Assembly (NCBI RefSeq): GCF_016901575.1
Contig: NZ_JACJKQ010000018.1
Span: forward strand, 1 to 44,973
DNA from: Enorma phocaeensis
GTDB lineage: Bacteria > Actinomycetota > Coriobacteriia > Coriobacteriales > Coriobacteriaceae
DNA length: 44,973 bases
Reading direction: 5' to 3'
A program made the translations under genes and the position numbers. Position 1 is the first letter of the stretch; each line of letters begins with the position of its first letter. Positions 1 to 44,973 of this stretch are shown piece after piece. The notes under the pieces were generated by a model, which saw only the letters and a program-made list of their open reading frames with translations, searched no databases and was not told the DNA's origin.

Positions 1-104
1 TTCTCAAGGTGCACGCCCCGCGGCTCGGGGCCGCGCGGCAAGGGGATATAATGCCAGACCTCGGCGCCCCCGGGGGCGGGAATCCGCGTCTCCACGAGGT
101 GCAC
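1..104 (-). CDS. Start of an unidentified protein, cut by the left edge
   Basis: A minus-strand reading frame opens with GTG at 104 just after an in-frame TAG and stays open to the window edge (34 codons visible). About 30 of the 34 codons end in G or C, the pattern of real genes here, and the peptide (VHLVETRIPAPGGAEVWHYI and onward) looks protein-like, while the ATG-started alternative two bases upstream hits a stop near position 4. There is no strong ribosome site in front. It lies about 50 bp downstream of the phosphohexomutase on the same strand, so it may be co-transcribed. I do not recognise the family from so short a piece. Confidence 0.4.
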   Translation of the reverse strand, partial: MHLVETRIPAPGGAEVWHYIPLPRGPEPRGVHLE

Positions 105-155
105 ACATTTCTATTTCGTGCGGCGTGTCCTGTAGCGCTCTTCTGCCTTCTACCT

Positions 156-1553
156 CTAAGCGAATCCTCCTCGCGCAAGGTCGCAGCCCGCCTCGAGAAG
201 AGCATCCCTTCGCCGAGCCGTGGGCGCCTCCGCATAAACCCTCACCACCGGCTCTGTTCCCCCTGGACGAAGCAGCAGCCACGATTCGTCAGCGAACTCT
301 AGCCTGAGCCCGTCCATGTGGCTTACCGCAACAGGCGTCTCTCCTGCGATCTCATGGGGGTTCAGGCCCGGCAGCATCGTCCTGAACATTTCAATGACCT
401 CGTTTTCGAGCCGAAGGTCTCGTCTGCCATATACGAGCGCTCCGAAGGCTTCCTCCATTTCCGCCACGAGCGCGCCTAGGGTCTTCCCTGTCTGTGCCAT
501 CAGCTCGCAAAGCATCAGGTTCACCAACAAGCCGTCTCTCTCGCGCATATGGGCAGGAATGCCGATTCCTCCGGCCTCCTCGCCACCGATCAGGACGTCG
601 CCTTTGCACATCTCCTTATATATATGCTTGAAGCCAACCGGGCGCACCGTCACGCGGCAACCCAATGCGCGGCACACGCGCTTCGTGAGCGTCGATGTTG
701 ACAGGTTGAGCACCACACGACCCTGCATGCCGCGGTTTCGCACCAAATGCCCCGCGACGAGCGCGATGATCTTGTGTGGGCTCACAAACGTGCCGTGCTC
801 GTCAACGGCACCCACTCGGTCCGCATCTCCATCGTTGATCAGCCCGGCGCTCACGCAGTGTTCGACCACCGCCCTCTCGCAATCATCGACCCAAGGCTCG
901 ATGGGGTCGGGATGAATCTCCTCGGCGTCCGCGTCGTCTGCGCTATGGATTTCCACCGACTCGATGCCGAGCGCGCCGAGCACCAGCGGGAAACATCCCC
1001 GCGCGGCGCCATAGAGAGGGTCGTACACCACGCGAAGTCCCGCTTGCGCGATGGCATCCGCATCGACCCGCGAGCACAGCTCGTCAAGGTAGGGCGTTAC
1101 GAAGTCCGTTCGCTGAATTGCGCCGTGTATGGATGGGGCCGTTGGCTCCAAAACCTCCTCGAGCAGGTCGATGAAGTCATCGGACGCCGTGCCGCCGTCG
1201 TCCATGCGCACCTTAATGCCCAGATAGTCTGGAGGATTGTGCGATCCGGTCACCACCAGACCGCCGCAGGCACGCTGGTCGTGCGCGATAGTCCACGAGA
1301 CCGCAGGTGTTGGCGACGGCCTGTCGCACACCTTCGCGTTCAAACCGCACCCCGCAAGAACGCGCCCCGCCAGGCAAGCAAAATGCTCGGCACCCGGACG
1401 CGTATCGTAACCTACATATACGATGGCCCCAGGAGCCATCCGGCTCCAAAGCTCTCCGGCGGCGGCGGCAATACGGGCAACGGCCTCTTCGGTAAAGTCG
1501 CCGTCGCGCCGAGCCCTCCACCCATCGGTTCCAAAATGAATGATCGCGCCCAC
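156..1553 (-). CDS. Phosphoglucomutase/phosphomannomutase family protein
   Basis: Alpha-D-phosphohexomutase of 465 residues, expected to move phosphate between C1 and C6 of a hexose (glucose or mannose) in the cytosol. All four family signatures are visible in order: the phosphoserine loop TGSHNPP, the metal-binding loop DGDADR, the sugar-specificity loop GGEEAGG, and the C-terminal phosphate loop, here RPGGTEPVVRVYAEA, with Gly where many members have Ser. The start is taken as GTG at 1553 because GAGGAG lies just before it and the protein then opens VGAIIHFGTDGWRARRDG, as family members do; an upstream in-frame ATG at 1628 has no ribosome site. Substrate preference cannot be read from sequence. 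A 252-bp gap separates it from the next upstream gene; I see no RNA element there. Confidence 0.9.
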   Translation of the reverse strand: MGAIIHFGTDGWRARRDGDFTEEAVARIAAAAGELWSRMAPGAIVYVGYDTRPGAEHFACLAGRVLAGCGLNAKVCDRPSPTPAVSWTIAHDQRACGGLVVTGSHNPPDYLGIKVRMDDGGTASDDFIDLLEEVLEPTAPSIHGAIQRTDFVTPYLDELCSRVDADAIAQAGLRVVYDPLYGAARGCFPLVLGALGIESVEIHSADDADAEEIHPDPIEPWVDDCERAVVEHCVSAGLINDGDADRVGAVDEHGTFVSPHKIIALVAGHLVRNRGMQGRVVLNLSTSTLTKRVCRALGCRVTVRPVGFKHIYKEMCKGDVLIGGEEAGGIGIPAHMRERDGLLVNLMLCELMAQTGKTLGALVAEMEEAFGALVYGRRDLRLENEVIEMFRTMLPGLNPHEIAGETPVAVSHMDGLRLEFADESWLLLRPGGTEPVVRVYAEAPTARRRDALLEAGCDLARGGFA

Positions 1554-1805
1554 GCGCAAACTCCTCTCAGGGCTGTTCCATACGAGGAAGATATACCCAG
1601 AGGAGACCGGGATGCGCCGCACCTGCATGGCGCGGACAGAATATGCAAAAGGCTGAACACAGGGCGTCGCTTCATTCGAAACGGGGGCTCGCCAGACGAG
1701 GCATTCCGTTCGACCGCGGTAGAGGAGCCCGGCCGGAAGGACCCACGGCGCGGGACACCGTGCATAGGCACAGGACCCTGGGCGATCGTGCCGGGTGGCG
1801 CCCTC

Positions 1806-2738
1806 CTACAGCTCGAGCACCTCGGCAAGGGCGGCGGTCGTGACCGCCGTGGTACCGCAGCAACCCCCCACGAGATGCGCCCCCGCATCGACCCAGACAC
1901 GAGCGGCGCGCGCATGCGCCTCGGCATCTTCCGCCCATACCAGGCGCTCGTCTTCGTCGCGTCTGGGAGACCCGGCATTCGGGCGAATCATAACCGGCGT
2001 GCGCGCAGAGGCGGCCATGCGCGGCACCGCACGTGTGGCCGCATCAACCGAACAGCAATTCACCCCGACGGCAGACGCCCCGTGGCGCTCAGCCCAAACC
2101 ACGGCGGCCTCAACATTGAGGCCGTCGCCCAAAAGGCTGCCCTCGTCGTCGATGGCAAAACTCATCCACACCGGCATGCCCTCGGCGACATCCAAAACGC
2201 CGGCGACCGCAGGCTCGAGCTCGCGAATCGAAACGAACGTCTCGAGCATGAGCGCATCGACGCCAGAAGCAAGAAGGGCATACGCCTGCTCGCGGTACGC
2301 GGCACGGGCGGCGCGGTACGCCGGCGTCTCCTTCTCAAACCAGTCAATGCCGCAAGCACCGATAGAACCGACGACAAACTGAGGGCAGCACGCGCGGGCA
2401 CACGCCACGGCGGCGCGATTCACCTCGTCGGCGCCCTGTTCGATTCCGTCGCGCACGAGCGCCGGAGAGGACGCTTGAAACGTATTTGTCAGCATGATCT
2501 GGGCGCCGGCAGCAGCGTAAAGCGCATGCACCCTCTCGACCGTCTCGGGCTCGGCGATATTCCAAAATGCGGGAGGAACGTCGGACGAGCCCTCACCGGA
2601 CATGAGCACGCTCCCTACAGGCCCCTGCATGAGCATGGGCTCGTCATGCAGGCGCTCCATCAAATCGGCGGCACCTGAGCGGTTGTAATAGGATGGGTCG
2701 AAACGCGTGGAGCCCGACGCTTGGACAACGCCGCCCAT
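1806..2738 (-). CDS. Homocysteine S-methyltransferase family protein
   Basis: A 310-residue homocysteine-binding TIM barrel. Family members transfer a methyl group from a donor (S-methylmethionine, betaine or a methyl-cobalamin partner) to homocysteine to form methionine. The three zinc-ligand cysteines are present: Cys228 in GVNCCS and Cys293-Cys294 in GGCCGTT. It is a stand-alone barrel without the folate and cobalamin modules of MetH, so the donor is open. The N-terminus is longer than usual before QGPVGSVL, and the proximal loop reads MLTNTF, as in the family. The ATG at 2738 lies 3 bp after the stop of the upstream DtxR-type regulator with GGAGGAC as ribosome site, so the two are translated from one message. 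Confidence 0.85.
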   Translation of the reverse strand: MGGVVQASGSTRFDPSYYNRSGAADLMERLHDEPMLMQGPVGSVLMSGEGSSDVPPAFWNIAEPETVERVHALYAAAGAQIMLTNTFQASSPALVRDGIEQGADEVNRAAVACARACCPQFVVGSIGACGIDWFEKETPAYRAARAAYREQAYALLASGVDALMLETFVSIRELEPAVAGVLDVAEGMPVWMSFAIDDEGSLLGDGLNVEAAVVWAERHGASAVGVNCCSVDAATRAVPRMAASARTPVMIRPNAGSPRRDEDERLVWAEDAEAHARAARVWVDAGAHLVGGCCGTTAVTTAALAEVLEL

Positions 2739-2741
2739 GGA

Positions 2742-3167
2742 CTAGTCCTCCACCACCGTGACGCCCTGGTTCTCCAAATACGCGAGCCAGCGGTCCATCG
2801 TGTCTTCGGAAAGGGCGTGCTCCATCATGCATGCCTCCGCGTCGGCACGCTCAAACCCCACGCCCAGCTCTTGGATCAGGAACGTGCGCAGCAAGCGATG
2901 ACGGTACCAAACCGCCTTTCCCACCTCGCGGCCCTGAGGCGTGAGCATCACCTTGCCATAGTGGGACTGCTCGACAAGGCCCTGTGCCTTAAGGGCGGCG
3001 ACTGCCTTGTTCACCGACGCCTTTGACACGTTCAGCTTGTTCGCAATATCCACCGACCGGACGCCGCCTTCGGCGCCCTCCTCCTGCTCGATGCGGACCA
3101 TGCACTCAAGATAGTCCTCATTGGCCATGGTGAGGTGAAGCTCGCGCGAGCGATCAGTGGTGTCCAT
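2742..3167 (-). CDS. DtxR/MntR-family metal-dependent transcriptional regulator
   Basis: A 141-residue regulator matching the short (MntR-length) DtxR family. It starts with a winged helix-turn-helix (about residues 10-70; VRSVDIANKLNVSKASVNKA is the HTH) followed by the metal-binding dimerisation region with the family pattern of acidic residues, Cys and His around EACMMEHALSEDTMDRW. Such proteins bind Mn2+ or Fe2+ and repress metal uptake genes. The ATG at 3167 is preferred because AGAGGGG precedes it; the frame stays open upstream without a ribosome site. It is divergent from pepT and co-transcribed with the methyltransferase gene. No metal transporter is next to it here, so its regulon is not shown. 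A SirR/IdeR-like protein would have an extra SH3 domain, absent here. Confidence 0.85.
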   Translation of the reverse strand: MDTTDRSRELHLTMANEDYLECMVRIEQEEGAEGGVRSVDIANKLNVSKASVNKAVAALKAQGLVEQSHYGKVMLTPQGREVGKAVWYRHRLLRTFLIQELGVGFERADAEACMMEHALSEDTMDRWLAYLENQGVTVVED

Positions 3168-3199
3168 GCCGTCCCCTCTCAATGTTGTCATTGCAGCTG

Positions 3200-3205
3200 A
3201 TTCTA
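3200..3205 (-). promoter_or_regulatory. Possible -10 element of the DtxR-type regulator
   Basis: TAGAAT on the minus strand, 33 bp before the regulator start. It matches the -10 hexamer I also see before the atp operon and hsdR. No good -35 element is at the right distance, so this is weak. Confidence 0.25.
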
Positions 3206-3331
3206 CCGCAACAATCGGCGCCTCATACATGCACGACATGCCAAAACGCGGCGGCGCTGCCGTGCTAGAGTAGGTCCAGGGCCGCAGTCTTGCGCCCTGG
3301 CAACATCCAAAATCGACCCGAGGGGGAGCCC

Positions 3332-4585
3332 ATGGCATCGACCTCATCCACCACCAGTCCCGACGTCCTTACTCGATTTCTACGCTATGTCCAAGTCGAC
3401 ACCCAGTCGAGCGACGAGCATGCCGACCACGTGCCCTCGAGCGCCATACAGTTTGACCTCGCACGCCTGCTCGCCGATGAGCTGCGCGCGCTGGGCGCAC
3501 AAAACGTCCAGGTTTCCGACCATGCCTATGTGACGGCGCATATTCCGGCAAGCCCGGGAGCCGAGGGCCGTCCCCGCCTGGGCCTCATCGCGCATCTCGA
3601 TACCACCGAGGTGGTCTCGGGCTTCGGTGTGAGGCCCCACGTGGTGCACTACGAGGGCGGCGACTTGGTCTGCGGCATCGTCGACGGCAAGCCTGTCGCC
3701 ATCGGCACCGAAAAGGTCGCCGCGCTTCGGGACCTCGTGGGCGAGGACCTCGTATGCACCGACGGCACCACGCTTCTTGGAGCTGACGACAAGGCGGGCA
3801 TCGCCGAGATCATGGCACTCGTCGCACGGCTCAGCAATCATCCAGAACTCCCCCATCCCCCGCTGGGCGTCTGCTTCTGCCCGGACGAAGAGATCGGCCA
3901 TGGGGCGGAGCTGCTCGACATCGATGCCTTTGGATGCTCCTACGCCTACACCGTCGACGGCGGGCCCATCGGAGAGCTCGAGTGGGAATGCTTCAACGCC
4001 AGCGAAGTGACCGTACGCTTCCGCGGCTACTCGATACACCCCGGCGATGCCAAGGACCGCATGGTGAACGCCGGCAACCTCTTCACCGCCTTCCACGGCC
4101 TGTTGCCCGCCCCCATGCGCCCCGAGCACACCGAAGGGTATGAGGGCTTCATTCACCTGGAGGGCGTCTCCGCCACCTGCGAGCATGCAACCGCCCGCTA
4201 TATCGTCCGTGACCACGACGCGCAAAAGTTCGCATCAAAAGTCGATCTCATGCGGCGCGCTGCCGACTTCATCAACGCGCAGCAGGGCGAAGAGCGCGTG
4301 ACCATAGAGGTAAAGCCCCAGTATCGCAATATGGCCGAGATCGTCGCCGGCTATCCGGAGCTTATCGACGTGGCAAAAGAGGCGTTCGCCGCCGCAGGGG
4401 TCGAGCCGCGCGTGCTCCCCATCCGTGGCGGCACCGACGGTGCGCAGCTCTCGTTCCGCGGGCTCCCCTGCCCCAACCTGTCCACCGGAGGCTACTGCTG
4501 CCACGGCGTCAATGAGTTTATTCCTGTTCGCTCGCTCGTAACGATGGTCGACGTGCTTCAGGAGCTTGTTGCGCGCTTTGCATAG
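3332..4585 (+). CDS. pepT: Peptidase T (tripeptide aminopeptidase)
   Basis: A 417-residue M20-family zinc metallopeptidase that removes the N-terminal residue from tripeptides in the cytosol. Visible family residues: the HLDTTE metal and catalytic motif (HxD), LGADDKAG (bridging Asp), PDEEIGHG (catalytic Glu pair), the lid-domain segment FRGYSIHPGDAKDRMVNA typical of PepT, and the C-terminal metal His in CCHGVNEFIP. Length is normal (405-415 in known PepT). The ATG at 3332 follows GAGGGGGAG; an in-frame ATG at 3290 lacks a site. It is the only plus-strand gene in the left third and is divergent from the DtxR-type gene, leaving a 164-bp shared upstream region. Confidence 0.93.
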   Translation: MASTSSTTSPDVLTRFLRYVQVDTQSSDEHADHVPSSAIQFDLARLLADELRALGAQNVQVSDHAYVTAHIPASPGAEGRPRLGLIAHLDTTEVVSGFGVRPHVVHYEGGDLVCGIVDGKPVAIGTEKVAALRDLVGEDLVCTDGTTLLGADDKAGIAEIMALVARLSNHPELPHPPLGVCFCPDEEIGHGAELLDIDAFGCSYAYTVDGGPIGELEWECFNASEVTVRFRGYSIHPGDAKDRMVNAGNLFTAFHGLLPAPMRPEHTEGYEGFIHLEGVSATCEHATARYIVRDHDAQKFASKVDLMRRAADFINAQQGEERVTIEVKPQYRNMAEIVAGYPELIDVAKEAFAAAGVEPRVLPIRGGTDGAQLSFRGLPCPNLSTGGYCCHGVNEFIPVRSLVTMVDVLQELVARFA

Positions 4586-4591
4586 ATGAGC

Positions 4592-4630
4592 AAAGGCGGC
4601 GAGGTCCACGATGGGGCCTCGCCGCCTTTT
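4592..4630. terminator. Bidirectional intrinsic terminator between pepT and the LCP gene
   Basis: Perfect inverted repeat AAGGCGGCGAGG / CCTCGCCGCCTT with a 12-nt loop, flanked by A on the left and T on the right. It lies between two convergent genes and can end transcription from both sides. Confidence 0.85.
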
Positions 4631-4648
4631 CGGTGCATCAGGAGTAAT

Positions 4649-5833
4649 CTACTGCGCCGTCGAAGATTCACCGTCCGACGAAGAGCTCGAGCTTGAGCCC
4701 GTCGTGGCGTTACCGGAAGCCCAATCCTCGTTGCTGTTGTTCGACAGGTCCCCAATCGTGGCGGAATCCCCCGTCTCCCCCATGGACTGCGGGCCCTGCG
4801 GATCCTCGCCGTCGTCCACGCGCTCCATCATTTTGGCGAGCGCTTCCTCATAGACGAATACGTAGCTCTGTCCATTGATATAAGTGCTCTCGTTTGCATA
4901 GGACGGGATGTTCGCCGACCAGATGTTGTTGGTGTCCATGCCGCGCATGGCGTTTACCAGCGCGACGATGTCCGACGCGCTCAAGTCGGTAACAACCATG
5001 TTCGCCACCGATTCGACCAGCGACACGATGGTGGTCGGATCGAGCTTGTTGAGGATCTGATCTGCCAAGGCACCCAGCACCATGCGCTGGTGGCGCATAC
5101 GGGTGTAGTCGCCGTCGAGGAACTGGTGACGAGCACGGCTGAAGGTGAGAGCGGCTTCGCCGTCCATGTGCTGCTGGCCAGCCTCGATCTTGACAGGGCC
5201 GGCCTCGGGGTCGTCCACCTCGTCGCCTTCGGGCACGTAGATATCGATGCCGCCCACAGCGTCGATGAGCGACTTCATGCCCTCGAAGCTGACCTCGGCA
5301 TAGTGAGAGATCTGCACGTCACAGAGGTCGTTGACGGCCTGAACCATCTTCTCCGCGCCGCCCAGCGAGTAGGCAGCGTTGATCTTGTAGGTGCCGCCAT
5401 CGATCGTGACCTTGGTGTCACGCGGGATCGAGATGAGCGTCACCTGCTTGTTGGGCGCATCGATGCGCGCGAGGATAATGGAGTCCGAACGCTCCACCTC
5501 TCCGTCCTGGCGGCCATCGGTGCCCAGAAGAAGCATGTAAAACGGCTCGCGGGTCACGTCGGAGTCGACAAGGATCTGCTGAAGGGCGCTCGTGATGATG
5601 GAGCTGTCGTTCAGTCGGCTCATGATGCTGGTAAACCAGGCACCTGCCGCGACGACGCCCACCAACAGCACGCCCACCACGCCGCAGAGAATCCCCCTGC
5701 GAACGCGCTTGCGCGTACGACGCTGACGGGCGCGCTCGGAATAACGTCCCACGTTCTCGCGGCTGTAGATTCGACTCGCCGCACCTGTCGTCGGTCGCCG
5801 GGAATTCTGAATGGGCTTCTTCCGGATGCTCAT
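4649..5833 (-). CDS. LytR-CpsA-Psr (LCP) family cell-wall polymer ligase
   Basis: A 394-residue single-span membrane protein with an extracellular LCP domain. LCP enzymes transfer lipid-linked anionic polymers (teichoic acid or capsular type) onto peptidoglycan. A basic cytosolic N-terminus (1-46) precedes one membrane helix (about 47-68). The LCP core (about 95-255) has the expected GTDGR, RSDSIILARID, ISIPRDTKV, KINAAYSLGG and FSRARHQFLDGDYTRMRHQR motifs, including the Arg and Asp residues that bind pyrophosphate. The C-terminus is a Ser/Asn-rich tail after residue 345. It lies 14 bp downstream of murA, so peptidoglycan precursor synthesis and wall polymer attachment share a transcript. Ribosome site AGGA precedes the ATG at 5833. 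Confidence 0.9.
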   Translation of the reverse strand: MSIRKKPIQNSRRPTTGAASRIYSRENVGRYSERARQRRTRKRVRRGILCGVVGVLLVGVVAAGAWFTSIMSRLNDSSIITSALQQILVDSDVTREPFYMLLLGTDGRQDGEVERSDSIILARIDAPNKQVTLISIPRDTKVTIDGGTYKINAAYSLGGAEKMVQAVNDLCDVQISHYAEVSFEGMKSLIDAVGGIDIYVPEGDEVDDPEAGPVKIEAGQQHMDGEAALTFSRARHQFLDGDYTRMRHQRMVLGALADQILNKLDPTTIVSLVESVANMVVTDLSASDIVALVNAMRGMDTNNIWSANIPSYANESTYINGQSYVFVYEEALAKMMERVDDGEDPQGPQSMGETGDSATIGDLSNNSNEDWASGNATTGSSSSSSSDGESSTAQ

Positions 5834-5847
5834 ACGTGGTTCCTGCT

Positions 5848-7131
5848 CTAGTCTTCTTCGGGGTCGGGAATTGCGTCACGTTCGACGCGGGCACCGATAG
5901 CAGTAAGCTTCTCGCAGAAACGCTCGTAACCACGATCGATGTGGTGGATGGCCGAAACCTCGGTGGTGCCCTCAGCGACCAGGCCCGCAACGACCAACGC
6001 CGCGCCGCCGCGCAAATCGGGCGAAACTACCTGGGCACCCGACAAGGCGGGCACGCCATGCACGATGGCATGGTGGCTCTCGATACGGATGTTTGCCCCC
6101 ATGCGCTGCAGCTCGGAGGCGAACATGAAGCGATTCTCGAAGATGTTTTCGGTGATAACTGAAACACCATCGGCAAGCGCGTTCAAAATCATGATCTGCG
6201 CCTGCATATCGGTGGGGAATCCCGGGAAGGGAAGGGTCTGGATGTCCACGGGGCGCAGATGGGGAGCGCGCCAGACGCGCAGGCCGTCCTCGGTGCGCTC
6301 GCAGCGAACGCCCATGAGCTCGAGCTTCTTGATCACCATGCCCAGGTGGTGGGGGTTGAAACCGGTGACCTCGAGGCCGTGATCGTCTGCGGCCAGAGCG
6401 CCCGCCACGATGAACGTACCCGCCTCGATGCGGTCGCCGATCACCTGGTGCGTCACGGGGTGAAGCTCTTCGACGCCCTCGATGGTCACAACCGGGGTGC
6501 CGGCGCCCGTGACCTTGGCGCCCATCTCGTTCAGCATGTTGGCGAGGTCGACGATTTCAGGCTCGCGCGCCGCGTTGTCGATCGTGGTGGTGCCATTTGC
6601 GCGGACAGCCGCCATGATGAGGTTCTCGGTGGCGCCCACGCTTGCAAACTCGAGCGACACCAGGCTGCCCGTCATGCCGTGCTCGGCGTTTGCATAGATG
6701 TAGCCGTGGTCGGTGTCGAAACTCACCCCAAGGGCCTCGAGCCCCAGGATGTGCATATCGATCTTGCGCGCGCCCAGGTTGCAGCCGCCCGGCATGGCGA
6801 TCTTCGCACGCCCGAAGCGCCCCAAAAGCGGGCCCATGACGGCCGTCGAGGCGCGCATCTTGGCGACCAGCCCGTAGGGAGCTTCCCAAGAATCAACGGT
6901 AGAGGTGTCGATGACCAGGGTATGCTCGTCGGCCACCTCGATGGTCGCCCCCATGCCTTTGAGCACCTTGCCCATGACATGAACGTCCGAGATATTGGGA
7001 ACGTTGGTGAGCGTCGTGGCTCCCGGCGCGAGCAGCGTCGCCGCCATGAGCTTGAGCGCCGAGTTCTTAGCACCCGAGACATGGACCTTGCCCCCGATAG
7101 AGCGTCCGCCATGAACGCGAATAATATCCAA
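5848..7131 (-). CDS. murA: UDP-N-acetylglucosamine 1-carboxyvinyltransferase
   Basis: First committed enzyme of peptidoglycan synthesis; transfers enolpyruvate from PEP to UDP-GlcNAc in the cytosol. Landmarks: N-terminal GGRSIGGKVHVSGAKNSALK (the Lys-Asn pair contacts substrate), the catalytic cysteine in MPGGCNLGAR at about residue 117 (Cys115 in E. coli, the fosfomycin target), FPTDMQAQ with the general-base Asp, and DLRGGAALVVAG. The Cys is present, so fosfomycin resistance of the Asp type is not expected. The start is a TTG: I prefer 7131, giving MDIIRVHGG as in other MurA with AAAGGG before it; TTG at 7146 is the alternative and would lie inside the T-run of the atp terminator. About 427 residues, normal length. 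Confidence 0.92.
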   Translation of the reverse strand: MDIIRVHGGRSIGGKVHVSGAKNSALKLMAATLLAPGATTLTNVPNISDVHVMGKVLKGMGATIEVADEHTLVIDTSTVDSWEAPYGLVAKMRASTAVMGPLLGRFGRAKIAMPGGCNLGARKIDMHILGLEALGVSFDTDHGYIYANAEHGMTGSLVSLEFASVGATENLIMAAVRANGTTTIDNAAREPEIVDLANMLNEMGAKVTGAGTPVVTIEGVEELHPVTHQVIGDRIEAGTFIVAGALAADDHGLEVTGFNPHHLGMVIKKLELMGVRCERTEDGLRVWRAPHLRPVDIQTLPFPGFPTDMQAQIMILNALADGVSVITENIFENRFMFASELQRMGANIRIESHHAIVHGVPALSGAQVVSPDLRGGAALVVAGLVAEGTTEVSAIHHIDRGYERFCEKLTAIGARVERDAIPDPEED

Positions 7132-7144
7132 AGTCTGCCCTTTC

Positions 7145-7178
7145 AAAAGAAAGCCCGGGGCGCGCTGCGCTCCCGGGC
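7145..7178 (-). terminator. Intrinsic terminator of the atp operon
   Basis: On the minus strand GCCCGGG pairs with CCCGGGC (7 bp, 12-nt loop) and is followed by TTTCTTTTG. It lies between atpC and murA, so murA probably has partly separate transcription. Confidence 0.7.
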
Positions 7179-7196
7179 ATGATGTTGGCCGCTGTC

Positions 7197-7222
7197 AATG
7201 ATCGGCAGCGTTGCCGATCATT
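7197..7222. repeat. Perfect 11-bp hairpin overlapping the atpC stop
   Basis: AATGATCGGCA and TGCCGATCATT form an 11-bp stem with a 4-nt loop. The atpC TGA codon is inside the right arm. It has no T-run of its own and sits 20 bp before the terminator, so it may protect the 3' end or assist termination. Confidence 0.7.
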
Positions 7223-7613
7223 TCGTTGCGAGCAGGAGTTTACACCATGCGATTTCATTATAGAGGTAGGCACGGTGTGCATCATCTTCAGACAAATTAC
7301 TCAGCTGGTCTTCAAAACCTTCGACCTTCGCCTGAAGCTCTGCATGGTCAACCACAGATACGTCCGCCGCACGCTCGGCTAAGATGACCACCTCGTCCTC
7401 GGTTATCTCGGCATAGCCGCCGCTCACCGCAAAGACATGGCTCGCCGTGCCCATCTCGGTGTCCGAGACACGCACATAGCCGGCCTGGATGGTGCAGATT
7501 TCGCTGGCGTGACGCGGCAGGACGCCCAGCTCGCCGTCGGTGGAGGGAAGCGCCACGAAGGCGGCCTCCCCCTCGAAGGCGAGCGACTCGGGACACACGA
7601 TACGGACGTGCAT
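7218..7613 (-). CDS. atpC: ATP synthase F1 epsilon subunit
   Basis: 131-residue epsilon subunit of the central stalk, which couples gamma rotation to the c-ring and can inhibit ATP hydrolysis. The N-terminal beta-sandwich is recognisable (HVRIVCPESLAFEGEAAFVA, then TDGELGVLPRHA, then GGYAEITEDEVVILAERA) and is followed by the two-helix C-terminal region. It is the last gene of the operon, 4 bp after atpD, and ends in a hairpin followed by a terminator. Normal length. Confidence 0.93.
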   Translation of the reverse strand: MHVRIVCPESLAFEGEAAFVALPSTDGELGVLPRHASEICTIQAGYVRVSDTEMGTASHVFAVSGGYAEITEDEVVILAERAADVSVVDHAELQAKVEGFEDQLSNLSEDDAHRAYLYNEIAWCKLLLATK

Positions 7614-7617
7614 GGTC

Positions 7618-9980
<2,363 letters not shown>

Positions 9981-9984
9981 GGAG

Positions 9985-11595
9985 CTAGTTCTCCTTGACC
10001 TCTGCCGCAGGCGTCTCCGGGGCGGTCGCACGACGCGCCACGAAGTCGCTCTTGAAATCGGCGATGGCCTGACGCAGCCTGTCGGCGAGATCGCCTTCCA
10101 CCTTCTCGGCGCGCAGGCGCTCGAGCAGCTGGCCAAACGAGCTGTCCATATGGGCGATCAACTCGTCACGGAAAGGAATGACCTGCGAGACGGGCAGATC
10201 GTCCACAAAACCCTCGTTGCCGGCAAAGAGCGCCAGAACCTGGTCGACCACGTCGAGCGTGCGGAAGCGCGGCTGCTTCAGGAGCTCCGTCATGCGGGCG
10301 CCGTGCGTGAGCTGCCGCTGGGTCGCCTGGTCGAGGTCGCTGCCGAACTGCGAGAAGCCTGCGAGCTCCTGGTAGGATGCCAAGTCGAGACGAAGCGAGC
10401 CCGACACCTGCTTCATGGACTTCACCTGGGCGGCGCCGCCGACACGAGACACCGAGATGCCCACGTCGACAGCGGGGCGCTGCCCCTGGTGGAACAGGTC
10501 GCTCTGAAGATAGATCTGGCCGTCCGTGATGGAGATCACGTTGGTGGGAATGTAGGCAGACACGTCGCCGTCCTGCGTCTCGATGAGCGGAAGCGCGGTC
10601 ATGGAGCCGTAGCCGTTCTCGCGGCTCAGCTTGCACGCGCGCTCAAGCAGGCGGGAATGCAGATAGAAGATGTCGCCGGGATACGCCTCGCGTCCGGGCG
10701 GACGGCGCAGCGTAAGCGACATCTGACGATAGGCGACTGCCTGCTTGGAGAGGTCGTCATAGACCACGAGCACGTGACCGCCCGGGTTGTCCGCCGAGGC
10801 GGGCTTCCCGTTTGAGCCGTTGTACATGAAGTATTCGCCGATGGCGGCGCCCGCCATCGGAGCGATGTACTGCAGAGGCGCCGAGTCGGCAGCCGTCGCA
10901 GACACGATGATGGTGTAGTCGAGCGCGTGATGCTTGGCAAGCGTCTCACGGATGCTCGCCACGGTGGACGCCTTCTGTCCCACGGCAACATAGATGCAGA
11001 CCATGTCCTTGCCGCGCTGGTTGATGATGGCGTCGATGGCGATGGCGGTCTTTCCCGTCTTGCGGTCGCCGATGATAAGCTCGCGCTGGCCGCGTCCGAT
11101 GGGAATCATCGAATCGATGGCGAGGATGCCGGTCTGCACCGGCTCGCACACCGGCGTACGGTCGATGACGCCGGGAGCCTTGAACTCGATGGGGCGGTAG
11201 TCGGTGGTATGAATCTCACCGAGACCGTCGATGGGGTCGCCCAGGGGATTCACCACGCGACCAAGCATGCCGCGGCCGACCGGGATATCCATGATGTGGC
11301 CCGTGGTGCGGCATTCGTCCCCCTCGCGGATGACGGCGACGTTGCCGAACAACACCGCGCCCACCTCGTCGCGTTCAAGATTCTGCACGAGGCCATAGAC
11401 GGTCTCTCCGGTGAGTCCGCTCTTGAACTCCAGAAGCTCGCCCGCCATGGCGCCGCGAAGGCCCGAGACGCGTGCGATGCCGTCTCCCACCTCATCGACG
11501 TAGGAGAGTTCCTGGGTGTCGACCACCGCAGAGAGCGAGTCCAGGCGCTGCGCCAGGACCTGAGCGATGTCTTCCATCTTCAAGGTGTCCGTCAT
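9985..11595 (-). CDS. atpA: ATP synthase F1 alpha subunit
   Basis: 536-residue non-catalytic nucleotide-binding subunit. P-loop GDRKTGKT, the conserved [13 protein letters not shown] segment, and the arginine-finger region ISVSRVGG are visible. It carries a C-terminal tail of about 20 residues ([17 protein letters not shown]) beyond the usual end near 510. Its ATG overlaps the atpH stop by 4 bases. Confidence 0.97.
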
Positions 11596-12071
11596 GCGAG
11601 ATCACCTCCTGCTTTCATAGTGGTTTCAACGAGCGTCTTGCGCGCGGCACGAAGCTGCGTCTTGACCGAGACGTCACGGCGCTGGCCGCGGGCCTCGAGC
11701 ACAAGGCCGCCGATGATGGTTGGATCGACCTGCTCGATGAGGAAGACCTCGCGGTCGAGATCCTGCTCGAGACGGGCGCGGATCTTCGCCCTCAGCTCGT
11801 CATCGAGCGGAATCGCCGTGGTCACGGTAACGCCCACAACGTCTTCGTCCTCGTCGGCCATGGCGCGAAAAGCCTCGGCCACCTGCGGGAGCATGTCCAG
11901 CTGCCCGCGCGTGACCATGCAGGAAAGCGCTGCCAGCAGCTCCGGCGAGGCCTGGGCGAGGACCTCAAGATTCTTGAGATCGTCGAACACCCTGCCATCA
12001 GCCTTGGCCGATTCCATGAGGGAGCGCGCGTAGGTCTCGACAACCCTGTTCTCCCTGCGGCTAGTTGGCAT
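11592..12071 (-). CDS. atpH: ATP synthase F1 delta subunit
   Basis: 159-residue peripheral-stalk subunit joining the top of F1 to subunit b. The N-terminal helical domain ([19 protein letters not shown]) and the C-terminal segment with [20 protein letters not shown] (the family's 'GG' hairpin) are recognisable. It is slightly shorter than the usual 175-180. It overlaps atpF by 11 bases and atpA by 4, so it is translated from a tightly coupled message. Confidence 0.92.
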
Positions 12072-12657
12072 TCAGACTACCCGCTTCCTTGAGATACTGC
12101 TCGATGAGTCGGCGCTGCTCGCCATCCTCATCAAGGGACTTCTCCACGATCTTCGCTGCCACAGAGACCGAGAGGTCGGCGATGGTGCCGGCGGCATCGG
12201 CGTAGAGCGAACGACGCTCCTCCTCGACCGTGGCATGCGCCTTGGCGATGATGTCCTCCGCCTCGGCATGCGCCGCCGCGATGATGCGGGCGCGCTCGGC
12301 CTCGGCGTCCTGACGCGCCTCGAGCACGATGTCGGCCGCCTGGCGGCGGGCATCGGTGACGAGGGCATCGGAGACGGCGCGGTCCTCGATGGCCTTCTGC
12401 TTGGTGCGCTCAGCCTCATCAAGGCTGTCGGCGATGCGCTTCTCGCGCTCCTCCATCATCGAGAGGACTTTAGGCCAGGCAAGCTTGCTCAGGACCACCA
12501 AGATGATGAGAAACGCTATGAGCGCCGGCACGAACTCTGCCATGTTGGGGATGAGAATGCTCGGGCCGCCGGCGGAACCCTCGGCGAACGCGGTAGCAGG
12601 CATCATCGCCACAAGAGAGGCGGCCGCAGCCATGAGCGCGCGGTTCGAATACTTCAT
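12061..12657 (-). CDS. atpF: ATP synthase Fo subunit b
   Basis: 198-residue b subunit. Unusually, it opens with a signal-like hydrophobic segment (residues 1-25, ending AFAEG) before the true membrane helix (about residues 40-62, FVPALIAFLIILVVLSKLAW). The rest is the long charged coiled-coil stator helix, rich in Ala, Glu and Arg. The ATG at 12657 follows AAAGGAGTTGACT, a strong site; an in-frame start seven codons earlier is not needed. A cleavable N-terminal segment on b is known in some Actinobacteria; whether it is cut here is not shown. Confidence 0.93.
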   Translation of the reverse strand: MKYSNRALMAAAASLVAMMPATAFAEGSAGGPSILIPNMAEFVPALIAFLIILVVLSKLAWPKVLSMMEEREKRIADSLDEAERTKQKAIEDRAVSDALVTDARRQAADIVLEARQDAEAERARIIAAAHAEAEDIIAKAHATVEEERRSLYADAAGTIADLSVSVAAKIVEKSLDEDGEQRRLIEQYLKEAGSLNAN

Positions 12658-12688
12658 AGTCAACTCCTTTGAGGACACGAGCGATGCC

Positions 12689-12880
12689 CTAGGAGATGAG
12701 CGTCACGACGAAGCCGATGAGGCCCAGCGCCTCGGTGAACGCGGATGCCAGGATGAAGACCGTGAAGGCTCGACCCTGGATCTCGGGCTGGCGAGCCATG
12801 GCGCTCGTGGCGCCGAATGCAGCAAGGCCGATGGCGAGGCCGGCACCGATAACACCGAGACCATATCCGATAACTCCCAC
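12689..12880 (-). CDS. atpE: ATP synthase Fo subunit c
   Basis: 63-residue hairpin of two membrane helices joined by the polar loop RQPEIQGR, the contact point with gamma and epsilon. The ion-binding carboxylate is the Glu of FTEALGLIGF in helix 2. Starts at GTG 12880 behind AAAGGAGGAATT. The residue after the Glu is Ala rather than the Ser/Thr of Na+-binding c-rings, and helix 1 lacks the Na+-type Gln, so H+ is the likely coupling ion. It is short for the family (70-85 residues in many species). Confidence 0.93.
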   Translation of the reverse strand: MGVIGYGLGVIGAGLAIGLAAFGATSAMARQPEIQGRAFTVFILASAFTEALGLIGFVVTLIS

Positions 12881-12977
12881 AATTCCTCCTTTGCCGTGCG
12901 CCTAGGGCGCGAGGTTTCCTATGTCGATGGGCGAGGCCGCCCATATGACACCATGCGATGCGCGTTTCGCGCGAAAA

Positions 12978-13775
12978 CTAGTGGCCGTCAGCCTCGGCGA
13001 TCTGGATATACACAGCCGAGAGCACCGTGAAGACGTAGGCCTGGACAAACGCGACGATGAGCTCGACCGCGTAGATGATCAGCAGGATGGCGAGCCAGGC
13101 GATGCTCGGGATGGCACCCGCGATCGTGGCCGCAGTGGCCTGCTCGAGCAAGGGTTCGGCAAACAGCGCGGCCATGATGGAGAACGAGCCCATGACGATA
13201 TGGCCGGCGAACATGTTGCAGAACAGACGGATGGCGAGCGTAATGGGGCGCAGCAGCAGCGAGAACACCTCGATCACCCACACGAACACATTCATGGGGA
13301 AGGCGACGCCTGCAGGAGCGAGGCTCTTGAAGTAGCCGATGACGCCGTGCTTTTTGCAGCCGTAGTAGACAAAGTACACGAAGGAGCACAGCGCAAGCGC
13401 AGCCGTGCAGCCGATGGCGCCCGTTCCCGGCTTCATGCCAGGAATCAGGCCGATGAAGTTATTGACCAAAATGAAGAAGAAGACCGTGGCAAGGAACGGG
13501 AAATGTTTCTTCCAATTGGTTCCCACCACGCCCTTGGCAACGTCGTTCTCAACGTATTCGATGACGTATTCGACGCCGTTGACGAACGTGCCGTGCGGAA
13601 CGAGCGTCTGCTTCTTCACGAACGCGAAGATCAAGATGCAGAACACCGCCGCAGCGACCAAGAGCCAAAACGAGTACTGCGTGATGCCGACGGTAAGGTC
13701 GCCGGCAACCGGAGCCGAGGAAAACTCGGCCACGAGATGCTGAATCTCTCCCGACAGCTTCTCGAATGCTTCCAC
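12978..13775 (-). CDS. atpB: ATP synthase Fo subunit a
   Basis: 265-residue stator membrane protein forming the ion half-channels. The essential Arg is in LAIRLFCNMFAGHIVMG, and the terminal helix AYVFTVLSAVYIQIAEA matches the family. Six or so membrane segments. The GTG at 13775 is chosen because AAAGGTGG precedes it at normal spacing and the same GGAATTGTGG context starts atpE; the frame is open further upstream without a site. A 97-bp spacer with small hairpins separates it from atpE, which can help raise c-subunit translation. Confidence 0.93.
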   Translation of the reverse strand: MEAFEKLSGEIQHLVAEFSSAPVAGDLTVGITQYSFWLLVAAAVFCILIFAFVKKQTLVPHGTFVNGVEYVIEYVENDVAKGVVGTNWKKHFPFLATVFFFILVNNFIGLIPGMKPGTGAIGCTAALALCSFVYFVYYGCKKHGVIGYFKSLAPAGVAFPMNVFVWVIEVFSLLLRPITLAIRLFCNMFAGHIVMGSFSIMAALFAEPLLEQATAATIAGAIPSIAWLAILLIIYAVELIVAFVQAYVFTVLSAVYIQIAEADGH

Positions 13776-13820
13776 AATTCCACCTTTCCGACACGACGGC
13801 ACGCTGGCCGTCGGGCTCGG

Positions 13821-14120
13821 TCAGCCCTTGTGGGCAATGACCGCCATGGCGACCGCAACCCAACAGACGAAAAAGCCGCCCAGCTCCCCCACCAAAAACG
13901 GCAGGAGCGCATCGCGGGCAACCAGGTATACGGCAACCACCGCCACGAACAGGATAGCGAACGAGACGATGACCCCCAGCATGCCTTTCGCCATGTTGGC
14001 ATCGCATGTGCGCCGAAGCACCGGCACCAGGGCCAGGAGCAACGGTACGAACGCGAAGATGCCTACGAGCGCCCCGAGAACGACGGCGGGCAGGTGTGCG
14101 AGCAGATCGATCTGGGCCAT
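13821..14120 (-). CDS. Small membrane protein in the AtpI position
   Basis: 99-residue protein with three hydrophobic stretches (about 10-33, 46-68, 75-96). It is the first gene of the atp operon, where atpI (ATP synthase protein I, an assembly factor for the c-ring or a Mg2+ carrier) is usually found, and it shares the operon promoter. Sequence identity to AtpI cannot be claimed by eye, because this family diverges fast. Ribosome site AAAGGTACGAGAG before the ATG at 14120. Confidence 0.75.
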   Translation of the reverse strand: MAQIDLLAHLPAVVLGALVGIFAFVPLLLALVPVLRRTCDANMAKGMLGVIVSFAILFVAVVAVYLVARDALLPFLVGELGGFFVCWVAVAMAVIAHKG

Positions 14121-14185
14121 CTCTCGTACCTTTCCGTCCCCGAACCCGAGCTGCGACCGCAGGGGCCCGTAAACATCATCCGCCT

Positions 14186-14213
14186 ATTCTAGCCAGCTCT
14201 GGTGAAAAAACAA
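14186..14213 (-). promoter_or_regulatory. Likely promoter of the atp operon
   Basis: On the minus strand TTGTTT (14208-14213) and TAGAAT (14186-14191) are separated by 16 bp, 66 bp before the first gene of the operon. The -10 matches five of six consensus bases. Confidence 0.5.
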
Positions 14214-14379
14214 CCCGTATTGCAAGGCGCGGCTCCGCAGCTTGGGCGCCAAACGGACAAATCGGCTTCGAATCATCACAATTCGCAGGTCAGCGCGGCC
14301 GTGTCTACCTATGACAGCAAGCTGGACCGCACCTTCCACGATAACGCACGCGCGCCCGCTCGAGCTGTCCATCATGGAA

Positions 14380-14411
14380 CGCCGGCATGACGAATCGTCA
14401 CGTCGCCGGCG
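14380..14411. repeat. Compound hairpin after rpiB
   Basis: CGCCGGC and GCCGGCG close an inner TGACG / CGTCA stem. It lies 21 bp past the rpiB stop, in the 311-bp space before the atp operon. It has no T-run, so it may be a processed or Rho-assisted 3' end. Apart from this hairpin and the atp promoter I see nothing in 14121-14431. Confidence 0.5.
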
Positions 14412-14431
14412 CTCCCATGCAACGCATGCAC

Positions 14432-14869
14432 CTAGTCGTCGAGCGCCATGATCTTCTCGACGCGCTGGGCATGACGCCCGCCTTCGAAATCCGTGGATAG
14501 GAAGACCTTCACGATCTCCTTGTTCACGTCCAGGTCGACGAAGCGGCCCGAGAGGCACACGACGTTGCCGTTGTTGTGCTGGCGGAAAAGCTCGGCGAAC
14601 TGAGGCGAAGTGATGGACGAGGCCCGCACGCCCGCAACCTTGTCGGCAGTGAGCGCCATGCCGATGCCCGTGCCGCATACGAGCACGCCGCGGTCAGCGC
14701 TGCCGCTCGAGACCGCCTGGGCGACCGGAAGAGCGTAGTCGGGGTAATCGACGCTCCCCTCGTTGGTGGTACCAAAGTCCTCGACTTCGTGACCGAGCTC
14801 GGCGATATAGGCTTTGAGCTGCTCTTTCTGTTCAAACCCGCCATGGTCGGCGGCGATGGCGACACGCAT
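14432..14869 (-). CDS. rpiB: Ribose-5-phosphate isomerase B
   Basis: 145-residue RpiB/LacAB-family sugar phosphate isomerase, interconverting ribulose-5-P and ribose-5-P (some members act on allose-6-P or galactose-6-P). Motifs: IAADHGGFEQKE (phosphate-binding start), DYPDYA, the active-site Cys in VLVCGTGIGMALTADK, and the HNNGNVVCLSGR segment. The ATG at 14869 follows GGAAGGAC; upstream in-frame codons have no site. It stands alone between glpK and the atp operon. Confidence 0.93.
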   Translation of the reverse strand: MRVAIAADHGGFEQKEQLKAYIAELGHEVEDFGTTNEGSVDYPDYALPVAQAVSSGSADRGVLVCGTGIGMALTADKVAGVRASSITSPQFAELFRQHNNGNVVCLSGRFVDLDVNKEIVKVFLSTDFEGGRHAQRVEKIMALDD

Positions 14870-14922
14870 GTGACGTCCTTCCCTAGAGGATGTGCTACAC
14901 AAAGGTACTGTAACATGACGCG

Positions 14923-14957
14923 GCCCGCGTCGAGCCGCGGAACGGCGGGACGCGGGC
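14923..14957. repeat. Strong hairpin between glpK and rpiB
   Basis: GCCCGCGTC pairs with GACGCGGGC (9 bp) around an inner CCG / CGG stem. It could end the glpK message, although no T-run follows on the minus strand. Confidence 0.5.
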
Positions 14958-14995
14958 ACGGCATGAGCAGGGCGGCAGCGCCGCGGCGCGACTGC

Positions 14996-16534
14996 CTATA
15001 GAGACCCGCGCGTGCGCGACACCGCGTCGTGCCAACCGGCGAGGTTGCGCGCGCGAACCTCGTCATCGCCCTTCGGGTCGAAGCGGTCCGCGACGGCGCG
15101 ATTCTGCTCGATCTCCTCGCGATCCTCCCAGAAACCCACCGAAAGCCCCGCCAGATAGGCGGCTCCCAGCGCCGTGGTCTCGACGGACTCGGACTGGATG
15201 ATGGGAATCTGCAGCAGGTCCGCCTGGAACTGCATGATGAACTCGTTGCGCGAGGCCGCTCCGTCCACATAGAGGCTCTCGAGACGAACGCCCGCGTCCG
15301 CCTCCATGGCGTGCAGCACGTCGTAGCTCTGATAGGCCATGGACTCGCAGGCGGCGCGCACGATGGTGGCGCGGTCAGACGCCCCGGTAAGACCGCAGAT
15401 AAGGCCCCGGGCGGACGAATCCCACCAGGGCGCCCCAAGCCCGCTGAAGGCAGGGACCAGATAGCATCCCCCGTTGTCCGGGCGCGAGGACGCGATGTCT
15501 GCCGTCTCGCGAGCCGACGAGATGATGCCCAGCTTGTCGCGAAGCCATTGGATGGTGGAGCCAGCGTGGAAGATGGACCCCTCGAGCGCGTAGCTCACCT
15601 TACCGCCCTCGGCGATGCCGATGGTGGAGACGAGCCCCTGGTGCGACTCGACCACGCGGTCGCCGGTGTTCATGAGCATGAAGCAGCCGGTGCCATAGGT
15701 GTTCTTCGTCTCGCCGGGCTTGAAGCAGCAGTGCCCGAAGAGCGACGCCTGCTGATCGCCGGCCACTCCGGCGATGCGGGGCATATGGGTCATGACCTCA
15801 CTCGACACCCGGCCATAGTCGCTCGCGCTCTCATGCAGCTCGGGCAGCATCGCGCGCGGGATGTCCAGAAGCTCCAGCAACTCATCGTCCCAGTCGAGGG
15901 TGTGGATGTTGAAGAGCATGGTACGGCTGGCGTTGGTATAGTCGGTCGCGTGCACCAAGCCGCCGGTCAGGTTGTAGACAAGCCAGGTGTCGATGGTGCC
16001 AAAGACCAGCCTTCCCGCCTCGGCGAGCTCGCGCGCGCCGCTCACGTTGTCCAAAATCCAGGCAATCTTGGTCGCAGAGAAGTAGGCGTCGGGGGTAAGC
16101 CCCGTCTTTGCCCGAATCGTGTCCGCGTGGCCCTCGGCGACGAGCGCATCGGCGATGGGAGCCGTTCGGCGGCACTGCCAGCCGATGGCGTTGTAGATGG
16201 GCTGGCCGCTCTCGCGATCCCACACCACCGTGGTCTCGCGCTGGTTGGAGATGCCCACCGCGGCAATGCTGTCAGAATGGATACCGCTTTTGTACTGGAC
16301 CTCGATCATGACCGCGATCTGGGACGCAAGGATTTCCATAGGGTCCTGCTCGACCCAGCCGGAATGCGGATACGTGGTCTTGAGCGGACGCGACGCCTGA
16401 GCAACGATGCAGCCATACTCGTCGACGATGACCGCGCGCACCGAGGTGGTGCCGCTGTCGAGCGCCATGATATAGCCGCTTTCGTAGGAGAAATCGTTCT
16501 GCACCAAATTGAGGTCGCGCAGCGAGATTGCCAT
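14996..16534 (-). CDS. glpK: Glycerol kinase
   Basis: 512-residue FGGY-family kinase that phosphorylates glycerol to sn-glycerol-3-phosphate with ATP. Evidence: phosphate-binding start IMALDSGTTSVRAVIVDEYG, SGWVEQDP, NQRETT and WQCRRT near the glycerol site, GDQQASLFG, YGTGCFMLMNTGD, the FGGY signature segment ALEGSIFHAGSTIQWLRD, and GLGAPWWDSSARG. Normal length. ATG at 16534 follows AAAAAGGTGCAAG. It is 13 bp downstream of the Sua5/YrdC gene. No glpF or glpO neighbour is present, so glycerol must enter by another route. Confidence 0.95.
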   Translation of the reverse strand: MAISLRDLNLVQNDFSYESGYIMALDSGTTSVRAVIVDEYGCIVAQASRPLKTTYPHSGWVEQDPMEILASQIAVMIEVQYKSGIHSDSIAAVGISNQRETTVVWDRESGQPIYNAIGWQCRRTAPIADALVAEGHADTIRAKTGLTPDAYFSATKIAWILDNVSGARELAEAGRLVFGTIDTWLVYNLTGGLVHATDYTNASRTMLFNIHTLDWDDELLELLDIPRAMLPELHESASDYGRVSSEVMTHMPRIAGVAGDQQASLFGHCCFKPGETKNTYGTGCFMLMNTGDRVVESHQGLVSTIGIAEGGKVSYALEGSIFHAGSTIQWLRDKLGIISSARETADIASSRPDNGGCYLVPAFSGLGAPWWDSSARGLICGLTGASDRATIVRAACESMAYQSYDVLHAMEADAGVRLESLYVDGAASRNEFIMQFQADLLQIPIIQSESVETTALGAAYLAGLSVGFWEDREEIEQNRAVADRFDPKGDDEVRARNLAGWHDAVSRTRGSL

Positions 16535-16547
16535 CTTGCACCTTTTT

Positions 16548-17261
16548 CTAAAGCGCCCGGGCACCGTCGTCGCCAGGAGGGGTCTGTGCAGATGCCACCA
16601 CGCGCTCGATCTCCGCGGCGGGCAGCGCCCCCTGACGAATGATTTGCAACGAGCCCGAGACGAGCGAGACGATCGTCGAGGCATCCCGGCAGGGCGTGGC
16701 GCCGGCATCGATAGCGATGTCTACGCCGGCAAGCACCTCGGGTTCAACGTCGGCAAAGGCTGCCGGGGCGGGGTTTCCATGCGTGTTGGCGCTCGTGACG
16801 GCCAGCGGGCAGGCGCAGGCACGAACAAGCGCCGCGACGACGGGAGAACGCGACGCACGCAGGGCCACGGTCCCATCGGACGCCTGCATGAAGGCGGGCA
16901 CGCGCTCGTTTGCCTTGATCACGATCGTGAGGGCGCCGGGCCACAGCTCTCGAGCAAGCGCGCGGGTTGCAGGGTCGATGTCGCGCCCATATCGATCAAG
17001 GTCCTCCGGACCGCCGACAAGCCAGGGGACGGTCTGCGCGAGATCGCGGCGCTTTACCGAAAAGATGCGACGGTATCCCGATCCCTCCGGAGGCAGCTCG
17101 TCGCCGCCTCGGGCAGCGGCGGCTACCGCGACGCCGATGCCATAGACGGTCTCGGTTGGGATGAGCGCCAACCCGCCTGCGTTCAGCATGCGCGCGGCAT
17201 CATTCACCGCCAGACCGTGCGGGCGCCTCGCCTCTCCGTCGATTCGATAAAGCCTCTGCAT
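16548..17261 (-). CDS. Sua5/YciO/YrdC-family L-threonylcarbamoyladenylate synthase
   Basis: 237-residue YrdC-domain protein, expected to make threonylcarbamoyl-AMP from Thr, bicarbonate and ATP for the t6A37 modification of ANN-decoding tRNAs. The YrdC core is clear: GGLALIPTETVYGIGV, RIFSVKRRDLAQTVPWL (the KxR pair), RELWPGALTIVIKA, VALRASRSP and AVTSANTHGNPAP. The insertion of about 15 residues between VYGIGV and IFSVKRR (Gly/Glu/Pro-rich) is unusual. Start uncertain: ATG 17261 is chosen by similarity, but its site is weak; an in-frame ATG at 17360 would add 33 residues. It follows prmC, a common partner because both act on translation factors. Confidence 0.88.
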   Translation of the reverse strand: MQRLYRIDGEARRPHGLAVNDAARMLNAGGLALIPTETVYGIGVAVAAAARGGDELPPEGSGYRRIFSVKRRDLAQTVPWLVGGPEDLDRYGRDIDPATRALARELWPGALTIVIKANERVPAFMQASDGTVALRASRSPVVAALVRACACPLAVTSANTHGNPAPAAFADVEPEVLAGVDIAIDAGATPCRDASTIVSLVSGSLQIIRQGALPAAEIERVVASAQTPPGDDGARAL

Positions 17262-17558
17262 CGGTTTTCGCCCAGTCCCCCATCTTCTGCGCGCGCAGCG
17301 AGCGTCCGACACGCCAAAGTCCGTGTCGGCCGTCGTGCGTGACGCGAGTCTTCCTGCCAATCATGCACGGGGCATTGTCTCACGCGCCAGGCGATCTGGA
17401 GCGTGCAAAGGGCACCCACCTCGCAGACGGGGCTCAGTTTCCGGTGAAGGGAACAAATTATGTTGGTTGGATGGTTCGCAACCGGTCTTTTGGTCCGGCA
17501 CGAGCCGATCCAGGCAATCGAAGGCCTGTCAGGGCGAGACCTGATTGCCCGAGCGGCC
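17262..17558. other. Gap without a gene between prmC and the Sua5/YrdC gene
   Basis: 297 bp. It holds a 7-bp inverted repeat GGCAATC / GATTGCC (about 17514-17549) enclosing further GC pairs, just after prmC on the minus strand, and a CCGG-rich palindrome near 17490-17505. No T-run terminator and no convincing reading frame were seen. Confidence 0.4.
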
Positions 17559-18722
17559 CTAGAGACGAGGCATGCGCGCGAGCACGAAACGAGGTCGCCG
17601 CGCAAGGTCAGAGGCCACCCGCACATCTTCCATGCCCGCGGCTCGGCACAGCCCTGCAGCCACATCGAGGGCATCTTCAAAAAGCTCGCAGGCAAGAAGC
17701 CCGCCAGGGCTCAGCATGCGCGGCGCCGCCGAAAGGAGGCGGCGGAATATGTCAAGTCCGTCCTCGCCGCCATCGAGGGCAAGCGACGGCTCGAAATCGC
17801 GAACCTCGACGGGAAGCGTGGGCATGACCCGCGAAGGAATGTAGGGAGGGTTGGAGACCAAAACATCGAAGGTTCCCAGCTCGTCGGCGGTAACAGGAGC
17901 CGTAAGGTCGCCCTGGCGAATATCGACCTTGTCGGGTGAGATTCCGAGCCGCTCGCGATTGCGACGCGCGAGGCCGACTGCATGGGCGTCGATGTCGGTG
18001 GCAACGCAAAGCACGCGACCCGCGCGCTCGGAGGCAATCGAAAGCGAGATGCATCCCGTTCCGCATCCGACCTCGAGCACGCGCGCGCGGCGAACATGTC
18101 CCACGCCGCCGTTCCCCTCAGCGTCTTGGACATCAGAGGGTGCCTCGGCTGCCCCGGCATCGCCCGTCTCCAACATCTCGGCGGCAGGCCCGTTGTCCTC
18201 CGCCTCGGCAGCGGCGCCCGGCTCGCCCCCGGCCGCGTCAGGGACCTCCCCCGCACCGGCGGCGCGCTTCTCCTCTGCAAGACGCGCGCGCTCCTCCTGA
18301 CGGGCCTGGTCGACCTCGGCGTTCCAGGGCAGCTCCACGCGCTCTCGGCGCAAAGCGGGCTGCATGGGCCCCAGTATCTCGCGGTCAAGGTACTCGAGCA
18401 CCAGCTCTACAAGCATCTCGGTCTCTGGCCGAGGAATAAGCACGCCGCGCTCGCAGGTAACGTCGATGGTGCGGAACGACGTCTCTCCCAAGATATATTG
18501 GAGCGGCTCGCCGCCACGGCGACGCACCGCCGCATCATGCATGACCGCAAGCTCCTGGGACGATAGGGGGCGATCCATATTCATGTAGAGGTCGATGCGC
18601 TTGAAGCCCGTCGCCATGCCGAGCAGCCACTCGGCGGCAAGCCGCGGACGCTCCTCGCCGCAGCGGCCCAAAAAGCCCTCCGTCCACTCCATGCAGCGCT
18701 TGATAGTCCAGATCTCGTCCAT
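17559..18722 (-). CDS. prmC: Release factor glutamine methyltransferase with an internal insertion
   Basis: PrmC methylates the Gln of the GGQ motif in RF1 and RF2. N-terminal helical domain (1-95), then VLIPRPETEMLVE (linker and substrate site), SAM-binding EVGCGTGCISLSIA (about 216-230) and the catalytic VSNPPYIPS (NPPY at about 291). Between PRPETE and the SAM motif is a run of about 95 residues rich in Ala, Glu, Gly and Asp (about 117-212) that most PrmC lack, giving 387 rather than about 280 residues. The insertion sits where the N-terminal domain meets the methyltransferase fold and looks disordered. ATG 18722 has GGGGAG upstream. prfA, the substrate gene, lies directly upstream on the same strand. 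Confidence 0.92.
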   Translation of the reverse strand: MDEIWTIKRCMEWTEGFLGRCGEERPRLAAEWLLGMATGFKRIDLYMNMDRPLSSQELAVMHDAAVRRRGGEPLQYILGETSFRTIDVTCERGVLIPRPETEMLVELVLEYLDREILGPMQPALRRERVELPWNAEVDQARQEERARLAEEKRAAGAGEVPDAAGGEPGAAAEAEDNGPAAEMLETGDAGAAEAPSDVQDAEGNGGVGHVRRARVLEVGCGTGCISLSIASERAGRVLCVATDIDAHAVGLARRNRERLGISPDKVDIRQGDLTAPVTADELGTFDVLVSNPPYIPSRVMPTLPVEVRDFEPSLALDGGEDGLDIFRRLLSAAPRMLSPGGLLACELFEDALDVAAGLCRAAGMEDVRVASDLARRPRFVLARMPRL

Positions 18723-18898
18723 GAGCTCCCCTAACACATATGGTCTCCGCAGGCGATTCTAATGTACGCGCGACGTCTTACCGAATTCTCTCCGCATCTG
18801 CTGAAAACCTTGCCGCCATCTTCCCAAAATCTAACCGCGGCGCCCTTCACCCGCCGCGACCGGCGCTTCGCAAGCATCGAGGTCTCAAACGCGCCATG

Positions 18899-18925
18899 AA
18901 AAAACGCCCCGGCGTGCCGGGGCGT
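18899..18925 (-). terminator. Intrinsic terminator after prfA
   Basis: On the minus strand ACGCCCCGG / CCGGGGCGT (9 bp, 4-nt loop) is followed by a run of six T. It lies between prfA and prmC, so prmC needs read-through or its own promoter; a lone TAGAAT at 18756-18761 is a weak candidate -10. Confidence 0.85.
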
Positions 18926-18953
18926 CCTCATGAAACATCCATATGGCCGGAAC

Positions 18954-20021
18954 TTAGACCGCCTGGGCAAGCTTTTCGGCTCGGTCGGCGGCGGCAAGGG
19001 CGTCGATCACAGTCGCAAGCTGGTCGCCCAGCAGCACGCCGTTGTACGTGGAGTTGAACCCGATTCGATGGTCGGTCACGCGATCCTGAGGCTGATTGTA
19101 GGTACGAATCTTCTCTGAGCGGTTGCCATGGCCGATCTGGCTCTGGCGCTCGGCACCGAGCTCGGCCTGCTGCTTCTGCAGCTCCATCTCATACAGGCGA
19201 GCGCGCAGCATCTGCATGCACACCTCGCGGTTCTGAATCTGGCTGCGTTGCTCCTGGGACTGCACGACGGTATTGGTGGGCAGGTGGGTGATGCGCACCG
19301 CCGAATAGGTGGTGTTCACGCACTGGCCGCCCGGGCCGCTCGCGCAGTAGGTATCGATGCGCAGGTCGCCGGGGTCGATCTGGATGTCGATCTCGTCCGC
19401 CTCGGGCAGCACCGCCACCGTGGCAGTCGACGTCTGGATGCGGCCCTGGCTCTCGGTCTTGGGAACGCGCTGGACGCGGTGCACGCCGCTCTCGTACTTC
19501 ATGACCGAGTACACCTTGTCGCCCGACACCTTGAATTCGATGCTCTTGAAGCCTCCGGCATCGCTGGGGCTTGCGTCGAGCACCTCGACCTTCCAGCCGT
19601 TGGCCTCGCAGAAGCGCTGGTACATCTTGTACAGGTCGCCGGCAAAGATCGCGGCCTCGTCGCCTCCGGCGGCAGAGCGGATCTCGACGATGGTGTTCTT
19701 CTCGTCGTTCGGGTCACCCGGAATGAGCATGAACTTGATGTCTTCCTCCAGCTGGGGAAGCTTGGCCTCGTTGGCAGCGATGTCCTCCTGGAGCATGGCC
19801 TTCTCGTCGGGGTCCGACGTGTCGTGCTGCATCTCCTTTGCCGCGTCGATGTCATCGAGCGCCGCGATGTACTCGCGGGCGCGCGCCACGAGGTCCGCCT
19901 GATGGGCATGCTCTTTGGCGAGGCGCATGTACTCCTTCTGGTCGGCCACGACGGAGGGATCGGAAAGCTTCTGCTCAAGCTCGGCATAGGCGGCGATGAG
20001 CTTCTCAAGTTTGTCACGCAT
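18954..20021 (-). CDS. prfA: Peptide chain release factor 1
   Basis: 355-residue RF1, recognises UAA and UAG and triggers peptide release. The GGQ loop is in CASGPGGQCVNTTYSAVR (around residue 230), followed by the RF1-type GNRSEKIRTYNQPQDRVTDHR segment. Length and domain order are standard. ATG 20021 follows GCAAAGGAAACC. It has its own promoter about 160 bp upstream and a terminator close behind; prmC follows. Confidence 0.96.
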   Translation of the reverse strand: MRDKLEKLIAAYAELEQKLSDPSVVADQKEYMRLAKEHAHQADLVARAREYIAALDDIDAAKEMQHDTSDPDEKAMLQEDIAANEAKLPQLEEDIKFMLIPGDPNDEKNTIVEIRSAAGGDEAAIFAGDLYKMYQRFCEANGWKVEVLDASPSDAGGFKSIEFKVSGDKVYSVMKYESGVHRVQRVPKTESQGRIQTSTATVAVLPEADEIDIQIDPGDLRIDTYCASGPGGQCVNTTYSAVRITHLPTNTVVQSQEQRSQIQNREVCMQMLRARLYEMELQKQQAELGAERQSQIGHGNRSEKIRTYNQPQDRVTDHRIGFNSTYNGVLLGDQLATVIDALAAADRAEKLAQAV

Positions 20022-20181
20022 AATGGTTTCCTTTGCAGATAGGGCGCAGAGCGCCGTGGGTTCGGCAGGTGAATGGGCGGCGACAGCCGCACGTCAAATG
20101 GCCTGGAAGGCCGCCTCTAGCCCAGCTAGAACATGTCGAACTTCAAATACATCGCGCAAAGGCCCTTTCTCTCGACCACCT

Positions 20182-20209
20182 ATCATACCCAGCGGAAGTC
20201 ATAGGGCAA
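20182..20209 (-). promoter_or_regulatory. prfA: Likely prfA promoter with a long leader
   Basis: Minus-strand TTGCCC (20204-20209), 16-bp spacer, TATGAT (20182-20187, five of six consensus). Transcription would begin about 155 nt before the prfA ATG. The leader can form a TCTAGC-TGG-GCTAGA hairpin and a GGCC stem; I do not recognise a known riboswitch. Confidence 0.55.
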
Positions 20210-20247
20210 GGTCGTAGGCATCAAGATGGGCAAAATCCACGGATACC

Positions 20248-20457
20248 ACCCGCCGGCCCGCCACCGGCCCGTCGGCCATCGTCCCGGCAGCCATCACTCC
20301 GCTGGCGCGCGCTCCACCGGCCAGCGTCCCGCCCGACAATCACCCCACGGCCCGTTGCCCCACGGCCCACCGCTCCACGGTCCATCTCCCCGCGGTCCTT
20401 CACCCAACGGCCCGTCGTCCCACGGCCCATCTCCCCGCGATCCACCGCCCCACCGAT
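20248..20457. repeat. Degenerate 15-bp tandem repeat (minisatellite)
   Basis: About a dozen imperfect 15-bp units such as CCCCACGGCCCGTTG, CCCCACGGCCCACCG, TCCCACGGCCCATCT follow each other without gaps. Because 15 is a multiple of 3, both strands stay open and would encode five-residue repeats (plus strand SPHGP-like, minus strand RGxxG-like), but neither frame has a convincing start, and the block lies in the 624-bp gap between the CapA-like gene and prfA. Read as non-coding repeat, coding not excluded. Confidence 0.7.
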
Positions 20458-20489
20458 CTTCTGATGCATTTTGGACGCATCTGAGAGAC

Positions 20490-20583
20490 TTCTTGTGCAG
20501 AATGGACGATAAGGGGCTGAAAACGGGCGCTTAGCGGCCGTTCTGCATAAGAAGATTCCGCAAGCGTCCATTCTGCACAAGAA
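20490..20583. repeat. 19-bp perfect inverted repeat pair with a third degenerate copy
   Basis: TTCTTGTGCAGAATGGACG at 20490-20508 and its exact reverse complement at 20565-20583, separated by 56 bp. A partial third copy (TTCTGCATAAGAA, 20541-20553) lies between them, and a weaker trace (TTTTGGACG) is just left. The arrangement resembles a dispersed palindromic element (REP/MITE-like). Located directly after the CapA-like gene, it could also act as an mRNA 3' hairpin. Confidence 0.75.
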
Positions 20584-20665
20584 AATGCCTACCAGGGGCT
20601 GTCCTCGAGAACCGCCCGCCAGGAACCGCCTGCCCGAGGCTGCCTTCGGAAGCCGAGCGCGGCGG

Positions 20666-22354
20666 CTACATATCGATGGCGAAGTCCTCTCCGATGACCT
20701 GCCTGGTAAGATCTTGCATCCAGGCATAGGGATCGTCGAGCCCTGCGAGGAGCTCGTTGGAGCGGGCCTGCTCCTCGGTGTAGTCGGAGAGCTGATAGAC
20801 GGTATCGACCCCATCCTGCCAGTGTTCGATGAGCGGGTGCCAGACGACGTTCTCGACCGAGACCTTTCGGCCCGCCTCCTTGGCGGCGTCGGCGTCGAGC
20901 CGCACGAAATCGCAGCTCATCATGCCCGACAGCACGCACTCGGGCTTATCGTGATATCCGCTCCACACATCTCCGAGACCATAGACCACAAGGGTTTTGC
21001 CACCGGCGCCCTCAAGCCATTCCATCGGCTGGATCACATGGGCGTGGCTTCCCACCACCACATCGACGCCGGCATCGGCAAGCTCCTGGGCCCAGGCGCG
21101 CTGGGCCTCATCCGGGGCATGGTCGTACTCCGTTCCCCAATGCATATAGACCACCACCGCATCGGCAACCTCATGCGCACGGGCGACCTCTTGCTGCATG
21201 GCCTCTTTCACATAGGGCACGGCATAGTAGTCGTTTGGCAAATCCTCCTGGTCGTATCCGTTTTGCCCGTAGGAGTATGCGAGAAACGCGATGCGCACGC
21301 CGTTACGCTCGACCATACGCACGCGCGCACGCTCCTCGGCGCTGGCGAAGCTTCCGATCGCAATGAGGGCATCGGCCTTTCCCGCCCACACCCCATGAGA
21401 ATGCTGGACCGCCGGCTCACCGGTATCGTAGGTGTGGTTCGAATTGATCGATACGACGTCCCAGCCCGCCGCTGCGATAGCGTCCGCCATCGAGTCGGGA
21501 GTGTTGAAGCTGGGATACCCGTTGTATCCATACCGGTCCGGACCGCCCAGCGTGGTCTCCTGGTTGATGAACGAGATGTCATACGATTGCACCGCATCGC
21601 GGATGCCGTCGTAGAACGCATTGAAATCGTACTGGTCGTCGCCCACGTCGCCCGCGGCAGCATCAGCGAGCTCGAGCAGGTTTGCGTTGGCGATGTTGTC
21701 GCCGACGGCAGAGAAGCTGACGCGGCCCTCGCCGCTTGCGGTGGCAGACCCCGCGCCCAGGACCACGGCGTCGGGCGCCTGCGCTCGCAGCGAAGCCTGA
21801 TCGGGAGGGACCGCGATGCCGCGTGCAAGCCCCCGCCCCAAGGCAGTCGCCGGCGCAGCGGCATCACCGCCGCCCGCCAAGATCGCGGGAGGCGTGAGGC
21901 CGTTTTGGACAAGCGTGCCCACGCCCCATAACGCCAAAACGACAGCCACCACTCCCAAAGCGTAGGGAACCGCCTTGATGGCGCCCGCGCGAGCGGCGCG
22001 CCTGCGCGACCCCCTGCGGCCGCGGCTGATATATCCAAGGGAGGCGTTGTGCTGGATCTTCGAGCCGATTACCCTGCTTTTGCCAGGGCCCATGCGGCGA
22101 GAGCTCTTGGCGAGGCGCTCGCTCACCGTCGGGTATCCGTAGCGTCGCCGATTGACATGTTGCTGGGCACGCCGGGGCGTCGGTCGCTGCCCGCCCAGAC
22201 GAGCCGATGCCCCGCCGCGATTCTGCGAAGCAGATGATGCCGCCGAGCCGATGCGCGGGACGTCTGCCCGCGACGGCTTTTTTCCTCGAGCGCGCGACGC
22301 GCCCCCTGCCCCCACGGGTGCCTTTCGCCCCTTTCCCGGTGCCTGAGCAGCCAT
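20666..22354 (-). CDS. Membrane-anchored CapA-family metallophosphatase-like protein
   Basis: 562 residues. A long basic, low-complexity cytosolic region (1-125, rich in Arg, Lys, Gly, Ala) precedes one membrane helix (about 126-148). The extracellular CapA (PGA_cap) domain spans about 205-470 with metal-ligand motifs SFSAVGDNIANANL, FINQETTLGG, SINSNHTYDTG, YMHWGTEYDHAPDEAQ and VVGSHAHVIQPMEW. CapA proteins are linked to poly-gamma-glutamate capsule formation, but stand-alone members like this occur widely with unknown substrates, and no capB/capC is nearby. AGGAGAG before the ATG at 22354. The basic N-terminus could bind anionic polymer, lipid head groups or nucleic acid; inference only. 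Confidence 0.85.
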   Translation of the reverse strand: MAAQAPGKGRKAPVGAGGASRARGKKPSRADVPRIGSAASSASQNRGGASARLGGQRPTPRRAQQHVNRRRYGYPTVSERLAKSSRRMGPGKSRVIGSKIQHNASLGYISRGRRGSRRRAARAGAIKAVPYALGVVAVVLALWGVGTLVQNGLTPPAILAGGGDAAAPATALGRGLARGIAVPPDQASLRAQAPDAVVLGAGSATASGEGRVSFSAVGDNIANANLLELADAAAGDVGDDQYDFNAFYDGIRDAVQSYDISFINQETTLGGPDRYGYNGYPSFNTPDSMADAIAAAGWDVVSINSNHTYDTGEPAVQHSHGVWAGKADALIAIGSFASAEERARVRMVERNGVRIAFLAYSYGQNGYDQEDLPNDYYAVPYVKEAMQQEVARAHEVADAVVVYMHWGTEYDHAPDEAQRAWAQELADAGVDVVVGSHAHVIQPMEWLEGAGGKTLVVYGLGDVWSGYHDKPECVLSGMMSCDFVRLDADAAKEAGRKVSVENVVWHPLIEHWQDGVDTVYQLSDYTEEQARSNELLAGLDDPYAWMQDLTRQVIGEDFAIDM

Positions 22355-22426
22355 GGCTCTCCTATCCCCCAGCGCCGGCCAACCAACGGCCGCGCTCGTT
22401 TGTCCCCCTTCGGCGCCTACTGTAGC

Positions 22427-22486
22427 GCATCCGCCGCCGCTGCGCCCCCACGCGTCGGCGAGGCGGCTCGGAGCGACGGCGGATGC
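22427..22486. repeat. 10-bp inverted repeat upstream of the CapA-like gene
   Basis: GCATCCGCCG and CGGCGGATGC with a 40-nt loop, in the region that should hold the promoter of the CapA-like gene. May be a regulatory stem or chance in GC-rich DNA. Confidence 0.35.
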
Positions 22487-22553
22487 CCGCCTGTCATATG
22501 CAACATCTGAAACGAAGCGGTTGCCCCGCCCATATGAGACCAGCCAACGTCAG

Positions 22554-22579
22554 GCTCCGCCCTTCCATGCAGGCGGAGC
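22554..22579 (-). terminator. Hairpin after the aldose epimerase gene
   Basis: GCTCCGCC / GGCGGAGC, 8 bp with a 10-nt loop, 28 bp past the epimerase stop. No T-run follows, so termination is uncertain. Confidence 0.4.
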
Positions 22580-22606
22580 GCACGCATCTCTGGCGGGCGC
22601 TTTTCC

Positions 22607-23491
22607 CTACAGCAACGTTACCGAGAAAGAGCGCTCGTCAACCGCGCCCGGGGCAAGCACCGTGATGTCGCGCTTGTGCTCGAAGACGTCGTCCTCGCTT
22701 GTCAAGGTGGCGTGGCCCGTCCACGGCTCAAGGGCAACAAAGGGGGCGTCGCCGGCAGCAGACCAGACACCCAGATACTTGAAGCCCTCGAAGTCGACGC
22801 GCACCCCGTGCCCGCTCTTCGAACCGCGCAGGGTCACCGTGCTTGCAGGAACGTCCTCGAGCATCACGGTGTCATAGCGGAAAAGATCACGTGAGAGCGG
22901 CAGTCGGTCAGAATCCTTCAGCAGCGGATTCATGACATCGTAGGTGAGCAAGCCCCCATCGGTGATGGTGGCGGAGTCAAAGGTCCACGGCTCTGCAAAT
23001 TCGAGCGCATAGTCCTCAAACGCCTCGTCCCCGGCGCCGGGCGCCGGCACGTTGAAGGCAGGATGGCCGCCCACGGAGAACGGCAACTCGACTGCGCCGG
23101 TGTTCTCGACCCTGAACGCCTGCGTGAAAGCGCCGTCCCCCGAGATCGCATAGGTCATGTTGAGCTTAAAGGCGTACGGATAGTCGGCGCGCGTCTCGGG
23201 CGAATCGACCAGCTCGAAGGTCACCGAGGAATCGTCCTGGCGCACAACGGCGTGCTCATAGTTGCGTGCAAGGCCGTGGCGGCCGAGCTTGACGGGACCC
23301 TGCTGCGAGACCGCTTGATCGCCGCGGATGGAGCCCACGATGGGAAAGAGCACGGGCGCATGGCGGTTCCACCAGCGGGGATCGGCCTGCCACAGGTACT
23401 CGCGCCCGTCGCGCGCAAGACTGGTGAGCTGGGCGCCGAGCGTGTCGATGCGGGCTGCGACGCCGCCGTTTTGGATCGTGATGATTGACAT
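22607..23491 (-). CDS. Aldose 1-epimerase family protein
   Basis: 294-residue galactose-mutarotase-like beta-sandwich, closest in layout to the LacX-type subfamily. Likely catalytic residues: His in KLGRHGLARN, His in VGGHPAFNVP, and Glu in VALEPWTG. Such enzymes interconvert alpha and beta forms of aldoses or sugar phosphates in the cytosol. ATG 23491 follows AAGGAGCTCCC at ideal spacing, while the frame upstream has no site. Neighbours do not identify a substrate. VOC gene upstream on the same strand, 136 bp away. Confidence 0.88.
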   Translation of the reverse strand: MSIITIQNGGVAARIDTLGAQLTSLARDGREYLWQADPRWWNRHAPVLFPIVGSIRGDQAVSQQGPVKLGRHGLARNYEHAVVRQDDSSVTFELVDSPETRADYPYAFKLNMTYAISGDGAFTQAFRVENTGAVELPFSVGGHPAFNVPAPGAGDEAFEDYALEFAEPWTFDSATITDGGLLTYDVMNPLLKDSDRLPLSRDLFRYDTVMLEDVPASTVTLRGSKSGHGVRVDFEGFKYLGVWSAAGDAPFVALEPWTGHATLTSEDDVFEHKRDITVLAPGAVDERSFSVTLL

Positions 23492-23627
23492 GGGAGCTCC
23501 TTGCGACGTAAGGCCTATGGGCGACGGAAAAACCGCCTCCCTTATCGTACCCAAGCGACGCCGCCGCGTGGCACCGCACGGCAAAACGGAGCGGCGTCCC
23601 CGCCGCACGCATCTCGGGAACCGCCGG

Positions 23628-23960
23628 CTACTTAGGGCAGCAAAACTCGATGAGCAGGTCGTCCTTACGAGCAAAGAGCACATCCTGCTTCACGCCCGGC
23701 GCAGGCTCGTCCTCGAAGGGGCCGAGCACGACCTCGTCGCACCACGCCGCCGCGGCATCGAGGTCGTCGGTTGTCAGCGCGACATGCGTGGTGGACTTCA
23801 TCATCTCGGGCGCAGGCGATCCGTCCTCAAAGAAGAGGTACTCGATTCCGTCCGGCGAAAGCGCCGGATCGGAGATCCACAGCTTCATGGGCGGCGCATA
23901 GCGCATCCCGCCCAGATGACGGGTCGTGGGAATGCCGGTGTGTGCATACGAGAGCTTCAT
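23628..23960 (-). CDS. VOC (glyoxalase/bleomycin-resistance fold) protein
   Basis: 110-residue single-module VOC protein. The pattern fits: N-terminal beta strand ending in HTGIPTTRH, the central GIEYLFFED strand, a new module-half from STTHVALTTDDLDAAAAWC, and the closing strand DDLLIEFCCPK. VOC proteins bind a metal with His and Glu and act as isomerases, lyases or dioxygenases, usually as dimers; the reaction cannot be told. Ribosome site AAGGGGGGAGCC at ideal spacing. It is downstream of the decarboxylase cluster with a 176-bp gap. Confidence 0.8.
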   Translation of the reverse strand: MKLSYAHTGIPTTRHLGGMRYAPPMKLWISDPALSPDGIEYLFFEDGSPAPEMMKSTTHVALTTDDLDAAAAWCDEVVLGPFEDEPAPGVKQDVLFARKDDLLIEFCCPK

Positions 23961-24097
23961 GGCTCCCCCCTTCGTTGTGTCGTCGCGCCGCCCGCAGAAG
24001 CGCCCGCCGGAACGCCGTCAAGCCAAGCACGCCCCGACGGCCGTCGACCATGGCGTCCCCGATGTCGCGCATATTCCCGCCAGACAGCGCCGTCGCA

Positions 24098-24123
24098 TAC
24101 GGATAACTGATACGGATAACTGA
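24098..24123. repeat. Two adjacent copies of a 13-bp repeat
   Basis: TACGGATAACTGA occurs twice back to back (24098-24110 and 24111-24123), in the gap between the LpdD-Idi-like gene and the VOC gene and about 140 bp before the VOC start. AT-rich compared with its surroundings. Could be an operator or a replication slip. Confidence 0.6.
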
Positions 24124-24136
24124 TGCCGAGCGGCTC

Positions 24137-25075
24137 CTAGATGCTTGAGACGTAACGCTCCAGGCCGGCGCGAACCTCGGGGTCTTCGAGCGCGAGGCGG
24201 GTCCAAGGAGCAAGTTGCTCGGGCCGCCCCGCAAGGTACCCCTCGAGCTCTGGAAGCGACACGCGGCGAACCTCGGACACCTCCTCTTCGTTCACGCGCA
24301 TGTCGGCCGGCATGCGTCCCACGAACACGCCGCACCACTCGCATTCGCAGCGGCCGTCGCCATGGTCCTCGCGATAGATGACATGTCCGAGTTGAGTAAG
24401 CTCCGTCGTCGTCCCGATCTCTTCCGACAGCCGGCGCTCGGCGGCAACCCGCAAGTCCTCACCGACGTGAGGATGCCCGGCGCATGTGTCGGCGAGCACA
24501 CCTCCCCACAGGCGCTTCATGGGGCTGCGGCGGCACAGGACCAGGCGAGGCACGGACCGGTCGCCCTCGACCAGCAGCGTACAGAACGCTTGGTGCAAGA
24601 TCCCCTCGCCCTCATGAGCCGCGAGACGGTCGACGGGGCCGATGGGGTCGCCGGAACGCGAGACGGCAACCACCTGGTCCTCGTCGTCCCAGCGGGCCCG
24701 CTCGATGGCGCGGGAGCGCTCGACCACCGCCCGAGCGACGTCGCGCGCAGTCTCCACCAGGCGCGCAATGTCCTCCTTCGTTGCATGGTCGATGTGTATC
24801 CCGCACGTCACGCTCACGGGCACCTTCAGCTCGGTGGCGACCGCGGCGGCGATGTCGTGCGCGGGCACCTCGTCTCGATGGCACGGGACCGCCAGGATGC
24901 TCACCGTTGCCGTGCGGTCCGGCTCGGGCCTCGGGATCGCCTGCGCGGTCGCTCCAACATGGGCAGCTCCCGGCGCAGCCGACCCGACGGCAACCGTGAT
25001 TCCACGGCCGGTATCGACCATGGTCACCTCAAGCTTGAACGCCCCCTCGCCCACGCAGAAGGTCCGCGTCTCCAT
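24137..25075 (-). CDS. LpdD-like prenyl-flavin chaperone domain fused to an Idi-like Nudix domain
   Basis: 312 residues, two domains. Residues 1-120 match my recollection of the LpdD family, which partners LpdC decarboxylases and is thought to handle prenylated FMN (PHxGA-IPRP and VTCGIHIDHATKEDI segments). Residues 130-300 look like type I isopentenyl-diphosphate isomerase: AAHEGEGILHQAF (His154, His161), DTCAGHPHVGE (His201), RRLSEEIG (Glu219), CECEWC (Glu244, Glu246), PW (Trp291). These line up with the metal ligands and pocket of E. coli Idi, but the catalytic Cys position reads Ala199 with Cys198 beside it. Idi makes DMAPP, and UbiX needs a dimethylallyl phosphate, so the fusion may supply the prenyl donor; a DMAPP-to-DMAP hydrolase is the other option. 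Strong site AAAGGAGGGCAAC. Confidence 0.7.
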   Translation of the reverse strand: METRTFCVGEGAFKLEVTMVDTGRGITVAVGSAAPGAAHVGATAQAIPRPEPDRTATVSILAVPCHRDEVPAHDIAAAVATELKVPVSVTCGIHIDHATKEDIARLVETARDVARAVVERSRAIERARWDDEDQVVAVSRSGDPIGPVDRLAAHEGEGILHQAFCTLLVEGDRSVPRLVLCRRSPMKRLWGGVLADTCAGHPHVGEDLRVAAERRLSEEIGTTTELTQLGHVIYREDHGDGRCECEWCGVFVGRMPADMRVNEEEVSEVRRVSLPELEGYLAGRPEQLAPWTRLALEDPEVRAGLERYVSSI

Positions 25076-25094
25076 GTTGCCCTCCTTTACACAA

Positions 25095-25123
25095 CGTGCC
25101 CGGCAGCCACGCCGCCGGGCACG
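25095..25123 (-). promoter_or_regulatory. GC-rich hairpin just before the LpdD-Idi-like gene
   Basis: CGTGCCCGGC / GCCGGGCACG, a perfect 10-bp stem with a 9-nt loop, ending 20 bp before the start codon in the lpdC to lpdD-idi gap (160 bp). It could attenuate transcription or block 5' degradation so that the two genes are made at different levels. Confidence 0.5.
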
Positions 25124-25235
25124 TGCTCACACGTACCGTATTAGCAAGTATCGGGGGTATAGCGACTCTACACGCAAGCGTCACAGCACGCGCCGCGCCC
25201 CAACACATGCGAACTCACGTCCCAGCGCCTCGCCC

Positions 25236-26702
25236 TTAGGCGTCCGTCCAATGCTTCGGGTCGACATCTTTGAACTTTGAGCGCTGGAAGCGGTGCTTCT
25301 GGTCGAACGGCACCGTGCAGTCAAAGATGGTCTTGCAAGCGATTCCGTGGTCGCGGATGGACGGGTCACACGTGGGGTCGTTCGACGGGTCGAGCGGATG
25401 GCAGCGCACGCCGGGAATGGTGATGACGTCGGTGTCTGCCTGGAAGCGGGTGTTCATGGCCCAGATGACGTCGCCGATGTCGAACGGGTCGACGTCCTCA
25501 TCGACCAGCCACACGTGCTTGAGCTCGGGGAACGCCGAGAAAGCCAGGAGCGCCGCCTGGCGCTGACGGCCCTCGTCCGAGGGGATGGTCTTCTTGAACT
25601 GAATCACGGCCATATACTTGCCGCCGCCCGGCGACGCCGCGTAAACGTTCTGGACCTTGCCGGGAAGAGCGCGCTCGACCATGGTGAGGATGGACGCCTC
25701 GGTGGGGATGCCCGCCATGGAGACATGCTCCTCGGAGGGGCCGATCACCGTCTGCATGATGGGATTCTTGCGCGTGGTGACCGCCTTGACCTTGATGACG
25801 GGGAGCGCTGCCTGCGCGCCGCCGGTATACCCCGGGAACTCGGGCATGGCCTTGCCCGAATCGGTATTCTGGTCCTCCCGGACGCGCACGTCCGGCAGGA
25901 GCTCGCCCTCGATGACGTACTCGGCGTTGGCGATGCACTTCTCATCGATGGTGAGGCACTGGGCCAGCTTCACCGCCTCGCCGCGGATGGCGCCGGCGCA
26001 TCCAAGCTCGTCGTAGCCGAGCGGCGTTGTGGGCGGCTCGAAGCACGCGGCGATCTCGATGGCGGGGTCCACGCCGATGGAGATCGAGATGGGCAGGGGC
26101 TTTCCCGCCGCCTCCGCCTTCTCGCGGAAGACGGTGAGGTGGCGGGCGCCGGGGACGAAGTACATAGAGATCTCGTCTTTGCTCTGCAGGCAGAGACGGT
26201 GGATGGTGATGTCCGTGTCGCCGTTCTCGGGGTCGGTCGCATAGCACATGCCCATCGTGATATAGGGGCCCGCGTCCTCCTCGGTGTTGGTGGGGGCGGG
26301 GATGAGCTTGCGAATGTCGAAGTCGGGGTCGTCGGCCTTGTAGACGACTTCCTGGCACGGCGCGGGCTCATCGGTGACGACCGGCGCGATGGGCGCGTTC
26401 ACGGCATCCTTGAGCATGAAGCCCAGCTTCTTGGGATCGCAGTCAAGCAGGTATCCCACGCGCTTGCGGCTGGCAAGGAGGCCGATGACGACGCGCGCGC
26501 CGGGATGCCCCTTCACGTTGTTGAAGATCATCGCGGGACCCTCTTTGGTGGGACGCATGACGGTGCCGCCGGCGCCGACATGGCGATAGACGCCCGAGAG
26601 CTCGGCCAACGGCTCGACCTCTACGTCGGTTTCGACCAATTGCCCAGGAATCTCTTGCAAAAGCTCGAGTGCGCTCCGGAGGTCGTTTACTTTAGTAGAC
26701 AT
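25236..26702 (-). CDS. lpdC: UbiD-family decarboxylase, gallate decarboxylase (LpdC) type
   Basis: 488-residue prenylated-FMN-dependent decarboxylase. The sequence closely follows, from memory, lactobacillar LpdC: N-terminal VETDVEVEPLAELSGVYRHV and AMIFNNVKG, the central NTEEDAGPYITMG, ITIHRLCLQSKDE, the GKAMPEFPGYTGG segment where UbiD enzymes carry an active-site Glu, GPSEEHVSMAGIPTEASI, and VDEDVDPFDIGDVIWAMNTR. LpdC removes CO2 from gallate or protocatechuate without oxygen. Neighbours are ubiX and the LpdD-Idi fusion, matching the lpdB-C-D set. ATG 26702 follows AAAAAGGAGGAGCATC. Exact substrate unknown. Confidence 0.9.
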   Translation of the reverse strand: MSTKVNDLRSALELLQEIPGQLVETDVEVEPLAELSGVYRHVGAGGTVMRPTKEGPAMIFNNVKGHPGARVVIGLLASRKRVGYLLDCDPKKLGFMLKDAVNAPIAPVVTDEPAPCQEVVYKADDPDFDIRKLIPAPTNTEEDAGPYITMGMCYATDPENGDTDITIHRLCLQSKDEISMYFVPGARHLTVFREKAEAAGKPLPISISIGVDPAIEIAACFEPPTTPLGYDELGCAGAIRGEAVKLAQCLTIDEKCIANAEYVIEGELLPDVRVREDQNTDSGKAMPEFPGYTGGAQAALPVIKVKAVTTRKNPIMQTVIGPSEEHVSMAGIPTEASILTMVERALPGKVQNVYAASPGGGKYMAVIQFKKTIPSDEGRQRQAALLAFSAFPELKHVWLVDEDVDPFDIGDVIWAMNTRFQADTDVITIPGVRCHPLDPSNDPTCDPSIRDHGIACKTIFDCTVPFDQKHRFQRSKFKDVDPKHWTDA

Positions 26703-26858
26703 GATGCTCCTCCTTTTTGATCAAAGCGTTCGGTCCTATGCGGGGCTGCTGGCATACGCCGAGGAGGACGGATGTGCAGCACGCCGCTTCCGCATGGGGA
26801 GGCGTGGAAGGATGCCAGGCCGGCTGGGGGGGTAGGATGGGTCGTAGCCGCGCCTCGA

Positions 26859-27431
26859 TTATTCGACACCCTCCCACGCATGGAACTTCGTGGGCTCGAT
26901 CCCAAATTGGCGTAGGACCTTACCCACCACATGGTTTATCTGGTCTTCAATGGTCACAGGCCCGTTGTAGAACGTAAGCATGGGAGGAACGAGGACGCAT
27001 CCCGCGTCTGCGGCAGAAAGCATGTTGCGCACGTGAATCTTCCCCAGCGGCATCTCGCGCGGCACAAGCACCACGCGACGCCCCTCCTTAAGACACACAT
27101 CGGCCGCACGCGACACCAGATTGTCGGCATATCCGTTCGCAATGGAAGACAGCGTCTTCATCGAGCACGGCATGACCACCATGCCGTCGGTCACATAGGA
27201 GCCGCTCGAGATAGACGCCGCGAGGTTATGCGCGTCATGCACCACGTCGGCGAGCTCATAGAGCTCTTCGATAGGCGTGGCGCATTCCAGCTCCCACGTC
27301 TTTTTGGCGCCGTCGCTTACCACCAAGTGGGTCTCGACATGCTCGACGGCCGCAAGCGCCCGCATGAGGTACAGCGCCAGCTGCACTCCGGTAGCCCCGC
27401 TGACACCGACGATAATCCGCTGCTTGCCCAT
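26859..27431 (-). CDS. ubiX: UbiX-family flavin prenyltransferase
   Basis: 190-residue enzyme that joins a dimethylallyl group to FMN to form prenylated FMN, the cofactor of both UbiD proteins in this cluster. Evidence: GVSGATGVQLALYLM (FMN-binding start), VSDGAKKTW, VMPCSMKTLSSIANGYADNL, VLVPREMPLGKIHVRNM and PPMLTFYN, all in family order. ATG 27431 follows AAAGGGGAGCAA; the frame is open for 42 more codons upstream but without need. It is often named lpdB/vdcB/bsdB when next to such decarboxylases. It lies between the transporter and lpdC on one strand. Confidence 0.93.
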   Translation of the reverse strand: MGKQRIIVGVSGATGVQLALYLMRALAAVEHVETHLVVSDGAKKTWELECATPIEELYELADVVHDAHNLAASISSGSYVTDGMVVMPCSMKTLSSIANGYADNLVSRAADVCLKEGRRVVLVPREMPLGKIHVRNMLSAADAGCVLVPPMLTFYNGPVTIEDQINHVVGKVLRQFGIEPTKFHAWEGVE

Positions 27432-27571
27432 TTGCTCCCCTTTCGGCGTCGACCTTGCCGCCCGCTGGCCCGGCAGATGCACTCGAACCAGACGCGGAGC
27501 AAGGCGGGCGGCGCTTGAGCCAAGCATTCCGCGCAGCAGCCGCACCGCCTTCGCCATTTCTTTCTGCTACA

Positions 27572-28945
27572 TCACACCAAACCGATGATGCCGAACCACA
27601 CGACCATGAGCCAACCCACGATAAAGAGCACCGGAATGAGCGCGATGCCGAGCTTCAGAGTCTCTTTCTGGGTGTAGTTGCCCGTATCGGGACTTGCTCC
27701 AACAAGCGTATTGAGGTGCTGGAACGGGAAGAGGTAGTGCGCAGCAACCGCCATATAGCAGATCATCGTTGCGGCCATGGGGTCGATGCCCAAAGGCTCC
27801 GCAAATGCCAGGATCGCCGGCACCGCTACGCCCATGACGGCGATGACAGAGCCGAGCAGCATATGAATCACGAAAGACAGAGCAACGATGATAGCAGCGA
27901 TGAGGAACATGTTGTCGGGGACAGACGTCGGCATGAACGAGGCAATCCATGCGTTCATTCCGGTGTCAGCGCCCACGTGACCGATTGCCATCGCGGCGGT
28001 CAGGAATACGAGCACGTGGATGGGGACGGCACTCCAATCCTTGGCGGCGTTCAGGTCGCCAATGATAGGCATGCTCATGAGCATGCCTACCGCAAACGTA
28101 ACCCAACCGATATCGATGCCATGAATCGACTCGGTAAACCAAAGCACGATAGCGATGACTACCCACACGATGGTCTTGATTTCAACCTTGCTCATCTTTC
28201 CCATATCAGCAAGCTTGCCGTGGATAGCATCCTTATCGACCGTGTAATCCTTCTCCGGGCGATACAGCAGCAAGAACAGTACCAACGTAATGATGCTCAT
28301 GATGATGGCGGGAACGCCCATGACCTGCAGCCAGGTTATGAAGTCGGCTCCGCCGGCATAGGAGGCGGCGAGCGGGTTGATGACGGCGTCGCCTGTGATG
28401 AAGATCAGCGAGCAGGGCACCGACGCCGCAAACACGGCAAAGCCAATCTTGACGGCATCCGCTTTTGAAATGCCCGAACTCTGGATAATGACGGCCATCA
28501 CCGCCATGATCAAGAAGGCGCGAGGCCATGGATGCGGAATGAGCAGCGACAGGATTGCCGTAAGCACGAAAATGCCGATGATGATGCTCTTGAAACCTGT
28601 AACAAAACGCAGCATGTAGTTGTAGGCGATACGTTCGCCCAAACCAGAGGTCTTCACTGCGTTGGCAATGAGGTAGGCACCGATCACCAGCCACATAGTG
28701 GTGCCCGTCCACGCATAGAATATCTCTGCTGGCTCATCTAACTGGAAGATACACATAAGCGCAAGCAAAACGCCCGCTGTGTATCCGTTCTGGGCAATCT
28801 GCAGAGCCCACCAGATAACCGTCATGAGGGTAAAGGCGAGCATAAGCTTCGCCTTACCTTCGATGCCCGGCAATGGAGCAAACCACACAATCAGGGCAAC
28901 AATGATGCCAGCGAGAAAGCCTATCTCTCGTTTGGTCACCTTCAT
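27572..28945 (-). CDS. DASS (SLC13)-family anion transporter
   Basis: 457-residue membrane protein with about 11-12 helices in two inverted halves. Halves are visible by repeated motifs: LSLLIPHPWPRAFLIM and FITGDAVINPLAASY in the first, LLGSVIAVMGVAVPAILAFAEPLG in the second. DASS members move di- or tricarboxylates and sulfate with Na+ or by exchange. Position between vdcD and ubiX suggests it carries the aromatic carboxylate substrate in, perhaps with counter-movement of product or anion; that is inference. ATG 28945 follows GAAAGGGGGACTC. Base composition is less GC-rich than lpdC. Confidence 0.85.
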   Translation of the reverse strand: MKVTKREIGFLAGIIVALIVWFAPLPGIEGKAKLMLAFTLMTVIWWALQIAQNGYTAGVLLALMCIFQLDEPAEIFYAWTGTTMWLVIGAYLIANAVKTSGLGERIAYNYMLRFVTGFKSIIIGIFVLTAILSLLIPHPWPRAFLIMAVMAVIIQSSGISKADAVKIGFAVFAASVPCSLIFITGDAVINPLAASYAGGADFITWLQVMGVPAIIMSIITLVLFLLLYRPEKDYTVDKDAIHGKLADMGKMSKVEIKTIVWVVIAIVLWFTESIHGIDIGWVTFAVGMLMSMPIIGDLNAAKDWSAVPIHVLVFLTAAMAIGHVGADTGMNAWIASFMPTSVPDNMFLIAAIIVALSFVIHMLLGSVIAVMGVAVPAILAFAEPLGIDPMAATMICYMAVAAHYLFPFQHLNTLVGASPDTGNYTQKETLKLGIALIPVLFIVGWLMVVWFGIIGLV

Positions 28946-29093
28946 TGAGTCCCCCTTTCAGTCACTGGAATGCAAGACGATGCCGTTGATGACTGGGAAC
29001 GCAAAGAGCGTGGCCGGACCCGACCTTAGGAAAGACCGAGCCCGGCCCGTCTAATAGCACGTTTCCCTCGCCGTCATCTCGGCAGGGCGCCCC

Positions 29094-29300
29094 TTACGCC
29101 TCGAGCGGCGGAACGGGCGGGATGACCTGAAGATTGGCAATCTTCTCGTCGGTCAGCTTGAACACATCATCGACGTGCGGATTCTCGGTCGAACGCCAGG
29201 AATAGAAGCACACGTCGCACTGATACATCTCCCACGCCCCCTCGACAGGCGACGTAGCGATAGTCGAAATCTCTTCATGACCACAACGCGGGCATTGCAT
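29094..29300 (-). CDS. vdcD: VdcD/BsdD-like small zinc-ribbon subunit of hydroxyarylic acid decarboxylase
   Basis: 68 residues with two CxxC pairs (MQCPRCGHEE and YQCDVCFYSWRS), forming a zinc ribbon, and the family tail LQVIPPVPPLEA. This matches the small third subunit (BsdD/VdcD) of the three-part vanillate/4-hydroxybenzoate decarboxylases. Its molecular job is not settled in the literature I know; it is needed for full activity in some systems. It is 46 bp after vdcC and has a strong AAGGAGGAATG site. Confidence 0.85.
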   Translation of the reverse strand: MQCPRCGHEEISTIATSPVEGAWEMYQCDVCFYSWRSTENPHVDDVFKLTDEKIANLQVIPPVPPLEA

Positions 29301-29346
29301 GAGTCATTCCTCCTTTTTGATACGCCTGCTTGATGACGTACGTCTC

Positions 29347-30789
29347 TTACTTGGCTGCCATAAGGTCGGCGATGATCTTGGTGTACTCGGCCGTCTTGAC
29401 AGGATCCTTAAGCAGCTCGACGGAACGCTTGTTGGGCTCGGGGTCGACCGGCGTGGTGGCGTCGATGATCAGCTTCGCGGTGATGCCGGGAATCTCTTCG
29501 GTTGGGTTGAGCGGCATGCCGGCGCAGTTGGGAACCACCTTGACGTCCTTGTCCGGACGGACGCGCGTGGAGAGCGCCCACATGACCTGGTCGAGGTCAA
29601 ACGGGTCGACCACGTCGTCGACGACGATGACCACATGGCAGTACGGCATGCCGTGCGGGGTGGAGAGCAGGCGGAAGGCGGCACCGGTCGCCTGGCCGCC
29701 GTAGCGCGGCTTCATGGAGATGATCTCCGCCATGCCATGGGTGTACATGGCGTTCACGGCGACGATCTCGGGGAAGTCGGTCTTGAGCTGCTTGTAGATG
29801 GGCACCGAGGTGTTGAGCGCCATGAGGTAGTCGATCTCGGACCAAGGCATGCCCAGATACAGATTCTCGAAGATGGGGTTGGTGCGATAGGTCACATGGG
29901 TGATCTTTGCCTCGCACTGCAGGCGTGCGCCAGAGTAGGATCCGGGGAACTCGCCGAACGGCCCCTCGCAGGTGCGGACGCGCGGCACGATATGGCCTTC
30001 GAGCACGACCTCGGCGCCGGCGGGGACATAGAGATGGTCATAGAGGTCAGACTTGACGATGTCTGCCGGCACGCCGCCGTTGAGCGCGCCCACGAACTCA
30101 TACTCGTTCTGCGTGTACGAGATGGGCGTGGAGGCCATGAAGGTCACGAGCGGCGCGTTGCCCAGGGTGATGCACACCGGGAACGGCTCGTTCTTCTTCT
30201 CGGCTTCCCACAGCTGCTTGGCGATGTCGTGCATGGCCAGGCACTGCATGCCGATGCGATCCTTGCCCTTGACCTGGATACGATAGGTTCCGACATTGGT
30301 CTTATCGAAGTTGTCAGGCTCGGAGGGATCGCCCGTAATGATGGACGCCTTCGAGATGAAGCAGCCGGCGTCCTGCTCGTTGATGCGATAGAGCGGCAGA
30401 AGCTCAAAGAGGTTGATCTCGCCCTCTTCCAGCGTGTTCTCCTTGCAGGGAGCATCCTCGCGCGACACGATGTTGGGCTTGACCGGGAAAAGATCCCAGC
30501 GACGATTGAGCTCGAAGAACTGCTCCTTGGTGGAGGTGTTCTTGGGCATGCCCATCATGAGGGCATGGTTTGCCCAGGAGCCATGGACGTTGGTGACGAC
30601 GCTCTGCCCCTTGGGATAGCCCTTGATGTGGTCGAACATGACGGCGGGGCCGTTTGGAAGGCGGCTTGCCGCGCGGCCGGCCGCACCGATTTCGGTATCG
30701 GGGTCGACCTCCTTCGTCACGTGGACGAGCTGGCCCTCCTCCTCAAGCACCTCAAGGAACGAGCGCAGGTCTTGATACACCTTTGGCAT
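29347..30789 (-). CDS. vdcC: UbiD-family decarboxylase, VdcC/BsdC type
   Basis: 480-residue prenylated-FMN-dependent decarboxylase, first gene of the cluster. Features: RSFLEVLEEEGQLVHVTKEVD at the N-terminus (typical UbiD), AVMFDHIKGYPKG, TVGTYR-like NVGTYRIQVKGKDRIG (flavin and substrate region), and EGPFGEFPGSYSG carrying the two active-site Glu. It pairs with the small vdcD gene, so it likely acts on a phenolic acid such as vanillate or 4-hydroxybenzoate. It is clearly different from lpdC (different start, different EGPFGEF against AMPEFPG segment). ATG 30789 follows GGAAAGGAG. Confidence 0.9.
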   Translation of the reverse strand: MPKVYQDLRSFLEVLEEEGQLVHVTKEVDPDTEIGAAGRAASRLPNGPAVMFDHIKGYPKGQSVVTNVHGSWANHALMMGMPKNTSTKEQFFELNRRWDLFPVKPNIVSREDAPCKENTLEEGEINLFELLPLYRINEQDAGCFISKASIITGDPSEPDNFDKTNVGTYRIQVKGKDRIGMQCLAMHDIAKQLWEAEKKNEPFPVCITLGNAPLVTFMASTPISYTQNEYEFVGALNGGVPADIVKSDLYDHLYVPAGAEVVLEGHIVPRVRTCEGPFGEFPGSYSGARLQCEAKITHVTYRTNPIFENLYLGMPWSEIDYLMALNTSVPIYKQLKTDFPEIVAVNAMYTHGMAEIISMKPRYGGQATGAAFRLLSTPHGMPYCHVVIVVDDVVDPFDLDQVMWALSTRVRPDKDVKVVPNCAGMPLNPTEEIPGITAKLIIDATTPVDPEPNKRSVELLKDPVKTAEYTKIIADLMAAK

Positions 30790-30878
30790 GGAGACTCCTT
30801 TCCGCAAAGTCCGAATCTGCCTTGGTGCCATCTTGCTGCGAAAAATCCACATATCTCGTTCGTTGATTGCACGGCGTC

Positions 30879-30893
30879 TTTCCATAATGGAAA
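30879..30893. promoter_or_regulatory. 15-bp palindrome in the vdcC-lysR divergent region
   Basis: TTTCCAT-A-ATGGAAA, perfect dyad. It contains CATAAT and CATTAT, which resemble -10 elements on the two strands. It may be an operator placed over a promoter. Confidence 0.5.
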
Positions 30894-30931
30894 CGTGAAG
30901 TCCTCAGCTGCAGTTATTCGTTTTTCGCAAG

Positions 30932-30949
30932 TCGATACGCGAATATCGA
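30932..30949. promoter_or_regulatory. Likely LysR-type binding site
   Basis: TCGATA-N6-TATCGA, a perfect interrupted dyad of the size LysR proteins use (T-N11-A type), 45 bp before the regulator start and 143 bp before vdcC. Position fits autorepression and activation of the decarboxylase cluster. Confidence 0.6.
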
Positions 30950-30993
30950 AATAAACCGCAGGTCAATTGACGATAGATTCAAGGAGAACCCGT

Positions 30994-31968
30994 ATGGATG
31001 GAAAGCAGCAGTGGAGTACTTGGGGCTACTTTGATCATGCAGAGTATGCAAAGGAGGCGGCCGTGGACTTCCGCAAGCTTGAAGCCTTTCTCACGGTCGC
31101 TAACACTGGCAAGTTTGTGACCGCTGCGGAAAAGCTATTCATTTCGCAATCATCACTTTCGAAACAGATGGCCCAACTTGAGCGCGAACTCGACGTAAAG
31201 CTTTTTAAGAAGACGCGTAACGGCGTCGAGCTCACTCAGGCAGGTCGCGATTTCTACACCTACGCCAGAAAGGCGGTGCCAGACTATCAGCACGAGCTGT
31301 CTCGATTGAAAATGTACAAGAAGGATGCTCTGTATACGCTTACCGTCGGAGCTTTGCCGCTTTCGGACGAGTATGGTTTTGCAGATTCGTTCAGCTCATA
31401 TTGGGTACGCAACACTTCGGTACAAATACAGTTTGTTGAACGAAACCAGACCGACCTTTTGGATAAGCTCAAGCGCAACAAAGTTGAGATTGCCCTGGCA
31501 AGAACCGATTTCCTTGACGAGGGATGGTTCTCTTATCGTCCCATCGTACAAGATGACCTGGTACTGGTCTGTCCTTCGTCTAGCCCCCTCGCCAAAAAGA
31601 CGAGCGTCTCTGTGGGGGAGCTTCGTAACGAGCAGTTTATCTTGTTGGAAAGTCAGTCTGAAGTTACCAGGATGTTCTTAGAGGCCTGCAGCCGCTGTGG
31701 CTACCACCCCAACGCGCCACTCAGTCATACTCGTCACCGCATGATTTTAAAGGCGGTTCAGCGTCGCATGGGGGTCTCCGTGTTATCCCGGCGCCTCGTT
31801 TCCACCTATCATGCCGACGACATCATGTATCTACCGTTTGATCCGCCGCTGGTCTCGACCATAGGCTTCGTCTGGCTGCGCGATGAACAACCCTCGAAAA
31901 TCGCTCAAGATTTCATGGACTTCGTCTGCAGCGACTTCAACCACAAGCTCAAAGAAGAAGAGCGCTAG
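30994..31968 (+). CDS. LysR-family transcriptional regulator
   Basis: LysR-type activator/repressor, 324 residues from ATG 30994 (site AAGGAG). The DNA-binding helix-turn-helix is FVTAAEKLFISQSSLSKQMA, then QLERELDVKLFKKTRNGVELTQ, then a periplasmic-protein-like ligand domain (about 110-320). An internal GTG at 31063, preceded by an even better AAAGGAGG, gives 301 residues and the standard LysR opening VDFRKLEAFLTVAN; either may be used. It is divergent from vdcC with about 200 bp between, the classic layout for a LysR that senses the pathway substrate. Base composition is lower in GC than the flanking genes, suggesting a different origin. Confidence 0.9.
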   Translation: MDGKQQWSTWGYFDHAEYAKEAAVDFRKLEAFLTVANTGKFVTAAEKLFISQSSLSKQMAQLERELDVKLFKKTRNGVELTQAGRDFYTYARKAVPDYQHELSRLKMYKKDALYTLTVGALPLSDEYGFADSFSSYWVRNTSVQIQFVERNQTDLLDKLKRNKVEIALARTDFLDEGWFSYRPIVQDDLVLVCPSSSPLAKKTSVSVGELRNEQFILLESQSEVTRMFLEACSRCGYHPNAPLSHTRHRMILKAVQRRMGVSVLSRRLVSTYHADDIMYLPFDPPLVSTIGFVWLRDEQPSKIAQDFMDFVCSDFNHKLKEEER

Positions 31969-32316
31969 CGCCGAATCGCTGCCATCGCTACGGGCGTCAC
32001 TAGGGAGACGCCGATTACCGAGCCGACGCGGCCCCGAGGCCCTCTCGCGAGCGCCTTTTCGCGTGCCCGGGCCGGTTCCGCCCGAGGCCGCCGCGCCGGC
32101 GGACGCCCGGGAGACGGCGGCCGCCGACGGAGGGGTGAGCGCGGGCGGTCTCCGGGCCGCCATCGGCTCATGAATCATCGACTTATAGAGCGCGGCGCAT
32201 TGCTGCAAAGCCCAGGCAACCAAAAGCATCGAGATTCCCTGGATGTGCGGCTGGCGATCAAACGCGGGGCGCGCCCGTCTCGCAATCAGGCGCGCCACGC
32301 GGTTCGCTCGCGACAT
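31831..32316 (-). CDS. Possible hypothetical protein in the gap after lysR
   Basis: A minus-strand frame of 161 codons overlaps the end of lysR by 138 bp. Its first third (MSRANRVARLIARRARPAFD, then a hydrophobic helix ISMLLVAWALQQCAALYKSM) shows coding-like third positions; the rest is Ala/Pro/Arg-rich and looks like a chance frame in GC-rich DNA. No ribosome site of note at 32316. I recognise no family. If not real, the stretch 31969-32407 has no gene and only the weak hairpin at its right end. Confidence 0.22.
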   Translation of the reverse strand: MSRANRVARLIARRARPAFDRQPHIQGISMLLVAWALQQCAALYKSMIHEPMAARRPPALTPPSAAAVSRASAGAAASGGTGPGTRKGARERASGPRRLGNRRLPSDARSDGSDSALALFFFELVVEVAADEVHEILSDFRGLFIAQPDEAYGRDQRRIKR

Positions 32317-32360
32317 GGTTCGACCGTCAATAACGCCCGAAACCACACTTCTCTGAAATC

Positions 32361-32378
32361 AAGGGCGCTACGCCCCTT
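32361..32378 (-). terminator. Weak hairpin after the ABC ATPase gene
   Basis: On the minus strand AAGGGGCG / CGCCCTT with one unpaired base and a 3-nt loop, followed by GATTTC. Could end the amino acid transporter operon. Confidence 0.4.
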
Positions 32379-32407
32379 AGGCAGAGCGCCCGAATCACCC
32401 CATGGCC

Positions 32408-33163
32408 CTAGTCGCTCAGGTAGCGAGACAAGAACTCTCGCGTACGCTGCTGCTTGGGCGCGGTGAACATATCCTTTGGCGCGCCCTTCTCGGCGATGAC
32501 GCCACGGTCCATAAAGACGACCTCGTCGGAAACGTTCTTGGCGAAGGCCATCTCGTGCGTGACCACAACCATCGTCATGCCGTCGGCGGCGAGCTTGCGC
32601 ATGACCTCGAGGACCTCGCCGACGATCTCGGGGTCGAGGGCGCTCGTGGGCTCGTCGAACAGCATGATTTCAGGCTTCATGCACAGCGCGCGAGCAATGG
32701 CCACACGCTGCTTCTGGCCACCAGAAAGGTTGCTGACATTTGCGTGGGCGAAGTCGGCAAGGCCCACGGACTCCAGATGCCCCATGGCGACGCGCTCGGC
32801 CTCTGATTTGCTCATCTTCTTGAGCGTCACAGGTGCGAGCGTGCAGTTGTCGAGCACGTTCATATTGTTGAACAGGTTGAATCCCTGGAACACCATGCCG
32901 ATCTTTTCGCGCAGGCTGTTCACGTCGACGTGCTCGGCGGCGAGATCGGCGCCGTGGAACCACACATGTCCCGCATCAGGCGTCTCAAGCAGGTTGATGC
33001 AGCGCAGCAGCGTAGACTTGCCGGAACCGGACGCGCCGATGATGGTGACCACCTGTCCGGGCATGATGTCGAGATTGATGTCTCGCAGCACCTCAAGGCT
33101 TCCAAAGGATTTGCGCAGGCCCTCGATTCGCACCATGGGCTCGGTTGCAGTGTTGTGTGCCAT
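32408..33163 (-). CDS. Polar amino acid ABC transporter ATPase (GlnQ/HisP type)
   Basis: 251-residue ATP-binding subunit on the cytosolic face. Walker [11 protein letters not shown]-loop MVFQGFNLF, signature [15 protein letters not shown], Walker [15 protein letters not shown] and the switch His in [13 protein letters not shown] are all present. Ends in the GlnQ-like FLSRYL. It lies 3 bp after the permease and powers it. The PAAT-family ligand (Gln, His, Arg, Cys or similar) is not determined by this subunit. Confidence 0.94.
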
Positions 33164-33166
33164 GGG

Positions 33167-34384
33167 TTACTCCTCGACCTTGATGGGCTGATCGGACGTG
33201 CCCAGCACAGGTCCGGGCTTCACATCAAAACGCGTGGCAAACTTGCCCAGCAGCCACGATGCCAGCATGGTCAAGAACAGGTACACCACTGTGGTGATGA
33301 GCGCCGTCTGGAACTGCTGATAGTAGATGCCCGCCACAGTCGTGGTGGCAAACATCAGATCGAAGGTGCCGATGACCGAGAGCACCGACGAATCCTTGAT
33401 ATTGATGACAAGCTCGTTGGAAAGGCCCGGGATTGCATACTTGATGCCCTGAGGAAAGACGACCTTGCGCATGGCCTGCCACTGCGAGAGACCAAGGGAA
33501 CGGGCTGCCTCGAGCTGCCCGGCATCGACCGATTCAATGCCGCCGCGCAGCACCTCCATCATGTAGGCAGTGGAATTGAGCGTGATGGTAACAAGGCCTG
33601 CCAAAAAGGTGGTCCAGATGCCGTTGATCTGTGTCGTGGTGAGACTCGTCATGCGGAACAAGCCAAAGATGCCATAATAAAGCACCATGGCTTGGACCAT
33701 CATCGGCGTGCCGCGCACCACCGTGCTGTAGGCCTTCGCAAAACCTGCGCCCACCTTTTTCCAAAAGCGAACAAAGTCGTTATCGGGCCGGTCGACGGTC
33801 TGGATGCGCGCGAAGACGAGCAGCAGCGCCAGGAAAAAGGCGATGACGGTGCCAAACACCGCGAGCTCCACCGTGGTGATGAATCCCGTCAGAAACGTCT
33901 GACGCCCCTGGTAGAGGATGTAGCACATGCTCTCAAGCATGGGCTCGGGACGGCGCGGATTCTCCTGCGACGCCGCGGCAACAGCCACAGACCATGCCGA
34001 GGCGACGCCCATGACCACGCGGTCGACAACCAACACGAGCACAATCGCCCACACCACATAGGATGCATAGCGCAGCACGCGGCGCACCGCAGGTCGCGTA
34101 AATGGAGAGACCTCGGCATAGGTGCGCCACTTAGCCAGCTTGAACACCAGGGCGATCGCGCTCACGACCAACCAGGCCACAAGCAGGTAATACATGACCA
34201 CCTCAACCGTAAACGCCTGGGCAAGAAAGCTCATGGCAGGTCGCGGCTGGCTTGAAAGCAGCATGCCGAGAAACGCCACCGCGCTCGTGCCAAGCAGCAC
34301 GTAGCGATGGTCATCGAGCACGAACGAGGCAAGCCTGCCGCGCCGCCTCGGCGCGTCCTGCTTCCCTGTGAGTGCGGAGTCCAT
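33167..34384 (-). CDS. Amino acid ABC transporter permease with a long N-terminal membrane region
   Basis: 405 residues. The C-terminal 240 form the normal HisM/GlnP-type permease (starting at GFITTVELAVFGTVIAFFLALLL) with the EAA loop EAARSLGLSQWQAMRKVVFPQG that touches the ATPase. Before it are about 150 residues with three extra hydrophobic helices (about 29-46, 58-83, 107-126), which ordinary PAAT permeases lack. Extended permeases of this kind exist, but what the additional helices do here is unknown. The start at 34384 has GAAGGAGAATC just before it. Single permease gene, so a homodimer is expected. Confidence 0.9.
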   Translation of the reverse strand: MDSALTGKQDAPRRRGRLASFVLDDHRYVLLGTSAVAFLGMLLSSQPRPAMSFLAQAFTVEVVMYYLLVAWLVVSAIALVFKLAKWRTYAEVSPFTRPAVRRVLRYASYVVWAIVLVLVVDRVVMGVASAWSVAVAAASQENPRRPEPMLESMCYILYQGRQTFLTGFITTVELAVFGTVIAFFLALLLVFARIQTVDRPDNDFVRFWKKVGAGFAKAYSTVVRGTPMMVQAMVLYYGIFGLFRMTSLTTTQINGIWTTFLAGLVTITLNSTAYMMEVLRGGIESVDAGQLEAARSLGLSQWQAMRKVVFPQGIKYAIPGLSNELVINIKDSSVLSVIGTFDLMFATTTVAGIYYQQFQTALITTVVYLFLTMLASWLLGKFATRFDVKPGPVLGTSDQPIKVEE

Positions 34385-34484
34385 TGATTCTCCTTCTTGT
34401 TATAGATACGGATACGGGCGCACGCCGGATATGGCGCGCGCCCCTGCGTCCTGGTACGTTATTGCACGCATGCGACCGCAAGCT

Positions 34485-35429
34485 TTATGCAGGCTGGCGA
34501 TCCATGCACTCATTCCACATCTGCTGGCGATCGTCCTCAGAGATGCCGTCGATGGCCTCGTTGATCGCATCCACGATCGACTGGTCGGTGCCAAGGGCAA
34601 CCGCTGCGTTGTCAGGCATCTCGGAACCCTCGAACTTGTCGGTCATCTGCAGCTCCACGAAGTCAGGATAGGTCTCGAGCAGCTTGGGCACCGACAGCAT
34701 TGAGTAGGTGATGACATCGGAGGTGCCGCTGGACAGGCTCTCCACCACGGCCGGCACGGTCTCCGCCGGAGTCATATGGTTGACGTCGGCAACCTCGGCA
34801 ATCTGATCGATAACGTCGTTGTACATCGTGGCGGCCTGGCCCATGATCGAAGCGCCGGCGAGGTCGGCAAAGGTTGTGGCGCTTGCGTAGGGCGAGTCCT
34901 TGCGGGTGACCATAGAGATGTCGTCGTCGATATAGGAATTGCAGAAGATCGCAGAGTCCTCACGGTCGGGCGTCACGGACATGCCGGCACAAATGATGTC
35001 GATCTGGCCGTTGTTGAGCATGTCGATGAGCGCCGTGAAGTCGCACTTCACGGCAACGGCCTCCATGCCGAGCGCATCGGCGATGACCTTGGCCGCCTGG
35101 ACGTCGTAACCATCGGCGTAGGCACCGTCGACGTTCTCGATGGGAATGGTATAGTCAGACGCCTCGCTGACCTGCCAGTTATAGGGAGCATAGGCGGCTT
35201 CCATACCCACGCGCAGCGTCGTGCCGTCGCCGAGCGTGCCGGAGCCCTCTGAAGAGTCGCTCTCGGCAGAACCCTCGTCGGCAGTTCCAGAATCCTGAGC
35301 AGCGGGGCCGCATCCGGCAAGGAACATCATCCCTCCCGCACTAAACGCCGTGATTCCCGAGAGCTTGAGAAAATCGCGGCGGGAGCATGCTCCCATAAGA
35401 GGGCGATTTGCAGCAGATCGCTTCGTCAT
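34485..35429 (-). CDS. Tat-exported substrate-binding lipoprotein of the amino acid ABC transporter
   Basis: 314 residues. The N-terminus has a twin-arginine motif (SRRDFLK, residues 16-22), a hydrophobic core and a lipobox LAGC (Cys40), so it is folded inside, exported by Tat and lipid-anchored. A Ser/Asp/Glu-rich linker (40-65) leads to a family-3 solute-binding domain: LRVGMEAAYAPYNWQ, DGYDVQAAKVIADALG, DFTALIDMLNNGQIDIICAGMSVTPDRE. Ligand likely a polar amino acid or peptide-like compound. ATG 35429 follows GGAAGGAACC. First gene of the three-gene operon. Confidence 0.93.
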   Translation of the reverse strand: MTKRSAANRPLMGACSRRDFLKLSGITAFSAGGMMFLAGCGPAAQDSGTADEGSAESDSSEGSGTLGDGTTLRVGMEAAYAPYNWQVSEASDYTIPIENVDGAYADGYDVQAAKVIADALGMEAVAVKCDFTALIDMLNNGQIDIICAGMSVTPDREDSAIFCNSYIDDDISMVTRKDSPYASATTFADLAGASIMGQAATMYNDVIDQIAEVADVNHMTPAETVPAVVESLSSGTSDVITYSMLSVPKLLETYPDFVELQMTDKFEGSEMPDNAAVALGTDQSIVDAINEAIDGISEDDRQQMWNECMDRQPA

Positions 35430-35481
35430 GATGGTTCCTTCCGGTGTGTTTTGTTCAATACCCCTTCCGTGTGACGCAACC

Positions 35482-35502
35482 GGAGGGGACCCATTCCCCT
35501 CC
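35482..35502 (-). promoter_or_regulatory. Leader hairpin before the ABC operon
   Basis: GGAGGGG / CCCCTCC, 7-bp stem with a 7-nt loop, 53 bp before the lipoprotein start. No T-run follows, so it is more likely structural than a terminator. Confidence 0.35.
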
Positions 35503-35622
35503 CCCTTGCAACTTAATGCGAGAAAGTTACGCACACAATGTGGCAGCATAGCGCTCTGGAGCACCGGATGCCACTAACAAGCAGGAAAAACAGCGTAAGA
35601 AACATGTGGGAAACGAACTGGC

Positions 35623-37197
35623 CTACCTCGGCTCGATGGCGTTGACAACAACTTCCTGGAGATAGGGGTCGCTGCTAAAAAGCAAATCAGAGGCTCGATC
35701 GGTCGCCACCATGTCATCGCGTATCTCGATATAGGTATATGCTCCACCCGTCTGGAGGTCGACGATCTCGCTCGCCTCGTCCAACGAGTAATAGTCAGAC
35801 GGATCGGATGAGTTGCGCATATAGGCGTCGCCGATGATATAGGCCCAGCGATTTGCCCACACGACGGCATATTTGCCCCCACCGAGCGGGACGCTGCCCA
35901 TGCATGACGTGGCAATGTCGCCCATCACCTGCGAGGGGCCGTCTTGCACGGTGATGGTGCAGATATCGAGCCTGCGATATTCCGAAGACCTGACGGTCAC
36001 GCTGTCGCCTTCGACGTCGGCCTCGACGCGCCCGTCCCAATAGGCAGGCAGATACAGCTCGAAAGAGTCCGCAACTACATGGCGGGCTTCTTCGGCAGCC
36101 TTGCGAGCCGCCTCCTGCCGAGCAGCTTCGGCAGCTCTGACGGCGTCGTCGCGACGCTTTTCGGCAGCCGTGCGCAACGCCTGAGCATCCGGCGCACCTT
36201 CGGAAGCGTCGTCCGCCGCATAGCGCCAGGCCGCATCGATCTGGTCGTCTGTCACCTCGGCCGCCGCAACGGGAGCAAGCGAGAAGGAGCATGCGGGCAA
36301 CTCGCCCGCAGCGGCATCCTCGGCAACAAACGAGAGGTGCTGCGACGCGCCGTCTATCGTGTAGACCGTCCCGTCGGCAGCAATGGGCGACGCGGCTATG
36401 GAAACGTCGTACTCCCCCTGAACAAGCAGCAGTCCCAGCACCATGGTGGCGAGCAAGGCCACCAGCATGGGGACGCTCATGTACAAAAACCAATCGATGA
36501 AGCCCGGGTTGGCGCCGCCTGCCTCGGCGCTGTACTGCGCAACGAGCGGGTTCAGCGTGGAGTCGCCGGTGAGAAAGAAGGTCGACGCCGCAGGAGCCGC
36601 GGCAAACACCAAGAAGCCGAGCTTTGCCTTGTCATCATCACCATAGTTGGCTGACGACGCGATCACCGACACCACGGCGAGAATCAGAAAGGCGCGCGGG
36701 AAGGGATGCGGGATCAGAAGCGACAAGATGAGCGTCAACGCAAAGATCGAGATGACGAGGCTCTTGTAGCCTTTCACAAAACGGAGCATAAACGCATAGG
36801 CGATGCGCTCGCCAAGGCCGGAGTCCTTGACGGCCGAGGCGATGAGGTAGACTCCGATGACGAGCCACATGGTCGCCTTGGTCCAAGAGCTAAATGTGCT
36901 CGCAACGGTCGCAGACAGGCTTGGGCTGCCGGCGTCATCGGTGCACACCTGAAAGAGGATGAGCAGCACGCAGTACAGCACGCCCACATATCCGGGCTGC
37001 GCCACGCCGCAGGCCCACCACACCACCGTTCCCAGCGTGAGCGCCAAACACGTTTGGCCCCCTTCAGAAAGCGCGGTCTCGCTGAGGCCGCCAAGCGGCA
37101 GAAACTTTACCAGCAAAAAGACGATGATGCCGGCGATGAAGCCGATTTCGCGCTTCCCGATGCGACGCGGCGCCGCGGCCCCAACAGCTTGTGCCAT
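35623..37197 (-). CDS. Chimeric half DASS transporter with coiled coil and soluble C-terminal domain
   Basis: 524 residues in three parts. Residues 15-260 align with the first half of the DASS transporter at 27572-28945, sharing GLGERIAY, LSLLIPHP-PRAFLI and TGDSTLNPLVA, with about six or seven helices. Where the second membrane half should follow, it continues as a soluble region: residues 262-335 unknown, a charged Ala/Arg/Glu helix (about 343-373), and a domain (about 375-520) with SFELYLPAYWDGRVEADVEG and a Trp-rich middle (VVWANRWAYIIGDAYM). The frame is continuous with no frameshift sign. I recall similar soluble domains in Coriobacteriia exported proteins. It cannot work as an ordinary two-fold DASS carrier. 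ATG 37197 follows AGGAGTGGGG. Confidence 0.75.
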   Translation of the reverse strand: MAQAVGAAAPRRIGKREIGFIAGIIVFLLVKFLPLGGLSETALSEGGQTCLALTLGTVVWWACGVAQPGYVGVLYCVLLILFQVCTDDAGSPSLSATVASTFSSWTKATMWLVIGVYLIASAVKDSGLGERIAYAFMLRFVKGYKSLVISIFALTLILSLLIPHPFPRAFLILAVVSVIASSANYGDDDKAKLGFLVFAAAPAASTFFLTGDSTLNPLVAQYSAEAGGANPGFIDWFLYMSVPMLVALLATMVLGLLLVQGEYDVSIAASPIAADGTVYTIDGASQHLSFVAEDAAAGELPACSFSLAPVAAAEVTDDQIDAAWRYAADDASEGAPDAQALRTAAEKRRDDAVRAAEAARQEAARKAAEEARHVVADSFELYLPAYWDGRVEADVEGDSVTVRSSEYRRLDICTITVQDGPSQVMGDIATSCMGSVPLGGGKYAVVWANRWAYIIGDAYMRNSSDPSDYYSLDEASEIVDLQTGGAYTYIEIRDDMVATDRASDLLFSSDPYLQEVVVNAIEPR

Positions 37198-37566
37198 ATT
37201 CCCCACTCCTTCCCATACGTGCGGCACGCGCGATGCGGTGCCCTCTCGCTCGCCGCCGCCCTGACAAGCGTCTGGACGATGCGGCGTTGTACTGACGCCG
37301 TCGATGGTGGGATGTGTTGTCGGAACACAGTCAAGAATCTTTTGCCTGCCGCGCCGTTCACGGGCAAAAAGCGACCGCCCGCACGATGCCGCGCTGGCAC
37401 GCTGCTTGCCGAGGCGCGATCGAGCGTATGGCCACGCCGCCGTTTGGGTCCTCGCGATGGTGGCGTTTTGACCCTTTTTGCCGCGGCCGCAGGCGGCGAT
37501 GCCGAGGCGAGAGAAAATGAGACGAAACGACCCCGTCCCCAATCAACCACCTAGAAAGGCGCGCCG
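37198..37566. other. Divergent gap between the chimeric transporter and the phosphatase remnant
   Basis: 369 bp. It contains a TGTGTT-N5-AACACA dyad (37313-37329), a possible operator for the chimeric transporter, and a TTTTGCC / GGCAAAA stem just after. No convincing gene in either direction. Confidence 0.4.
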
Positions 37567-37617
37567 ATGCACCGCATTCTCTTTATCTGCCACGGCAACA
37601 TCTGCCTCAGGAACTAG
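37567..37617 (+). pseudogene. Remnant of a low-molecular-weight protein tyrosine phosphatase gene
   Basis: The reading MHRILFICHGNICLRN followed by TAG is the start of an LMW-PTP (family opening: RILFVCHGNICRSP). It has an AAAGGCGCG site before the ATG, so it was a real gene. Family homology stops within the phosphate-binding loop (CHGNIC kept, RSP lost), and no remaining part of the protein is found downstream in any frame. The break coincides with the beginning of the restriction-modification island, suggesting that insertion or deletion removed the other ~140 codons. Confidence 0.7.
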
Positions 37618-37700
37618 AACGCCAGATAAATGATGGTTTATTGACAGCTCGAGAGGTTCCATACTCCAGTTTTACACCACAGGGTGCTTCGCAAACGATA

Positions 37701-37732
37701 GAGGGGCCAAGAGATGGAACTCTCGGCCCCTC
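37701..37732 (+). terminator. Intrinsic terminator after the remnant gene
   Basis: GAGGGGCCAAGAG / CTCTCGGCCCCTC (13 positions, one mismatch, 6-nt loop), followed by TCTTTAT. It shields the hsd operon from upstream transcription. Confidence 0.75.
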
Positions 37733-37824
37733 TCTTTATCAAACGGTGCGGTTAATGAGTTCCCATCTCCTACAGTGACCCATCGACCATTCGGCCCATC
37801 TTCAGTCGCAGGGGCTCTATCTAG

Positions 37825-37852
37825 TTCACCAAAAAATGGCTGATGATAGAAT
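37825..37852 (+). promoter_or_regulatory. Likely hsdRMS promoter
   Basis: TTCACC (37825-37830), 16-bp spacer, TAGAAT (37847-37852). Lies 52 bp before hsdR. Spacer and -10 match the atp promoter. Confidence 0.5.
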
Positions 37853-37863
37853 AACGCCTGTTA

Positions 37864-37878
37864 GTCGTCGTTGACGAC
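37864..37878. promoter_or_regulatory. Palindrome between the promoter and hsdR
   Basis: GTCGTC-GTT-GACGAC, a perfect dyad about 12 bp after the -10. It is in the position of a repressor site or 5'-end hairpin. No controller (C) protein gene is in the visible part of the island. Confidence 0.4.
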
Positions 37879-37904
37879 ATGGCGAAGCTACCTGAGGTAT
37901 CAGC

Positions 37905-40900
37905 ATGAAGCACGCTTACATAGAATACGACTCATCGCGAATCAATGAAGACTGGTTCGAGCAGGTTGTCGTCGAACACCTCGTCGACAACCTCGGATAC
38001 GAGCATCTTTATGGGCCGGACGTCCGCCGCTCCTCAGATGACTACCGTGATGTGTTCCTGCCCGACGTATTGCCCGACGCTCTGGCGCGAATCAACAAGG
38101 GGCTCCCCTCCGCCGCAATCGATGAGGCCATCCTCAAGATTTCGAACGTCGAGGGCGGTACGTTGGAGCAGCGCAACGAGACCTTCAACGACTATCTCCA
38201 GTCGGGCGTCGAGGTGCGCTACTTCGACGGCGAGCAGGACCGGGACGAGATCGTTCGCCTGCTTGACTTCGACGACCCCGGCAACAACGACTTCCATGTC
38301 GTAAACCAGTGGACGTTCGTCGAGTACTCCGAGAAGCGTCCTGACGTCATCGTGTTCGTCAACGGCATGCCACTCGTCATGTTCGAACTCAAGTCACCAT
38401 CGCGCGAGGAGACGGATGCGTCTGACGCCTACAAGCAGCTCCGTCAGTACATGCGCCAGATCCCCGGCATGTTCGTCCCCAACGTCTTCTGCGTCATGAG
38501 TGACATGTCCGAGACACGGGTGGGCACCATCACGGCGGACGAGGACCGCTTCGTGGCCTGGAAATCCGTGGACGGGGACTACTCCGAGACCAAGGCCGCG
38601 ACGTGGAAGACGATGCTCGACGGCATGCTTCCCAAGGAGCGGCTGCTCGACATAGTCCGCAACTTCGTGTGTTTCAACGACTCCAACGACAGGATTGTCA
38701 AGATCCTCGCCGCCTACCACCAGTACTTCGGCGTGCGCAAGGCCATCGAGCGGGCCACGAAGGCCGTTGAGGGCGACGGTAAGATCGGCGTGTTCTGGCA
38801 CACACAGGGTTCCGGCAAGTCCCTCTCCATGGTCTTCTTCGCACACCTGCTCCAGAGCAGGCTCGACAGTCCGACCATCGTGGTCATCACGGACCGCAAC
38901 GACCTCGACGACCAGCTCTACGGCCAGTTCGGGCGCTGCTCCGCGTTCCTCCGCCAGACACCGGTCCAGGCGGAGAGCCGCAAGGACCTCAAGGACCTGC
39001 TTGAGGGGCGCGAGGCAAACGGCATCATCTTCACCACCATGCAGAAGTTTACCGACGGCGATGAGCCCCTGTGCGACCGCAGCAACGTCGTCGTAATGGT
39101 CGACGAGGCCCATCGCGGCCAGTACGGCCTCACCGAGAGGATGGACGCCTCCGGCAAGGTCAGCGTGGGCGCTGCCCGCGTGGTACGCAAGGCGCTTCCC
39201 AACGCCTCCTACATCGGGTTCACCGGCACACCCATCGCGCTGGAGGACCGTAACACCAGAGAGATATTCGGCGACTACATCGACGTCTATGACATGACCC
39301 AGTCGGTCGAGGACGAGTCGACGAAGCCCGTCTACTACGAGAGCCGCGTGGTGGCGCTCCACCTCGACGAGAACGCGCTCGGGCGCATCGATGACGCGTA
39401 CCGCGAGTTCGCCAACCAAGCCGACGAGGCGACCGTGCAAAAGTCCAAGCACGACCTGGGCGGGCTGGACGCCATCTTCGATACTCCGGAGACCATCGAT
39501 GCTCTGTGCAGAGACATCGTCGAGCACTACGAGGAGAACCGCGCCGACGTGCTGGCAGGCAAGGCGCTCATCGTGGCGTACAGCCGCCCCATCGCGATGA
39601 AGATCTACAAGCGAATCATGGAGCTGCGCCCCGGCTGGAAGGACAAGGTCGGCGTCGTGATGACGATGTCCAACCAGGACCCCGAGGAGTGGTTCGAGGT
39701 CTGCGGCGGCTCCAAGCACAAGAAGGACATGGAGCAGCGCTTCAAGAACGATGACGACCCGCTCAAGATCGCCATCGTCGTGGACATGTGGCTCACCGGC
39801 TTCGATGTGCCGAGTCTGTCCACCATGTACGTCTTCAAGCCCATGAAGGGCTATAACCTCATGCAGGCCATAGCCCGTGTGAACCGCGTCTGCCGAGGCA
39901 AGGAGGGCGGTCTGGTCGTCGACTACATCGGCATCGCCCGCGCCCTCAAGCAAGCCATGAAGGACTATACCAACCGCGACCAGTCAAACTACGGCAACAT
40001 GGACGTCGCCGCGACGGCCTACCCAAAGTTCCTGGAGAAGCTCGACGTGTGCCGCGACCTCATGTACGGCTTCGACTACCGCAAGCTCATCTTCACAGAC
40101 AAGAAGGCCGAGCTCGCGAGCGCCATCGCGGAGGGCGTCGACTGGCTGCTCGAACCCAAGCGGCAGGACGACGCAGAGGAGTTCCTCAAGCAGTGCCAAC
40201 TCATGAACCAGGCCCTCAGCCTGTGCAAGAGCCTGGTCTCGCACGAGGACCAGCACGAGGCGGCGTACCTCTCGGTCCTGCGCGTCCAGGTGCTGAGGCT
40301 CACGGGGCGCAAATCCGGGGGTTCGGGAGGCATGACCTACGCGGAGTTCAACAAGCAGGTGACCGAGATCCTGCAACAGACCGTCCATGCGGACGGGGTT
40401 CTCAACCTCTTCGACAACCAGGACGTCGAGATCTCCCTCTTCGACGAGGCGTTCCTCGCCGAGGTCGCCAACATGAAGGAGAAGAACGTCGCCGTCGAGA
40501 GTCTGAAGCGCCTCATCAAGGAGCGCGTGCGGGCCTACCAGCGCACGAGCGTGGTCAAGGCCCAGAAGTTCAGCGACATGCTCCAGGGCACGCTCAACTC
40601 CTACCTCAACGGCATGCTCACCAACGCCGAAGTCATCGAGGAGCTCGTCAAGATGGCCAAGGACATGATGAGGGACAGGACCGACGCCGAGAAGCTCGGA
40701 CTGAACGACGAGGAGATGGCCTTCTACGACGCCATAACCAAGCCCGAGGCGGTCAAGGACTTCTACGACAACGACCAGCTCGTGTCCATCACACGGGAGC
40801 TCACCGAGACCCTGCAGAGGAGCGCCACGATAGACTGGCAGAAGAAGGAGAGCGCCCGTGCGGGCATGCGCCGCGCGATCAAGCGCCTCCTGCGCAAGTA

Positions 40901-40988
40901 CAAGTACCCGCCCGAGGGCGTCGATGACGCCATGGAGACGGTCATGGAGCAGTGCGAGCTCTGGGCCGACACGAAGATCTACGAATAG
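37905..40988 (+). CDS. hsdR: Type I restriction enzyme, endonuclease and translocase subunit
   Basis: 1027-residue HsdR. N-terminal nuclease with the PD-(D/E)xK pattern: PDVIVFVNGMPLVMFELKSP (about residues 145-165). The superfamily 2 helicase motor follows: Walker A GSGKS (about 302), DEAH (about 400), GFTGTP (about 439), ending with the ARVNR region (AIARVNRVCRGKEGG). C-terminal helical part binds the methylase core. It translocates DNA with ATP and cuts far from unmethylated sites. ATG 37905 follows GAGGTATCAGC. Full length, no broken motif. First gene of hsdR-M-orf-S. Confidence 0.95.
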   Translation: MKHAYIEYDSSRINEDWFEQVVVEHLVDNLGYEHLYGPDVRRSSDDYRDVFLPDVLPDALARINKGLPSAAIDEAILKISNVEGGTLEQRNETFNDYLQSGVEVRYFDGEQDRDEIVRLLDFDDPGNNDFHVVNQWTFVEYSEKRPDVIVFVNGMPLVMFELKSPSREETDASDAYKQLRQYMRQIPGMFVPNVFCVMSDMSETRVGTITADEDRFVAWKSVDGDYSETKAATWKTMLDGMLPKERLLDIVRNFVCFNDSNDRIVKILAAYHQYFGVRKAIERATKAVEGDGKIGVFWHTQGSGKSLSMVFFAHLLQSRLDSPTIVVITDRNDLDDQLYGQFGRCSAFLRQTPVQAESRKDLKDLLEGREANGIIFTTMQKFTDGDEPLCDRSNVVVMVDEAHRGQYGLTERMDASGKVSVGAARVVRKALPNASYIGFTGTPIALEDRNTREIFGDYIDVYDMTQSVEDESTKPVYYESRVVALHLDENALGRIDDAYREFANQADEATVQKSKHDLGGLDAIFDTPETIDALCRDIVEHYEENRADVLAGKALIVAYSRPIAMKIYKRIMELRPGWKDKVGVVMTMSNQDPEEWFEVCGGSKHKKDMEQRFKNDDDPLKIAIVVDMWLTGFDVPSLSTMYVFKPMKGYNLMQAIARVNRVCRGKEGGLVVDYIGIARALKQAMKDYTNRDQSNYGNMDVAATAYPKFLEKLDVCRDLMYGFDYRKLIFTDKKAELASAIAEGVDWLLEPKRQDDAEEFLKQCQLMNQALSLCKSLVSHEDQHEAAYLSVLRVQVLRLTGRKSGGSGGMTYAEFNKQVTEILQQTVHADGVLNLFDNQDVEISLFDEAFLAEVANMKEKNVAVESLKRLIKERVRAYQRTSVVKAQKFSDMLQGTLNSYLNGMLTNAEVIEELVKMAKDMMRDRTDAEKLGLNDEEMAFYDAITKPEAVKDFYDNDQLVSITRELTETLQRSATIDWQKKESARAGMRRAIKRLLRKYKYPPEGVDDAMETVMEQCELWADTKIYE

Positions 40989-40997
40989 GAGCTGCGT

Positions 40998-42524
40998 ATG
41001 GCACGCAAGAAGAAGGATAACACCGCCGAGATCGGCTTCGAGCAGCAGATCTGGAGCGCTGCCGACAAGCTGCGCGGCAATATCGATGCCTCCGAGTACA
41101 AGAACGTCGTGCTCGGTCTCATCTTCCTCAAGTACATCTCCGACAAGTTCGACCAGCGCCACCAGGAGCTTGTCGACGAGGGAGAGGGCTTCGAGGAGGA
41201 TCGCGACGAGTATACGGCGGAGAACATCTTCTTCGTGCCGGAAAGCGCCCGCTGGAAAACCATCGCCGCCGCCGCGCACACCCCCGAGGTGGGCAAGGTC
41301 ATCGACGAGGCCATGCGCCAGATCGAGGCGGAGAACGACAAGCTCAAGAACATCCTCCCCAAGAACTTCGCCCGCCAGGAGCTGGACAAGCGCCGCCTGG
41401 GCGAGGTCGTGGACCTCTTCACCAACGTGCAGATGGCAGAGAAGGGCGACACGCGCGACATCCTGGGACGCACCTACGAGTACTGCCTCTCCAAGTTCGC
41501 GGAGGCAGAGGGCAAGAATGCGGGCGAGTTCTACACGCCCGCCTGCGTTGTCAGGACGCTCGTCGAGGTCATCGAGCCCTACCATGGTCGCGTCTACGAT
41601 CCCTGCTGTGGTTCGGGCGGCATGTTCGTTCAGTCGGCGGAATTCGTGAAGCGCCACCAGGGCAACATCGACGACCTGTCGATCTACGGCCAGGAGAGCA
41701 ACCCCACCACGTGGAAGATGGCAACCATGAACCTTGCCATCAGGGGCATCGATGCGGACCTGGGCAAGCAGAACGCCGACACGTTCTTCAACGACCTACA
41801 CCGCACGGAGAAGTTCGACTTCATCCTCGCCAACCCGCCCTTCAACCTCTCTGACTGGGGCGGCGACAAGCTCAAGGAGGACCCGCGCTGGGAATATGGC
41901 GTCCCGCCCGAGGGCAACGCGAACTTCGCTTGGGTCCAGCACATGGTGCACCACCTCAACCGTACCGGCCGCATGGGCATGGTACTCGCCAACGGCTCGC
42001 TCTCCAGCCAGACGAACAACGAGGGCGAGATAAGGGCACGGCTCATCGAAGCCGATCTGATTGAGGGCATCATCGCCATGCCCGACAAGCTCTTCTACAG
42101 TACGGGTATCCCGGTAAGCCTGTGGATCATCACCAAGAAGAAGGCCCAGCCCGGAAAGACCCTGTTCATCGACGCCCGCAACATGGGCACCATGGTGTCA
42201 CGCAAGCTCCGCGAGTTCACTGAGGAGGACATCGCCAAGGTCGCCGGGGCGTTCGACGCGTTCCGCGAGGGAACGCTCGAAGAGGAAAAGGGTTTCTCCG
42301 CCATTGCCTCCATCGAGGACATCAAGAAGCAGGACCACATCATCACGCCCGGTCGCTACGTTGGCATTCCCGACGCCGAGGACGACGGCGAGCCCTTCGA
42401 GGAGAAGATGGCGCGGCTGACCGGCGAGATCGCCAAGTGCTTCGAGGAGTCCAACCGCCTGCAGGAGCAGATCAAGAGGAACCTAGAAGCGATTGGATAT
42501 GGGATTCTTGGGGAGCGTGATTAG
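40998..42524 (+). CDS. hsdM: Type I restriction-modification methyltransferase subunit
   Basis: 508-residue N6-adenine methyltransferase. Helical N-terminal domain (FEQQIWSAADKLRGNIDASE, VVLGLIFLKYIS), then GEFYTPACVVRTLVEVI, SAM-binding DPCCGSGGMFV (about 201), catalytic ILANPPFNLSDWGG (NPPF at about 279). The C-terminal helix is a coiled coil (RLTGEIAKCFEESNRLQEQIK) that meets HsdS. It is 9 bp after hsdR with site AGGAGCTGCG. With HsdS it methylates both strands of the recognition sequence. Confidence 0.95.
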   Translation: MARKKKDNTAEIGFEQQIWSAADKLRGNIDASEYKNVVLGLIFLKYISDKFDQRHQELVDEGEGFEEDRDEYTAENIFFVPESARWKTIAAAAHTPEVGKVIDEAMRQIEAENDKLKNILPKNFARQELDKRRLGEVVDLFTNVQMAEKGDTRDILGRTYEYCLSKFAEAEGKNAGEFYTPACVVRTLVEVIEPYHGRVYDPCCGSGGMFVQSAEFVKRHQGNIDDLSIYGQESNPTTWKMATMNLAIRGIDADLGKQNADTFFNDLHRTEKFDFILANPPFNLSDWGGDKLKEDPRWEYGVPPEGNANFAWVQHMVHHLNRTGRMGMVLANGSLSSQTNNEGEIRARLIEADLIEGIIAMPDKLFYSTGIPVSLWIITKKKAQPGKTLFIDARNMGTMVSRKLREFTEEDIAKVAGAFDAFREGTLEEEKGFSAIASIEDIKKQDHIITPGRYVGIPDAEDDGEPFEEKMARLTGEIAKCFEESNRLQEQIKRNLEAIGYGILGERD

Positions 42525-42959
42525 TTGCTTACGGTTGCATTACGATATGCTGAAAACTTCGCGCCCCCCTGCGGAACGATTGCGGCACATCAAGAGCTAA
42601 TCGATCAATACGGCTTCGTCTGGTACGGGAAGCTCGGGGCCCCGGTATCCGCTGCCGTTTCACGCGAACTTCTTGAGCAGGATTCCCCCCGGGTCCTGCT
42701 TATCCACAGCGGCTCCACAGATAGGTTTTGGGCACATATCTCAGATATATCCCGTGAGCTGCCGGAGCGGAGGTATGTCCCCCCGTATTATCGCGACAAG
42801 GTCGGCGACTTCCACTGTTGGCTAAAGGTTGAGAAGCTCGTTGCCGCACCGCGCAATGTGATGGCAAGGTGCTTCGTTAGATCATCCGGAAAACCGCTAT
42901 CCGTCGCCTCAAGGCACAGTATGAGCCCTTACTTTATTGTTGACTACACTGAGGAGTGA
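42525..42959 (+). CDS. Unknown 144-residue protein between hsdM and hsdS
   Basis: It starts at TTG 42525 directly against the hsdM stop codon, with GGGGAG 9 bases before, and ends 6 bp before hsdS, so it is translated as part of the operon. Sequence signs: GTIAAHQELIDQYGFVWYGKLG, VLLIHSGSTDRFWAHISDI, YVPPYYRD, FHCWLKVEKL, SMSPYFIVDY. Strand-rich with several Trp and Tyr, no membrane segment. The layout reminds me of small PUA/EVE-like folds that read modified bases, but I cannot confirm that. Lower GC than hsdM. Could be an antirestriction regulator, accessory specificity factor or immunity protein. Confidence 0.8.
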   Translation: MLTVALRYAENFAPPCGTIAAHQELIDQYGFVWYGKLGAPVSAAVSRELLEQDSPRVLLIHSGSTDRFWAHISDISRELPERRYVPPYYRDKVGDFHCWLKVEKLVAAPRNVMARCFVRSSGKPLSVASRHSMSPYFIVDYTEE

Positions 42960-42965
42960 TAGCTA

Positions 42966-44147
42966 GTGTACGAACAGGCCAGCATCTCTGATATTGCCGA
43001 CGTTGTCACTGGAAAGACTCCGTCAACTAAGGACTCCGGATTGTGGGAGCCCGACATCCCATTCATCACTCCGAAAGACTTGCAGACAACGAAACACATC
43101 GCCACTACGGACAGACACGTTTCCAACGCAGTGAAAGACAGGTATTCCAAGCAGGTTGTTCCTGCTGGTTCAGTATGCGTTTCTTGCATTGGCAACCTTG
43201 GATACGTCGGTGTGACTGAGGTTACCTCACTGACGAATCAGCAGATCAACACCATCGTGCCCAATGATCCATGCGACTCAGACTACCTGTACTATGCCAT
43301 GAGGTGGTTATGGCCCTATTTCAAACATCTGGAGGGGCAATCGACCACCTTGTCAATTATCAATAAAAGCCAGTTCAAGCGTACTTCGATTCCCTGGCCG
43401 AATCAAAGATTGCGGCAAAGGATCTCTGATATTCTCAATCGTTTCGACGACATGATCGAGCTTAATCTGCGCACAAATGATTATTTGGCTGAGCTTCTCG
43501 ACGTATTGTTCGTGGATATGCTCAACGATGCCGACGCAAGCTGGGAGCGACTCTCGCTCTTAGATATCGCAAGCTATAAGAACGGCCTCGCGATGCAGAA
43601 GTTCCGCCCCGCTCCAGGTGATCCCGGCTTGCCAGTGCTTAAAATCAAGGAGCTCGGACAGGGGGTTTGCACACCGGATTCCGAACGCTGTGCGAGTACG
43701 ATAGACGAGAGCGTCAAAATCCATGACGGCAATCTCGTCTTCTCGTGGTCTGGAACGCTTCTGCTGGATTTTTGGGCAGGAGGCGACGCCGGACTCAACC
43801 AGCATCTATTCAAGGTCACCTCAGACAGGTATCCGAGCTGGCTTTACTATCTTTGGACAAAGCATCATATGGACAGATTTATCATGCTGGCAAAAGATCG
43901 CGCCACGACCATGGGGCACATCAAACGCAGTGCGCTGGCAGAATCCGAAGTCCTCATTCCGCCCGTAGAACAGCTAGAAGTCCTTACGCGAAGAATGCAG
44001 CCCATCGTTGACGAGCTGGTTGTAAACAAGATTCAGTCGCGCAATCTGGCAGGCCTTCGCGATGTCCTGCTCCCCAAGCTCATGTCGGGCGAAATTGACG
44101 TCTCAAACGTCAGGCTTTCTACGCTGCCAAATAATCATTTAGTTTAG
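42966..44147 (+). CDS. hsdS: Type I restriction-modification specificity subunit
   Basis: 393-residue HsdS with two target-recognition domains. TRD1 (about 1-150, starting ASISDIADVVTGKTPSTKDS) is followed by the conserved helical spacer (RISDILNRFDDMIELNLRTN), TRD2 (about 190-340, WERLSLLDIASYKNGLAMQK), and the second helical spacer (VLTRRMQPIVDELVVNKIQS, VLLPKLMSGEIDV). Start GTG 42966 with GAGGAG before. Codons 170-174 and the last codons lie inside a 15-bp inverted repeat, so the TRD2 half is on an invertible segment. The gene is more AT-rich than hsdR and hsdM, usual for specificity genes. Confidence 0.93.
   Translation: MYEQASISDIADVVTGKTPSTKDSGLWEPDIPFITPKDLQTTKHIATTDRHVSNAVKDRYSKQVVPAGSVCVSCIGNLGYVGVTEVTSLTNQQINTIVPNDPCDSDYLYYAMRWLWPYFKHLEGQSTTLSIINKSQFKRTSIPWPNQRLRQRISDILNRFDDMIELNLRTNDYLAELLDVLFVDMLNDADASWERLSLLDIASYKNGLAMQKFRPAPGDPGLPVLKIKELGQGVCTPDSERCASTIDESVKIHDGNLVFSWSGTLLLDFWAGGDAGLNQHLFKVTSDRYPSWLYYLWTKHHMDRFIMLAKDRATTMGHIKRSALAESEVLIPPVEQLEVLTRRMQPIVDELVVNKIQSRNLAGLRDVLLPKLMSGEIDVSNVRLSTLPNNHLV
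43475..43489 (+). repeat. Left inverted repeat of the hsdS switch
   Basis: AAATGATTATTTGGC within the central helical spacer of hsdS, encoding part of TNDYLA. Exact reverse complement at 44126-44140. Confidence 0.85.
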
Positions 44148-44589
44148 TGTTAGCGTTGATTTTTGAGTCAATGGTTCCAAGTAGTTGAGAAACTCGCTTC
44201 TGTTCGTCGAGAGGTGGCAGGCAGACTTCCTGTTTGGAAAGGGTTTTTACCGAAATGCCAGGTTGGGCGGATTGCGCAGACAGACGCCCGAGATTTTGGA
44301 TTGAAAGGAGGTAGGAAAGGTAGCGAGTGTCATTCTCATCGTTTGCGCAAACAACGACCGCGTGTTCAGTCATATATGCTTTACCCGAGTGATACCTCAC
44401 GTTTCCGCAGGCCGCGCCCTGGCGTCCTATGACTGCGCATTCTCCATCGAAGTTGTAGCTGTCGGTATACCCGCGGAGTCCATTACCGCCAATAACCGGG
44501 TAGACTCCAATCGGGTTTATATTCTCAGCACGAATCGATTTCCCGCTGCTGAGACGTGAGCAGACGCTGCCGAGTTCTCGCTTAATCAT
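44119..44589 (-). CDS. Half specificity subunit with one recognition domain (TRD3)
   Basis: 156 residues on the opposite strand. One TRD (about 1-115: VCSRLSSGKSIRAENINPIG, IGRQGAACGNVRYHSGKAYM) and the helical spacer (LPPLDEQKRVSQLLGTIDSKI, ending NDYLAA, then TAG). It ends exactly where the inverted repeat stops and overlaps the tail of hsdS by 29 bp. ATG 44589 overlaps the recombinase stop by 4 bases, so it is read from the recombinase transcript. As it stands it may form a dimeric half-HsdS; after inversion it becomes a full TRD3-TRD2 subunit. Confidence 0.88.
   Translation of the reverse strand: MIKRELGSVCSRLSSGKSIRAENINPIGVYPVIGGNGLRGYTDSYNFDGECAVIGRQGAACGNVRYHSGKAYMTEHAVVVCANDENDTRYLSYLLSIQNLGRLSAQSAQPGISVKTLSKQEVCLPPLDEQKRVSQLLGTIDSKINANTKLNDYLAA
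44126..44140 (-). repeat. Right inverted repeat of the hsdS switch
   Basis: GCCAAATAATCATTT on the plus strand, that is AAATGATTATTTGGC read on the minus strand. It spans the last codons of hsdS (PNNH) and of the half gene (NDYLA). Confidence 0.85.
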
Positions 44590-44973
44590 TCTAGATACCT
44601 TCTGTGCGAGGCCTTTACGTTGCTTTGGTTCACCATGGCGTAGTGCATGGTGGTGTCTATTCTCGCATGGCCGAGGAGCTTTTGCACCTGCTCGATGGGC
44701 ATACCTTTGTCGATGGCGTGCGTTGCGAGCGTTCGCCGGAACTTGTGCGGATGTACCCTATCGATTCTCGATCGCTTGCCGAGATTTCGCAGACGCGACT
44801 CCACGCCGCCGATGCTCATCCGCTGTCCGTCTCCTCTCAGGGCCACGAAAAGGGCGGGGCTGTCGTCATTCCTGGAGCGCAGGTATTCCGTTAGATGCAG
44901 CTTGGTCCGCGCGTCGAAGTAGACAGGACGCTGCTTGTTGCCCTTGCCGGTGACAACGCATTCCCGTTCCTGC
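44586..44973 (-). CDS. Tyrosine recombinase (phage integrase/XerC-like), N-terminus off the right edge
   Basis: C-terminal 128 codons of a tyrosine site-specific recombinase. Reading from the edge: ECVVTGKGNKQRPVYFD (beta hairpin with catalytic Lys), LFVALRG, then the HxxR box HPHKFRRTLATHAID, LLGHARIDTT (second His), and the nucleophile Tyr in MHYAMV. The catalytic order K-H-R-H-Y is complete; the first Arg lies beyond the window. It overlaps the half-hsdS start by 4 bases. Recombinases in this position invert hsdS segments in phase-variable type I systems, and that is the likely role. Confidence 0.92.
   Translation of the reverse strand, partial: QERECVVTGKGNKQRPVYFDARTKLHLTEYLRSRNDDSPALFVALRGDGQRMSIGGVESRLRNLGKRSRIDRVHPHKFRRTLATHAIDKGMPIEQVQKLLGHARIDTTMHYAMVNQSNVKASHRRYLE

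Follow-up and report, generated by a model that had tools for sequence, protein, structure and literature searches.

The flavin prenyltransferase UbiX prenylates FMNH2 with either of two dimethylallyl donors, the monophosphate DMAP or the diphosphate DMAPP, depending on one residue. This is Phe in the DMAP-specific enzyme of P. aeruginosa and Gln in the DMAPP-specific enzyme of A. niger; the E. coli O157 enzyme, with His, accepts both (PMC6541611). DMAP is made from DMAPP in E. coli by the Nudix proteins NudB, NudF, NudI, and NudJ, for which a link to prenylated FMN (prFMN) has been proposed (PMC12359138; PMC8701039). The chaperone LpdD has a metal site formed by residues H35, H61, and D63 (PMC10865409). 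In this widespread and biotechnologically useful system, it is an open question where UbiX obtains its prenyl donor and how the oxygen-sensitive product is brought to UbiD. The locus described here may join the two in one gene.

A fusion gene in a UbiX/UbiD cluster

The window, which is the whole stretch of 44,973 nucleotides from Enorma phocaeensis that was analysed, contains a cluster whose order on the (−) strand is UbiD1, DASS transporter, UbiX, UbiD2, fusion gene. Its features are as follows.

29347–30885, (−): UbiD1, UbiD-family decarboxylase; passes the VdcC model (709 bits versus 650)
27572–28945, (−): DASS-family sodium:anion symporter; profile match, recurrent in related clusters
26859–27557, (−): UbiX flavin prenyltransferase; start uncertain, core from near 27420; His at the position equivalent to H164 of O157 UbiX
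25236–26702, (−): UbiD2, UbiD-family decarboxylase; VdcC-like, 499.7 bits, under the cut-off of 650
24137–25075, (−): LpdD-Idi-like fusion gene, 312 aa; open frame with ribosome binding site (RBS)
24716–25048, (−): LpdD (PF21758) domain, residues 10–120; metal site H39, H66, D68; GIH motif (92–94)
24158–24685, (−): Idi-I-like Nudix domain, residues 131–306; from NCBIfam, PDB phmmer, residue table, and Foldseek
24482–24484, (−): codon of Cys198, retained, immediately before Ala199
24467–24481, (−): codons of residues 199–203 (A-G-H-P-H); the catalytic Cys67 of Idi is Ala199

The fusion gene starts 160 nt after the end of UbiD2, with UbiX upstream of UbiD2, and its position downstream of lpdC and ubiX, as given in a first-pass annotation of the sequence, is thus correct. 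UbiD2 adjoins LpdD/Idi in most related clusters. An intergenic GC-rich hairpin with perfect arms (GTGCCCGGC...GCCGGGCAC; 25095–25125, (−) strand) lies after UbiD2 and just 5′ of the fusion RBS; the UbiD2-fusion intergenic region as a whole folds no more stably than shuffled sequences (z −1.5) and differs from that of the nearest relative. Elsewhere in the window, a Corio-PBP RNA (Rfam RF02945, 103 bits; 35463–35536, (−) strand) overlaps the start of an amino-acid-type solute-binding gene (34485–35564).

The fusion frame runs uninterrupted through 312 codons from an ATG preceded by an RBS-like GGAGGGC stretch. It is intact, at 54–100% identity, in 18 of the 67 Coriobacteriaceae genomes, and the fusion of LpdD and Idi is therefore confirmed as genuine rather than a chance event; the single 312-residue frame of the first-pass annotation stands. 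Pfam identifies two domains in the protein, PF21758 (residues 10–120) and NUDIX (residues 161–288, 46.5 bits). AlphaFold models of the entire fusion and of the Idi half have mean pLDDT values of 67 and 64, respectively, and because of this low confidence they support fold identity and not active-site geometry.

The PF21758 match scores 86.8 bits versus a cut-off of 27 and covers profile positions 2–113 of 115. The name of this family refers to proteasome-assembly chaperones. Its members include L. plantarum LpdD, at 96 bits, and residues 1–122 of the fusion are therefore regarded as a true LpdD-family domain. The best PDB matches of the whole-protein model in Foldseek are the LpdD crystal structures 8po5 and 8pzo (E 3.3e-6, TM 0.77 by target), in keeping with the Pba3/4-like fold of LpdD, and in the alignment to 8pzh residues H39, H66, and D68 of the fusion align with LpdD H35, H61, and D63. 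These metal-site residues are present in 18/18 fusions. Pairwise sequence similarity to L. plantarum LpdD is weak (phmmer E 0.06). The LpdD-like character proposed earlier for the first 120 residues is upheld by profile, fold, and metal site alike, and the profile search suggested as a check on the N-terminal half returns the LpdD family.

An isomerase-like domain without the catalytic cysteine

Residues 131–306 match the IPP isomerase model NF002995 at 127.1 bits versus a cut-off of 127.0, a margin of 0.1 bit, and the Idi half scores 66.9 bits with TIGR02150, below the cut-off of 105.8 (NCBIfam). A phmmer search of the PDB with the Idi half finds Idi 3hyq at E 3e-18, versus E 0.2 for YfcD, the next-best other Nudix protein, and the best Foldseek match of the low-confidence model of the C-terminal half is likewise 3hyq (E 6.7e-5). 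Residues H154, H161, H201, E219, E244, and E246 correspond to the ligands H25, H32, H69, E87, E114, and E116 of E. coli Idi; R183, K187, Y234, and W291 correspond to R51, K55, Y104, and W161; and R82 and R83 of E. coli Idi are also conserved. R150 occupies the place of K21. The active-site ligands are thus identical to those of E. coli Idi except for K21R and C67A/S. The Nudix box, GHPHVGEDLRVAAERRLSEEIG, has RR and not RE when compared with the hydrolase motif GX5EX7REUXEEXGU, such that the canonical RE glutamate is absent, as it is in Idi. The earlier assignment of residues 130–300 to type I IPP isomerase holds for the metal ligands, with the Idi His and Glu residues aligning and Idi rather than another Nudix family as the best match; it holds for the Nudix box only in its Idi-type form, and the replacement of the catalytic Cys by Ala199 had been overlooked.

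Catalysis by type I IDI requires two residues, of which Cys67 (C139 in yeast) is one; its Ala mutant is inactive. The motif C[AS]GH, with Ala or Ser at the C67 position, occurs in 18/18 fusions and in 7/7 unfused sister genes, while the remaining Idi examined from the class, 48 in number and from inside and outside clusters, all retain Cys. Elsewhere in the phylum, Cys is found in 26 of 28 Idi, and two stand-alone proteins have Ser. These Ser-type Idi-like proteins (L207, ~8938–9417, (−) strand; L208, ~8143–8652, (−) strand) carry E[AT]SCSGHP and belong to two other Actinomycetota; no UbiX is found in ~18 kb around their genes, and no UbiD or LpdD nearby. Loss of the Cys is therefore not unique to prFMN modules: as a module-specific mark it holds inside the class and was dropped for the phylum as a whole.

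The adjoining Cys198 might act as a stand-in for C67. A relocated catalytic Cys at this position (position 66 of Idi) is unlikely, however, since many ordinary Idi contain the two Cys residues together (CC[SG]HP); Cys198 would thus be an ancestral neighbour. Since every one of the 18 fusions and every unfused sister has Ala or Ser in place of the Cys, canonical isomerase activity of the fusion appears doubtful as judged from sequence.

Distribution and genomic coupling

A peptide-pattern scan of GTDB contigs detected one further fusion, in Collinsella sp. An2 (81% identity); the patterns were too strict, and fusion counts are taken instead from family-wise genome searches. In the survey of Coriobacteriia that had been suggested with the first-pass annotation, the fusion accordingly occurs in the 18 Coriobacteriaceae genomes, mostly within the same cluster type with the gene order shuffled, and a second fusion occurs in an Eggerthellaceae-type genome described below. 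The Coriobacteriaceae fusion is the sole strong Idi-I match among the 67 genomes of the family, in which no type II Idi scores above its cut-off. Across 396 phylum-wide genomes, PF21758 is found only in three Coriobacteriaceae.

Both halves of the protein are under purifying selection. In comparisons of close relatives, the LpdD half and the Idi half each show a dN/dS of ∼0.1, indicating that the latter is not a decaying tail, and the active-site ligands are invariant across fusions at 54–81% identity. The Idi half is nevertheless not indispensable, as judged from a few exceptional genomes. Two complete-looking genomes (G014, L035; G010, L039) have an intact fusion with no UbiX detected and with UbiD2 and DASS absent around the gene, G029 has a broken copy of the fusion, and G047 has LpdD with UbiX and UbiD2 and no Idi. 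In a separate case, UbiD2 and DASS of G316 (L085, 5310–7363) are apparently split or internally deleted beside intact UbiX and LpdD, in what seems to be a decaying module.

Among 398 genomes of the class, LpdD is found in 52, UbiX in 102, and Idi in 77. Idi and UbiX lie at most 10 kb apart in 32 of the 37 genomes having both, versus ∼0.3 expected at random placement, a statistic in which species are not independent and the cases span four families. In other families of Coriobacteriia, LpdD and Idi are separate genes inside shared UbiX/UbiD clusters. LpdD adjoins Idi in Eggerthellaceae, and at least three of these genomes have the Idi start ∼10 nt ahead of the LpdD stop. The second LpdD-Idi fusion (G346; L087, 7411–8465, (−) strand) is one frame of 388 codons that retains the catalytic Cys and whose start codon shares nucleotides with the UbiX stop (TGATG). 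In the tree its Idi groups with Eggerthellaceae cluster Idi (SH-aLRT 97), apart from the lineage of the window protein, which indicates that two Idi lineages entered such clusters, each with a fusion. This second fusion is known only from G346, an 88%-complete genome, and may result from a sequencing indel, since the LpdD and Idi genes of its neighbours overlap in different frames. Taken together, the conserved fusion, the unfused LpdD and Idi in the same clusters, the overlapping stop and start, and the second fusion give good support to a functional link between Idi, LpdD, and UbiX.

In two Eggerthellaceae genomes (G221 and G251; L088 and L090) there is an LpdD that belongs to the type found in the Coriobacteriaceae fusion, with 53–58% identity to that of the window protein, and is unfused. 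It sits away from their own UbiX-Idi pair and looks like a product of horizontal transfer.

Proposed role and comparison with known systems

The fusion would be an accessory of a prFMN decarboxylase module, to which it is very probably dedicated. Its LpdD half would bind the UbiX product prFMNH2 and help to load apo-UbiD, as has been shown for L. plantarum LpdD and is extended here to the fusion by family membership. The Idi-like half would derive from a type I IPP isomerase that was recruited to a UbiX/UbiD cluster. With its metal and diphosphate apparatus intact and its thiol gone, it may bind IPP or DMAPP beside UbiX, serving in donor capture, hand-over, or sensing; we infer both ligand binding by this half and contact of the fusion with UbiX. 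It is likely that a C5 prenyl (di)phosphate is the ligand or substrate of the Idi half, and conceivable, at somewhat under an even chance, that this half handles such a compound without isomerase turnover. The overall reading that we prefer, an LpdD chaperone joined to an IPP/DMAPP-binding Idi half lacking canonical isomerase turnover, is itself put forward at only slightly less than even likelihood.

Every UbiX of these clusters has His at the DMAP/DMAPP position, suggesting that it can probably use DMAPP directly without strictly needing DMAP, and a dedicated DMAPP-to-DMAP hydrolase is consequently not required. The same His is found in clusters with Cys-less and with Cys-type Idi, so that this residue does not help to choose between the isomerase and hydrolase models. 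IspH of the MEP pathway is encoded in the genome as a source of DMAPP, which therefore does not depend on an isomerase. The link between prenyl supply and cofactor handling proposed in the first-pass annotation is strengthened as regards the architecture and the tie to UbiX and UbiD by the conserved fusion, the adjoining unfused genes of relatives, the second fusion, and the lack of another strong Idi match in the family. Its further idea that UbiX receives DMAPP made by Idi agrees with the Eggerthellaceae clusters, where the Cys is retained, and is doubtful for the window protein in view of C67A/S; IspH also provides DMAPP in this genome. The Cys-intact Eggerthellaceae relatives probably represent an older state with local DMAPP supply.

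It is unlikely that the Idi half is an active IPP isomerase that interconverts IPP and DMAPP despite C67A/S, via Cys198 or via E246/Y234 and water, and supplies UbiX locally. The remaining catalytic and metal residues are all present, isomerisation is plausible in the lineage of the Cys-containing Eggerthellaceae cluster Idi, including the G346 fusion, and the cluster UbiX His is DMAPP-compatible. Nevertheless, Cys67 is essential in type I IDI and its Ala mutant inactive, the Cys198-type residue also occurs in ordinary CC-type Idi and hence is unlikely to be a relocated catalytic Cys, and DMAPP is already supplied by the MEP pathway. Reversion of the Idi fold, on loss of the thiol, to a Nudix hydrolase making DMAP for UbiX is quite improbable, because the Nudix box has the RR of ordinary Idi and no RE glutamate, and all cluster UbiX have His rather than the DMAP-specific Phe; such a phosphohydrolase would otherwise accord with the existence of DMAP-specific UbiX (PMC6541611) and with the precedent of E. 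coli NudB, NudF, NudI, and NudJ (PMC12359138; PMC8701039).

Still less probable is an action of the Idi half on prFMN itself, by ring proton transfer or phosphate binding, to assist the LpdD half in maturation. The partner domain is of the prFMNH2-binding type, the acid/base residues E116 and Y104 are retained, and other prFMN maturases such as PhdC are known (PMC13040415); the retained ligands, however, form a diphosphate site, and prFMN is only a monophosphate. The least probable explanation is that the Idi half is a decaying or incidental passenger, a relic held by fusion to LpdD alone. The broken fusion of G029, the absence of the rest of the module near the gene in G014 and G010, and the missing Idi half in G047 would agree with this, whereas the invariance of the ligands over 54–81% identity and a dN/dS of the Idi half equal to that of the LpdD half argue against it.

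The preferred reading, an LpdD chaperone with a prenyl-donor-binding Idi half, can be carried further, more tentatively, to a prFMN supply-and-delivery protein, in which the thiol-less isomerase-derived domain would capture DMAPP at UbiX, or convert it by a new route. With equal reserve, its covalent tie to the prFMNH2 chaperone serving UbiD would make it a pseudoenzyme-type donor carrier, Idi having been recruited at least twice. We know of no described example of a pseudoenzyme-type prenyl-donor carrier. The fusion in gut Coriobacteriaceae suggests that the building of the cofactor is tied to its delivery in a single protein. With a prFMNH2 chaperone fused to a donor domain, and with the unfused neighbours and the second fusion in support, the supply of donor and the delivery of cofactor can be tested as a single unit; the missing catalytic Cys offers a natural way to ask whether an Idi fold can function in the absence of isomerase turnover; and the fusion may account for the failed heterologous activation of some UbiD enzymes.

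Both halves belong to known families; what is new, so far as the open-access literature searched goes, is that they are joined, that this recurs, and that the Idi half has no thiol. The paper on LpdD mentions neither a fusion, nor Nudix, nor an isomerase, and searches of the open-access literature for UbiX, UbiD, Idi, and Nudix in combination gave no account of such a protein or gene pair. Like the lpdBCD and vdcBCD clusters for gallate and hydroxyarylic-acid decarboxylases, the window cluster has UbiX, a VdcC-type UbiD, and LpdD; unlike them, it has two UbiD genes, a DASS transporter, and an extra Idi gene or domain. The LpdD half shares with the prFMNH2-binding chaperone of L. plantarum the PF21758 domain, the predicted fold, the H/H-x-D metal residues, and its partners, UbiX and a VdcC/LpdC-type UbiD, whereas L. 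plantarum LpdD is a stand-alone protein of 138 aa, to which the likeness in sequence is weak, and carries no Idi-like domain. The Idi half resembles type I Idi (E. coli Idi; NF002995/TIGR02150) in its Nudix-type fold, its metal and diphosphate ligands, and the equivalents of Tyr104, Glu116, and Trp161, and differs from it in the replacement of Cys67 by Ala or Ser and of K21 by Arg, in the N-terminal LpdD domain, and in a score below the TIGR02150 cut-off. E. coli NudB, NudF, NudI, and NudJ are comparable as Nudix-fold proteins proposed to feed prenyl donor to UbiX; unlike the fusion, they are housekeeping hydrolases of another Nudix subfamily, neither clustered nor fused with UbiX or LpdD.
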